In this document: one piece after another, positions 1-50,197 of the stretch
Layout: every line of letters begins with the position of its first letter
Numbering within the stretch: the first letter of the stretch is position 1
IMG/VR virus record: IMGVR_UViG_3300032116_000308
Location: 1 to 50,197 of that record
DNA: 50,197 nucleotides
Strand: one strand, 5' to 3'
Origin: a virus
The notes under the pieces: generated by a model
Databases searched by the model: none
What the model was told of the DNA's origin: nothing
What the model saw: only the letters and a program-made list of their open reading frames with translations
Made by a program: the position numbers and the translations under genes

Positions 1-51
1 GTAATCTAAAACAGTAAAAATCATGAAAGAAAATAGAAAAAAAAATAAAAT

Positions 52-82
52 TTTGTCAAATGAAGAATACCATGTATCTTTG
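52..82 (+). promoter_or_regulatory. Bacteroides-type promoter
   Basis: TTTG at 52-55 is followed after exactly 19 bases by TATCTTTG at 75-82. This matches the known Bacteroidota housekeeping sigma consensus (TTTG, 19-21 bases, TAnnTTTG) without mismatch. Transcription would begin near 88-90, about 18 bases before the ATG at 108. It is the only perfect match I noticed in an intergenic position, and it suggests host-polymerase expression of the AT-rich left-end cassette. Confidence 0.7.
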
Positions 83-107
83 AACTATTCTGTTAAAAAG
101 ATTAATT

Positions 108-356
108 ATGAAAAATATATTAGTAACATTTACAAGTTTAACATTATTGTTTTCTTGTGAACCCAAAGAACAAAAATCAGAATTTACCAATCAAAAAACT
201 GAAATCGGTAAAGAATCTTATACTGTAATTCATAATGAATGTTGTTCTTTTGAAATTTATGAAGTACGTATAAAAGGTCATTTGTATCTATATACACCTG
301 TTAGAGAAGGGATTTCCATTACACACGCTGGACATTGTGATAATACTCATCAGTAA
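108..356 (+). CDS. small predicted lipoprotein
   Basis: An 82-aa protein with a short basic N-terminus (MKNIL), a hydrophobic stretch and a lipobox-like LLFSC at residues 14-18, so it would be lipidated on Cys18 and anchored in a host membrane. The mature part has a Cys-Cys pair (ECCSF) and a further Cys near the end (GHC), with several aromatic/Tyr residues. Bacteroidota phages often carry small proteins ending in a similar His/Gly/Cys pattern, but I cannot name a family. It lies right behind the Bacteroides-type promoter at 52-82, so it may be expressed early or constitutively. A role such as superinfection exclusion is inference only. Confidence 0.75.
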   Translation: MKNILVTFTSLTLLFSCEPKEQKSEFTNQKTEIGKESYTVIHNECCSFEIYEVRIKGHLYLYTPVREGISITHAGHCDNTHQ

Positions 357-371
357 ATTAAATTAAATAAA

Positions 372-527
372 ATGATAAGAATTGGTGATATAGTACTTCA
401 TACACTTTCAAAATTATACTTTATTTGTGAAAACAATAAACAAGAAAGGTGGATGAATATGAATTCATATTATGTTAAATCAAATGATGTAACTTTATTA
501 TCAACATACTTTAAAAAACAATTATAA
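372..527 (+). CDS. hypothetical 51-aa protein
   Basis: Short ORF beginning MIRIGDIV and ending YFKKQL. The opening (short beta-type strand, then GD-I-V) recalls small SH3-like or KOW-like phage proteins, but this is only a resemblance. It starts 15 bases after the lipoprotein stop and ends three bases before a tRNA-like gene, in the same ORF-then-tRNA arrangement seen twice more to the right. Codon use is AT-rich like its neighbours. Function unknown. Confidence 0.5.
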   Translation: MIRIGDIVLHTLSKLYFICENNKQERWMNMNSYYVKSNDVTLLSTYFKKQL

Positions 528-530
528 AAT

Positions 531-653
531 AGTCAGGTGGCGAAAAAGTAGACGCAGAGGGACTAACATCCTCGGAATAGGGAGTATAAAAAAGTTAGGT
601 TATAGGTACCGAACACTCCAGACCCCGTACAGGTTCGAATCCTGTCCTGACTA
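531..653 (+). tRNA. tRNA-like gene A (Leu-type body, extended variable arm)
   Basis: Acceptor stem AGTCAGG (531-537) pairs fully with CCTGACT (646-652). A Leu-type D arm follows (GCG 540-542 with CGC 553-555), and there is a perfect T arm (ACAGG, TTCGAAT, CCTGT, 629-645). An anticodon arm can be drawn as GAGGG/TCCTC (557-561/569-573) with a seven-base loop ACTAACA, which puts TAA (Leu) at the anticodon but lacks the usual U33; a CTA triplet is also in the loop. The variable region is 55 bases (574-628), far longer than a normal class II arm, and can form GGAGT/ACTCC (581-585/615-619). No CCA is encoded. Isotype and function are uncertain. Confidence 0.7.
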
Positions 654-667
654 CAAAAATAAAGATT

Positions 668-835
668 ATGGAAACGATTAATATTACAACAGAAAAACTA
701 AAAAAATTAGTTGAAACAGCAATTCAATTTGGGATTGATAGTCCTGAATTAGTCCCAAACCAAAAAGGAAGAGAAAAAATTGCAAATTGGATGGTAGAGA
801 ACACCATTAAAGATATAAAAGGACAAAGGGAATAA
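668..835 (+). CDS. hypothetical 55-aa protein
   Basis: ORF starting METINITTEK and ending KGQRE, rich in Lys and Glu and likely helical. It lies between tRNA-like genes A and B, starting 14 bases after A and stopping three bases before B. The AT-rich composition matches its neighbours. No family recognised; the regular placement between structured RNAs is the main reason to take it as real. Confidence 0.5.
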   Translation: METINITTEKLKKLVETAIQFGIDSPELVPNQKGREKIANWMVENTIKDIKGQRE

Positions 836-838
836 AAT

Positions 839-940
839 AGTCAGGTGGCGAAATTGGTAGACGCGCCTCGATAACCTGGGGTGGGAATAAATTGAGGTCT
901 AACAACGGTTCCCGTATAGGTTCGAATCCTGTCCTGACTG
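839..940 (+). tRNA. tRNA-like gene B (Leu-type body, abnormal anticodon region)
   Basis: Acceptor stem AGTCAGG (839-845) pairs with CCTGACT (933-939). The D arm (848-864) is a good match to tRNA-Leu, and the T arm (916-932) has the standard TTCGAAT loop. The anticodon arm is irregular. CCTCG (866-870) can pair with TGGGG (877-881), leaving a six-base loop ATAACC, or with TGAGG (893-897), leaving a 22-base loop. The first option leaves a 34-base variable region containing GGGAA/TTCCC (883-887/909-913), comparable in position to the long arm of tRNA-like gene A. A UAA anticodon lacking one base, or an inserted segment, are possibilities I cannot separate. Confidence 0.7.
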
Positions 941-962
941 CTAACTTTAAAATTAAATAAAA

Positions 963-1181
963 ATGGAAAATTCATTTTATGACAGACTTCTTATTGAAGC
1001 ACAGGAATTAGCAACAAAAACAAATGCTTTAAACGATTTTATGCGTACACAAGCATTTATTGATTTAGACCGCCAAAATAAAGATTTACTTTACAAACAA
1101 TCAAGATTGATGAATGAGTATTTGCAAGTTTTAGGTCAAAGGTTAGAGATTTTAGGAGAAAAGTTTTCTTTTAAAAAATAA
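963..1181 (+). CDS. crAss001_48-like small helical protein
   Basis: 72 aa, predicted all-helical. The pattern (aromatic-Arg-Leu near residue 8, then E-x-x-x-L, then L-x-x-F, then a LLYKQ segment and a Tyr-Leu-x-x-Leu-x-x-Arg-Leu end) is that of the very common short phage proteins annotated as crAss001_48-related. That assignment is by remembered pattern, not by search. Molecular function of the family is unknown. It sits between tRNA-like genes B and C, ten bases before C. Confidence 0.65.
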   Translation: MENSFYDRLLIEAQELATKTNALNDFMRTQAFIDLDRQNKDLLYKQSRLMNEYLQVLGQRLEILGEKFSFKK

Positions 1182-1190
1182 TCATTAAAT

Positions 1191-1272
1191 GGTCAGGTGG
1201 CGCAAGGGTAGCGTGATGGTGGACCTTCGGGAAGCAAACCATAGGTTACAGGTTCAAGTCCTGTCCTGATTA
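1191..1272 (+). tRNA. tRNA-like gene C (class I body, 17-base anticodon loop)
   Basis: Acceptor GGTCAGG (1191-1197) pairs with CCTGATT (1265-1271), with two terminal G-U pairs. D stem GCGC/GCGT, a five-base variable loop AGGTT (1243-1247) and T arm ACAGG/CCTGT (1248-1264) are all canonical. The anticodon stem ATGGT/ACCAT (1216-1220/1238-1242) is perfect, but its loop is 17 bases instead of seven and holds a CCTTCGGG element that could form a UUCG-capped mini-hairpin. The anticodon therefore cannot be read. The acceptor and T arms nearly match those of A and B. No CCA is encoded. Confidence 0.65.
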
Positions 1273-1274
1273 CT

Positions 1275-1427
1275 ATGATTAATCCCTACTTACCAAAAGT
1301 TGAGTACATCAACGACAGACTTTACGTCTACGGAATGCCGGTCGAAAGATTAATCAAAAACGGTACACGAATTTCATTCGTTTCTTGTGGTATGATCATC
1401 GGCACTACTGGCATTTTTTCAGAGTGA
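1275..1427 (+). CDS. hypothetical 50-aa protein
   Basis: ORF beginning MINPYLPKVE two bases after tRNA-like gene C, ending GIFSE with TGA. It holds a moderately hydrophobic C-terminal third (SFVSCGMIIG) that might be a short membrane or packing helix. No family recognised. It continues the pattern of small ORFs alternating with tRNA-like genes, but codon composition begins to move toward that of the main genome here. Confidence 0.4.
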   Translation: MINPYLPKVEYINDRLYVYGMPVERLIKNGTRISFVSCGMIIGTTGIFSE

Positions 1428-1483
1428 TTCCGTCTTCAGTAAGGGTCAGAGCGGTAACCAATCCAGGTAATTCCCTTCTGATT

Positions 1484-1522
1484 GCCCGGGCAGCAAGGAG
1501 AGCAATCTCCTTGCACTCGGGC
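1484..1522 (+). terminator. strong GNRA-capped hairpin, possible terminator or leader element
   Basis: A perfect nine-base-pair stem (GCAAGGAGA 1493-1501 with TCTCCTTGC 1506-1514) is capped by GCAA, a GNRA tetraloop. Outside it, GCCCG (1484-1488) pairs with CGGGC (1518-1522) across a small internal loop. TTTTT follows at a distance of a few bases, so it may terminate the tRNA-like cassette. It could equally be a structured leader of the MazG-like gene 52 bases downstream. The rest of 1428-1573 shows nothing else clear. Confidence 0.5.
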
Positions 1523-1573
1523 TAAGTTTTTCAAACAGTTTACTAACGCAGATATCTGCACAATTCTACTTCT

Positions 1574-1957
1574 ATGAACATCAAAGAAATTGCAACTGAA
1601 ATCCACTCAGTAAATGTGGAAAAAGGGTTCTGGCCCGAAGACAAGAAATCCAGAAACGTGGGAGAACTTTTGATGCTCGTTACATCTGAACTTGGAGAGG
1701 CTCTTGAAGCACATCGTAAAAGTGCTTTTGCTGATGTTGAAAAGTATAAGGCAGCTCTTGAGGCAGTTGATGGTAGTATTATGCCGGCAGCGCATTTCAA
1801 AACTCACATGAAGGACACATTCGAAGACGAAATTGCAGATGCAGTCATTCGTCTTTTGGATTTGGCCGAAGGACTGGAAATCGATCTTGAGTTCCACATT
1901 CGTCACAAGGTAGACTTCAACAAAACACGTGAAAAGCTCCATGGAAAAAACTATTGA
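1574..1957 (+). CDS. MazG-like nucleotide pyrophosphohydrolase
   Basis: 127 aa, the usual length of single-domain phage MazG-like proteins, which hydrolyse nucleoside triphosphates to monophosphates and pyrophosphate. The all-helical NTP-PPase fold is recognisable from the metal-binding acidic motifs: E-L-G-E-A-x-E-A-x-R in the first half (around residues 39-48) and E-D-E-I-A-D-A-V-I-R-x-L-D-L-A in the second (around 84-98), and from the C-terminal K-T-R-E-K-x-H-G-K pattern. Phage MazG enzymes are thought to adjust nucleotide pools or host alarmone levels. This is the first gene with the base composition of the main genome. Confidence 0.9.
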   Translation: MNIKEIATEIHSVNVEKGFWPEDKKSRNVGELLMLVTSELGEALEAHRKSAFADVEKYKAALEAVDGSIMPAAHFKTHMKDTFEDEIADAVIRLLDLAEGLEIDLEFHIRHKVDFNKTREKLHGKNY

Positions 1958-2036
1958 TCCCGGCTGGCGTCCCGGAAGTTCTGATGTTGAATCTTCAGAC
2001 TTCTGTGACTTAGATTTTGAGTCTTCAGATTTCTAA
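1941..2036 (+). CDS. possible 31-aa acidic peptide
   Basis: Short ORF overlapping the end of the MazG-like gene by 17 bases in another frame. It contains an internal repeat (ESSDF occurs twice) and is strongly acidic, with Asp, Glu and Ser making up much of its second half. The overlap type and the almost clean fit between the MazG stop and the next gene favour it. Length alone gives little support, and no family is recognised. Confidence 0.3.
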   Translation: MEKTIDPGWRPGSSDVESSDFCDLDFESSDF

Positions 2037-2053
2037 CTGTAAAACTTCAAAGC

Positions 2054-2623
2054 ATGGAATCAACCACTAAAAAACCTCACCAGCTTAAAAATGGGCACGC
2101 CGTAGTATGTTATACACCACAAGATCGAGTTGAATTAATCAAAGCTGCTGATGTAGCCGGAATTGCAGTGTATTCAGCAACTAGACACTCTGCTTCTGAA
2201 TATCCTGATTTATGCTGGAGTAATAATACACTTCAAGGTCTCAGTATATTACCAGGAGTATACTATAATTGGCTTCCCTTTGATGAATTCCTACTTCGAA
2301 TTTATGGAAACTTTGAAAAGTCGAATAGTGTAGAAGTACCGGCAATACCAGATGGTAAAACTCTTGAATACGCTATACCGTTTGATTTTAAGCGTTGGAA
2401 AAGTGGCAATTTTGTAAGAATTGAAACTCTTGCCGGCGATAAAGTCGAAGAGTTACATGAATTCGAATTCGGTAAAGATCCTGTTGGGAGTCGTCTTACT
2501 TATCCGTTAGTTGGCTACATAGGCGCAAGTTTAAGTCTAAATAGCTTTACGCTGGATGGAAAATTCTGGAGTGACAGAGCCGATGAATATTCAAGAGACC
2601 TTCGATTGATTGTGATACCGTAG
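2054..2623 (+). CDS. hypothetical 189-aa phage protein
   Basis: Soluble mixed alpha/beta protein without signal or membrane segments. The first 75 residues (LKNGHAVVCYTPQD..., then a YPDLCW motif and a LPFDEFL end) follow the layout of a short domain common in Bacteroidota and Enterobacterial phage early proteins, but I cannot name it. The C-terminal part is beta-rich with GKFW and RLIVIP. It ends with TAG, one of only two TAG stops among the longer genes here. The frame stays open across that TAG into the next ORF. Function unknown. Confidence 0.75.
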   Translation: MESTTKKPHQLKNGHAVVCYTPQDRVELIKAADVAGIAVYSATRHSASEYPDLCWSNNTLQGLSILPGVYYNWLPFDEFLLRIYGNFEKSNSVEVPAIPDGKTLEYAIPFDFKRWKSGNFVRIETLAGDKVEELHEFEFGKDPVGSRLTYPLVGYIGASLSLNSFTLDGKFWSDRADEYSRDLRLIVIP

Positions 2624-2644
2624 AATTTCTTAAATTCATACAAC

Positions 2645-2938
2645 ATGAAAAAACTTTGTGTGTTGTTTTGGATACTGTTGTTCATTTTAGCAGCAGTTAC
2701 ATTGCATATTTCCAATACGGATTTTTTCGTAAAAGTTGGGTATGAACCTGAGCCAGAAGAAAAACTCCCAACAAAGAGCGTTGAACAGATTGACTCTTTG
2801 GCTTCTGTGTATGCAGATCTTGAACGTAAGGTAGAGATTTTAAATCGATACCTGATGGTCAAGCACATTGAATACATGGAAGTTTGCAATCTGACATATT
2901 CACCATCAAAACCTTTGGAATACAAGCATGAGCCTTGA
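2645..2938 (+). CDS. small membrane-anchored protein
   Basis: 97 aa with one N-terminal transmembrane segment (residues 4-22, LCVLFWILLFILAAVTL) and a soluble, partly coiled-coil C-terminal part (VEQIDSLASVYADLERKVEIL). The short basic N-terminus favours the C-terminal part facing the periplasm, or an uncleaved signal anchor. It starts 21 bases after the preceding TAG in the same frame and overlaps the next small ORF by 11 bases. Function unknown; spanin-like or anchor roles cannot be distinguished. Confidence 0.65.
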   Translation: MKKLCVLFWILLFILAAVTLHISNTDFFVKVGYEPEPEEKLPTKSVEQIDSLASVYADLERKVEILNRYLMVKHIEYMEVCNLTYSPSKPLEYKHEP

Positions 2939-3089
2939 TAAAGACCAGTTGAAAATGGAGAAGTTTTTGAACAGCGTTACAAATTCAGTGTACCTGTTGT
3001 CAAAAGCAAATCCATCAAAGAAATTGCTGAAAATGGAAGTGTCTGTAAAAGACGCTACATACGTTGTGGAGATCAAAAAGATTCGATAA
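2928..3089 (+). CDS. hypothetical 53-aa protein
   Basis: ORF starting MSLDKDQLKM and ending VVEIKKIR, overlapping the membrane-protein gene by 11 bases and ending 15 bases before the DnaA-like gene. It is Lys-rich with a beta-type C-terminus (DATYVVEIKK). It fills what would otherwise be a 166-base gap in a compact operon, which supports it. No family recognised. Confidence 0.5.
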   Translation: MSLDKDQLKMEKFLNSVTNSVYLLSKANPSKKLLKMEVSVKDATYVVEIKKIR

Positions 3090-3104
3090 CTGACAGCAGC
3101 AAGG

Positions 3105-3683
3105 ATGGCTAAAAAGTTTGATGGCGAAAAAATTGCCGCAATACGTACAATACTATCTTCATTGGGAGCACCATATCCTTTTGAAGTTGTAGCCGCACTT
3201 CGGAAAGTTCTCACAGATGAAAATGTTGAAATTCTGGATCTTGTTATGAATGACGTCCGATTGGATGGGCTCGTGATTAATCCACTTCCAAAGCCTCATC
3301 TTGTGAGCTTTCCGAATTTTTTGATTGCATGCATTAAAGAAGAATTGATAATGACTGATGAAGAAATATTCCATAGGAGCCACCCAGGCACCAGAAAAGG
3401 CATTATCCCTTCAGTAAAATCTTTTTTCTGTTGGTGCATGAGGCTCGAAACAAAATTTACCTATGAAGACATTGGGCATTACTTCGAGCCACCTATTGAT
3501 CACAGTACAGTAATCCATCATTGCAAAAAGGCTCTGACAGCTATGGAAAATGATTTTCTCTGGAGAATTTCAGCAGAGAGAATTGCCAAACGTCTATATG
3601 CTTCCGGGTATGTGAAAACCTGGGCTGAAATGGAAAAGCATTTTGCTGAATACGATAATCGTGAACGTCCAAAATTCAGATAA
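3105..3683 (+). CDS. DnaA domain IV-like DNA-binding protein
   Basis: 192 aa. Residues 118-144 (FTYEDIGHYFEP.., then DHSTVIHH at 132-139, then CKKAL) match the signature of DnaA domain IV, in which the Asp-His-Ser/Thr-Thr-Val segment reads the DnaA box. The AAA+ ATPase domain of DnaA is absent: no Walker A is visible and the protein is far shorter than the roughly 450 residues of DnaA. It may therefore recognise an origin or DnaA-box-like sites without ATP-driven opening, or mimic DnaA. An AAGG just before the ATG could act as a weak ribosome-binding site. It stands directly before two helicase genes, which fits a replication-initiation role. Confidence 0.8.
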   Translation: MAKKFDGEKIAAIRTILSSLGAPYPFEVVAALRKVLTDENVEILDLVMNDVRLDGLVINPLPKPHLVSFPNFLIACIKEELIMTDEEIFHRSHPGTRKGIIPSVKSFFCWCMRLETKFTYEDIGHYFEPPIDHSTVIHHCKKALTAMENDFLWRISAERIAKRLYASGYVKTWAEMEKHFAEYDNRERPKFR

Positions 3684-3689
3684 AACCTT

Positions 3690-4901
3690 ATGGAGGAAAC
3701 AGTGACTACACCGCTAAAACCGGTAGATGCTGCTCGAGATCAGGAGCAGCGCATAGCCCTACGTGCTTGGGCTAAAAATGGGTACCGGGGATCAGTGATA
3801 GCCGGTACTGGATTTGGAAAGAGTCGTGTAGGTATCATGGCAATTGGAGAAATGCTAAGACTACACGAAGGCAGAGGACTTGTTCTTGTGCCTACTACAC
3901 AGTTGCAGGATCAGTTTGCAACTCAGTTTCATGCTTGGGGATATTCAGATGTACTTGATAGAGTAGACATTTTATGCTACCAGACAGCTTATAAGTTGTT
4001 TGACCAAACCTGGACGGTTACCGTAGCAGATGAAGTGCATCTTGGACTGTCTCCAATGTACAGAGCAATTTTTGAGAAAAACACTCACGAACGATTGCTT
4101 TGTATGACCGCTACGTTACCTGAAGAAGACGAGTACCGAACACTTTTGGTGAATATTGCTCAGCCAGTGTACACAATTACGCTGGACCAATGTGTCGCCA
4201 GAGGATTTGTAGCTCCGTACCGTCTTTCTTGCATTGCAGTGCAGCTTACTGATGAGGAACTTGCTAAGTACAAAAAGGCAAACAATCTGTTTGTCTACTA
4301 TAAACTTCAGCTTGGTCAGTTTGATGCATTCAATGAAGCTAATCGAATTTTAGGGTCTTCCAGTGCTACACCCGAGCAGAAAAAGAATGCTACACTTTTC
4401 TACAGCGCTATCCGGCAACGAAAAGAAATTGTGCAGCATGCTCAAAGCAAAATTGAGGTTACCAAGCAGTTGCTCTTAAAGTTTCCTGAGAAGAAAGCTT
4501 TGACCTTTGCTGGTACAAATAATTTTACTGACCTGATCAATAAAACTTTGCAAGAAAGTGACATTGATTCAGATCGGTATCACTCTCTCATGAAAGCCAA
4601 AGAGCGTCGAGAAGCATTGGAAAGATTCAAGCAGGGAAGTACTCGAGTATTGTGTTCAACAAAAGCTCTCAACCAAGGATTTGACGTTCCGGATGCCCAA
4701 CTTGGGATCATTTGCGGACTGGATTCAAAAGCCTTACAAATGATTCAGAGAGTCGGCCGATTAGTGCGATTTGCCCCTAACAAAATTGGGGAGATTATCG
4801 TGCTCTATGTAGCTGATTCTCAGGAAGAAGTATGGCTCAAGAATGCAGTAAGAAATTTGTCAAACGTTGAGTGGATTGACCATGTTGATTCGTATATTTG
4901 A
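3690..4901 (+). CDS. superfamily 2 DEAH-box helicase
   Basis: 403 aa with a full SF2 set: Walker A AGTGFGKS at 38-45, Walker B DEVH at 114-117, motif III TATLP at 140-144 and motif VI QRVGR at 353-357. This is close to the UvsW/RecG-like and UvrB-like restart and branch-migration helicases that phages use to process recombination and replication intermediates. The length is normal for a minimal two-RecA-domain enzyme without accessory domains. It begins six bases after the DnaA-like gene and its TGA abuts the next gene's GTG. Confidence 0.93.
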   Translation: MEETVTTPLKPVDAARDQEQRIALRAWAKNGYRGSVIAGTGFGKSRVGIMAIGEMLRLHEGRGLVLVPTTQLQDQFATQFHAWGYSDVLDRVDILCYQTAYKLFDQTWTVTVADEVHLGLSPMYRAIFEKNTHERLLCMTATLPEEDEYRTLLVNIAQPVYTITLDQCVARGFVAPYRLSCIAVQLTDEELAKYKKANNLFVYYKLQLGQFDAFNEANRILGSSSATPEQKKNATLFYSAIRQRKEIVQHAQSKIEVTKQLLLKFPEKKALTFAGTNNFTDLINKTLQESDIDSDRYHSLMKAKERREALERFKQGSTRVLCSTKALNQGFDVPDAQLGIICGLDSKALQMIQRVGRLVRFAPNKIGEIIVLYVADSQEEVWLKNAVRNLSNVEWIDHVDSYI

Positions 4902-5504
4902 GTGCTTTACCGGCTAACCAATCCATCGAACATGATTATCGAGCTTGACACTGAGGTCCTCAGTAGCCTATCGCTGTCTCCGGACGAAATGGTGTACTTG
5001 CAAATTTTGTCAGTACAAGGAACCAACACTGGTCCATTGCCCGGGCAGATGGCTGTGAAGCTTTCGGTGGATCTTGAAAAGTTGGAAAACGATGGTTGGA
5101 TAAAACTTGGTGAGGACGTGGTCCACTTGCGTGAAAGGTTTTTTTCTTTGAAAGGAAACTTTGAACAACAGTGGGCTGCGTTACTTTCCAGATTCCCAAT
5201 CAAAGTAAGTACAAAAGAAGGGGTACGTGTTCTACGTGCTGCAGATCCAGATTCAAATTCAAATGCAAAAGCCAAAAAGAAGTACAAAGCAATCGTTTCC
5301 AAATCACCTGGATTGCATGAACGAATCTTAAAAGGTTTGGAAATAGAGCTGGCGTTAAAACGTCAAACAAACTCTCTTGGCTACATGCAAATGCTTGACA
5401 CTTGGATCAATAACAGCACGTGGGAAAAGTATCTGTCGTCAGATGTAAAATCCAATTCCGATACCGATGAATCTAACTCCGGAAGGATTACAAGACTTCT
5501 CTGA
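4902..5504 (+). CDS. replication-associated protein, possible helicase loader
   Basis: 200 aa if the GTG directly after the helicase stop is used; an ATG ten codons later (4932) is the alternative. Residues about 25-85 (LSPDEMVYLQIL..., LEKLENDGWIKLGEDVVHL) look like a winged-helix domain. The C-terminal part is helical and basic (NAKAKKKYKAI...) and ends in a short acidic Ser/Asp stretch. It overlaps the DnaB-like gene by 38 bases. Many phages place a helicase loader or replisome organiser directly before DnaB, so that role is a reasonable inference, but the protein has no diagnostic motif. Confidence 0.75.
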   Translation: MLYRLTNPSNMIIELDTEVLSSLSLSPDEMVYLQILSVQGTNTGPLPGQMAVKLSVDLEKLENDGWIKLGEDVVHLRERFFSLKGNFEQQWAALLSRFPIKVSTKEGVRVLRAADPDSNSNAKAKKKYKAIVSKSPGLHERILKGLEIELALKRQTNSLGYMQMLDTWINNSTWEKYLSSDVKSNSDTDESNSGRITRLL

Positions 5505-6417
5505 TCTTTCAGAGTCTTTGAAAGATTTTCAGCATATCTCTGATTCAGTAGATACTGCTTTGAATGTTATTCAAGAGGCTCAGAAAGGTAATCGAGTTGT
5601 TTTTCCTACAAAGTGGCCGAGACTCAATCGAAATCTTTTGGGAGGTTTACAGCCTGGCAAAATGTATGTAATTGCGGGACGTCCTGGGGTAGGTAAGAGT
5701 GCTTTTAGCAATCAACTGCTCTTTGACGTTTTGGAAGTCAATCAATCGAAAAATTTAGTAGTTCTCTACTGGTCTTTCGAGATGCCAGACTACCAACAAA
5801 TTATGAGATCTGCAGCTCACTATCTAAATAAGCAGATCTCTGAACTTTACAGTTTGGAGCAAAAAATGTCCGATGCTGAAATCGAACAGTTTAAAACTTC
5901 AACCAATCACTTTCGAAAGTATCCTGTGTACTTCTGTTCTATTCCTCAGAACATGAATAAAATCAAGGAGACTGTTCAGAAGGTAAACATTCGGTACCCT
6001 CATCACACTGTAATCAATCTGTTTGACCACAGCCGATTGATTCTTGGGTCAGAGGATACAGAATTACAGAAATTGAACACTATTTCCAAAACTTGTATGT
6101 GGCTACAGGCCAGGACAGGGTGTATCAATATTCTGCTGTCACAGCTCAACAGAAATATCGAATCTGAGTTTCGTGCCAAAAATCAGTATCAGCCGTTGCT
6201 CACTGATCTCTTCGGCGGAGACTCTATTGGCCAAGATGCTCACGTAGTTATGATGTTGCAGCGACCATTCGATTTATATGGCATTACTGATAAGTACTGC
6301 GGTCAGGATCCCCAAGGTCTATTGGCTTGCCATGTAGAAAAAAACAGGGATGGAGTATTAGGTATGATCCCCTATGAATCCAATCTTGCTACGTTCTCTA
6401 TCGAAGAACGTAAATAA
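5467..6417 (+). CDS. dnaB: DnaB-like replicative helicase
   Basis: 316 aa, corresponding to the RecA-type C-terminal motor of DnaB with little of the N-terminal domain. Walker A is GRPGVGKS at 71-78. The H1a Glu is in WSFEMP (E105). The Walker B region is VINLFDHSRL, the H3 Gln is in LLSQLNR, and the arginine-finger region LFGGDSIGQDAHVVM is well preserved. It would form the hexamer that unwinds the fork for the primase encoded at 8497. The missing N-terminal collar, to which DnaG normally binds, suggests that priming is recruited in another way. Confidence 0.92.
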   Translation: MNLTPEGLQDFSDLSESLKDFQHISDSVDTALNVIQEAQKGNRVVFPTKWPRLNRNLLGGLQPGKMYVIAGRPGVGKSAFSNQLLFDVLEVNQSKNLVVLYWSFEMPDYQQIMRSAAHYLNKQISELYSLEQKMSDAEIEQFKTSTNHFRKYPVYFCSIPQNMNKIKETVQKVNIRYPHHTVINLFDHSRLILGSEDTELQKLNTISKTCMWLQARTGCINILLSQLNRNIESEFRAKNQYQPLLTDLFGGDSIGQDAHVVMMLQRPFDLYGITDKYCGQDPQGLLACHVEKNRDGVLGMIPYESNLATFSIEERK

Positions 6418-6464
6418 GCACAAGTAAATCATTTTCAAATCATTCAAAAGTCACTGTAAAAATC

Positions 6465-7181
6465 ATGGCAGAATCACAAGCGTTTTCACTTCCGACTGAA
6501 GCAGTGCCGGCAAAGAGAAAGAGTCCTAAAAATCTCGTTCTGTACGGCCAACCTAAAATCGGAAAAACAACAGCTGTTGCAACACTGCCTAACTGTCTTA
6601 TTATCGACTTGGAGATGGGAACAGACATGATCTCAGCTCTTAAAGTTCAGGTAAATAACCTGAAAGAACTTTCAGCCCTTGGCAAGGCTATTAAGGATGC
6701 TGGAAAGCCCTACAAATACATTGCTGTGGATACTGTAACAGAGCTCGAAAGTTGGTGTGAGGCAGAAGCAAAGGTGTTGTATAAAGCAACTCCAATTGGT
6801 AAGAATTTTGACCCTGAAAACAAGGGAATCTCAGTTCTTACTTTGCCCAAAGGAGGTGGGTATTTGTACCTCCGGATAGCCATTCAGAAATGGATGAGTG
6901 CTATTGAGCAACTGGCCGATCACATTATTTGGATTGGTCACTTGAGAGACTCCAATATCGAAAAAGCAGGCAAAGAAGTTGCTGCAAAAGATCTGGATCT
7001 CACTGGTAAAGTCCGAAACATTGTGTGTAAAGATGCTGATGCAGTAGGATACATTTTTCGTGAAGAAGGAAAAACGATGATTTCCTTTAACTCCAACGAA
7101 AATGTAAACGCCGGTTCCCGGTGTGAGCATTTGCGCGGTCAGGTCATGGAACTTGACTGGAGTAAAATTTTCATCGACTAA
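6465..7181 (+). CDS. Sak4-like RecA-fold recombination ATPase
   Basis: 238 aa AAA_24-type ATPase. Walker A GQPKIGKT at 28-35, a strand with Asp after it (CLIIDLEMG), a second acidic motif (YIAVDTVTELE) and a WIGHLRD sensor-like strand match the phage Sak4 group of single-strand annealing/recombination proteins, minimal relatives of Rad51/RecA. Known Sak4 proteins work with a phage SSB, and an SSB-like gene lies just downstream (7636), which strengthens the call. The 47-base gap before it is AT-rich without a clear promoter. Confidence 0.82.
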   Translation: MAESQAFSLPTEAVPAKRKSPKNLVLYGQPKIGKTTAVATLPNCLIIDLEMGTDMISALKVQVNNLKELSALGKAIKDAGKPYKYIAVDTVTELESWCEAEAKVLYKATPIGKNFDPENKGISVLTLPKGGGYLYLRIAIQKWMSAIEQLADHIIWIGHLRDSNIEKAGKEVAAKDLDLTGKVRNIVCKDADAVGYIFREEGKTMISFNSNENVNAGSRCEHLRGQVMELDWSKIFID

Positions 7182-7211
7182 CAACGAACACTCTAAAACA
7201 TAATCTCCATT

Positions 7212-7529
7212 ATGGCAATTGATGCCCAAATGCAGCCGACTACTCCGGCCGCAAATCTCGCTGAAGCTGCTGCTCCTAAGGAGCCGCGCCGTATCAAAAT
7301 TTCTGAAATTCTCTCTGACCTGGAAAACGGTTTGGAGCGTGAAGACATTCAGAAAAAGTATGACCTGCGTCCTACCGACATAACTGAACTCTTCAAGCAC
7401 CCAAAACTGAAAGGCAAGCGTGCAAAGAAGAAAGTTACTCGTCTGATCATCATTGATGACGAAGAAGCAGGTGTTATCTCTGCATCGACAGAACTGCCAA
7501 CTGCTCCGGCAGAAGAACTGGAAAACTGA
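7212..7529 (+). CDS. small basic protein between Sak4 and SSB
   Basis: 105 aa in three parts: an Ala/Pro-rich flexible N-terminus, a central basic helical segment (residues about 28-75, RRIKISEILSDLENG.., then KKYDLRPTDITELFKHPKL, then KGKRAKKK) that resembles a helix-turn-helix, and an acidic/Ala C-terminal tail. The arrangement suggests a nucleic-acid binding accessory factor for the recombination pair it sits between. No named family recognised. It starts 30 bases after the Sak4 stop. Confidence 0.7.
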   Translation: MAIDAQMQPTTPAANLAEAAAPKEPRRIKISEILSDLENGLEREDIQKKYDLRPTDITELFKHPKLKGKRAKKKVTRLIIIDDEEAGVISASTELPTAPAEELEN

Positions 7530-7543
7530 ATTACAGCGGATGT

Positions 7544-7566
7544 GAGGTATAAGTTTTTTTATCCTC
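7544..7566 (+). other. hairpin in SSB leader
   Basis: GAGG-ATAA (7544-7552, with one bulged T) pairs with TTATCCTC (7559-7566) around a U-rich loop. It lies in the 106-base gap before the SSB-like gene. It lacks a trailing T run, so it is not a standard terminator; a regulatory or attenuating role is possible. The remainder of the gap is AT-rich without a promoter match. Confidence 0.3.
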
Positions 7567-7635
7567 CTCCACTGTCTGAAATTTTCCAGAAGTTGTCAAA
7601 TCAAAAAGTCAAACGAACAACAATCTACAAACAAA

Positions 7636-8427
7636 ATGGCAGTTCAGTCAAATAATTCTGATGAAGCAGTAGTAGGTTCGTATAGCCTGTACGCAGGTAT
7701 TGCGACCGTCTCTGTTCTGGCCGTAAATCCTTCAAAGGACGAGCTGGCCAAAATTGGCATCAATGTTCAAAACGAACCTGAGTATACAGTTTCGTTTTCC
7801 GATGACACATTCAACAAGATTGTGTTCTGGGTGAAGAGCGAAGAGCCTGATTTTACTTCCCGAATCGAAATTCTTGTTCAACCAAAAATGCGAACCAGCA
7901 AAGATGGTGGCAAATCCATGTGGGTGAACAATATTGGTCAGATCACATGGTCTGATCAGGTTCCAGGATACGATTGGTGGAAGAATCCTGACAAGTCCCG
8001 GAAAGCATATGTTGGTGAGGACACTCTCATCAACTTGCTCAAGGCTTGGGCTAACGTAGCAAATGGCGGTGAGGTATCTATTGACACCCCAACCAAAGTG
8101 TTTGCCGGCGACGTTTCCGAGCTGAAAGGTTATGTGGAGCATCTGAAAGAAAATCGTTTCCGTGTACTCTTCGGAGTAAAGGACGAAAAGTACCAGGTAG
8201 CTTACACCAAGCACTTCGGCCGGCTCAAGCCAGTTCGTGATGACCTGTTCATCAAGGAACTGAATGATGAGTATGGGTCTTTCAAAGCATGGTATCCGAA
8301 AAATCTTCAACTCATTGCTTTCAAGCCAGAGCTTGTCGCTCCGGATCCTGAAAACTACGAGGTGACTGAAGAGGCCGGACCAGTTACAGCAGCGGAAACC
8401 AACGCAGCTGACGATCTTCCGTTCTAA
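7636..8427 (+). CDS. ssb: single-stranded DNA-binding protein
   Basis: 263 aa. The last five residues are DDLPF, preceded by a flexible Glu/Ala/Thr-rich tail: the acidic hydrophobic tip that SSB proteins use to recruit replication and repair partners (E. coli SSB ends in the comparable DDIPF). The N-terminal body is beta-rich with many aromatic residues (VFWVKSEEPDF, WWKNPDKSRKAY), compatible with an OB-like fold, though primary-sequence similarity to bacterial SSB is weak. Phage SSBs of about this size are common in Bacteroidota phages. It would coat ssDNA for the Sak4-like protein and the helicase. A strong terminator follows 12 bases after the stop. Confidence 0.8.
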   Translation: MAVQSNNSDEAVVGSYSLYAGIATVSVLAVNPSKDELAKIGINVQNEPEYTVSFSDDTFNKIVFWVKSEEPDFTSRIEILVQPKMRTSKDGGKSMWVNNIGQITWSDQVPGYDWWKNPDKSRKAYVGEDTLINLLKAWANVANGGEVSIDTPTKVFAGDVSELKGYVEHLKENRFRVLFGVKDEKYQVAYTKHFGRLKPVRDDLFIKELNDEYGSFKAWYPKNLQLIAFKPELVAPDPENYEVTEEAGPVTAAETNAADDLPF

Positions 8428-8439
8428 CGGTCAATTTCT

Positions 8440-8482
8440 ACAAAGATTTGGGGGCTCTTATACAGGAGCCCCCTTTCTTTGT
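8440..8482 (+). terminator. Rho-independent terminator after ssb
   Basis: GGGGGCTC (8450-8457) pairs perfectly with GAGCCCCC (8466-8473) around an eight-base loop and is followed by TTTCTTTG. Outer arms ACAAAGA (8440-8446) and TCTTTGT (8476-8482) extend the stem. It ends the transcript for the preceding block, or reduces read-through so that ssb is made in excess over the primase, whose ATG lies only 15 bases further on. Confidence 0.85.
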
Positions 8483-8496
8483 AAATTTCATCCGAA

Positions 8497-9513
8497 ATGA
8501 TACAGGCTAGGGACAGCAATTCATATCTGCACAAAGATGTGATCCTGAGCATGATTTCTGAATATGACATTTTCAGGTTTTACTGTAATCCTTTTCGTGA
8601 TGTGAACCATCGATTTTGCAGTGAACTCAGAAAGGACACTAACCCTACTTGTAAGATTGTTTTCCTTCGAGGAAAGCTGATCTACAAAGATTTTGCTACT
8701 GGAGATGCTCTTGATTGCTTTGATTACATCTGTAAGAAATTCAATCTTACTTTCATTGAAGCATTGAAAGTTGTAGATGCAGATTTTGGGTTAGGGCTTA
8801 CTACCGGACAGTCGTTAAAACCAGCAGTTGCCATGACTTATGGAAACGTTGAGTACCGACCGCCGGTAGAGACTAAGTTGCAAAAAAGACAGCGGCCGTG
8901 GATCCAGGCAGACAAGGATTACTGGGCACAGTTTGGAATCAGTATTGAGTTGTTGGAAGCGTATAACGTAGAAGCAATAGATCATTACTGGATCAACGAT
9001 GACCGGTACAAATGCAAAAGCCTTGGCTATGCCTACAAATTCGGTCCAAGAATGAAAATCTATCAGCCTTTGGAGAGCAGAGAAAAGAAGTGGATAAGCA
9101 ACACTAAAAAAACGGATTTGCAGGGGTACGAACAGTTACCTGCAACCGGAGAATTGGTTTTACTTGCCTCATCTTTAAAAGATGTGATGACACTACGGTC
9201 TCTTGGGTATTATGCAATTGCAATGCAGGGAGAATCGATTGTTCCTGATGTAGAGTTGATCCATAGATTGCAGCAACGATTTAAGTTGGTAGCAGTTCTT
9301 TACGATAACGACTTTACCAAAACGGACAATCCTGGGCAAACCATTGCCAATAAGGTATGTGCAACATATCACTTGCTGAACATTGTATTACCATCACATT
9401 ACAAATCCAAAGACATCTCTGACTTTGTTCGAGATCATGGAAAACAGGCGGCCCTTCGTATCATTCGTATTCAGTTACCAATTACAATCTATGAGAACGA
9501 AGAACTACCGTAA
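8497..9513 (+). CDS. DnaG-type DNA primase
   Basis: 338 aa. The N-terminal part (about 28-95: YCNPFRDVNHRFCSELRKD..., DFATGDALDCFDYI) has the shape of the CHC2 domain of DnaG-type primases, but the zinc-binding Cys/His set is not complete. The TOPRIM core follows: LLASSLKD at 222-229, where DnaG has its catalytic Glu, and the D-x-D motif YDND at 269-272. Substitution of the Glu position by Ser is also seen, from memory, in other Bacteroidota phage primases. The end (KDISDFVRDHG) is the usual D-x-x-D-x-x-x-x-x-G. It would prime lagging strands for the DnaB-like helicase. It overlaps the nuclease gene by 23 bases. Confidence 0.85.
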   Translation: MIQARDSNSYLHKDVILSMISEYDIFRFYCNPFRDVNHRFCSELRKDTNPTCKIVFLRGKLIYKDFATGDALDCFDYICKKFNLTFIEALKVVDADFGLGLTTGQSLKPAVAMTYGNVEYRPPVETKLQKRQRPWIQADKDYWAQFGISIELLEAYNVEAIDHYWINDDRYKCKSLGYAYKFGPRMKIYQPLESREKKWISNTKKTDLQGYEQLPATGELVLLASSLKDVMTLRSLGYYAIAMQGESIVPDVELIHRLQQRFKLVAVLYDNDFTKTDNPGQTIANKVCATYHLLNIVLPSHYKSKDISDFVRDHGKQAALRIIRIQLPITIYENEELP

Positions 9514-10033
9514 CAGCCGCAACAAAGGACAACTGCGTGCCACCAAAAAAGATCAGGCCCTGCCAAGCAAAAAGAACAAGAAGATCAAAAATGCTCAGGC
9601 TCTGACTGTAGATGGGATTGAATTCAAATCCCGTCTCGAAGTTTATACCTACCAGCAGCTTTTGAAGTATAACCTGGTTGCTGATTACGAACAGCATAAG
9701 TTTCAACTCGTGGAAGGGTTTCATTACTCCGGACCATGCCTTGAAAATACTGTTCGTGGAGTACTTCAGGACAATTGCTCTGGCGGTAAGAAAACTTTGG
9801 GGATCACGTATAAACCGGACTTTGTTTGTGTGGATCCGGATACCAAGAAAATCCGATGGGTAATTGAATGTAAGGGTTATCAAAATGATAGGTTTCCACT
9901 TGTATGGAAAATGTTCAAAAGGCTGTTCATCGAACAGGAGAACCCCTGTCCTCTTTTCAAGCCCAGAAATCAGTCTCAAGTCAATCAGTGCATTAAGATG
10001 ATTCTGGAATACGAAGCATCTCTCAAAACTTAA
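9491..10033 (+). CDS. PDDEXK endonuclease
   Basis: 180 aa from the ATG at 9491; an upstream start at 9383 would lie inside the primase gene and give an unstructured extension, so I reject it. After a very basic N-terminus there is a PDDEXK core: E50 in FKSRLE, PD at 109-110 (YKPDFVCVD) and the E-x-K motif at 126-128 (WVIECKG). Related phage enzymes are Holliday-junction or nicking endonucleases (T7 endonuclease I and DUF1064-like). Recombination-intermediate resolution would suit its place in this block. The substrate is inferred only. Confidence 0.82.
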   Translation: MRTKNYRNSRNKGQLRATKKDQALPSKKNKKIKNAQALTVDGIEFKSRLEVYTYQQLLKYNLVADYEQHKFQLVEGFHYSGPCLENTVRGVLQDNCSGGKKTLGITYKPDFVCVDPDTKKIRWVIECKGYQNDRFPLVWKMFKRLFIEQENPCPLFKPRNQSQVNQCIKMILEYEASLKT

Positions 10034-10053
10034 TTCATACCAGACACCTCACT

Positions 10054-13000
10054 ATGAGTGTAAAAACCATTGAAGAGGAGTATATTGGTAAAGACACTGG
10101 AGTTGCAAAGAAGATTAATGCCGGCGCCACACGTTTGGTCTTTGATATTTTGCAGTCAACTCAGTATTCTACACCCATACCCTCAACTGTTCGAGAGCTG
10201 GTGGTCAATGCATTTGACTCTCAGCGTGAAAAAGAAATTGCGATTGAAATTCTTACCGGCCAGAAAAAAGTAGAAGACTACTACATTACCCGGGAAGGAG
10301 AGCAATACGCTGACTCTAACTTCAATCCTGACTATTACGATCTCAGCCGATTGGATACAGTAAACAATACAGTCGAAGTTGTGTACGAGCACAACCCGGG
10401 CGTAGGTTACTGTGATCGTTTTCGGATTAAGGATTATGGTGTTGGAATTGGAGCGCGTCGTTTAGAAGGTGTCCTCGAGCTTGGATATTCTACTAAACGC
10501 AATACATCTGAGAACTTTGGTGCATTCGGGTTAGGGGCAAAAGTTGCTCTTTCAACCGGAGTGGATTATTATGTTCTCGAAAGTGTGTACAATGGCAAAC
10601 GAGTGAAAGCTCATTGCTTCAATTACAAGACTGACTTTGTAATTCCCAGATTTCGTGCAGATGGCACGGAGAATCCAAAAATGACTTTGAGTGATGGTAC
10701 CACCATTTACTACGAAGAAGTTGATGGATGCAACTGGACAGAGATCAGTTTTGGTGTTAAGAAACACAATTCTGTAAGGTTCAAAGAATCTGTTGTAGAG
10801 CAGTTGAACTATCTTCAGAATGTACGTTTCTGGGAACGACTGGAGTCTGGTGCAATGCAGGAAGTCTATTTTAAAACTTCTGTGCTGTACGATTCAGAAA
10901 CCATGATCGTCAGCAAAAGCACAGGGCTCGCCCGGCCCCACATCGTTATCGTTAAAGGAAAGAATTCCAGCAGCGGTATCAATTATGGGTATGTGGATTT
11001 CAAAGAGCTCGAAATGGAAGAGCTTTTCGGGCCGGTAGGGTTTAAGTGCCCTATTCGACAGACCTACGTGAATGATGATGGAGAAGTGGTAGTTGTTCAG
11101 GACGGTGTAGATGTGACTCCATCTCGGGAAAAAGTAATCTGGAGTGAATCCACGAAAGCTTTTGTCCAGGATATGTTGCGCCGGGCTGCGGCAGAAGTAT
11201 CAGAACTTGTGAGTACAGAGCTCAGTCAAACAGACTTCCTCAAGTGGCTTGAAGCAGCCATGGCAGTAGCTAATGGGCGCAGTAAAACTTCTGACAAGTC
11301 TGAGGCTATTCTGGTTACTCTTTCAAGGGTAATCGATACTAAAAGCTTGAGGCTGCAGTACAGCGGTTCTAAGGGAATTTACTTTACCAACACACTGAAT
11401 TTGTTTCAGTATTTTGATGTAAAGATTCACAGACTTGTTCCTGCAAGTTTCAATGCCTATGATGTAATCGAAGAACTCGAAGGAGATGTTTCAGAGCATG
11501 AAAGCATTGCTGAGGATGGTGAGTCCGGGTTAAAAGGATTCAAACTGATTTCCAAAACCTACTCCACCAAATCAGATCCTCCACTTACAGCGGAGCATAT
11601 CTTCCACCGTGAAAAAATTGTCTCTAAGCTGCGAAGTCATTACATTCTCAACGAGTATTTGAAAAAGACTACTGGCAGCACTTCGGACTACTACATTACA
11701 ATTCGAAGAAAAGCAACAGGAAGCTTTCTTACGGATATTCTGCCCGAGAATCGAAAGACTTACGAAGAGGGAATTGTGAAGCAGCAAGATCTGATTGAAA
11801 GCTTACTCAGCAAATCTTCACACTACAAGTTTCTGGATGACATTGAAGTTCCTGAGGAATATAAGGATGTGTTTAAAACAGCCGCTGCAGCTGAAGAGCA
11901 TAAGCAAGCTATGAAAAACATGAGTCCTGCTGAAATCAGGGAAATGTTTGAAGAGATAGTTTGTTACACAGTTCGTCCTGAGCATCTTAGAACTCGTCAT
12001 TATGATATGAAGGATCTTGAAGATTCTTTTGTGTGGGACAAAATAGAACTTCCGTTCAAATCCCTTTTGGAGTGTAAGAGTACAATTTACTACGGTACTA
12101 ATGAAGATGAGCTGCTTTTGAAAAAAGTAGCTGCCATTATTCAACCTTCAGCGCCGTCTGTTGCAGACATCTACAAAGATTCATCATCCAAATTTAGCTT
12201 GCGCACTTCAAGTGATAACAACCCAAAATTGTTCTTTTACGAATATCCGCCGTCTCGACTGCGATTGGGTGTAGACTCTGAAGGATTCTTAACGTGGCAG
12301 GACGGTGGTAGCCCCACAGACGTAGGAACGCAGCTCTCTAAAACACCTATCAAAGCATCTCAGGTTTTGAAGGTTAATACTGCACTTGCAGCAAAGCTGA
12401 GCAAATTAAATCTGCCGCACCTTCGTCCTGTTGATGAATTCTTTTTGGCCGAAAATGAAAAAGGAGAACTTACATGTGCTCCTGAAATGAAACAGTTTCT
12501 GACTGCATACTACATACAGAAAATTTTCCCAGAGCACACTGAAATAGAAAGGTTTACACAAGTCTTTGATGTACCGTATCTCAACGAGAACTATCCCGTT
12601 GCGTACAAAATCATTAAAAGATTTGTAGCAGAAATATTTGAGTATGACACTTATTTCCGGATTCAAATTCTTTTGCGAACTCCGGAATTTATGTCTACTT
12701 TCGAGAAGTATATCAAGTTCCAACTCTTTTGTGCCATGCCTGAAGATCAGCAGGAAGGGTATGGAGGAAAGGAACAGGTTTCGGAAGAACTTTTTGTGCT
12801 TTCTGACATTCCCGGGGCAGACTTTATCAGCCTTGACATAGTTCAGGTTTCTGAATTCTGCGAAGAGTTTTCACAAAGTGCAAAGTACTTACTCGGTAGA
12901 GTTGAAAATGGAGAAAGCGCTGCACTTTACGGCGACTACACCTCAACTGAATACCAGAAGCAAGTTGAAACGTACCTTAAAGCTGTGGGTGCGTTGGCAG

Positions 13001-13056
13001 TTGAACTTCCGTTGACAGCAATAGAAAATCTCAAAAAGCAACACCCTGACTTATGA
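10054..13056 (+). CDS. rIIA: rIIA-like GHKL ATPase
   Basis: 1000 aa. The N-terminal 250 residues form a GHKL (gyrase/Hsp90/MutL-type) ATPase: N box with E48 and N52 (RELVVNAFDS), G1 box DYGVGI at 127-132 and G2 box GAFGLGAK at 156-163. The rest is a long helical/mixed region without recognised motifs. T4 rIIA (about 725 aa) has the same ATPase, and the next gene is rIIB-like, which makes the rIIA call strong. In T4 the pair protects against exclusion by a lambda prophage and is membrane-associated. This protein is clearly longer than T4's. Its TGA overlaps the rIIB start by four bases. Confidence 0.85.
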   Translation: MSVKTIEEEYIGKDTGVAKKINAGATRLVFDILQSTQYSTPIPSTVRELVVNAFDSQREKEIAIEILTGQKKVEDYYITREGEQYADSNFNPDYYDLSRLDTVNNTVEVVYEHNPGVGYCDRFRIKDYGVGIGARRLEGVLELGYSTKRNTSENFGAFGLGAKVALSTGVDYYVLESVYNGKRVKAHCFNYKTDFVIPRFRADGTENPKMTLSDGTTIYYEEVDGCNWTEISFGVKKHNSVRFKESVVEQLNYLQNVRFWERLESGAMQEVYFKTSVLYDSETMIVSKSTGLARPHIVIVKGKNSSSGINYGYVDFKELEMEELFGPVGFKCPIRQTYVNDDGEVVVVQDGVDVTPSREKVIWSESTKAFVQDMLRRAAAEVSELVSTELSQTDFLKWLEAAMAVANGRSKTSDKSEAILVTLSRVIDTKSLRLQYSGSKGIYFTNTLNLFQYFDVKIHRLVPASFNAYDVIEELEGDVSEHESIAEDGESGLKGFKLISKTYSTKSDPPLTAEHIFHREKIVSKLRSHYILNEYLKKTTGSTSDYYITIRRKATGSFLTDILPENRKTYEEGIVKQQDLIESLLSKSSHYKFLDDIEVPEEYKDVFKTAAAAEEHKQAMKNMSPAEIREMFEEIVCYTVRPEHLRTRHYDMKDLEDSFVWDKIELPFKSLLECKSTIYYGTNEDELLLKKVAAIIQPSAPSVADIYKDSSSKFSLRTSSDNNPKLFFYEYPPSRLRLGVDSEGFLTWQDGGSPTDVGTQLSKTPIKASQVLKVNTALAAKLSKLNLPHLRPVDEFFLAENEKGELTCAPEMKQFLTAYYIQKIFPEHTEIERFTQVFDVPYLNENYPVAYKIIKRFVAEIFEYDTYFRIQILLRTPEFMSTFEKYIKFQLFCAMPEDQQEGYGGKEQVSEELFVLSDIPGADFISLDIVQVSEFCEEFSQSAKYLLGRVENGESAALYGDYTSTEYQKQVETYLKAVGALAVELPLTAIENLKKQHPDL

Positions 13057-14222
13057 TCACCATCAATGTGATTGATAATCAAATTGTAGGTTCTTGCGGA
13101 GAAGAAGCGTTTACCGTTCCTTTTACCAAAGAGCTTTACGAAAAGATTCAGCACCTTGCCGAAAAAGGCAATACTGCTGAAAACATGGCAGATTACACTG
13201 CTGTGGTAGCGGAAATTACAGAGCTCACAAAATATGACGCTTCTCAGAAAATTCAGGACCGGCATCCGAACATTTATGTTCAGCCGGGCACCGGAAAGTT
13301 TTTCCTGAAGAATGGAGATGTAGTTTCGTCTGTGCCAATGCCAAAACCATTGGTGGATCGTATTTACGATTCCATGGACAAAGACATCGACTTCGATCCA
13401 CTGATCAAAATGTGGGTGCGTTGGATGCGTAACCCAATCCTGCACAAGAAGATGAAAGCCGGCACAGGAGAACGCTTCTCTGCACGCTTCTTTTCTTTCG
13501 TGAATGCAAAGTACATGCACCCGGGGCTGAAAGCCAAGCTCATGAAAGAGCATGGATATTCTGAAGAAGTGGCAGCAGAAAAAGCTACCATCTATCAAAT
13601 GAAGATCACTGCAGAAGGTCTTCTCAATGGTTATAAAGTATCCAAAGAGATCCTGGAAAAATTCAATCCGGAGACCGGTGAAAAAGAGCCACGCTACAAG
13701 CGTACTTTCAACATCAACACCGGAGAAATTGAATCTGACGGACTTCCAGAATTCGTGGAAAATCGTCTGTTTCAACCCGCTGTTATGGGTACTAATGGGG
13801 ATCCTTTTTGGTGCATAGGTATAAATGGATTCAAAAAGCCAGGACATTTTATCCGTGTCGGATGTGTACACCGTCTTGACAGTTGGGATCAGGTAAACAC
13901 AAATGATGAAGCCGCTTGCGTAAAAGGCCTTCATGTTGGTGGCCTTATCTACATCAACAACTACTCTGGAGAAGTCCATAATATTTTCGTGGATCCTATG
14001 CACATTGGTGCAGTTCCGGAAGGTGGTGATGGTGCCATCCGTTGCATTCAGTACTTCGTGCATTCCAGCTTGGCTGGGGTGAATGGTTCCATTTACCATT
14101 CGTCCAAGTATGCCAACATGACTGATGCTGAGTGGAATGACATGCGTACTGTAGCCATTGCAGAAATGGAGGCAGCATCTGCAAAAATCGAAGGTGAAAA
14201 GCAGGAACTGACAAGCCTTTAA
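13053..14222 (+). CDS. rIIB: rIIB-like protein
   Basis: 389 aa, coupled to rIIA by an ATGA overlap. The middle (about 100-150, a helical segment with PLIKMWVRWMRNP) and the C-terminal segment (CVKGLHVGG..., then IFVDPMHIGAVPEGGDGAIRC) reproduce the layout of rIIB proteins of T4 and other phages, where a Cys-x-x-GLHV motif and a D-P-x-x-x-x-A-V-P motif are typical. T4 rIIB is about 312 aa. The biochemical role of rIIB is not established; it is needed together with rIIA. A large reverse-strand ORF across this gene is a shadow. Confidence 0.82.
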   Translation: MITINVIDNQIVGSCGEEAFTVPFTKELYEKIQHLAEKGNTAENMADYTAVVAEITELTKYDASQKIQDRHPNIYVQPGTGKFFLKNGDVVSSVPMPKPLVDRIYDSMDKDIDFDPLIKMWVRWMRNPILHKKMKAGTGERFSARFFSFVNAKYMHPGLKAKLMKEHGYSEEVAAEKATIYQMKITAEGLLNGYKVSKEILEKFNPETGEKEPRYKRTFNINTGEIESDGLPEFVENRLFQPAVMGTNGDPFWCIGINGFKKPGHFIRVGCVHRLDSWDQVNTNDEAACVKGLHVGGLIYINNYSGEVHNIFVDPMHIGAVPEGGDGAIRCIQYFVHSSLAGVNGSIYHSSKYANMTDAEWNDMRTVAIAEMEAASAKIEGEKQELTSL

Positions 14223-14233
14223 TCCTTTCTATT

Positions 14234-15031
14234 ATGGACACACCTGTGAGTGAGACTCGTGAGAACGTGTGCCTTATAGATGGAGATAGCTTGATCTACT
14301 ATGAAATGGGTAGCTCGACTTTGGAAATGGCCATATCTGGTTTCAACTCCAGAGTCGAGACTATTCTGCATGCCTGCTCGACAACCAAGTATGTAGGATT
14401 TCTTACATCTACTGAGAAGTTTCGTACTAAAGTCGCAACTTCATACAAAGCAAATCGAGTACACAAACCAAAACCTCCAATCTTTTATGCATTGCAAAAG
14501 CATGCGGAGCAGTTCTGGAGGTTTAAGTACTTTGATGGGCTCGAAGCTGATGACTTAGTAGCGTACTATAAATACTCAAGTGGTGTAGACCCTACAAAAG
14601 CGATTATCTGTTCTCCAGACAAGGACGTTCTTTACCAATGTTCCGGAGAGCACTACAATTATCGTACAATGGAGATCGTTAAAACGACTCCTGAAGAAGC
14701 TGTGAGATTTTTGTGGAAGCAAGTTTTAATGGGTGATGCAACAGATTGCATAGGTGGACTACCAGGTATAGGAGATAAAACCTCTGAGAACTGGTTAGCC
14801 GGCCGAACCAAGGAGTTCGAAACCTTTGCATTGAAAAAGTATGTTGAGAAGTTCGGAGTAGTAGATGGACTCTTTGAGTTTCATAAAACTTTCCGACTTG
14901 TCTACTTGTTGAGAACACCTACCGATATTCTTCGTGAAGTCGGTTATGCGCTCCCGCCAATATCTGATTTAATTAATCAAACTCCCGATTCCAATGAATC
15001 CGATGAATCCTGGTCCGAGTCTCCATGGTAG
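14234..15031 (+). CDS. flap endonuclease / 5'-3' exonuclease
   Basis: 265 aa. Acidic active-site motifs are in the usual order: IDGDS (D16, D18), EADD at 104-107, SPDKD at 127-131, and GDATDCIGGLPGIGDK at 167-182, the last being the helix-hairpin-helix DNA-binding element. This matches T5/T4 RNase H-type flap nucleases that remove RNA primers and trim flaps. It complements the primase and helicase of the left block. The stop is TAG and the gene overlaps the next by 38 bases. Confidence 0.93.
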   Translation: MDTPVSETRENVCLIDGDSLIYYEMGSSTLEMAISGFNSRVETILHACSTTKYVGFLTSTEKFRTKVATSYKANRVHKPKPPIFYALQKHAEQFWRFKYFDGLEADDLVAYYKYSSGVDPTKAIICSPDKDVLYQCSGEHYNYRTMEIVKTTPEEAVRFLWKQVLMGDATDCIGGLPGIGDKTSENWLAGRTKEFETFALKKYVEKFGVVDGLFEFHKTFRLVYLLRTPTDILREVGYALPPISDLINQTPDSNESDESWSESPW

Positions 15032-15812
15032 TATTTCTTACCGTGTGCTCAATCCAAGAATTGTTCAGATTTCTGGACCGGTATCCTTATTCAATAAGGA
15101 GCTGAATGAGTCGGGTGAGATTGTAAGAATCTTCAGACAAGATGGAGAAGATTTTAAGGTTCCTGGGATAGTGCTTCCAAAACCAAAGACTCCATTTCGG
15201 ATAAACCATATCGATCAAATCTCTGCCGGAGGTAAAGTTGTAGTTCCTGTGAACTTCAACCTGATTGTTGCGCGGGCCACTAAAAGCATGACATTTCTCT
15301 TGCCTTTATTAGGTGGCTACGCTGCATCGTACATGAATAAATCCCATCTGGTAAATGTGTTTATGGGAATTGATGGTGGTCCTGAAGAATGCATTGCACT
15401 ACTCTATCGATTCTCGGCTACTGCTGAATTTGCAAAGCTTGAAGCAAGACTCAAAAGTTACAAGAACTTTCTGTATGTAAAAGACACTGATCCACATCAT
15501 GTGCTTTACGTATTTGAAGTTCCTGATACTGGAAAGAATAGCTATACAGCTTTCAGAGAGGGAAAGTACTCAGAGATGGATGACATGACAAAACTTGGCA
15601 TTTTACGCTTTCACAATTATGACATGAAAGGTGAGACTGCTGCAGTGCTGTTCAAACATCCTGAGCGCCGGGAACAGCTGAACGAAATGTTGGGTGCGAC
15701 CCTTCCGGAGGATGCAGAGCTTTTATCTGCACCCAGTTTAGAACAAGAAATTTTCCGAGCAGAATTTTATCACACAAAAACCTATAAATCCAATAAACAT
15801 GGCTTTGATTGA
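14994..15812 (+). CDS. conserved phage protein of unknown function
   Basis: 272 aa, starting inside the exonuclease gene (alternative ATG at 15003). A beta-rich protein with a central segment (KSMTFLLPLLGGYAAS...) and a distinctive aromatic motif (HVLYVFEVPDTG, then Y-x-x-F-x-x-GKYS). I recall similar proteins next to replication genes in crAss-like and other Bacteroidota phages, always without a function. No catalytic motif is visible. It overlaps the UNG gene by 14 bases. Confidence 0.7.
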   Translation: MNPMNPGPSLHGSISYRVLNPRIVQISGPVSLFNKELNESGEIVRIFRQDGEDFKVPGIVLPKPKTPFRINHIDQISAGGKVVVPVNFNLIVARATKSMTFLLPLLGGYAASYMNKSHLVNVFMGIDGGPEECIALLYRFSATAEFAKLEARLKSYKNFLYVKDTDPHHVLYVFEVPDTGKNSYTAFREGKYSEMDDMTKLGILRFHNYDMKGETAAVLFKHPERREQLNEMLGATLPEDAELLSAPSLEQEIFRAEFYHTKTYKSNKHGFD

Positions 15813-16527
15813 CCAATTAGGGGACTGGGCTCCGGTATATGCAAAAGTTGTTGCAGAAAACCAGGAGCAATTCAATCGCCTGACGTCAGTAGTAAAAGCC
15901 GCGAGGACCTCAACCACTGTCTATCCGGACAGTGGTGAGGTACTTCGTGCTTTCAAACTGACACAACTTAAAAATGTCAAAATTGTGATCATTGGACAAG
16001 ATCCATATCACAACGGTGCAGCAACAGGGCTGGCTTTTGGTGTACGCCAGGGATTTAAAATCAACCCAAGTCTTCAGATTATTTACCGGGAATTGCTGAG
16101 AAGTCATTCTTTGGAAAGCTTTGAAAACTTCGATTACAGTTTGGAGCACTGGGCCAGGCAAGGTGTACTGTTGCTGAATACCACACTCACGGTAGAAAAA
16201 GGCAGACCGAATATTCATCAATCACATTGGGAATGGTTTACAAAAGCCATGATCAAAGAACTTACTGTACGAAGATCCGGATTGATTTTTATGCTGTGGG
16301 GAAAGTATGCCAAAGAAGCGTTTTTGCCGATTATCAAAGAAGCAAACGAGCTTGAAGCTGCTAATCACATTACTCTTCTTGCCGGGCACCCAGCTGCTGA
16401 GGTATACAATCCCGGAAGCAAACTGTTTTACGGCACTAACTGCTTTGTAAAAGCAAACGAAATTCTTTCAACTGACCCATTGGCCACTCAAATCGATTGG
16501 CTTGGTGGTAACAATCCTACACTGTAA
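15799..16527 (+). CDS. ung: uracil-DNA glycosylase (family 1)
   Basis: 242 aa, close to the 220-230 of bacterial UNG. The catalytic water-activating motif GQDPYH is at 66-71, followed by the AxGLAF segment. GVLLLNTTLTVE with its uracil-specificity Asn and a C-terminal GHP (196-198) with the active-site His follow in order. The DNA-intercalation loop after that His (normally HPSPLS) reads HPAAEV, so activity may be altered. UNG removes uracil from DNA. In a phage it points to a non-uracil genome and to repair during replication. It starts 14 bases inside the upstream gene and its TAATG shares a base with the next. Confidence 0.92.
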   Translation: MALIDQLGDWAPVYAKVVAENQEQFNRLTSVVKAARTSTTVYPDSGEVLRAFKLTQLKNVKIVIIGQDPYHNGAATGLAFGVRQGFKINPSLQIIYRELLRSHSLESFENFDYSLEHWARQGVLLLNTTLTVEKGRPNIHQSHWEWFTKAMIKELTVRRSGLIFMLWGKYAKEAFLPIIKEANELEAANHITLLAGHPAAEVYNPGSKLFYGTNCFVKANEILSTDPLATQIDWLGGNNPTL

Positions 16528-16766
16528 TGCAAGTAACTGTTTGTTTACTGTTGTGCACAGGTCTACCGGAAGAATGGCTTGTGACTGAATCTCCTGAAAA
16601 AGCTGCACGTTGGGTACGCACTCAAATTGCAGAAAGACTTGCCAGGCCTTGGCTCATGCCCGGGACAAAGGCAACGGCAGAAGATTTGGCCGAATGGTTC
16701 AATAGCAGGTACTCAGAAGGAGGCGGTAAATACGAACTGCATGTCCATCAAACAGTTGTGCAGTAA
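16527..16766 (+). CDS. hypothetical 79-aa protein
   Basis: Small protein coupled to ung by a TAATG overlap. A hydrophobic N-terminus (VTVCLLLCTG) leads into a helical region (PEKAARWVRTQIAERL) and a short His-rich end (YELHVHQ). No membrane segment long enough is present and no family is recognised. Position suggests co-expression with ung. Confidence 0.6.
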   Translation: MQVTVCLLLCTGLPEEWLVTESPEKAARWVRTQIAERLARPWLMPGTKATAEDLAEWFNSRYSEGGGKYELHVHQTVVQ

Positions 16767-16797
16767 TTTCAGAAATTTCTAATACCTTTACATCAAC

Positions 16798-17184
16798 ATG
16801 AACAGAGAGATATTGTTTCGCGGTCTTCGGACTGACGGTAAGGGATGGGTGTATGGATGTCTTGTTATCGTTGAGCAATCTTGCTTTATTCACCGATCCG
16901 AAAAAAGAAAAGGTAGTCTTGACGATTTTATTTGGCAAGAAAGCGTCGAAGTCCTCCCCTCCTCAGTAGGTCAGTTCACCGGAGCGCCCGGTAAAAACGT
17001 GGACAAGGTTTGGAAAGGCGACAAGGTAGATGTTGGTGACGGAGTGACTCGTGTGGTGGTTTGGGACGATTACGATTACGGGTTCACGCTTTCGCCTATT
17101 TACGAGGCGCTAACATTTGGCGATTTGGCCGCAAGAAACAGACTTTATGTGACCGGCAACATTCACGAAGGAGGTAATCCATGA
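16798..17184 (+). CDS. YopX-family protein
   Basis: 128 aa with the characteristic YopX beginning (REILFRGLRTDGKGWVYG) and the later VGQFTG and GDKV...V patterns. YopX is a widespread phage family of unknown function with a mostly beta fold. A 31-base gap separates it from the previous gene and contains TACCTTTA (16783-16790), a one-mismatch form of the Bacteroidota -7 element but without a well-placed upstream TTTG. The gene is coupled to the next by an ATGA overlap. Confidence 0.85.
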   Translation: MNREILFRGLRTDGKGWVYGCLVIVEQSCFIHRSEKRKGSLDDFIWQESVEVLPSSVGQFTGAPGKNVDKVWKGDKVDVGDGVTRVVVWDDYDYGFTLSPIYEALTFGDLAARNRLYVTGNIHEGGNP

Positions 17185-17693
17185 ACTACGAACAAATCAA
17201 AGAAACCCTCGTTGCGCGGGGAAAAGAAAAAAGCGCGTGTGCCGATCAGTACAAAAGACTACTCAAAGCCTCTAATATCCAAGAGGTATTAAAAGTCGTC
17301 GCAGACAACTTCGTTTGGTGCTGCAATCACGGCGTTATCGAACCGGAATTGCTTACAGCTATCGGAAACGAGGAGCTGAACAAGGCTAACATTTGGTTCA
17401 ACCAAAACGCAAACAGCGGGTATTTGTACGCCTACGGTTCAGCAACGGTCAGAGCCTACGGTTCAGCAACGGTCAGAGCCTACGGTTCAGCAACGGTCAT
17501 AGCCTCCGATTCAGCAACGGTCATAGCCTCCGATTCAGCAACGGTCGAAGCCTCCGGTTCAGCATATATCAACTCATACTCAAACGTTGAACACAAGGTG
17601 TCTGATAAGGCTATTTTGAGGTATTACTACACCGGACGGATAGTTCTTGGTGACGGGTTGAAAAAAGAAAACGTGACGGGAGGACAGCCATGA
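17181..17693 (+). CDS. octapeptide-repeat (beta-solenoid-like) protein
   Basis: 170 aa. An N-terminal helical domain of about 80 residues is followed at residues 84-131 by six eight-residue repeats of the form A-[YS]-[GD]-S-A-[TY]-[VI]-x, then an unrepeated Tyr-rich end. Such short A/G/S/T-rich repeats can stack as a beta-solenoid with small residues inside. Repeats are near-identical at the DNA level (see the separate repeat entry), so copy number is likely to vary between relatives. Related repeat proteins occur in Bacteroidota phages, without known function. It is coupled on both sides by ATGA-type overlaps. Confidence 0.7.
   Translation: MNYEQIKETLVARGKEKSACADQYKRLLKASNIQEVLKVVADNFVWCCNHGVIEPELLTAIGNEELNKANIWFNQNANSGYLYAYGSATVRAYGSATVRAYGSATVIASDSATVIASDSATVEASGSAYINSYSNVEHKVSDKAILRYYYTGRIVLGDGLKKENVTGGQP
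17430..17573 (+). repeat. 24-bp tandem repeat, six copies
   Basis: Six head-to-tail 24-bp units inside the gene at 17181, the first being GCCTACGGTTCAGCAACGGT plus CAGA. The first two are identical; the third to fifth differ at one to a few bases, and the last is degenerate. Because 24 is a multiple of three, the gene frame is kept for any copy number. The +2 frame is also open through the array. Confidence 0.95.
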
Positions 17694-17926
17694 CCGACCA
17701 ACGACTACCAATTTCCTTATGGAAATACTACCGGATGAATTATCTTGTGCACGCTATTGTGCTTTTGGTAATTCTTGTGTTTGCTGCTGCTGAGCAGAAC
17801 TTTGTAATCGTTGGATTCTGCACACTGGCTATTGTCACAACAATCATTGGCGCCTGGCTTAAACACAAAGTCTATCTAAAGCACTTCGAAAAAGAACGTG
17901 ATAAACCTTCAAACTCCAGACTCTGA
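17690..17926 (+). CDS. small two-helix membrane protein
   Basis: 78 aa with two predicted transmembrane segments (about 19-33, VHAIVLLVILVFAAA, and 39-57, FVIVGFCTLAIVTTIIGAW) and a basic C-terminal tail. Size and topology would suit a class II holin or a small inner-membrane modulator, but so would many other small proteins. First of three membrane-protein genes before the terminator. Confidence 0.6.
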   Translation: MTDQRLPISLWKYYRMNYLVHAIVLLVILVFAAAEQNFVIVGFCTLAIVTTIIGAWLKHKVYLKHFEKERDKPSNSRL

Positions 17927-18342
17927 TGGAAGCAACAAAATTTTTATTCTGGCTACTTTTTGTAGTGATATCAGCCATAGCCGAAGCGGTGATATTTCAT
18001 CACTTCTATACTGGTAGTAAACCACACAAAGAAAAGCCTCGTATTGATGAACACGTGTGGCTTAGCTTGCTGCTGGCAGCAGTGTTTATCGGAATTTTCA
18101 TCGACTTTAAGCCGATACCAAACTTGATCATTTGCATGCTGACATTTCCGTTCATTCACGACGGAATCTACTACGAAGTTCGAAACTTCATGAACCCACA
18201 CATTTTCCAAAAAGGCTTTTTGGATCAGTCAACTACGACAGATGCAACTATAAGCCTTGGTCCAGCAGCCAGAATCTGGCTTTTTTGTATGGGAATTTTG
18301 GCATTCATAGTAGAGTACTGGCAAGTAAAAGAAATTTTGTAA
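17926..18342 (+). CDS. multi-pass membrane protein
   Basis: 138 aa with about four transmembrane segments (near residues 6-28, 46-61, 66-80 and 112-130) and a His-rich loop after the first. It shares TGATG with the gene before it. No family recognised. Clustering with two other small membrane proteins suggests a joint role at the host inner membrane, such as lysis timing or infected-cell remodelling; this is inference. Confidence 0.6.
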   Translation: MEATKFLFWLLFVVISAIAEAVIFHHFYTGSKPHKEKPRIDEHVWLSLLLAAVFIGIFIDFKPIPNLIICMLTFPFIHDGIYYEVRNFMNPHIFQKGFLDQSTTTDATISLGPAARIWLFCMGILAFIVEYWQVKEIL

Positions 18343-18343
18343 T

Positions 18344-18427
18344 ATGGATAAAGAAATATTCTTCATCATCGTGGCTATTGTCGCGGTTGTGCTTTACAAG
18401 AACAGAAAAACTCCAATGGACGAATAA
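18344..18427 (+). CDS. possible 27-aa single-pass membrane peptide
   Basis: ORF MDKEIFFIIVAIVAVVLYKN... one base after the preceding stop, with one clear transmembrane segment and a charged C-terminal end. Too short for statistical support, but the hydrophobic pattern and the exact placement between the membrane-protein gene and the terminator favour it. Confidence 0.4.
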   Translation: MDKEIFFIIVAIVAVVLYKNRKTPMDE

Positions 18428-18479
18428 CTGCTATGAAGAACATCGTGGATACTGATGCATGATCATCGTACAAAACTAT

Positions 18480-18504
18480 AAAAGGGGCGAAAGCCCCTTT
18501 TTTT
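18480..18504. terminator. bidirectional terminator between converging blocks
   Basis: GGGGC (18484-18488), GAAA loop, GCCCC (18493-18497), flanked by AAAA on the left and TTTTTTT on the right, so it can stop transcription from both sides. It lies between the last rightward gene and the 3' end of the leftward late operon, exactly where converging transcripts meet. Confidence 0.93.
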
Positions 18505-18528
18505 ATGCCCCTGGCAGCAAGAAGTAGA

Positions 18529-21500
18529 TTACTTCGATGCTCCGATAGGAAGTTCGAACCATTTTGCAGCGTCTTCAGGAGTCCTGGATTTTTCGATACC
18601 ATTGACAATTGGAAGAAGCTTCTCAAGCTTGGCCAGAAATTTACTGTCTCCTTTCTCGTGAGTGCCTGATGCACGTTGATAGTACAGTCCGGAATCGTCT
18701 CCGGTTACAAGTGCCGGCACCTGTTCGTACATGATGTGGTGCACAAGATCCGCGGTAGCTTGTATAGGTCTTACTGCAGCTGACGGGGACACTGCCATTC
18801 GAAGAAATTCCATCGGCTTGATAAATTGCGTCAATTCAGTCTGCATTCGAAGGGCCTGGTAAAGCACGAAGTTTTCTGCATAACTCAATTCTTCATCTTC
18901 GTCATCACCGGTAAGTGCCATTATGATAACTGCACATGTCAGGTAAAAAGAAGCTTGTACACTGAGACGTTTTACATTCTGCTTCTCCATGTCTGTCATC
19001 ATGTTGTATACAGAGATGAAATTGCCACTTTTTTTATAGCTCTCTTTCATGAGCCGGCCAAAGGTGTGAAGCAAGCCTTCATTCAACGTGCCGAGTTCGA
19101 GATCTCTGTGTATCCCGGCCCCCATTCCATGTCCATGTCCCCAGTACTTTCGAAGCGTAGGTTGAAAGTATCTCCGAAACAGAAGCATCAACTTTCCATA
19201 CCAACGTCTTTGCAGTACAGCATTGTCAAATTTCTGCTTTACCTGGTTGGTTTTCTTTGTCAGTCCGGATATCCGGTCTCGAATCTGAATTCGAATAGCT
19301 TTAGCGTTGGCCACTTTGTCCGAAATTTTGAATCGACCAGTCTTTTCATCTTTCTCGAAAACATCCCATACACTGGCCGGCTGACCTTTTTCATTCATGA
19401 TCACTTTACCGTCAGCGGCTTTCAGTTTTCCAGTGTACGAATGCAGGATTGCAAGCATTCGAGTTACTGATGTTTCGTTTTCTACTACAGCCTGCAAAGA
19501 CATTGGGATTTTGCCGGCAAGTTTGAGTGCTCTGGGACCAGTCTTTTTTTCCATACTGACTCCTAACACTTCTCCAAGAGCATCGAAGTACTCAACAGCT
19601 TGTCCAAGCTTCGAGTTCGGAAAAAATGCACCAAGATCTTTCACCTGTGACATTCCTGAAAGACCTAAGTGGTATTCAGATTTGGCCCAAGCAAGGTCCT
19701 TGTTACTGAAATACTGACTTGACACAGACTCTTCTAAAAGACGAACGTTGTCAAGTAATAATTGGTTTGTTGTCTGCAGTGTGTTAAAAGCCAGGTTGTT
19801 CATGGCTGTGTACCCTGCAACTTTTCCAGCAAGCTTGTTACCTTCCCATTGCTTCCCGAGAAACTCAAAGTTAGATCGGATATCCTGCTCGTTAAAGAAC
19901 ATGGAATCTATCCATTCAGATAAATGTTTGAAGTTGTAACTTGCATCTAGCTTAGTCTGATGTTTTACTCCTGCAATTTTTTCTGAGAGCCTGTAAGCAA
20001 TTGGATTGTTGGCAGTATTTACTTCAAGAGTTTCTCGCTTTTCAATAATATCTCTCATCAGCATTACAGATCCGTGAATTTCGGACTTGTGCTTATAGAG
20101 ATTGGCCATTCCGGAGAACATTACTACTGAAGTAGCAATGTCCCTGGAAACTTCTTTAGAGCTCATAGGCTGCGTAAAGAACACCGGTACTTGCTTGTGC
20201 CTTGCTTCCCGGTTAATGTTGATCACATCTCCATAGTTTACGTCAGAAGCAAGAAACTGTGTAGCTTCTCGAGCCTGAAGCTTTGCAGTGGAAATAGCGC
20301 CTTTGCTTTGTACTTGCTCAATTGCGCCAGTCAAAATGCTGGGAACCACATAGGAGAATTCATCCCAGCTGTTTTTGACCATTCGGTTTTTACCAATGAT
20401 TTTCTGAGAAGCTTTGTACTGATCAAGTAATGTATTGTAGTATGCAAACGCTGCCGGATTGTTTTTGAGAGCTTCGTACTTTGGATTGAGGTATTTGTCG
20501 TTTGGTCGAACTGCCCAACTCTTGAATTGTTTGCCGGAAGGAGAGTAGATTTTAGAGATCATGGAATTGACCTCTTGCAACTCTTGGGTGTAATATGATG
20601 CCGCCTCTGGGCTATTGCCCGGCTTACGAAGTTGCTCTTTTATATGCTCTACTTTACGAAGCAACTTTTGCAATTGCTCTTTTGCATGCTCAGTAGGCTC
20701 ACTGTTCTCTTTGTACCAAGCTGCAACATCGGCATAGTAGAATCGTACTGCAGTCTTATTCTTCAGCCACTCTTCCATTCCCTCTCTGTCTTCAGGCTTT
20801 TTCCATTTAGCGGCAAGAGCTTTGTACATGTCACTTTCAGCCTTCTTGTATTTGTCCACATCGTATGGCTGGACAAATGTGACCATTTCGATTTCATCGT
20901 ATTCTTCAGTGCCGTAATTTTTTATCCGGTAGGTTTTTGTTTCCAGAATGTCTTCATTGAACTTTTCTGGGTTGACGTCCATACCTTTTACTTCTGAAAA
21001 CTTTCGATAGGCCTCACCAACAGCATGAATGGTTTCCTGAGTGTCATCGTTTGCCTCGTAGAATTTTGTTTTTACGAGTTTGGTGAAAAGTTGCAAACCG
21101 GCTTGCGATGAATAAATCAAAGGATCCATCAGGTAACTGTACCGGGACTTATCCTTTTGAGCCTCTCGTAATTCGTTTATGAGCGTGGCCCGACCAATAC
21201 GTTTGTTTTCTAGTTGCTGTATGTTGAGTTCGATTTTCAGATCGAATGCTTCTTCATCTGTAATCTTTTTTTCTTTCCGGGCTTTCTCAATTGCAATGAA
21301 TTCATCGTCTTTCTCGATTGCAATCAATCGTCGGTTCTTCTTGATGTTGTCTTGCAGCTCTTTTATCTGATCGTTGATTTCCGGGGTATGATATTCCAGA
21401 ATCAAATCTACAATCAGGGGTATGGCAGATTTTACATACTTGTTGTGCACTTGTTGCATACCATCGATCGAATAGACCAATCGATTTTCAAGTGTATTTA

Positions 21501-23115
21501 CAGCCTCAAGCTCTTCAGCACTGGCAGGAGTTTGATTTCTACCCATAGCTGCTTTCTTTTCAGCGACCAGATTTCGAATCTTGGTCATAATGCTTTTCTC
21601 CGGATCCATTCCCCCATAAAAGTCAGAGATGTATCCACTGATTGTGTGCAGCTGTGTAATAAGCTCAAGTCTTTCCTCCTCGCTGATGTTTGGTTTTTCA
21701 TCATTTGGTGTGTCAAGTGGATATACCTGTTCAACACGTTCCAGTCGGTTCTTTGAAGCCTCAAGAAGTTTGGAGCTGTACTCCACAAATTCAGAAAGGT
21801 GCATGACGTCTTTTACAGTCGCCAACTTTGTTTTCATAATATTGAGAGCGTCCGATACTTTTTCATTGCCCTCAGTTCTTTCGAGTTTCATAATTGCACC
21901 ATTGAGTGCAAACTCAACGTCTTTTACTACACTCTGCAGATTAGATTCATTTCCAGCACCGCGGCTGTCTGCGGCCAGGCTTTCAAGTGATCCATAAAAC
22001 TCTGATCGATTGAAGCGTCCCTGCAAAAGCTTTTTGGTCAATGCCTCTACGGCCGACTCTTTTGTAGGAATTCCAAGTGCTTCGGACAGTGCACGGACAA
22101 TTCGATTGAAAATGCGTTGAAACAGATTCGGATTTTTACGATTCAGTCTGGCACCTGACAATCCCATGGCAGTAACAACTACCTCTTTGTCCAATCCTTC
22201 TCCGGACAATTCCGGATAAGCTTTTTGTACTTGTCTGTACAGTTCAGTACCACGGAGTTCAGAGATTGCTGCAGCTACAGCAGGATGTGACACACTTAAA
22301 AGCTCTACCAGAATGTGTGCAGGCTCGTGAATGTGAGTGTCATCCTGCATTTTGAGTGGATTCAGTCGAATGACTGCTCCGGTAGCAGACGTAGCTTCAA
22401 CCCGGCCAAGCACAGGAAGCTCCGGATCGACGATGATCTGAACTTCAATTCCCTGCTCAGCAAATGCGTTCTGCATGAAAGCAATCTGTCCTGCTACATC
22501 TTCTGGAAACTCGGTAGAAGTAGTAGCAACAGATTTTTCAGTATCAAAACTATCTACTTGATTGCCTACAAATCGCTGTACAATCTGCCCCTCTCTCAGC
22601 GCTGCCGGGGCTTTAGCCTTTGCTGCAGCATCGATGTATCTGCGATCGTATCGTGTCTTTGTATCGTTAATGACTTCTATGGCTGCAGGTCCTACTTGAG
22701 CAGGTGTCAGAATTGACATTACTTGCCCGGAAAGACTTTCCAGTACAGACTCATTTACGTATACATGGAACCCATGGCTTGCTATAAGTCCATTTGCACT
22801 ACGGATATAGGGTACATCTGCAATGTTGGACATTTTACCCACAAAACCCTTTAAGGTAATAAGAGGCTTTTGAACATTATAGTTCGTGGTGATCAAAGCA
22901 TTGACTGTTGCAACAGCGTGCACTGTCTCGAGCTTATCAAGAACTTGTCCTTTTGGAGTAACCAGCGCTGCGTCTACGAGAGGTTTGAGCACCTCTTTAG
23001 CTGTAGGAATTTGCCGTGCATTAACTGCATCTACCACAGCAGACATCATCCTGCTGACAATTGGATTTTCTTTCAGCTGACCGTTAGGGTCCAGATACTT
23101 AATTGAGCATGCCAT
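18529..23115 (-). CDS. giant virion-associated protein with zincin-like motif
   Basis: 1528 aa, the most promoter-distal gene visible in the late operon. Residues 263-267 are HEPAH (HExxH; 22315-22329), within a helix preceded by a beta region (VRLNP). This is the zinc-binding signature of zincin metallopeptidases, but the third ligand is not assigned. A long charged coiled coil lies roughly at 540-660 (IKKNRRLIAIEKDDEFIAIE...). A single hydrophobic segment (SFYLTCAVIIMALTG) sits near 1385-1405. Crassvirales carry a few such giants next to the RNA polymerase; they are thought to be packaged and ejected. A protease role in maturation or cell entry is inference. Confidence 0.75.
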   Translation of the reverse strand: MACSIKYLDPNGQLKENPIVSRMMSAVVDAVNARQIPTAKEVLKPLVDAALVTPKGQVLDKLETVHAVATVNALITTNYNVQKPLITLKGFVGKMSNIADVPYIRSANGLIASHGFHVYVNESVLESLSGQVMSILTPAQVGPAAIEVINDTKTRYDRRYIDAAAKAKAPAALREGQIVQRFVGNQVDSFDTEKSVATTSTEFPEDVAGQIAFMQNAFAEQGIEVQIIVDPELPVLGRVEATSATGAVIRLNPLKMQDDTHIHEPAHILVELLSVSHPAVAAAISELRGTELYRQVQKAYPELSGEGLDKEVVVTAMGLSGARLNRKNPNLFQRIFNRIVRALSEALGIPTKESAVEALTKKLLQGRFNRSEFYGSLESLAADSRGAGNESNLQSVVKDVEFALNGAIMKLERTEGNEKVSDALNIMKTKLATVKDVMHLSEFVEYSSKLLEASKNRLERVEQVYPLDTPNDEKPNISEEERLELITQLHTISGYISDFYGGMDPEKSIMTKIRNLVAEKKAAMGRNQTPASAEELEAVNTLENRLVYSIDGMQQVHNKYVKSAIPLIVDLILEYHTPEINDQIKELQDNIKKNRRLIAIEKDDEFIAIEKARKEKKITDEEAFDLKIELNIQQLENKRIGRATLINELREAQKDKSRYSYLMDPLIYSSQAGLQLFTKLVKTKFYEANDDTQETIHAVGEAYRKFSEVKGMDVNPEKFNEDILETKTYRIKNYGTEEYDEIEMVTFVQPYDVDKYKKAESDMYKALAAKWKKPEDREGMEEWLKNKTAVRFYYADVAAWYKENSEPTEHAKEQLQKLLRKVEHIKEQLRKPGNSPEAASYYTQELQEVNSMISKIYSPSGKQFKSWAVRPNDKYLNPKYEALKNNPAAFAYYNTLLDQYKASQKIIGKNRMVKNSWDEFSYVVPSILTGAIEQVQSKGAISTAKLQAREATQFLASDVNYGDVININREARHKQVPVFFTQPMSSKEVSRDIATSVVMFSGMANLYKHKSEIHGSVMLMRDIIEKRETLEVNTANNPIAYRLSEKIAGVKHQTKLDASYNFKHLSEWIDSMFFNEQDIRSNFEFLGKQWEGNKLAGKVAGYTAMNNLAFNTLQTTNQLLLDNVRLLEESVSSQYFSNKDLAWAKSEYHLGLSGMSQVKDLGAFFPNSKLGQAVEYFDALGEVLGVSMEKKTGPRALKLAGKIPMSLQAVVENETSVTRMLAILHSYTGKLKAADGKVIMNEKGQPASVWDVFEKDEKTGRFKISDKVANAKAIRIQIRDRISGLTKKTNQVKQKFDNAVLQRRWYGKLMLLFRRYFQPTLRKYWGHGHGMGAGIHRDLELGTLNEGLLHTFGRLMKESYKKSGNFISVYNMMTDMEKQNVKRLSVQASFYLTCAVIIMALTGDDEDEELSYAENFVLYQALRMQTELTQFIKPMEFLRMAVSPSAAVRPIQATADLVHHIMYEQVPALVTGDDSGLYYQRASGTHEKGDSKFLAKLEKLLPIVNGIEKSRTPEDAAKWFELPIGASK

Positions 23116-23142
23116 GAGACAAAGGTAGAGGTTCGGTAAAGG

Positions 23143-26100
23143 TTATTTGCAGCCTGAGATAGGAAGATTTTTGATGTACCTGGGCTTCAGAGAATTTTGA
23201 ATCATGTCCTGAACCATAGTTACGTGGTAACTTCTTTCAGCTCGAGGTTCTGCTGTGATAGCTGGTACTGCATAGATAGCTTTTCCGGTAAAGTAGCTCT
23301 GCACAGGTAAGTACAGATTTCTACCATCTTTTCCAGAAGGGCCTTTAATGAAGATTCCCCACTTTTTGGTCTTACGATTTGTGACCATAATTACAGGTTC
23401 GTAATTTGAAAGTAGCAGCTCAGTTGTAGCTTCAGGACTGTACACTTTGCTGTTTGCCCGGCTCAGTAGTGGGCGCCCAGCAGCTTTCATAGGACCAAAC
23501 ATCTGCATGAAAGTAAGCAAATCTTCTGAAGTAAAGAAGTTTTCGTCCTGCATCTGAGAAGCCATATTATGTAAGTACTCCGAGATGCTAATCTGGCTTC
23601 CATCGTCAAGTGTCTGTTTGATGTGGAAGAACTCAGGTGGAATCAAATCTGTAAAAGATGATGGACTTTTACGAAATGCATTCGTAAGAAAGTTATGCAT
23701 TACAAGTGCAATTCCAAGCCGCTTTATTTCTCTGGTCGCTTTTTCCACTTCCGGATTGTCAAACTTACCATTGGTCATAGTTTTCATTGAATCCGGCATG
23801 TTTACATACAACTTTGGATTGAAAAGAAGTGTGGTGATTGCTGCAGTGTAAGCATCTTTTTCTGGACGAGACATGCCTTCTACAGAATTGAACTTTACAC
23901 TGTAAAGGCTATTGCTTGGATCTACCACTTGTTCAAAGTTGCTGATGAACTTGTTACCTTTCAACAATGGATACGTAGCTTTCATGGTAGCCATGTACGT
24001 TCCCAAGTTACTTTTTGAATCAGTGTACATTTCAATTGCATACTGCTCATTTGTGTATCGGTAGAATGGAGAGTCCGGACGAATCATCAGAAGAAATACA
24101 ATGTTGCTATCGATGAGCTCATGCATTTCCGGAGTAAGCTCTGTTTTGCCGGCCAGCTCCATAATGCGACTTTTAAACATGCCAAATGCAGGACTTGTCC
24201 TCATTGGGAAATAGTATGAAGCTACTTCCATTGCTTTGGACATGAGTTTTTCGTAACCACGTTCAAGGCCAAATACAGAATTTTCACCAATAAACTGGCT
24301 CACTACATTCTCTGCCGGATTGTTTGTAGTAAACATGGCCAACTGTTTTACAGTGCCATCTTCATTCAGCAGACTTGTAAATTGCCGGTCCCTGTCAGCG
24401 TACGATTGAATATTGCTGATCCGGTTCAATCCGTCCATGGAGTCGGGAGTGATCCGTTTGTATAGATTCAAAAGCTGTCGGCCGGCCCGGTAGAAAGCGT
24501 AGAAGTTATTGAGCATGTTGAGTTGCTCCATGGTATTTCTAGCTGCCAGATCCTGTCCAAGATTTTCAAGTTCTCCAGGCTTCATTGAAACCGATTTTTT
24601 ACCATCCAGGTTTGCAGCTTCTGCACGATGAGTGTCTTTAGCAATCATGCCTTTTGCGGCATTGAAAGCTTTTGTGATGTGTCTCAGATCACCACCATAC
24701 TTCTCTTCAATAATTTTGACCATCAACCTCACGGCTGGCTGATTGAGCAGATTGGTACAAGTTTCAGAACCGTACTCATCGTGATAAGCAATAAACAATG
24801 CTCTTACTGGCACAGTAATCAAATTGTCATTGAGCTCGAGTTGGAGAGGCTCTTTACCAGCGTCAACTGCAGCTGAAAGAAAGAGTGAGCCTACTTTATC
24901 TGTTGGAATTCCTTCTTTCGTATGCTCACGGTAGGTTTTATACGTGGTTGTACTACCGTCTGGCTGCTCGATTTTTATGGCGTAATCTTCGTTGAGATTT
25001 ACTACACCGTGAATAGCTACGTTTCGGCCGGCAATAATGTTGGCATATACACCACGAAGCTTATTACCTGCCTGGTTCCGAAGCATAATGTTTGTTTCAG
25101 TAGCAGGATCGTTCCAGTCGAGCGCTGTATTGAATTCCGGAATAGCTTTTCGAACACGTTCTACTTCCGACCGAAGTGTGACATCATCAAGTGGAGACAG
25201 AGCTTCTACAAAGTGTGCCTGGTTTACAAGCACTGCTTCCATTGTATCAAGAATAACGTTGTTCAGCTCTGCAGTGCTCAGACTTGAGACTTTAAGCTGA
25301 CCATTAATCAAAGCTGGATAGTTTGGAACTACTTTTTTGAGGTTGTCATTTTCATCTGTTTCCACTTCTGGAAACATGAGAAAGAGTTTATCCACGTCAA
25401 AGTCAGATCCCATCAACTTAATCAGCTGTCCGGGAACTACAATTGCTTTGGCATAATTGGCAGGCAGAATTCGTTTTACAACTAAAGCAACAGAAGAAGC
25501 TTTATCCTGGTTTGGAATACGATATCCGATAATTCGACGCAGCTCTTCAGGAACTTCATCGAGATTTTGTCCTGGCTGAATGCCAAATTTTCTTGCTACA
25601 TCTTCTCGAATCTCTACTTCTGCGTGCAGCAGTCTTTTTCCTTTTACGTCGACCCGGTAGAATTGCAATTCATTGCTCGTAGCATGTCCTCCAATCTGAG
25701 CTACCTGCACGGCTTCAAAGCCTTTTACGTTTTGCTTGAACACTTCGTTTTGCAGTATGGCCATTATGATGGACTCGTACTTCTTTGCATAGACCGGAAG
25801 GTCTAATGGCATAGCAAAACGAAGCTTGCCGGTTTCATCTACTTCAAAGTTTAGTGCTTGCAAGTACCCGGCTGAAAGATCGCTGTCGTAAATGTTTTGC
25901 TCGAGAATCTGACGAATTGTCTTTAGAATTTCATTCTGAGCTTTTTTCAAGTCCTCTGCTGTGTAAACAGATCCTTCCTTTTTAAGCTGTTCGAGATAGT
26001 CAAGCTTCAGACGTTTTTCAACACCCTTGATGTCTTTATCAATTTTAGCTTCAATTGCTGCATGGTAAAGTCTTTTGAGATCTGCTCCAGATATCTGAGT

Positions 26101-29100
26101 TGAAAACCCCAGTCCTGGGTTGTACTCATATACAGTTCCATCTTGAACATTTGAGACCATGTTCTTTTTGATCTGTCTGTTCAGTGTAACTTTTGGAGAG
26201 CCCTTCATTTCCGGAATTGACTGGGGCTTTCGAAGGCCCCGGGCAGAGTTGATGTTAAGTTGAAGGGTGTCAAGCTTACCAAGTTCTCCTGGAATTGTAG
26301 CAACGTTTTTCTTGGCCAGTTTTTTACCGGACACAAAGTTGGTCACATTGATTGGCTGCAACCCTGCGTAAACTCCGGTGGCTTCCATCCTGGACAGAAA
26401 GTCATTCATAGCCGGATAGTTTTTGGTGTAGCTACGGATAAGAACTGAATATGAGTTTTTTTCTGATACTACTGCAGCAGTATTCTTTACAAGCTGAAGT
26501 TTCTCGTAGTAGGTTTTGATTGGATAGAGCGGAATAGCATCTCCAGCTTTGTTTCCGGCCGGCGCTGCCCCTTCCTGGTACACAAATTCATCAGTCTCAC
26601 CTTTCATGTAAGCTTGATAGGCTGGTTCATGAATTTTCATATCCCAATTACCTTCACCCATCATCAATCCACGGTACATTGTAAGATTGATATAAGACAT
26701 TGCATCCGTAGATTCGAACTCAGAAGCCTTGTACTTGTCAGAAATAGTCTTTGCTTTTTCCGCTGGAACCCCTGAAGCAATTAATCCAAGGCGCATATCT
26801 TCAGCTGCACGATTTACTCTTTCTTTTTGTGCAATGTTGTAGTCCAACTTTACATCTTTGAATGTGGCCTCAGTAAAGGTTGGCATCATTCCGTACGGAT
26901 CAGTCGAATCTGCAAGCTCTCCTTGGATAGCGTATTTGGAGCCAGGAGTTGTAAGGTGCCCCATACGTTTGTAGAAGTCTACGAGATTTTTAGAAAGTGC
27001 CCGATTTCCTCGGAACAATTTTACTATCTCGTTTCTCATGATGGTCTCTTGCACAACAAAAGCTTTGACGAGCTCTTCCTGTTTCAGGTTGGGTACTGAA
27101 GCAAAACTTACCCTGGATAAGTTTTGATCTTCCGGATTGCGCTTGAGCAGCTCCAGAATTTCTGTTGCTTTCTGCTCGAAGTATTCATTCATTCCGGCAG
27201 CCATGTTTTTTAACATGGCATCGATCATTTCAGCTGATTTCTTGTCAAGCTTTCCTTTTGCGTAGTCCTCAATAACATCACTGAGACGCTTTCCGCCCAT
27301 ACTGTCTTTAGTGAGTTCAACATCAGTTACGATTTGTGCTCCGTTTTTATCCTTGGCAGTAAATTGAAGGAAATCGTTTTTGAAAGCGTTGCCTGTAAAG
27401 ACGCTGTCTTTAATCAGTCGATTGACAATTTCTTCCTTCGAAGTGTTTTGGAAATCGATTACCGAACCACTGTAGTGGTAATTATGCAGAAGGTTTGAGT
27501 AATCGTTTGTCTTGATTGCTTCTCTGACAGTACGTTTGGCTTCGGCAATCCGCAACATGTCTTGTACGATTTGTGCAATTACAAGATCATCTTGACGGGT
27601 GTCTTGAAGCTTGAAGGCATTACCAAGAACGTTTGGTGTGGCAATAAACGAATACTTACTACGATCTGATTGAATCGGTACAGCTATGTAAGAAATACCT
27701 TCTCTGAATCCATTGTTAATAAAACCATTTAATCGAATGATGTAAGAATCCAATGCATTCATGTCTTCATACGTAGTTGCATCATCAGGCATTTCACCAT
27801 CACGAAATCCGTCAAAATCACGTACTCCAAAATTGTCCATGAACTCCGGACTTTGAAGCATGTGTCGCAGCATGATTGATTGATATTTCGGAATGCCCAG
27901 GGCAGAAAAGAATGGGTCCGTTCTGTAAATATTCAGCAGTTCTTCATCTCTGCGCTTGATTCCTACAGCAATCTCTAGCATATGTGACTGCAGATTTGTA
28001 GGGTTAATTTGTTTTCCCTCTACGTTTACAAAGCTTTGTCCGGTAATTGCCATTACAGGAGAGAAGATTGAAGCCAGCTCAAGCATATGCCCTCTTTTCG
28101 AAGTGACGTAGTCCTGGCCACCAGCGGCTACGTTTTTCAATTCACCAAGTCGACTGAACCGGCTTTCACCTTCAAACTTGCCGATCGATTTGATAATTGG
28201 GACCATCATCAAACCAAGTTGAACTATGGCATCAAATCCATCGTACACTCTTCGATTGTTTTTTGCATCGTACTGCACATAACCAGCATTGACAATTTTC
28301 TGAATACTCAGATAAGTATCGTTTGGAAGAATGTTGTCTCCAATGTACAGACCAAGATCCCACATAATATCCCCAATCAATTTGGAGTATTCGTGCACCT
28401 GATCACCTTTCACGGCAGGCTTACCTGCCCGGGTGTCTACATTCAACACTCTTTTTTCAAGCTCTCGAAATTTCTCAATGATTTGTGTAAGCTTTTCTTT
28501 TCGAATACTTAGACTAAGCGTCTGCGTTTTGTCATCAAGAGTTCTTTCAGTGTAGAGAGAAGTTGAAGAAACGTCAGTTGCAGCAATCAAATCCTGACGC
28601 CATTTATTGATGGTGCGTTCTTCAATGCTTGTACGGTTTGGATTGAAAACGTCTACATAGCTTTTTCCATTGGTTTCACGGCTACGCATGAATAAGAACT
28701 CAGTAGTGGCCAGGGCAAAGGCGTTGTAGATCATTGCCTGTTCTGGAGAAGACAGCTTATTCATGAAATCAAGAACCGGCTGCAATTCCGGACGATGCCT
28801 TACAGTATTTTCAAGTGCTGCAAGCATCTGTGCAAATGAAGCTTTTTCACTGAAGATGTTTAGGAGACTTTTGTACACAAAGTCTTTATCCATGTAGGTA
28901 TAGTCTCCTATAAAGTTCGGTGCCGTAGATTTGATAGTTGAAAGAAGCTGCTTTACTTTTCCTGTAAGCCTCTTTGCCGGAGAATCTTCGAGTGCTGATT
29001 TACCATAGATTTTTACCAGGGCCTCGTCAGTAGAATCCATGATTGTATCCAGTTCTTCCTGCTCTTCTTCGGAGAGGCTCGTATAATCCACACTCGTAAG

Positions 29101-30321
29101 CTTTCCCTTGCTGTCAACGATTTTGATGCCGGCTTCAGACTTGAGTTTCCATTTTAGGATCTCTCTCCATCCGTACGTAATGACATTTCCTGTTTTGGGC
29201 TCAATGGTGCTATTCCAGTTTTTGTAGAAGTCGAAGAATACGGCCCGGCGCGTTTGATGTTCTCCTAATGCAGCAGTTGCTTTAAGCCTGGTAAAAGCTT
29301 CAAGTACTTTAGCTCCGTCTTCTTTAGAACGAGTTGTGATGTATGCATTCTCAGCATTGAACAACTCTACCAATTCTTCTGAAGTAAGCTCCCTTCCGTC
29401 TGTAGATTTGTAAATCCTTGAAAGAGCCCCTTCTGCAATCAGTCCTTTAGTTGTAGAATTTCCGAGAAGTTTTGCTGCTATTTCCGTTTCGTTACCGGTG
29501 CGCTCAAGATATTTCTTAGTGTCCATGAAGTATGTGAACACTGACATTGCAGCCTCTTGGAATTCTTTTTCCTTGTAGTCTTGTCGATACATGAAGGCTT
29601 TGTCAGTTCCCACGAACTGTTCCGGGTTACGAAACACACCTTTTGAGATAAAGGACTTGTTCATTCGTCCGGACTCGATCAAACTATACACTTGACGCAA
29701 TGACCGTTTGTCAGAGAACATTGCTTTTATCCAATTCCATAAATCCTTGAACCACTTGGCAATCTTTTTTGGAAGAGATTTTTCAGAAGCTTGCTCTGAA
29801 AGAACATATTCCCGAAATTGTTCAGCCATACGTTCTTCCAGCACCAAGTTTGAAGCTTCAGCATCAGTGATATTTGGAAAAGCCTTTCGAACTTTTGTCA
29901 GTTCTTCCGCTGTCGGCGTTCCGAGTTTAGATGCCTCGGTATAAAGCTGATCACGTTCTTCGTTTGAGAGCATTGTACGAAACACCAAGTGGTAAGCTTC
30001 GTGATACTCGGTTCCAATTTCGGCTGCACTCCAAAGATGTACAGCTGCATTCTCTACATATCCGTGTACTTCTTCGTCTCCGATCTTTTGAGCAGCGTCA
30101 AAAAACTGCACACTTTTTCCAGGAAACCTTGACTCAAGCCAAGTTTTTGCTTCGTACACTCGAGCTTTACGACGTTCTTCCGGATCAACTTCTAAAGGCG
30201 CCGTAAAATATTTGTTCGGGACCACCCCTTTGTACAAATTCCACAATGCATAGGCATTGGTTTTTCCCTGCATTGCTACAAGGTCTTTCCACTCTTGAGT
30301 ATTTACGTTTGGACAAAACAT
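23143..30321 (-). CDS. virion-packaged RNA polymerase, crAss-like
   Basis: 2392 aa. DFDVD at 1640-1644 (D1640, D1642, D1644; DNA 25390-25404), in the context KLMGSDFDVDKLF, fits the DxDxD catalytic loop of the single-chain double-psi-barrel RNA polymerases of crAss-like phages, known in phage phi14:2 gp66 (DFDID). The region before it (RIPNQDKASSVALVVKR...) has the expected barrel pattern. The N-terminal ~200 residues add HEAYH (107-111; DNA 29989-30003) and a downstream Glu-rich helix (EERMAEQFREY), a zincin-like set. In phi14:2 the enzyme is packaged and transcribes early genes after ejection; that is the likely role here. Confidence 0.85.
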   Translation of the reverse strand: MFCPNVNTQEWKDLVAMQGKTNAYALWNLYKGVVPNKYFTAPLEVDPEERRKARVYEAKTWLESRFPGKSVQFFDAAQKIGDEEVHGYVENAAVHLWSAAEIGTEYHEAYHLVFRTMLSNEERDQLYTEASKLGTPTAEELTKVRKAFPNITDAEASNLVLEERMAEQFREYVLSEQASEKSLPKKIAKWFKDLWNWIKAMFSDKRSLRQVYSLIESGRMNKSFISKGVFRNPEQFVGTDKAFMYRQDYKEKEFQEAAMSVFTYFMDTKKYLERTGNETEIAAKLLGNSTTKGLIAEGALSRIYKSTDGRELTSEELVELFNAENAYITTRSKEDGAKVLEAFTRLKATAALGEHQTRRAVFFDFYKNWNSTIEPKTGNVITYGWREILKWKLKSEAGIKIVDSKGKLTSVDYTSLSEEEQEELDTIMDSTDEALVKIYGKSALEDSPAKRLTGKVKQLLSTIKSTAPNFIGDYTYMDKDFVYKSLLNIFSEKASFAQMLAALENTVRHRPELQPVLDFMNKLSSPEQAMIYNAFALATTEFLFMRSRETNGKSYVDVFNPNRTSIEERTINKWRQDLIAATDVSSTSLYTERTLDDKTQTLSLSIRKEKLTQIIEKFRELEKRVLNVDTRAGKPAVKGDQVHEYSKLIGDIMWDLGLYIGDNILPNDTYLSIQKIVNAGYVQYDAKNNRRVYDGFDAIVQLGLMMVPIIKSIGKFEGESRFSRLGELKNVAAGGQDYVTSKRGHMLELASIFSPVMAITGQSFVNVEGKQINPTNLQSHMLEIAVGIKRRDEELLNIYRTDPFFSALGIPKYQSIMLRHMLQSPEFMDNFGVRDFDGFRDGEMPDDATTYEDMNALDSYIIRLNGFINNGFREGISYIAVPIQSDRSKYSFIATPNVLGNAFKLQDTRQDDLVIAQIVQDMLRIAEAKRTVREAIKTNDYSNLLHNYHYSGSVIDFQNTSKEEIVNRLIKDSVFTGNAFKNDFLQFTAKDKNGAQIVTDVELTKDSMGGKRLSDVIEDYAKGKLDKKSAEMIDAMLKNMAAGMNEYFEQKATEILELLKRNPEDQNLSRVSFASVPNLKQEELVKAFVVQETIMRNEIVKLFRGNRALSKNLVDFYKRMGHLTTPGSKYAIQGELADSTDPYGMMPTFTEATFKDVKLDYNIAQKERVNRAAEDMRLGLIASGVPAEKAKTISDKYKASEFESTDAMSYINLTMYRGLMMGEGNWDMKIHEPAYQAYMKGETDEFVYQEGAAPAGNKAGDAIPLYPIKTYYEKLQLVKNTAAVVSEKNSYSVLIRSYTKNYPAMNDFLSRMEATGVYAGLQPINVTNFVSGKKLAKKNVATIPGELGKLDTLQLNINSARGLRKPQSIPEMKGSPKVTLNRQIKKNMVSNVQDGTVYEYNPGLGFSTQISGADLKRLYHAAIEAKIDKDIKGVEKRLKLDYLEQLKKEGSVYTAEDLKKAQNEILKTIRQILEQNIYDSDLSAGYLQALNFEVDETGKLRFAMPLDLPVYAKKYESIIMAILQNEVFKQNVKGFEAVQVAQIGGHATSNELQFYRVDVKGKRLLHAEVEIREDVARKFGIQPGQNLDEVPEELRRIIGYRIPNQDKASSVALVVKRILPANYAKAIVVPGQLIKLMGSDFDVDKLFLMFPEVETDENDNLKKVVPNYPALINGQLKVSSLSTAELNNVILDTMEAVLVNQAHFVEALSPLDDVTLRSEVERVRKAIPEFNTALDWNDPATETNIMLRNQAGNKLRGVYANIIAGRNVAIHGVVNLNEDYAIKIEQPDGSTTTYKTYREHTKEGIPTDKVGSLFLSAAVDAGKEPLQLELNDNLITVPVRALFIAYHDEYGSETCTNLLNQPAVRLMVKIIEEKYGGDLRHITKAFNAAKGMIAKDTHRAEAANLDGKKSVSMKPGELENLGQDLAARNTMEQLNMLNNFYAFYRAGRQLLNLYKRITPDSMDGLNRISNIQSYADRDRQFTSLLNEDGTVKQLAMFTTNNPAENVVSQFIGENSVFGLERGYEKLMSKAMEVASYYFPMRTSPAFGMFKSRIMELAGKTELTPEMHELIDSNIVFLLMIRPDSPFYRYTNEQYAIEMYTDSKSNLGTYMATMKATYPLLKGNKFISNFEQVVDPSNSLYSVKFNSVEGMSRPEKDAYTAAITTLLFNPKLYVNMPDSMKTMTNGKFDNPEVEKATREIKRLGIALVMHNFLTNAFRKSPSSFTDLIPPEFFHIKQTLDDGSQISISEYLHNMASQMQDENFFTSEDLLTFMQMFGPMKAAGRPLLSRANSKVYSPEATTELLLSNYEPVIMVTNRKTKKWGIFIKGPSGKDGRNLYLPVQSYFTGKAIYAVPAITAEPRAERSYHVTMVQDMIQNSLKPRYIKNLPISGCK

Positions 30322-30336
30322 GCGATCGCGGAAATT

Positions 30337-33300
30337 TTATGAGTTACAATTCTTTTCAGCTTGCTCTCCAAGCTTTTTCATCATGTCAGCAAATGTAGTA
30401 GGTCTTTGCCCGTCAGGACCTCTTTCTTCATCTAGCATCAGCCCGGCTTCTCGGTCAAGTCTTGCAATTTCTGCAGGATCTGTGATTATTTTGGCTGCTA
30501 GGAAAGCAGGTAATCCAGTTCCTAGATCACTACTTACACTTGCAGGTTTAGAAGGTGCCGGCATTTCAGTATTACCAGTGTTAGCCAATAACTCAAAAAT
30601 TGCATTTGCGTCTGTCGGAACACCAGTGTCATTTGCAAGCTTAGTTCCTTCTTCAACTGGGATGGTAGGAGCAGCTTCTATAACTGTACTACTTGAAGGT
30701 GCAGGTACTCTTCCTTCTCGTGCAGCTGCTTCTTCAGCATCAAGTAGGGCACGTAAATCTGGAGGTAAATCTTCGGCAGAGCGTCCAAATTCGGAAGAAT
30801 TACTTTTTTGCCTCTCAACAGGTGCTGATTCCCAAGGAGCAGGTGTTGCCTCAGGGGCTGGCTCCATTTGTACGTTTCTGGGCCTGTAAACATCAGCAGC
30901 TTTCTGATTGCCGCTGGTAGTGCCTGGTGATTTAAACTCAAGTCCTACATCAAAGAATACAGATCCGGCAGTGTTTGGTGCAAAATCTGTTCTGAGGATT
31001 GCTGTAGACCCAGCTCCTTCTGTCAAATCACCGATAGTACTTTCTGCAGTCAGGTAATCGTAGTACGTATTGAATACTTTTCCGTCAACCGGAGAAGTGT
31101 ATGGTTCAGTATTAGAAAGCCGGGCAGCATCTACTTGCATCTTTTTAAGCATAGTAGCGGCACGGAATTCATTTCCGAGATTTTTGGCAATGCTTGTGTA
31201 AGCAGCTTCTCCTTCCTTCTTTACAATCTGGATTTGTTTGTAACCTTTTTCATTCAAGGCCACTTCAACAAATGAAAACATTGGTGCACCACCAAGCAGA
31301 CCAAATTTCAGTTCTTCAGCGTTTATCCTTACCAGGGAATTTGCTGAAGGAGACCAGAAGGTGAAAAGTACTTTTCCGTTTGGAAGTACGTCCATGTGAA
31401 TGAACTTGGCTAGATCCCCGGGAAGCGCCGCTTCTGCTTCCAAAACAGCCTCCGGTTGTAGCGCAGTATCCATGTTTTCACTTTCGTGAAGGAGTACGTT
31501 ACATCCTACAATCTCTCCGTATTTGAGTGGATCCGGTTCTTCTTTTGTAATGTGATTGAAAGCTGCTGTAGCCGCCAAAGTATTCACATCTCGAGTAGAG
31601 GCTGGTAAAATTAAACCTCTTCCATCAGGCGCCTGTACCAGAATTCCGATTTGTCCAAGTGTGTTGTTACCAGGAAACTTGGAAGCATCTTGAGCAAGTT
31701 GTTCTTGTTCTGGAGCAATGATTGCCGGTTTCCAAGTCGGAAGTTGGTTTTCAATTCCCAGATACATAATGGTAGGTGTACCGTTGGCCGGAGCCATTAC
31801 ACTGGCAGGGTAGAAGAAAACTTGTCCGTCAGCAGTACGGGTATTGGCAATGTTACCACCGGCACTGGTCTGAAATTTTTTCATTCCGATAACGGCCTCT
31901 ACCTTCTCACCACGTTTGTGGGCGTCGTAGATCATTTTTCGGTCTTTACCCGAAGTCTGACCTGAGGACTGCAGTAATCCAATACGCTCTCCGGTCTCTT
32001 TGTTGATTACAAAGATTGGAACACTGTCTGCATGCAGTACTTCTGGAAGCGCTACCCCATTTTCTTTCCACCAATCAGTGTCTTCACGAACTTCAAACAC
32101 TACAATTGTACCTGGCTTTGCATATTCCGGGTCACTCAGTTTCTCCGGGTGAGTTTCTATCGGAGTACCGTTTACAGTTTGCAATACAAGATTGTTAGCT
32201 GTAGGAGCTTGCGTTTCAGGGTCAACGATTACGTTGAAATTCTCATTTGTAAGTAGCTCTCCTTTGGTAAGACGAATATCCATTGCCGTTCCATCCGGAA
32301 TAGTTTGAATTACTGGCGCAGGACCAATTACTGGTACAATGGGACTAGGCAATATTGGCGGTTCTACATTTTGTCGCTGCTCTGCAAGTTGCGCAGTTTG
32401 TCTACGCTGTTCTTCAATCGCAGCTACATCTTCTGCAGTTAAGGTTGCAGCCACTTCTTCTGGAGCAGACTGGCTTCCAGGATCGAGATCTTTTCCTGCA
32501 GTGACTTCTCCTTCAGTTTGGCTTGGAGCTCCTGAGGGATCTGTTTGCTCTTGGAGAAGTCTTTGAGATTCATCATACTCATTTTCTACTCGGGTTAAAA
32601 GGTTTTTACGTTTGGTGATTTTTGCTTTGAGCGCTCCTCGTTTCCGATTGAGCGTTTTAAGCGCGGCACGTGCAGCATCGATATCCTGGTTTGGATATTT
32701 GCCGTTTATGATGTCTTGGTATACTTTCTGAAGTTCATCAGTTTCTGCCAATTCATTTTGTAGAGCTTCAATTTCAGGATCGATGCTGGAATGTAAAAGT
32801 GATACGTCAGTGTCTTGAACTTCAGCACTCATTTCTTCTTTGGCCGGCTCAGACAAATCTGTGGTAGCATCACGCTTTCTTGCAGCTAACTCTTTGATTT
32901 TCTTTTTCAAGAGTTGACCTATTCTTTTCCTGAGTTCTTTAAGCTCTACAATTGAAGGATCTTTCTCAAACTCAGCTTTTGAAAAACCGGCTTCCATGGC
33001 CAGCTGCCTTTCACTAGCCATTATTTCTTCGAGCTCTATAAGATCTTGCTTGAGTATTTCTACTTGGGCACGAAGTTGCTCTGAAGTGAGTCCTGCAGTT
33101 TTAGACATTTGCATGTCTTCAAGCCTTTGGTCTTCTTCAGTTACAACAGAAGTTTCGGCAATTTCAATAGCAGCAAAGTCTTCTTTGAGTGCTGTAGCTT
33201 TGATTGCTTGTTCTTCTTTTGCTTCAGCCACAGACACCCCAGCAGAAGTCCTTGTAGAGTTGGCCTGCAGAAGCAAAATGTAAGTCACCAGATCTATGAA

Positions 33301-36300
33301 AGCATTGTCTTCTTCCAGAGTGTCTACCGTACGACTGAGTTTTCTGGCGTCTTCCCACTCCAGGGTTGGAGGATTTGGATTTTTTGTATGGTTTTCTGAA
33401 TTTCTTGGATCAAGCAGTTTCCATGTAATTACATTACCGGTCTGCATGTCAATAAGACGAAGTCCTGTTCTTACTCGAACGTCTACTTGCCCTTTTACTG
33501 CGACACCTTCATACAGGATAGCGTCAAGAGGATCACTTTCAGGATCTACGGTATACCAGCGGTCTTTCCATTTAAAAGATGTTCCGGAATCACTTACTGT
33601 CAGCCCGTTTGCAACAGTTAGCTCAGCCCAACTCAAATCATCGGCAGTTACTACTTTGGTTGTAGCCGGATCAATTTCTTGAGTTGGAGATCCTTCTACC
33701 GTTCTTTCAAATTTTGATTGCTCTGCTTTGGCTTCTTCCTTACGAATTTGAAGCCTTTCGTAAGCAGCTCTTTCAGTAGGAGTCAGCGTATCTGGATCCA
33801 GTCCGTCAAATTCTTCATCTGTAAGCGCTGTGAATTTTTCTTCTGCAGCACGCTCTTCTTTTTCCAGCCGATCTCGTTTTTCTGATGCAGCCAGTTTGTC
33901 TTCTTCAGAAGCTCCTTCTGGAAATGCTGAATTCAGTTCATCTGCAGTTTCAGCATTTGCAATTGCTGCCTCTGCTGCTTTTTTAGTAGCATCATTTTTC
34001 AATGCCTCCCGGGCAGCAAGCTCAGCTTCGACAAAGAGGTCCATTTTTTCAGGAGACGCCATCATGCTGTTAAAGGCCTCCAGTGTACTTGCCCGACGCA
34101 TGGCAAGATTGCTGATGTTTTTCAGCTTCTTGGACAACTCAATAGCATCAAGTGGATTAAGGACATACATTGCCTTAATCACTTCGTCCATCTGTTGTCC
34201 GGCTTTATCACTCCATTTTCCGCGGACCTCTGGAGAGATAGTAATGTTGCCGGCTTCGTTAAGAGCTACGTTTCCGAGCTTGATTTCAACTGCCAGATCT
34301 TCGACAGGAATTTTTGCCAACTCCGGAGCTACCTTCAAAACGTCAGTAATGGCAGCATCCAGCTGTTCATCAATCACATCTACGTCAAGCATTTGCTCGG
34401 TGAGAATAGTAGCGTACGTTCTCCGAGCCATGTCTTCAAACTGACGCATGCGTTCTGTCTCAGGACTGCCTTTCAGAATAGCCCGGGCAAGGACTGACTG
34501 GCCTTGTGGTCTGGCATTTCTCAGAATTTCCTCAACTTGCTCACGGCGCTTGACAGTTTTTTGAAGCCTATCTTTTACATCCTGGACAAGGGCAGATTGT
34601 GACTTTCCGGTCTGCTCTTCCAGAGTTTTGTTCATGTCATATCCCCAGCGTTTTTTGAACTCAGTCTCATCCATGAGCTGGAGATCATCAAGAGCTTCCA
34701 TGGCATAATCCAGGGCTCCGGCGGAACGGAAGCGTTCGGCTTCGTTGGCAATCAGTCTGAATCGAAACTGTTCAGCTTTCAACATGTCTCCGGCTTCGAT
34801 GGCTTTGTTCATGCCGGAAAGAAGCTGAAGATTACGTTCACTCTTTTCGAGGTTTTCGAGAACGTTAGAGAATGCTCCTGAGTTCAGGATCTCAATTGTC
34901 TTTGCAGTATTGGCACTTTTTTGCGCCAGTAGCTTCTTTTCTGCCCCGGCCAATCTGGATACGGCTCCGGTACCACCACCAATGAGTGCACCAATAAGCA
35001 TGCTTTCCAGACCTTCCTTACTTCCAAATGTGGCAGAGAGACCTTCACCCATTGATTTGATCAGATCTCCATGGCCATCCATGTAATCTGAGAAATAATC
35101 GATCGATCCTTCGGACGCTGCAAATTGAGTTCCCTCTTGAAAGCTTTCACTTAATGCATTCTTTGCTGGTTTTCCAAAGATGCGTTGTGACTTTACAATG
35201 GCTTTTCCAAACCCTGAATTTGGAAGCGCCTCTTGCCAAGTAGTCCCAATTTTTTTGATTGGGTTAATACGGGCTTCGGCAATTGGTGCACGTTTAAGAA
35301 GCATGCCACCAAAAGAGATCATGTTGGTAGCCGCAAGTACCGGAAGGTTGATTGCAAAAACTGCATTACCGGCAGCTTCAGCATTTTTCTGAATGTCTTC
35401 GTATACGTCTGTCGGAATGCTTTGGCCAGGATTGTTTGCTTGCCATTCAGCTTCTTTTTCTTCAACAAAACGGCGCTTAGTTTCCCGGGCCTCAACAGAA
35501 GCCTCTGCCAATGACATTTGAACACCTGTCATCAGGTTCTGCCCGGCCGTCATTACACGACCTTTCCACATTGCAGCATCAAGACCAGAGTCAACCACAG
35601 AAGCGACGTTCTTTCCATTCTTCCCCATCTGCATTACCTTGATGGCTTTGTACAGATTGGCAGCACGACTTCCTTTTTCTACTGCTGCTGCAGTTGTAAG
35701 CGCTGTTTCAGTGGCTGCAAGTTTTCCGACAGTACCCACTTTAGAAGCTACCGATGCAGATCCCACACCAGCAGTAAGCCAGGCAGTAGCTAAAGAACCG
35801 ATCGTATATCCGAGGCCGTTGGCAAATTTGTCTGCCCAGAAATTGGCAGTTCCGAGGTTGCTCAGCAGACTGCCTTGGATTTCTCCTTGAGTGTAATAAT
35901 TGGGCATTGTTTCCTGAGCCCATGCATTCATATCATCCAGAGCGTTACCAAGAGCGTTGTCATAGTAACTACCTCCAGTGGCCAAAGAACCAAGTCCAAA
36001 CAGAACTCCGACTGTGTTTTCAGTAAAAGCTCCGAAAGCAGTAAGTCCGGCTTTGGTCAAACCATTGGTCCATTTTTCAAACGTGGACTGATTCTGAGCA
36101 CGCTGCTCATTCCAGTCTGAAAACGGATTCAATCGTACACCGTACTCTCGATAATTTTCTATCGGTTCCGGATAAACTGCAGACAGATCTATTTGCCTGG
36201 AAGCAATTTCTCCAGGAGAAAAGAAGTTTGGATTCTGAGTAAGATTGATTTTCTTACCAGTATATTCTTCAAGCTGTGTTACAAATGGCTTCTCTTTCGG

Positions 36301-36381
36301 AGGTTGCACTTTGTCAACTGGCAGTCCCGTGTAATCAGACAGCGACAGCAAAAAGTCCGGAGTTGTAGTTTTTTCACTCAT
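30337..36381 (-). CDS. giant virion protein with hydrophobic and coiled-coil regions
   Basis: 2014 aa, 15 bases upstream of the RNA polymerase gene. Residues about 100-240 and near 460-475 hold Gly/Ala-rich hydrophobic segments (GYTIGSLATAWLTAGVGSAS; ALIGGGTGAVSRLAG) that could insert in a membrane. Long charged coiled coils follow in the middle, then a beta-rich and Pro/Glu/Ala-rich C-terminal third. A short motif ([LE]-x-x-YTG) occurs twice in the first 45 residues. Size, order and hydrophobic profile resemble ejection or cargo proteins of crAss-like and T7-like phages, which may form a channel for DNA and polymerase. No enzymatic motif seen. Confidence 0.7.
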   Translation of the reverse strand: MSEKTTTPDFLLSLSDYTGLPVDKVQPPKEKPFVTQLEEYTGKKINLTQNPNFFSPGEIASRQIDLSAVYPEPIENYREYGVRLNPFSDWNEQRAQNQSTFEKWTNGLTKAGLTAFGAFTENTVGVLFGLGSLATGGSYYDNALGNALDDMNAWAQETMPNYYTQGEIQGSLLSNLGTANFWADKFANGLGYTIGSLATAWLTAGVGSASVASKVGTVGKLAATETALTTAAAVEKGSRAANLYKAIKVMQMGKNGKNVASVVDSGLDAAMWKGRVMTAGQNLMTGVQMSLAEASVEARETKRRFVEEKEAEWQANNPGQSIPTDVYEDIQKNAEAAGNAVFAINLPVLAATNMISFGGMLLKRAPIAEARINPIKKIGTTWQEALPNSGFGKAIVKSQRIFGKPAKNALSESFQEGTQFAASEGSIDYFSDYMDGHGDLIKSMGEGLSATFGSKEGLESMLIGALIGGGTGAVSRLAGAEKKLLAQKSANTAKTIEILNSGAFSNVLENLEKSERNLQLLSGMNKAIEAGDMLKAEQFRFRLIANEAERFRSAGALDYAMEALDDLQLMDETEFKKRWGYDMNKTLEEQTGKSQSALVQDVKDRLQKTVKRREQVEEILRNARPQGQSVLARAILKGSPETERMRQFEDMARRTYATILTEQMLDVDVIDEQLDAAITDVLKVAPELAKIPVEDLAVEIKLGNVALNEAGNITISPEVRGKWSDKAGQQMDEVIKAMYVLNPLDAIELSKKLKNISNLAMRRASTLEAFNSMMASPEKMDLFVEAELAAREALKNDATKKAAEAAIANAETADELNSAFPEGASEEDKLAASEKRDRLEKEERAAEEKFTALTDEEFDGLDPDTLTPTERAAYERLQIRKEEAKAEQSKFERTVEGSPTQEIDPATTKVVTADDLSWAELTVANGLTVSDSGTSFKWKDRWYTVDPESDPLDAILYEGVAVKGQVDVRVRTGLRLIDMQTGNVITWKLLDPRNSENHTKNPNPPTLEWEDARKLSRTVDTLEEDNAFIDLVTYILLLQANSTRTSAGVSVAEAKEEQAIKATALKEDFAAIEIAETSVVTEEDQRLEDMQMSKTAGLTSEQLRAQVEILKQDLIELEEIMASERQLAMEAGFSKAEFEKDPSIVELKELRKRIGQLLKKKIKELAARKRDATTDLSEPAKEEMSAEVQDTDVSLLHSSIDPEIEALQNELAETDELQKVYQDIINGKYPNQDIDAARAALKTLNRKRGALKAKITKRKNLLTRVENEYDESQRLLQEQTDPSGAPSQTEGEVTAGKDLDPGSQSAPEEVAATLTAEDVAAIEEQRRQTAQLAEQRQNVEPPILPSPIVPVIGPAPVIQTIPDGTAMDIRLTKGELLTNENFNVIVDPETQAPTANNLVLQTVNGTPIETHPEKLSDPEYAKPGTIVVFEVREDTDWWKENGVALPEVLHADSVPIFVINKETGERIGLLQSSGQTSGKDRKMIYDAHKRGEKVEAVIGMKKFQTSAGGNIANTRTADGQVFFYPASVMAPANGTPTIMYLGIENQLPTWKPAIIAPEQEQLAQDASKFPGNNTLGQIGILVQAPDGRGLILPASTRDVNTLAATAAFNHITKEEPDPLKYGEIVGCNVLLHESENMDTALQPEAVLEAEAALPGDLAKFIHMDVLPNGKVLFTFWSPSANSLVRINAEELKFGLLGGAPMFSFVEVALNEKGYKQIQIVKKEGEAAYTSIAKNLGNEFRAATMLKKMQVDAARLSNTEPYTSPVDGKVFNTYYDYLTAESTIGDLTEGAGSTAILRTDFAPNTAGSVFFDVGLEFKSPGTTSGNQKAADVYRPRNVQMEPAPEATPAPWESAPVERQKSNSSEFGRSAEDLPPDLRALLDAEEAAAREGRVPAPSSSTVIEAAPTIPVEEGTKLANDTGVPTDANAIFELLANTGNTEMPAPSKPASVSSDLGTGLPAFLAAKIITDPAEIARLDREAGLMLDEERGPDGQRPTTFADMMKKLGEQAEKNCNS

Positions 36382-36383
36382 GC

Positions 36384-38630
36384 TTAATCAAGTGCCATTT
36401 CAAGTGTATAAATGAGAGCTTGCATTTCAGGTTCTTCCATTCCTCTTTTTACAATTTTCTTATCAAAGTACGGAGTGCCATCTGGAAAAGTAATCCAAAC
36501 TAAAGGCCCGTTTGTACCTCTGGATTCGATATTCAACTTTAAAAGTGTTGTTTTGCCTTGAACCGTTCCAGTGATGTCTAGAGAGTTTATAGCGCCGTTG
36601 GTCTGAGGCTTAAATTTAGATACGATTCCTGCAAATCGAACTTCTGGTCGGCTAAGAACAGCTTCTAGTTGAGGATTTGAAATTTGTCCAGTACTAACTG
36701 TTACAATTTTCGAATAAGAATTGTCTTTACCTTCAAGATGTAGTGACCATGTATCTGTCATAGGATCATAGCCTCTTGCAACAACCGTTGCGTCAGCATA
36801 ATCACTTCCAAATCGTTCTTGACCATCAGACCCATCTATTACAAGTAAAGTTGGATGTAATGGTTTGCCTAGAAAAAATTCGTCAGCAGCTTTTGTAACT
36901 GCTTGAGTTTGATCTCCAGCTTCTACATCTCCAAAATTATAGAGATTGCTATTTTTTATTTCAATGAACTTTTTATTTACCTTTAAATCAAATTTATTCA
37001 TAAACATAGAGGCAACATTTCCAAAAGTTGGAGGATATTTTGATTCTGCATGTAACCCAGGAGACAGCATTAATGGTGCTGCTATAGCTCCGGGGGGAAG
37101 TTTTTCTTGAGATTTTGGGCCAGAAGTGTGTACTTCAAATGCTCCAGGTCCGTAATATCGATTAAATTCTTTTTGTACTTGTGCAATAACTGTAGGGTCA
37201 TCGGAAATAAGTTTAGAATACAACTCTCCTGCAGTAACATTTGGAAAAAGTTTTCTGTATACACCTACCAGTTTTGGATCGACAGCTGTTATTTCAGATA
37301 CTGTAAGTGCCATTTCTGCGGCTTGTGCAATTTGATTTTTAATTGTAGTTTTAGTTCCAGCAAGTGCAAATTTTTGATGTCTTGCCTTTGCTTTTTGATC
37401 ATTACTTATATTAGGGTTGTTAATTGTAGCATCGAGCTCTTTAAGTTGTGCGTCTATTTCTAGGATATTAGACTGTTTTTCTCCTACAGATCTTCCAAAA
37501 ACTTTGTCTGCTGTAACATCAACGTTTGTGTAGAACGGAGTACCGGTTGCATTTTTGAGGCGCTCAGTTTCCTTAGCCATCCAGTACTTGTCGTAGTCCT
37601 GGGCATACTCAGTAGTATTTTCGAACACACCAGCTTTAAGTGATGCAAAGTCACGAAGAGGCTGTACGATTTCCTGAGCAAACTTTGACTTCAGGTAATC
37701 ATAGGCCATGGCAGGATCGGTAGATGACATTGTGGCATCGAGCTTAGCTAGCTCTGCCTCCATTTGCTTTTTCATTTCCCCAACTTGCTTCTTTTGCCCG
37801 GCCGAATACTTCTTGCTGTTTTCAACCTGAGTAAGCTGGTCGATGTTTTTGACAATAGCTGCACGTTGAGAATTCAACATTTCAACTTGCTTACCACTCG
37901 AAGAGACATTGTACGCTTTCATGTCAGCAAGCTGTGACACATATGCCTGGACATCTGGCTCCTGAAGTACGGCATTCAGTACTTCTTCAACATCTTCCTG
38001 AGGGATTTGAGAGACTGTGTTGCCTACCGTTTCAGTGTACTTACCATCCGGTCCAACCCCAATTTTGGTAATTTTGCTACCGGTTTTCTTTTCTCGAAGA
38101 ATCTGAAGGCGTTCAGTAAGTCGATCCATGGTCTTTGGATCTTTGTACACTGTCTTCGGAGAGAACATAGTTCCTTCTTTCGGACGTCCTGTTTCAGGAT
38201 CTTCTTCAAATCCTTTGTAGCCTCCTACCATCCATGCTGGGGCAAGAGCGTATTGTTCTGGATTGATTTCTCCTTTATCGAGCCGTTCTTTCAATCCTGA
38301 AAGTGCACCTTGATAAGCTTCGTAGTTTTGCTTGATTGGTGCGTATTTGGTTGAGAATCTTTTAGCCGCGGCATGGACCTGAAATCCAAGATTATGGAAA
38401 TCTCCACGTTCGGACAACAGTGCAAGATTGTTTTCAATCTCACGTTGCAGTTCTCGTTTGCGTTGTACATCTTTTTCAAACGGCAGTGCAGCCTGCATTT
38501 GTTCTACTGCCATTGACAGAGAATCGTTGGCCTTGAAAGCCTCGAGAAATCGATCTTGCAAATGGGTAGATATCGTAACCGACTGCGGGTCGACGTATGT
38601 ACTTACGTAGTCGTTAAATCTGTACGGCAT
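36384..38630 (-). CDS. virion structural/cargo protein
   Basis: 748 aa, largely helical and charged in its first 400 residues (EKDVQRKRELQREIENNLALL..., KQVGEMKKQMEAELAKLD) with a beta-rich C-terminus. It begins MPYRFNDYVSTYVDP, an opening I associate with crAss-like structural proteins in this position, though without a search. The C-terminal half (36400-37480) has visibly AT-richer DNA than the N-terminal half. Two bases separate it from the downstream 2014-aa gene. Precise role unknown. Confidence 0.7.
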   Translation of the reverse strand: MPYRFNDYVSTYVDPQSVTISTHLQDRFLEAFKANDSLSMAVEQMQAALPFEKDVQRKRELQREIENNLALLSERGDFHNLGFQVHAAAKRFSTKYAPIKQNYEAYQGALSGLKERLDKGEINPEQYALAPAWMVGGYKGFEEDPETGRPKEGTMFSPKTVYKDPKTMDRLTERLQILREKKTGSKITKIGVGPDGKYTETVGNTVSQIPQEDVEEVLNAVLQEPDVQAYVSQLADMKAYNVSSSGKQVEMLNSQRAAIVKNIDQLTQVENSKKYSAGQKKQVGEMKKQMEAELAKLDATMSSTDPAMAYDYLKSKFAQEIVQPLRDFASLKAGVFENTTEYAQDYDKYWMAKETERLKNATGTPFYTNVDVTADKVFGRSVGEKQSNILEIDAQLKELDATINNPNISNDQKAKARHQKFALAGTKTTIKNQIAQAAEMALTVSEITAVDPKLVGVYRKLFPNVTAGELYSKLISDDPTVIAQVQKEFNRYYGPGAFEVHTSGPKSQEKLPPGAIAAPLMLSPGLHAESKYPPTFGNVASMFMNKFDLKVNKKFIEIKNSNLYNFGDVEAGDQTQAVTKAADEFFLGKPLHPTLLVIDGSDGQERFGSDYADATVVARGYDPMTDTWSLHLEGKDNSYSKIVTVSTGQISNPQLEAVLSRPEVRFAGIVSKFKPQTNGAINSLDITGTVQGKTTLLKLNIESRGTNGPLVWITFPDGTPYFDKKIVKRGMEEPEMQALIYTLEMALD

Positions 38631-38637
38631 TTTACTG

Positions 38638-41148
38638 TCAGGATTTCTTTGTGGTGAGTAATTCTGGAGAGCTTATGTATTTACGAGCTCCTCCAGTTTT
38701 CTTTTCTTTTTTCTCTTCTGGCATAACGATATTTGGATCTCCGTACAGCTGCTTTTTATAGGCCGCGGCAACGGCCCGAATTTGAGCTTTGGTCATTCCA
38801 TAGTACTGAGATTTTTTACGCTTAGCTTCTTTCAAAAGCGCTTCTTCAATTTTGAAAGTTTCATAGGCACCTGTCTGATCAAGTGCTGAAGCCAAACGTT
38901 CTTGAGATTTGAACGAACGATCGTCTTTAACAATGCCGGCAATACGGGAAACTGCAGCATCAAGTGCACCAAGCTTTTCTTCCCGGGCATATTGTTTTTC
39001 TTGAATACGTGCAGCCATATTGACTCTTTGAACATTGGCTTCCTGCTCGGCATTAAACATTCCGGATTGCAGTCCCAGTTTTGCTTCCTCTGCTGCCAAA
39101 GCTTTATTTGCTTCCTGTTCAGCATTGGAAACTCGGAGAAGTTGCTCTGCAGTTTTTGACCGGCTTGCAAGTTTGAGTGCCATTGATTGTGGGCCGGCCA
39201 TATTATCAGTGGCTTCATTGAAAGCAGCTTCACTGGCTTGCACGGCCGCTCGTTCAGCATTCATGTTAACCCTTGGCATAAGTGGTCCACGAATTCCAGG
39301 AGTTCCCATCATGCCGGCATCCCGTCTATACGGATTCATGAAAGCGTATGCAGGAGGAACCAGTTGCAATAACCCGGGCACCAAAGAGGATGGAGTTTTT
39401 ACCATCGGCGCATCACCAGGTAACGGTGTGCACTCTCCAGTCATCGGATCTACATAGTGACCTTCAGGACATGGCTGTCGTTTGTCAGACAAAGGAGTTG
39501 GCTCAGGTTCAGTTTTGCCGTCTGCAGCAGGAGTTGGAGTAGTTGCGGGAACTACTGGGCTAGGATCCGGAGTTATACCTGCAAGAAGTGCACGGTGAAA
39601 TGGTCCGATTTGCTTGTCAGTACCTTCAGCTATAAGAATTTCACGAAGTTTTTTTACGTCTCCACCTGCTTTATCAAGTCGAGCAGCAATAGCTTTTTGC
39701 TCTGCAGCGTCTACTCCGGTATAAGCTCTCATTCGAGTGACGGCTTCCATAACAGCACCATCGTCAGCAAGACTTTGATTTACCAATGGAATCCACTTTG
39801 CATCGTAGTTTGCCCCTTGCCAATATTCGTGTTCAGCATTTGCCTGAGGAGTATACGAAAGCATGCCTGGTGTCTGAGCCGTATGTTGAAATTGTCCGAG
39901 TTGATCAACTTTTACACCAGCAGTTTGGTACTGTTTTGGTCCACCATATCGGGCAATAAGTCCAGGGCCGCGGTCTTTTTCTCCGGACTTGGCAGCTGCA
40001 CGTTCCTGTAGTTTTGCCAGTTGCTGAATACGAATTTCCTTTTCAGCTTTTGGCAGTTTGGATTTCACAATTTCTTTGTGGCGCTCAGCATACGACTTTC
40101 CATTGAGTTTGAGATGCTCAGAGAAAAAGTAGTCGGCTTCCTGACCGTCACTCATTGTCACTTTATCCATGGTCTCTTTGTGCTCGACCTCAGTGTTGGG
40201 ATCCAGCATAATTCCACCTTCTTCGTGAGTTTTGCCCTTGAATTGTACAGCCCCGTCTCCAATATGCTCCATGGTTCCCCCGGGCAAGGGCCTGGCGCCA
40301 CCTTTCTCGAGTCGGGTGGATTGCATATTCATGTTGGTAGAAGTATTGAAACCAAAGCCAGTTTGCATGCCAGTAAGTCGGCTGTCAAGATATTGTTGCC
40401 GAAATCGATTGTGCCGAGCAGCGGATTCAGCTTGAAGTGCATTAGCAGTTTCTTTGCTGGCTTTGTTTTCTCGGGAGGCTTTCCAGGCTCCAACTCCGGC
40501 ACCTACCACTCCCCCGATTGCGGCACCTACGGGTCCACCAATTGTAAATCCAAGTCCGGCCATTGATCCGGCTCCTTTAAGCATTTCACCAGCAGTATTT
40601 CCAGCTGCTTCTTTTTTGGTGAACCGACGATCAGATCCATCATCAGTTGCAGACTCTGTAATTTGCCCGGCTATTCCAGCGGCAGTTCCAATTGCTGCCA
40701 TTTGGTTCCCAGTCAACCCTTCTCCACCAGTAAGTGGTGCCCCAGGAGTCGTTCCTTGGCTTACATCTGGAAGCTCAATTTCTGGGCCACCGGTAACATA
40801 TTTTTTGACACCACCAAGTTTTCTGCGTACGCCAGCAATTTCATCTGGAGCAGGATCAGTTTTAAACATTGGATTGCCTTCAGCATCTTTTGCATCATCT
40901 GGAAGTTGCAATACCGGTTTGTCGGTTTTGAAATACTCGGGCTTCCGGGGTCTGTTGTTTCGAAGAACAACAGTTCGTGCAGCATCAGCTGCAAATTTCT
41001 GGAGCTCTCCTCCGGTTTGAAGAAGCTTTTTGGCAGTCTTTTTTGACGTAGCTGCAGCAGCTTTTTCACTGGCAATGTGCACAGCAGTAGCTGCAGAAGA
41101 ATTCCACACCTTGGGTGTGGGCGCATATTTACTCAAGGTGCCTTTCAT
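38638..41148 (-). CDS. virion protein with glycine-rich hydrophobic segment
   Basis: 836 aa. Residues about 196-222 are a Gly/Ala-rich hydrophobic stretch (LGFTIGGPVGAAIGGVVGAG) able to act as a membrane or pore helix. A conserved-looking patch around 290-330 (PLPGGTMEHIGDGAVQFKG, then HEEGGIMLDPNTEVEHKETM) is, from memory, typical of a crAss-like structural protein next to the giants. Long alanine-rich helices end the protein (AAFNEATDNMAG..., ASRSKTAEQLLRVSN). A cargo or tail-ejection function is inferred from context. Confidence 0.7.
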   Translation of the reverse strand: MKGTLSKYAPTPKVWNSSAATAVHIASEKAAAATSKKTAKKLLQTGGELQKFAADAARTVVLRNNRPRKPEYFKTDKPVLQLPDDAKDAEGNPMFKTDPAPDEIAGVRRKLGGVKKYVTGGPEIELPDVSQGTTPGAPLTGGEGLTGNQMAAIGTAAGIAGQITESATDDGSDRRFTKKEAAGNTAGEMLKGAGSMAGLGFTIGGPVGAAIGGVVGAGVGAWKASRENKASKETANALQAESAARHNRFRQQYLDSRLTGMQTGFGFNTSTNMNMQSTRLEKGGARPLPGGTMEHIGDGAVQFKGKTHEEGGIMLDPNTEVEHKETMDKVTMSDGQEADYFFSEHLKLNGKSYAERHKEIVKSKLPKAEKEIRIQQLAKLQERAAAKSGEKDRGPGLIARYGGPKQYQTAGVKVDQLGQFQHTAQTPGMLSYTPQANAEHEYWQGANYDAKWIPLVNQSLADDGAVMEAVTRMRAYTGVDAAEQKAIAARLDKAGGDVKKLREILIAEGTDKQIGPFHRALLAGITPDPSPVVPATTPTPAADGKTEPEPTPLSDKRQPCPEGHYVDPMTGECTPLPGDAPMVKTPSSLVPGLLQLVPPAYAFMNPYRRDAGMMGTPGIRGPLMPRVNMNAERAAVQASEAAFNEATDNMAGPQSMALKLASRSKTAEQLLRVSNAEQEANKALAAEEAKLGLQSGMFNAEQEANVQRVNMAARIQEKQYAREEKLGALDAAVSRIAGIVKDDRSFKSQERLASALDQTGAYETFKIEEALLKEAKRKKSQYYGMTKAQIRAVAAAYKKQLYGDPNIVMPEEKKEKKTGGARKYISSPELLTTKKS

Positions 41149-41160
41149 CTGAGAGGGTGT

Positions 41161-44100
41161 TTATCTGGGTGAGATTCTGGATGCTGCTTGTACACTGTAC
41201 AAACTTACCAAATTTCGAGATACGTTATTACTTATCAAGCGAAGTCCAAGAAATTTATCTTCGAACTTCTTTCTTTCATACCAAGGTTTAGTAGAGTCTA
41301 TAAAGTTCGGGTTTATAATTCCCTCCTGTAAGAACATTCCTTCTACTGAGCTTGGTGCTGTGGTGCCGGTGTAAAAATCTCCATGGACATTTACCTGTCC
41401 GGCAGCCAGTTGTGTTTGAAACGAATGGCGGCCAAGGTCTCTGAAGTCATTGGTAACCCAGTCCTGACCGACTTTTCTGAGATTGTTCAGATACACAAGT
41501 GGGATTTCTCCGGAGATCTGATTTGTGTTGTAGACATAGAAGCTTGTAAACCCGGGGCTGAATTGCTGTACAACAGCTTGCAGGTTCGGGTAGGATTTTA
41601 CATTGACTTCTGTGTGAAAGCTTACGGCGCTGAAAACTTTGGTGTATTCAGACAATTTTGAGGCCCCCTGCGCAGTACGAACAGTTTCTCCAAGGAAGAT
41701 TGCATCAATCTCAAAATTGTAGACAGTTCCGTAGAACCTTCCTGGATTCATAAGGTCGTCGTGCACATAGATGTCTTCAGCATTTCCTGGATTGAAGCTG
41801 TACATCAACTTTGTATTGAACATGTACAGCGGTGGAATATACGAGTGTCGACTTGCCCAAACTTTTGAGTAGGTAGAAAATGATAATGTCCACCCACCAC
41901 GTTTGAAATGAGTTCCTGGTTTAACTAGAATTTGCTTCTGCGGTTGCCCGGGCACACCTGTTTCAAATTGGTTGATAGTAGCATTATACCAAATTGTGCC
42001 GGTAGGATATTCTCCAGGAAAAGACGGTGGTCCAGTTGTCACAAAATTGTTGATGAATACTTGTGTCGGAACAAGCTCTCGTTTTGTGATGATGATTCGT
42101 TTGAACAGAGGATCGTACGTAGTGTGAAATCCGAATGAAGCAGTCGGTGCGTCTATAAACACTTCTCCTTCTTCTACGTTATATCCGTAGTACTCGAGCT
42201 GGAATGGAATGTTCTCTCGGCACCAGGTATCGAGGCCCATTTGAGAAAGATCCATTACTCCTTCTCCGATAAGAAAGATTTTACGTGCTTTCCGATTGAC
42301 AAACACGTATCCATCTTTTGTAACGAGCGCAGACATTTTATTTGTCAGTCCAAGATGACCTTCCTGAGTAGGGATTATTTCATCTGGAGTCTGTGCAAAA
42401 ATGTCACCTGTTCCAACGTAGGCCTGAGTACCATCTTCAAGCTGCATTGTCTGCTTGCCTTTTGTAGCAAACAGTCCACGTTCAGTGTGCACATACAACA
42501 GGCTGTTCAGATTGAAGATGTTATTAATTGGGCCTTTAGCCTGAGCAAAGTCTTTATAAGACAGTGGGAGAAATGCTCGATAGGCATCTGTGAAAGTTCC
42601 GTCCTGCGTCAGTGAGCGAACTACTCTGTTTGGAAAGAAGTTTGTTGACTTCTCTTTTTTCGGGAACGGACTTGTACTGCGCAAATCGTTGACCATGGAG
42701 TAATGATCCTCATAAAGGATATTGTCCATTTTTGTGTGGTCGTAAATAGGACTCTTAAACAGAACGTCGGCTGCGACGTATTTGTCAAAGAACATGCTTG
42801 AAGGAATGTTTACTCCTTTTTCCGTATCTCCTGCGTGCCGGAAATTGATGTTGTCATCTGATTCTACAATGAAGTGGAATAATGTAGCGATCGGAGTTAC
42901 AGATCCAGCGCTCCAGTTTGCAGGATTTTGAACAGTTGCAAGTCTTTGCGCTGAATTGCCAAAGTTCATTACTGGGGTAGTTCCTGTTCTACCTGTGCTT
43001 ATAGAGAGTGGAATGTCTCCAAAAATGTAGTCGTCAGTAGCGTTTGTAAGAGTTCCTGAATTTGCATTGACGTCTCGTTGGAAATAGTTTATTCCAAAAC
43101 TCTGAGAAGTCATTCGATATGCATATCTGGTGATGTATGTATCGCCACCAAAAATTACTGCAGACTCGTTGTTTCCAGTATAATAGTTTCCTGTACCTTT
43201 TACATCTTCTCCGGTCGTCAGATTTACTCCAAGTAAACTTTGGTAATGTCCGGTCCAAACTAAGGTCTGTTGGTCGAACGGTTCAAACACGTCAGTTTTT
43301 GAAGAACAGAGATTGACAAGGTAGATATTTGGGCGCCCGAGATCTTCTGGTTCTTTTGCCAGACTTTCATGACCCAGGGCAAAGAGCATGGCTCGGGCAA
43401 CTTTATAATTTGGAACAACACTTGGAACAGTGTCAGCAATTTTATTGTTGAAGTGATCTAGCGTCCATTCAATGTTTCGATATCCACCTAATACTGGAAG
43501 ACCTGATGTGAGTCCAAGACTTATGGCTGATTCTCCACTTGGATTGTAGAGATACGTGGCGCCCTTAAATGCTGTTGACGATTCAGTTTTTAGGATCGAC
43601 TTTCCAGACAGGTAGGTTGCCCCATCTGTCTCCAGCATGAATATGGTCTGGTGATTTGAAAGAAGTTGGTCTTGACCACCGGTAATTACGTTGTTCGGAG
43701 GCACACCCATCCAAGTTCCTAATGAAGGTCCGCCGGCAAGATCTCCAACTGCTCCGACATCGGTACCTGTTTGCCCGGGAGTATTGTATCTGGCGCCTAC
43801 AAGAACCTGTCCCCAAAGGACGCTTGGTCCCCATACATCGTATCCATTTTGATCTTCGTCATAGTTTGGATTGATAGTGTTTCCAAGCTCAGGATGTATC
43901 CATGCAACTTCCTCATCCCCATGGCCAGCTCGAAAAGTCTTGTAGTAAAACTCTCCGAAGTCTAGTGAAGTGTTTCCAGTGGTTGACTTATAGCCGCCTC
44001 TCCAATTCTGCATAGTAACGATGTATTGTACATCGATGTGAGTAGCGGTTGCAACAGTATGCTTTTTTCGAAGCAAATTGAAGTCATGGAACTTTACTAC

Positions 44101-46299
44101 CGGCTGAGCCAAGTACTTTCTCCCACCAGGAGTCCACAGAGGATCATAGTGAGCAAGTCCATTACCACGAGGATTGGCATTGAAATACCAGAGGTTGAAG
44201 TATGGACCGTAAACGGCATCATCTAGTTTTCCGGAAAGGTTGGCAGCGAGAAAAGGAGTTGCTGCGTGTGCACCCGATTGACCAATGATGGTCTTATTTC
44301 CTTGTTCTCGTTTGGCGTAGTAAACCTTGTATCCTTGGATCTGCTCAAGAATGAATTTTGGAATGAAGATGTTCTTCAGTTTAAACCCAAGAATACGTAC
44401 AGTTTCAGTGAATTGCACTGCGCCAAGGTCAGTTGTATTATTGTCCAACCCAGGATTACTAAAGTCTGTATCTCGGAGGATATAGCTGAAATCCGGATTG
44501 TGATTTGATGGCATTTTGTGATGCCGAATGTTCAGGTTGGCCAGAGACTGTCCGGTAAATGCAGGTTCACCAGTACTTACCGTTTGCCAGATTTCGAAGT
44601 CCGCAGTATTTGGGTAAGCCTCACTTTGGTTTTCCCAGTAACCGGTATTTAGCGGTGTAAGTTGACTTCCGTCCAAGTATTGAAATACTCGAGCTTCCGG
44701 ATCCGAAGTGACTATTTCTCCTGGGTTAAACGGTTCGTTGCCCACTCCATTGAACTGGCTTGGAAGCGTAGGTGAATCTGCAAATCGTGTACGTTCCCAA
44801 GTACCTACTACATCTCTGCCGGGGATGTGGTATCCGTAAGTTTCAGTACCATCGTGAAAAACCAACGATATGAAAAAGCTATAAACCTCTCCACGACGGA
44901 AAGTCTTTTTGCCAAAAAGCATGTCTTCCGGATCACGGTACCCTTTTGGAGTATTGTGTTGCAGCGGATAGATTACGGTGTTGATGTATGAATCGATTAC
45001 ACCATCCCGACTGGTTCGAAATTCATTTGGCATTCCACCTGCTGGCCAGTCTCCACCACCAAACTGACTGAACGGACTTGGGTATAAAAGCTTGGCATAG
45101 CCTTCATTCAAGTTGTAGACGTCGTAATGCCGCGGATCAAAGTCTTCAACTTCTTCTACCACACATTCGAGCTGAATGCTGTTGGCAAATCGCTGAAATC
45201 CGATATCTTTTCTGGCAGTCAAATTTGCCAGATACAATTGATTGTCAAGTTGGGTCAGAGCCCGGGCAGTGAGGTAGTGTACACGATCGAGGATCACGTC
45301 CTCTACGGATGAGCGGGCAGCCTTTTCCAGTCCGTTATAAATGACTGTTGTTTCTGGATTTGCAAAATCGACTTCGATTGGTTCAAGCCTGTAAGCAAAT
45401 CGAGCAGTTCCAATTGTCTGGATTACGTACGGGACTACAAATCTGTAATCGGTATTCAGCGTAGTTGTATCCAGCTTCCAAAGAATTGACTTATTGGTCT
45501 GAGTTTCTTTTGGATTCCCGGTAATCATTTCTCTCGGATACGAATCCTCGTCGGAATCCGTGATGTAAACCGGATTTGCAACAGTCAAGACGTTTGTCTC
45601 TGTGAGCTCATTGTCAGCGTACGCTACAGCCAAAGAATAGGCGCCAGTCACAACACCTCCACCTCGAAGAATCTTTACTCCCAGGAATTCCGGCATAGAG
45701 CCGGCATGCATGAAGATGTTCAGAGACGCAATTGTATGAGCGTTGGTCTGATCATACAAGGAATTATTAAATCCACCATTTGCCAGGTGCCGCAATTGTC
45801 GACTTACGTTCAGTAGTCTTGGTGGATTGTACTCACTGATATATTCAATGCTGGTAGGACCGTCAGTAACAGCGGTGTATTTGTTGTCAGTAAAATATAC
45901 CAGCACATCTCCGGTAGGAGAAAGTCTGAATTCTCCAGTAACAGGGTAGTTCAGGTCAAAGTTGAGATTACCGGTAGCAGAAATTCCAGCAGTTACAAGA
46001 ATCGGAGTTGCGGTCAGTGCTGTGATGTCTACATAGAAAACAGCTGAGAAGTTTGCATTGTTCTCAGACACTGTAGCCACAAAAAAGTCATCGTTTGGAA
46101 GCGCTACATACCCAACAGGGAGCATTGGGTTATTAGCGTATACCATAGAATCAATGATACGATTGCCGTATTCATTGCTTACGCTGCCTTTTACATCTTC
46201 CAAGACAGCATTCAAAGCGTCACGAAAAGTCATATCCGGCTGATCTTTTCGGCCGGTATCTTTGAACATGCCTTTCAGAAACTTCAGTTGGTCTGCCAT
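41161..46299 (-). CDS. tail stabilization/muzzle-type protein
   Basis: 1712 aa from ATG at 46299. A TTG five codons upstream, overlapping the previous stop, is the only longer option, and the ATG version (MADQLKFLKGMFKDTG) is preferred. It is almost wholly beta-rich, with many Tyr/Asn/Gly/Pro, no transmembrane segment and no coiled coil. The N-terminus (FLKGMFKDTG..., then a TFRDALNAVLEDV helix) and the size are as expected for the crAss-like stabilization protein, which forms the tail end called the muzzle in the structure of phage crAss001 and is comparable to P22 gp10. It follows directly after the connector-type genes. Confidence 0.75.
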   Translation of the reverse strand: MADQLKFLKGMFKDTGRKDQPDMTFRDALNAVLEDVKGSVSNEYGNRIIDSMVYANNPMLPVGYVALPNDDFFVATVSENNANFSAVFYVDITALTATPILVTAGISATGNLNFDLNYPVTGEFRLSPTGDVLVYFTDNKYTAVTDGPTSIEYISEYNPPRLLNVSRQLRHLANGGFNNSLYDQTNAHTIASLNIFMHAGSMPEFLGVKILRGGGVVTGAYSLAVAYADNELTETNVLTVANPVYITDSDEDSYPREMITGNPKETQTNKSILWKLDTTTLNTDYRFVVPYVIQTIGTARFAYRLEPIEVDFANPETTVIYNGLEKAARSSVEDVILDRVHYLTARALTQLDNQLYLANLTARKDIGFQRFANSIQLECVVEEVEDFDPRHYDVYNLNEGYAKLLYPSPFSQFGGGDWPAGGMPNEFRTSRDGVIDSYINTVIYPLQHNTPKGYRDPEDMLFGKKTFRRGEVYSFFISLVFHDGTETYGYHIPGRDVVGTWERTRFADSPTLPSQFNGVGNEPFNPGEIVTSDPEARVFQYLDGSQLTPLNTGYWENQSEAYPNTADFEIWQTVSTGEPAFTGQSLANLNIRHHKMPSNHNPDFSYILRDTDFSNPGLDNNTTDLGAVQFTETVRILGFKLKNIFIPKFILEQIQGYKVYYAKREQGNKTIIGQSGAHAATPFLAANLSGKLDDAVYGPYFNLWYFNANPRGNGLAHYDPLWTPGGRKYLAQPVVKFHDFNLLRKKHTVATATHIDVQYIVTMQNWRGGYKSTTGNTSLDFGEFYYKTFRAGHGDEEVAWIHPELGNTINPNYDEDQNGYDVWGPSVLWGQVLVGARYNTPGQTGTDVGAVGDLAGGPSLGTWMGVPPNNVITGGQDQLLSNHQTIFMLETDGATYLSGKSILKTESSTAFKGATYLYNPSGESAISLGLTSGLPVLGGYRNIEWTLDHFNNKIADTVPSVVPNYKVARAMLFALGHESLAKEPEDLGRPNIYLVNLCSSKTDVFEPFDQQTLVWTGHYQSLLGVNLTTGEDVKGTGNYYTGNNESAVIFGGDTYITRYAYRMTSQSFGINYFQRDVNANSGTLTNATDDYIFGDIPLSISTGRTGTTPVMNFGNSAQRLATVQNPANWSAGSVTPIATLFHFIVESDDNINFRHAGDTEKGVNIPSSMFFDKYVAADVLFKSPIYDHTKMDNILYEDHYSMVNDLRSTSPFPKKEKSTNFFPNRVVRSLTQDGTFTDAYRAFLPLSYKDFAQAKGPINNIFNLNSLLYVHTERGLFATKGKQTMQLEDGTQAYVGTGDIFAQTPDEIIPTQEGHLGLTNKMSALVTKDGYVFVNRKARKIFLIGEGVMDLSQMGLDTWCRENIPFQLEYYGYNVEEGEVFIDAPTASFGFHTTYDPLFKRIIITKRELVPTQVFINNFVTTGPPSFPGEYPTGTIWYNATINQFETGVPGQPQKQILVKPGTHFKRGGWTLSFSTYSKVWASRHSYIPPLYMFNTKLMYSFNPGNAEDIYVHDDLMNPGRFYGTVYNFEIDAIFLGETVRTAQGASKLSEYTKVFSAVSFHTEVNVKSYPNLQAVVQQFSPGFTSFYVYNTNQISGEIPLVYLNNLRKVGQDWVTNDFRDLGRHSFQTQLAAGQVNVHGDFYTGTTAPSSVEGMFLQEGIINPNFIDSTKPWYERKKFEDKFLGLRLISNNVSRNLVSLYSVQAASRISPR

Positions 46300-46310
46300 G
46301 GATGTATTAA

Positions 46311-47204
46311 TCAAAAGTTGTCAGCTGCAAACCTACCACGATTTAAGTTTTCTCGGGTATTGAGATTTTCGAAAAACTCTGCATGCCTGTTGATGTTTGG
46401 AATGAGTCGTACCCATTGATCCATGAATGACTCGTACTTATCGATGCTTGGCATGGTGGCCTGGTTTCTTGCCTGGGTGCAGTAAAATCTCCATTTAGCG
46501 TCTGCAAAGTTGTAATCAATGCCATTCATCGATGGAGTATAGCCGCTGAGCAGCATTTGCTTGTAGCAGTACCAGAACAATGCTTCTTTGAAGCTGATAT
46601 CATCCGGAATTAATGGATAGCAATCATCGTCGATTGGGTAAGCTTTGTAGCTCAAGCAAACTCTTCCCGATTCAAAACTTGTTTTGATATAGTCTCCATC
46701 AATAATGTAGCTGACTTTTCGTACACTCTGGTTTTCTTTGCATTCCTTACAGTTACCACTTTGATGAAAAGTTGATGTGCCGTAAGTCATAGCTTGGAGC
46801 CCGGCAGAGTCGTTGAGGTAGTACCCTTCGAGTACCGTCATTCGGGCATTCAAATCCCGTAGTTGGTAGTTGAAGCTTATTGCATCATCCGGATTGCTTT
46901 GGATCAATGCATTAAGTTCATCAATTTTTTCAATGAGTTCATCCAGCTCTGTGGCTACTGCAGGAGACACTGAATTACTTACAGCTGCTTGCTCGAGGTA
47001 AAACAAATCGTTTGGAAGCAGTGCTTTGTGTCCTACAACTTTCAGTACACATGTTTTTTGAAGCAGTTGCGCAGGAGTACCTATATGAGCAAGCGCCTCT
47101 CCCATCCATTCGATAGAATCATCCAACCAGTTATCTCCTGGTGGCCGGAGATCTCTCATGATCTTTCGGATGACTACTTTTGAGGATACGTTTTTGTAGA
47201 TCAT
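46311..47204 (-). CDS. tail-tube/ring-type protein
   Basis: 297 aa, coupled to the gene before it by an ATGA overlap. Segments such as WLDDSIEWMGEALAHIG near the start, LLPNDLFYLE, and the later DGDYIKTSFESGRVCLSYKAY with PLIPDDISFKEALFWY match the layout of phage tail tubular/ring proteins that build the neck of short-tailed phages. A Cys-x-x-C pair (CKEC) in the middle may bind metal. It would connect the portal-side rings with the muzzle protein encoded next. Confidence 0.72.
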   Translation of the reverse strand: MIYKNVSSKVVIRKIMRDLRPPGDNWLDDSIEWMGEALAHIGTPAQLLQKTCVLKVVGHKALLPNDLFYLEQAAVSNSVSPAVATELDELIEKIDELNALIQSNPDDAISFNYQLRDLNARMTVLEGYYLNDSAGLQAMTYGTSTFHQSGNCKECKENQSVRKVSYIIDGDYIKTSFESGRVCLSYKAYPIDDDCYPLIPDDISFKEALFWYCYKQMLLSGYTPSMNGIDYNFADAKWRFYCTQARNQATMPSIDKYESFMDQWVRLIPNINRHAEFFENLNTRENLNRGRFAADNF

Positions 47205-47713
47205 GCTGAGAATCTTTGGCTGGGGTTATACTTTTTGAAATTTAGGTATGCAATGTCATTGCTTTGCAGCAACCGTTTCAGTTTCTCTTTGTTGCCTTTT
47301 ACACCCCGTGTGAAATCAAATCTGTAGCCTGATTTGTTTTTCACCGAAGAAAGCCCTTTTGTCCAGAAGAATCTGCAGTAGTACGAATTTGTAAAATACA
47401 CGTGCCATTTGACTCCTTTTCCAGTGTCTTTATCATAAAGGGAAGTTCCGGCTACAAGTAACTCCTCTTTATACTTTTTGGACTCTGCCCAGTCAATGGC
47501 CGGGTACCTGGGATCTCTGTCTACTCGGCGTATACCAAGATACCCAAGATTGAATCCCATATTGAAGTCTTGCCCTTTGAGCATAAGGTCTACTATTCCA
47601 GAGTTGAACTCAGCACAGATTGCTGAAAAATTCTTTTTCTGAATTTTCTCACCGTATGCACGTTGGTAGAACCTGTGCACATCATCCAAAGTGTATGCAG
47701 CAGATTTACTCAT
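47201..47713 (-). CDS. conserved phage protein of the neck gene cluster
   Basis: 170 aa from ATG at 47713; a TTG two codons upstream is the alternative. Contains a helical N-terminus and a beta-type core with LGYLGIRRVDRD, then AIDWAESKKYKEEL, then YYCRFFWTKGLSSVKNKSGY and a closing RGVKGNKEKLKRLL. I recall this arrangement in many Bacteroidota phages, always near structural genes, without an assigned function. It overlaps the upstream 80-aa gene by eight bases and the downstream gene by four. Confidence 0.7.
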   Translation of the reverse strand: MSKSAAYTLDDVHRFYQRAYGEKIQKKNFSAICAEFNSGIVDLMLKGQDFNMGFNLGYLGIRRVDRDPRYPAIDWAESKKYKEELLVAGTSLYDKDTGKGVKWHVYFTNSYYCRFFWTKGLSSVKNKSGYRFDFTRGVKGNKEKLKRLLQSNDIAYLNFKKYNPSQRFSA

Positions 47714-47948
47714 TTCCAAATTTCAGTTCCGGACCTTCTTCCAAAAATGATGATACTTTTTGAGATGCAACCAGCTGTTCTTTCGCGGCTTTCTGTACAT
47801 CCTTCATAAGCTTTTTGTCTGAAGCCGCTTCAGTAAGAGTGCGCATTGCACGAAGAGTATCTTCGACTTTCCAGCGGTACTCCCGCTGAGCATCGGTTTC
47901 AATTTTAGGCTTGCTTTTAGATGCTGTCGTTGTGTTCTTTTTTGCCAT
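47706..47948 (-). CDS. small charged helical protein
   Basis: 80 aa, Lys/Thr/Ser-rich N-terminus (KKNTTTASKSKPK) followed by an amphipathic helix (VEDTLRAMRTLTEAASDKKLMKDVQKAAKEQL). Could be a small structural adaptor or chaperone. No family recognised. Real because of its tight fit in the operon, 11 bases after the preceding gene and overlapping the next. Confidence 0.65.
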   Translation of the reverse strand: MAKKNTTTASKSKPKIETDAQREYRWKVEDTLRAMRTLTEAASDKKLMKDVQKAAKEQLVASQKVSSFLEEGPELKFGNE

Positions 47949-47959
47949 GGTAGTAAGTA

Positions 47960-48226
47960 TTATTCTTCGTCTTCTTCTGCTTTTTGTTTCTTTTTATGAA
48001 GACGCAGATCCATTTCAAAGTGTTTCTTGGACTGATGCCTGTCCTGCCTGGCTTTAAGAGCTCGTTCGATATTAAACCATATCAGGGTAACAGCTCCAAT
48101 AACTGCTAGTCCCCAAGTTATAGTATTGGTAAACAAGGCCCAGGACAGTACGCCCCAAGCCAGATTTAATCCAAACCAGTCTGCTATCTGAGAGATTTTT
48201 TCCATATTCACATTGCCTAGATTCAT
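47960..48226 (-). CDS. two-helix membrane protein, holin candidate
   Basis: 88 aa using the ATG at 48226, which overlaps the previous stop as ATGA; an upstream extension to 48427 would read antisense-like Arg/Ser-rich residues inside the previous gene and is rejected. Two hydrophobic segments (about 15-31 and 35-50: LAWGVLSWALFTNTI, GLAVIGAVTLIWFNI) are followed by a very charged tail (RHQSKKHFEMDLRLHKKKQK...). This topology suits a class II holin, but a membrane protein within a late structural operon could also serve assembly. No lysin is adjacent. Confidence 0.6.
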   Translation of the reverse strand: MNLGNVNMEKISQIADWFGLNLAWGVLSWALFTNTITWGLAVIGAVTLIWFNIERALKARQDRHQSKKHFEMDLRLHKKKQKAEEDEE

Positions 48227-48939
48227 TGTTGATCGTAATTGGTTGGGGCTTGTGGAGTGGAAGGAGCTGATGGACCAGCGTCCTGCATACGATCTGCGGT
48301 AGTGTCCGGGAAAGTCCCGGCCAAGAGCCGAAGTTCTCCGTTGATCATACCCATCGTAATAGCCTGCACCATATCCATAGGCATTGGAAATGGAGATGCG
48401 TCTGTGTAACATGGAAGGCCAGAGCAATCTGAGAATTTAGAGACTTCCTCAGGATCTTCAAACACTCCTCTCACGTTTACATATTCGGCACCTTTGTGAT
48501 TCAGCACGTACAAATAATCCTCAATCATGTAAGCCTTCATGTTTGAGCCAGTGTATTTGTCAGCTGAAATGTACGCTACCTCGTACGGTTTTATGAGTTG
48601 AATCCTGCCGGTCCCGGTGATGTCTCCGACATACGTAATTGCCTCTTCGAAATTGAACCTAACGGTTCTTGGTAGTTTCTTTTTGCTTCTCCAGGCCGGG
48701 CAATTGATATTGATGTTGCAGCATTTGGAAAGATCTACTTTTTCAAGTTCTACACATCGAAGGTCTTGCTCAAGGTGTCGAGTGATTAAACCGTTTCTGG
48801 CAAAATCCCGTCGAATGAATACTGCACGGTAATGTTTTACATTGAACTTAATTTGATCAATGGAAATGTTCTCATCCTGAGAAGTTCTTCCTCCCCGGAA
48901 TGCATTCAGCAGGTTGTATGCAATTTCGTCCAGTGTCAT
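48223..48939 (-). CDS. head-tail connector/ring-type protein
   Basis: 238 aa. Begins MTLDEIAYNLLNAFRGGRTSQDENISIDQIKF and then NVKHYRAVFIRRD, a pattern I associate with crAss-like neck ring proteins. Two Cys-containing patches (CVELEKVDLSKCC; CPAW) and a beta-rich middle follow, with a disordered Ala/Pro/Thr tail. Coupled to both neighbours by ATGA overlaps. Together with the 297-aa protein it probably builds the connector between portal and tail. Confidence 0.68.
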   Translation of the reverse strand: MTLDEIAYNLLNAFRGGRTSQDENISIDQIKFNVKHYRAVFIRRDFARNGLITRHLEQDLRCVELEKVDLSKCCNININCPAWRSKKKLPRTVRFNFEEAITYVGDITGTGRIQLIKPYEVAYISADKYTGSNMKAYMIEDYLYVLNHKGAEYVNVRGVFEDPEEVSKFSDCSGLPCYTDASPFPMPMDMVQAITMGMINGELRLLAGTFPDTTADRMQDAGPSAPSTPQAPTNYDQQ

Positions 48940-49208
48940 TTTCCAAAGAGTTCAATGTCAGTTTTTACTTTGAGGAGCTCTGTACATTTTTCGTACTCCT
49001 CTATTCGTTCGAAGTAATCGATCATAAGATCAGCTACATTTAAAAACGTCTCTCTTTTTCGAGGGTTGAACGGAAAGTTGACTATAAACTTTTCCTGAAC
49101 CAGGTCAGCTACAGTCTTCTTTCCGGTGATCAGCTCATATCCGTTGTGAAAAGTTTCGTGAATTCCTTCCATCTCAAACAGTATTTTGCTGAGCTCTTCA
49201 ACACTCAT
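48936..49208 (-). CDS. hypothetical 90-aa protein
   Basis: 90 aa from ATG at 49208 (MSVEELSKILFEME); a TTG at 49229 overlapping the preceding stop would add seven residues. Mainly helical with HETFHNGYELITGKKTV and a C-terminal Glu/Lys-rich helix. No family recognised. It overlaps the next gene by four bases. Confidence 0.6.
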   Translation of the reverse strand: MSVEELSKILFEMEGIHETFHNGYELITGKKTVADLVQEKFIVNFPFNPRKRETFLNVADLMIDYFERIEEYEKCTELLKVKTDIELFGK

Positions 49209-49225
49209 ATTTTGATCAAACTCGA

Positions 49226-49642
49226 TCAAAGCAGCAATGACAGTTTTTCCATTACTTCTGCAGACAGTGAATCTGGCAACAAGTTTTCTGTAAGTCGGAA
49301 CAGCTCTACTTCAGCTGGTTGATCAAGAAGTTTGTTTACCTCTTCCATTTGCTGCTTACGTTCTTCCATCAACTCTGGATTTTCTTTTTCCAGAGCCTCT
49401 ACACCGGCTGAATCTTTTTTCTTTATCAGCTCCTGAGCTTTCAACGAGAGCTCCATGAATGCTTCCGAAGGTTTTGCTTTAGCATCGATTGGAGCAATGT
49501 GTTTATTCAGGATTGCTTGGTTTTTCAGAATCAAAAGCGCAAAGCCTGTGTGAGGAATGCCTTTACATGCCTGCAGAGTTTGGCTTAGTTCAAGCAAGCC
49601 TCGGTTTGTGCTTGCTACAATGATTTTTTCAGTGGGTTGCAT
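49226..49642 (-). CDS. hypothetical helical protein, possible assembly factor
   Basis: 138 aa from ATG at 49642 (MQPTEKIIV); a TTG six codons upstream is the alternative. The C-terminal two thirds are charged helix (AQELIKKKDSAG, ERKQQMEEVNKLL), and the gene lies between the tail-fibre-like gene and the connector proteins, where many phages encode assembly chaperones. I cannot assign it further. Confidence 0.6.
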   Translation of the reverse strand: MQPTEKIIVASTNRGLLELSQTLQACKGIPHTGFALLILKNQAILNKHIAPIDAKAKPSEAFMELSLKAQELIKKKDSAGVEALEKENPELMEERKQQMEEVNKLLDQPAEVELFRLTENLLPDSLSAEVMEKLSLLL

Positions 49643-49669
49643 AATGTGTATGGTTTGCAATTGAGTTTA

Positions 49670-50197
49670 TTATTCGGCTGTGTCGTAAAGTCGGATCCAG
49701 CGAACAGTGCCGTTTACTTTTACTTGGATGGCTCCGACTTTTGTGCCGGCTGTAGCTGATGAACTGGAAATAGAATTTGCACTGGCAGCTCCGCTTGTGC
49801 CAATAAAGTTTATGAAGGATTCTCCTGTATCAAGTTGTTCAACTCCTATTACAGGAAGGTTTGCAGCTGCATCGCTTTGTTTAACGTGAAGAGTAAAGTC
49901 TGGCGAGTCTTCATTTACACCAAACCTTTTTGTCCTTCCATCGAAACGAGCAATTTCTTGTAAAACTGCTGCAGTACTGTACCCAAAAAGGATAATATTT
50001 CCGGACGTACCACTTCCATCGTGGTTCCCTGGGAAAAGCAAAATATTTCCGCCGTCTTTACTTCCCATGGAACCTCCTGCTCGAAGTTCAACATTACCTC
50101 CGGCATTGACAGTTGTAGCTGCACTTCCTGCAAGTATAAACTCAACAGGAGTAGCTGCATCTGCAGCTTTAATTGTTTGTACGAGTCCCCCTTGGAG
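49670..50197 (-). CDS. tail-fibre/appendage-like protein, 5' end outside window
   Basis: The frame is open from the window edge to the TAA at 49670, giving about 175 visible residues; an internal ATG at 50068 is not the start because the same frame continues upstream without a stop (LQGGLVQTIKAADAA...). Glycine-rich beta repeats of the form G-G-N-[VI]-x-L (NAGGNVELRAGG, KDGGNILLFPG, SGNIILFG) are typical of fibre shafts. A Ser/Ala/Thr-rich section and a beta-strand end (KVNGTVRWIRLYD) follow. It probably binds host surface or forms part of a head or tail appendage. Confidence 0.6.
   Translation of the reverse strand, partial: LQGGLVQTIKAADAATPVEFILAGSAATTVNAGGNVELRAGGSMGSKDGGNILLFPGNHDGSGTSGNIILFGYSTAAVLQEIARFDGRTKRFGVNEDSPDFTLHVKQSDAAANLPVIGVEQLDTGESFINFIGTSGAASANSISSSSATAGTKVGAIQVKVNGTVRWIRLYDTAE

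Follow-up and report, generated by a model that had tools for sequence, protein, structure and literature searches.

Phage tRNA-like RNAs with near-constant ends and hypervariable middles, interspersed with small ORFs

Gene order and RNA elements at the left end of the contig

The window, i.e. the whole stretch of DNA that was analysed, is a 50,197-base record of an uncultivated virus, which encodes giant structural ORFs, a DnaB-like helicase, a UDG and an RIIA-like protein. The gene content, including a match to PF21825, suggests that the phage is crAss-like. Its left end (positions 1-1430) is AT-rich, with 24-39% GC compared with about 43% across the rest of the contig, and marks an accessory region. 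Between positions 372 and 1427, three RNA elements (A, B and C) are interleaved with four small ORFs, at gaps of about 2-22 bases, as the original prediction had described. An identical locus of the same phage (L122; 100% identity over 6178 nt) reaches further upstream than the window and holds there a fourth RNA element and a tmRNA. The latter (L122:2572-2890, predicted tag GAWYGEKAAA) adjoins the RNA array.

The four ORFs and the elements A-C all lie on the plus strand. The first ORF (372-527, 51 aa), which has no significant family match, stops 3 nt before element A. The second (668-835, 55 aa) is a cassette shared with an unrelated phage, and the third (963-1181, 72 aa) matches PF21825, 'crAss001_48 related protein', with an E-value of 3e-15. 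The last ORF (1275-1427, 50 aa; no Pfam family) has its start codon 2 nt downstream of the discriminator base in C. Overall, stop codons stand 3-9 nt before and start codons 1-21 nt after each RNA. In L128-L134, L141, L143 and L150, a crAss001_48-like ORF matching that at 963-1181 lies between long inverted repeats, which differ in sequence and keep their complementarity (GTTATGGGCTGCCGT/ACGGTTGCCCATAAC, GTTAGTGGCTGCC/GGTTGCCACTAAC and GTTAGCGGAT/ATCCGCTAAC); these repeats are perhaps another cassette joint.

A covariance-model search of the locus, as the original prediction had advised, matches the Rfam tRNA model (RF00005) to A (531-653; 34.3 bits), B (839-940; 37.1 bits) and C (1191-1272; 48.5 bits), all above the gathering score of 29, with C74 encoded at positions 654, 941 and 1273, respectively. 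Element A was detected only by an E-value search of a short region and was missed in the other Rfam search, and ARAGORN finds no tRNA in the window. None of the three elements matches the tmRNA covariance model or contains a tag ORF. Each has the acceptor, D and T arms of a tRNA and lacks the anticodon arm. The expected similarities were also borne out: a similar stretch opens each RNA (ATAAAATAGTCAGGTGGCG in A and B, ATTAAATGGTCAGGTGGCG in C), and the three share the T arm and a 7-bp acceptor stem, AGTCAGG/CCTGACT, of which the variant in C (GGTCAGG/CCTGATT) is still paired, while the sequences diverge between the D arm and the T arm.

In the model alignment, 13, 24 and 17 unmodelled nucleotides replace the 5-bp/7-nt anticodon arm in A, B and C, respectively, and A and B also carry a long extra stretch ahead of the T arm. 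Element A is composed of a 7-bp acceptor, a 3-bp D stem and a T arm, with a middle of about 73 nt comprising a 5-bp hairpin (GAGGG/TCCTC) and a GGAGT..ACTCC arm; its MFE fold yields the acceptor, D and T arms. Element B has a Leu-like D arm, its 24 nt at the anticodon-loop position and extra nucleotides before the T arm, which is misfolded in the unconstrained MFE structure. Element C is class-I-like in size, with GGACCTTCGGGAAGCAA as the 17 nt at the anticodon-loop position. Compared with shuffled sequences, A-C show no significant excess in stability (z about -1). The ends of A and B match those of the family described below.

A near-constant chassis in viral contigs

The chassis, AGTCAGG...ACAGGTTCGAATCCTGTCCTGACTAC, is near-constant. 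The pattern GTCAGGTGGCG-N(50-80)-AGGTTCRARTCCTGTCCTGA was found in at least 120 stretches of viral contigs and, since well over 100 further viral contigs have these ends, the pattern in A-C is not a matter of chance. The ends are almost invariant in 201 distinct elements, although this identity is partly by construction because the loci were picked by their ends; among copies of the recurrent middle M1, which were chosen by the middle alone, AGTCAGG is present in 25 of the 29 readable ones. The proposed duplication from one ancestor stands as a common origin of the ends, but not as a local tandem duplication, the chassis being constant across the whole family.

Among 84,980 bacterial and archaeal species, the same end pattern occurs in only three contigs, all from MAGs, of 5.8-7.5 kb and probably viral. 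A search of 395 Bacteroidota genomes for the exact 3' end returned only the MAG already found and nothing in the other 394, and the nearest host tRNAs to this end in Bacteroidota are mostly tRNA-Arg(CCT), with 2 mismatches. Host tRNAs that share the acceptor and T arm were found neither in the 85k prokaryote genomes nor in the 394 other Bacteroidota genomes, and none of the GenBank phages matched both ends. This distribution indicates that the family is virus-specific. The elements are clustered, with up to 13 copies per record, and lie on one strand throughout except for one copy in G016; within the fetched loci, strand agreement is complete (210/210). In several phages they sit among 14-23 canonical tRNA genes. 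Among the at least 120 matches listed, M1 and another recurrent middle, M3, appear 7 and 5 times, compared with 44 and 32 times in the full scan, and from these ratios we roughly estimate that the family extends to the order of 700 contigs.

Related elements in L135, L137 and L148 have unrelated acceptor stems (TGCGTAG, GGGGTAG and AGCGCAG), which makes the AGTCAGG family a single branch within a wider group. A second conserved hairpin with a covarying stem, KTGAC[AG]-NNNN-GGAAAGAC-NNNN, is located 3-6 nt upstream of many tRNA-like elements with differing acceptors (L169, L191, L194, L002, L006, L019, L070, L071, L105, L107, L109, L135, L137, L148 and others). It is absent before A-C, and is possibly a leader or processing signal.

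In 256 distinct elements, 111 of the 129 departures from the acceptor and T stem consensus keep the pairing. The elbow residues are retained in nearly all of these elements: T8 in 256, TTC54-56 and A58 in 255 each, A14 in 242, the pyrimidine at position 48 (Y48) in 241 and GG in 238. C74 is encoded in 98% of the family elements versus 100% of the canonical tRNAs of the same phages, and T-1 is present in 82% versus 66%. The kept stem pairing, the elbow residues, C74 and T-1 imply that the top half of the tRNA is under selection, and with such ends tRNA-type end processing is naturally inferred. By contrast, an anticodon arm (5-bp stem, 7-nt loop, U33) is possible in only 7 of the 256 elements, whereas the same test accepts 387 of 468 canonical tRNAs. 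The acceptor sequence itself can vary around one middle with its pairing kept: the middle M2 is found under AGTCAGG, GACCGGG and AACAGAG, and M3 under AGTCAGG, AGTTAGG and AACAGAG. The constant acceptor could have arisen from recent spread rather than from function. Some elements (L219, L079, L105, L030 and L076) carry an extra D-loop insert, and the same module occurs with and without it (L079 vs L080; L105 vs L119).

Middles as modules and their exchange

The middle between the D and T arms is hypervariable and spans about 25-95 nt. For 181 middles, the folding energy is slightly and consistently below that of dinucleotide shuffles (mean z -0.57, p 7e-12), and many middles recur across different contigs. 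The 27 usable copies of M1 lie in 21 upstream and 23 downstream contexts, both flanks being unrelated in 298 of the 351 copy pairs, and covarying positions (C-G/U-A) are found at columns 63-94 and 52-80. In the 19 sequences of M3, 97.3% of the cells are paired, and 15 pairs show two-sided changes compared with 3.9 after shuffling (SD 1.5; 0/500), a signal that collapses once the partners are slid. RNAalifold independently gives a cloverleaf consensus for M3, with an 8-bp stem and an extra hairpin. An Rfam scan of the modules returned no family but tRNA, and no intron family. Taken together, these comparisons indicate that the middles are discrete, structured modules. They fall into 162 clusters, of which 129 are singletons and 24 are pairs, from which Chao's formula gives about 500 modules as a rough estimate. 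The middle of C is similar to M1 except that it lacks the covarying helix (alignment score 30, compared with at most 22 for shuffles), and those of A and B have no relative above shuffles among the family middles. When the exact cores of the B and C modules were sought in viral contigs, they were found in the same phage only, apart from one unrelated match to C that lacks the chassis.

Several candidate targets of the middles were rejected. Mimicry of rRNA is not supported: when 180 middles were aligned locally with the rRNA of Bacteroidota and E. coli, their best scores were level with those of shuffles, and the top match, a 23-nt, 530-loop-like stretch in L057, is within the null. Antisense pairing to the own locus shows no excess. 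A conserved host target was sought in 80 Bacteroidota genomes, where M2 gave two stray matches and the matches of M1 are scattered, nearly all with 2-3 mismatches. Separately, a spacer of about 180 nt between elements in L078 and L100, 92% identical in these two phages and without a long ORF, may represent yet another kind of non-coding RNA.

The arrays differ between phages in a manner that points to exchange. The protein of the ORF at 668-835 is encoded with 96% identity in L091, which is a separate phage and carries 16 tRNA genes, and the nucleotide identity between the window and L091 extends from the 3' end of element A to the 5' end of B, all of the middles being different. The ORF at 963-1181 recurs together with its linker, nearly unchanged in sequence, in L124, where the element ahead of it has a different middle. 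L048 and L113 are 88% homologous on both sides of one spot, at which their middles differ and L113 has one additional element. Of 2208 homology endpoints, 139 fall in the elements and 30 in canonical tRNAs, which account for 1.8% and 2.05% of the sequence, respectively. Those inside elements pile up at positions 14-27 and at 21-28 from the 3' end. Aligned ends are to be expected because the ends are conserved, and therefore the information lies in the same ends surrounding different middles. Breakpoints at the ends of the chassis imply that RNA middles and small ORFs shuffle independently. Hence, of the ORF+RNA cassette that was originally suggested, the modular layout and the exchange of units between phages hold, but the two parts do not travel as a fixed unit. 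As judged from these alignments, unrelated phages swap modules as well as the small ORFs beside them, and the junctions lie within the constant ends; homologous recombination via these 20-26 nt ends would be the simplest mechanism.

Proposed role and comparison with known systems

We consider it probable that A-C are virus-specific, non-decoding tRNA-shaped RNAs that are matured like tRNAs and display trans-acting modules, and that their ends double as recombination joints. In such RNAs, the acceptor stem, the D and T arms and the residues of the D/T-loop elbow would flank a hypervariable middle in place of the anticodon arm. The transcripts would be matured at their 5' and 3' ends as are the phages' own tRNAs, by RNase P, 3' processing and CCA repair, and the chassis would presumably provide stability and processing. 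The middle would be a structured RNA working in trans, independently of its neighbours, since the modules lack linkage to them. The identical ends would offer short homologies for recombination, making the locus an array in which RNA modules and small accessory genes are shuffled, and punctuation of local mRNAs may be a side effect. What the modules act on is a matter of guesswork: they may interfere with host defence or metabolism, and an anti-defence role would fit the phage-only occurrence, the rapid exchange and the clustering with small accessory ORFs.

The original prediction had raised tRNA punctuation as one explanation. On this reading, the RNAs would serve as sites at which RNase P and the nucleases of tRNA 3' ends divide a polycistronic transcript into small-ORF mRNAs with short leaders, and the middle would drift freely. 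The tight ORF-RNA spacing in the window is in line with this and, in the family, an ORF stop lies within 10 nt upstream of 19% of the elements (3% of random places and 6% of canonical tRNAs) and an ORF start within 25 nt downstream of 27% (14% and 12%, respectively). However, only 12% of family elements elsewhere have an ORF within 60 nt both upstream and downstream, many adjoin canonical tRNAs or one another, and free drift yields neither high-identity middles in unrelated contexts nor covarying helices. Punctuation may thus operate locally but is not a general rule, and we regard it as an unlikely account of the family. It is similarly improbable that the elements are primarily recombination joints, resembling attC cassette sites, whose RNA fold matters for recombination alone. 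Integron cassettes likewise form shuffling arrays, in which small ORFs are placed between structured elements whose ends are conserved and whose centres vary, and the family shares with them the conserved inverted ends, the variable centre, the ORFs in between and the breakpoints at the ends. Unlike in integrons, the junctions fall in both halves of the element, so that ORFs are not tied to one site, and the single crossover point expected of an integron array is not seen: the ORF at 668-835 has different middles on both sides. Moreover, every array keeps its elements on the same strand, the tRNA elbow residues, C74 and D-stem covariation are retained, and the middles are conserved as modules that are not tied to an ORF.

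Two further explanations are very hard to reconcile with the middles. Introns or insertions in tRNA genes, spliced out to give decoding tRNAs, would agree with an insert that stands at the position of the anticodon loop, where group I introns are known in tRNA-Leu; but group I introns are far longer than these inserts, which match no Rfam intron and whose removal does not restore an anticodon arm, and the M3 insert, with its covarying 8-bp stem and further hairpin, leaves no 7-nt loop. Remnants are often present in phage tRNA clusters, so decaying pseudogenes or local sequence damage might come to mind, and are scarcely credible given the retained pairing at the departures from the stem consensus and modules that recur in dozens of contexts with covariation. 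Nor were three ordinary tRNAs found at this locus in relatives, as local damage would entail. The covariation refutes the pseudogene reading for M3, whereas A and B alone could still be degenerate.

Among known RNAs, the family is closest in its top half to canonical tRNA (RF00005) of the Leu-like class II, with which it shares the acceptor, D and T arms, the elbow residues and the C74 and T-1 flanks, and beside whose genes it is found in phages. It differs in lacking the anticodon arm, in a body of about 70 to over 150 nt, and in having one acceptor sequence common to many different bodies. Like tmRNA (RF00023), the elements join a tRNA-like end to a non-tRNA body; unlike tmRNA, they have an intact D arm, and no tag ORF or match to the tmRNA model. 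The TMERs of murine gammaherpesvirus 68 are also viral tRNA-like RNAs bearing other functional RNA, in which extra hairpins follow the tRNA-like part, whereas in the phage RNAs the module stands in place of the anticodon arm, and the family, with hundreds of modules, extends across many phages. In the synthetic tRNA scaffold for RNA production, the RNA of interest is set in the anticodon arm; the phage family is, in contrast, natural and viral, with many different inserts. The phage family derives from tRNA yet is without the feature that defines a decoding tRNA and, in our judgement, no known family combines a single constant tRNA chassis with exchangeable modules in the hundreds. A literature search, which left preprints and most subscription journals outside, found no paper describing such RNAs, and judged on this searchable literature the large phage RNA family is apparently undescribed.

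Returning to the tRNA-shaped, module-bearing RNAs that we favour, a bolder and rather doubtful extension is that they form a natural library, in which hundreds of RNA effectors on one tRNA chassis are traded like anti-defence genes among phages, probably of Bacteroidota, each module being directed to a different host function or defence target. With the family, phage non-coding RNA would gain a class that current software overlooks or misnames: some members are called by ARAGORN as tRNAs with impossible anticodons, and Rfam reports only 'tRNA'. It would illustrate that a single RNA chassis can carry many different structured modules and that RNA and protein cassettes can shuffle by means of short ends held in common. 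It would also supply concrete RNA effectors for testing, in phages that are abundant, uncultured and probably those of Bacteroidota, one of them crAss-like.
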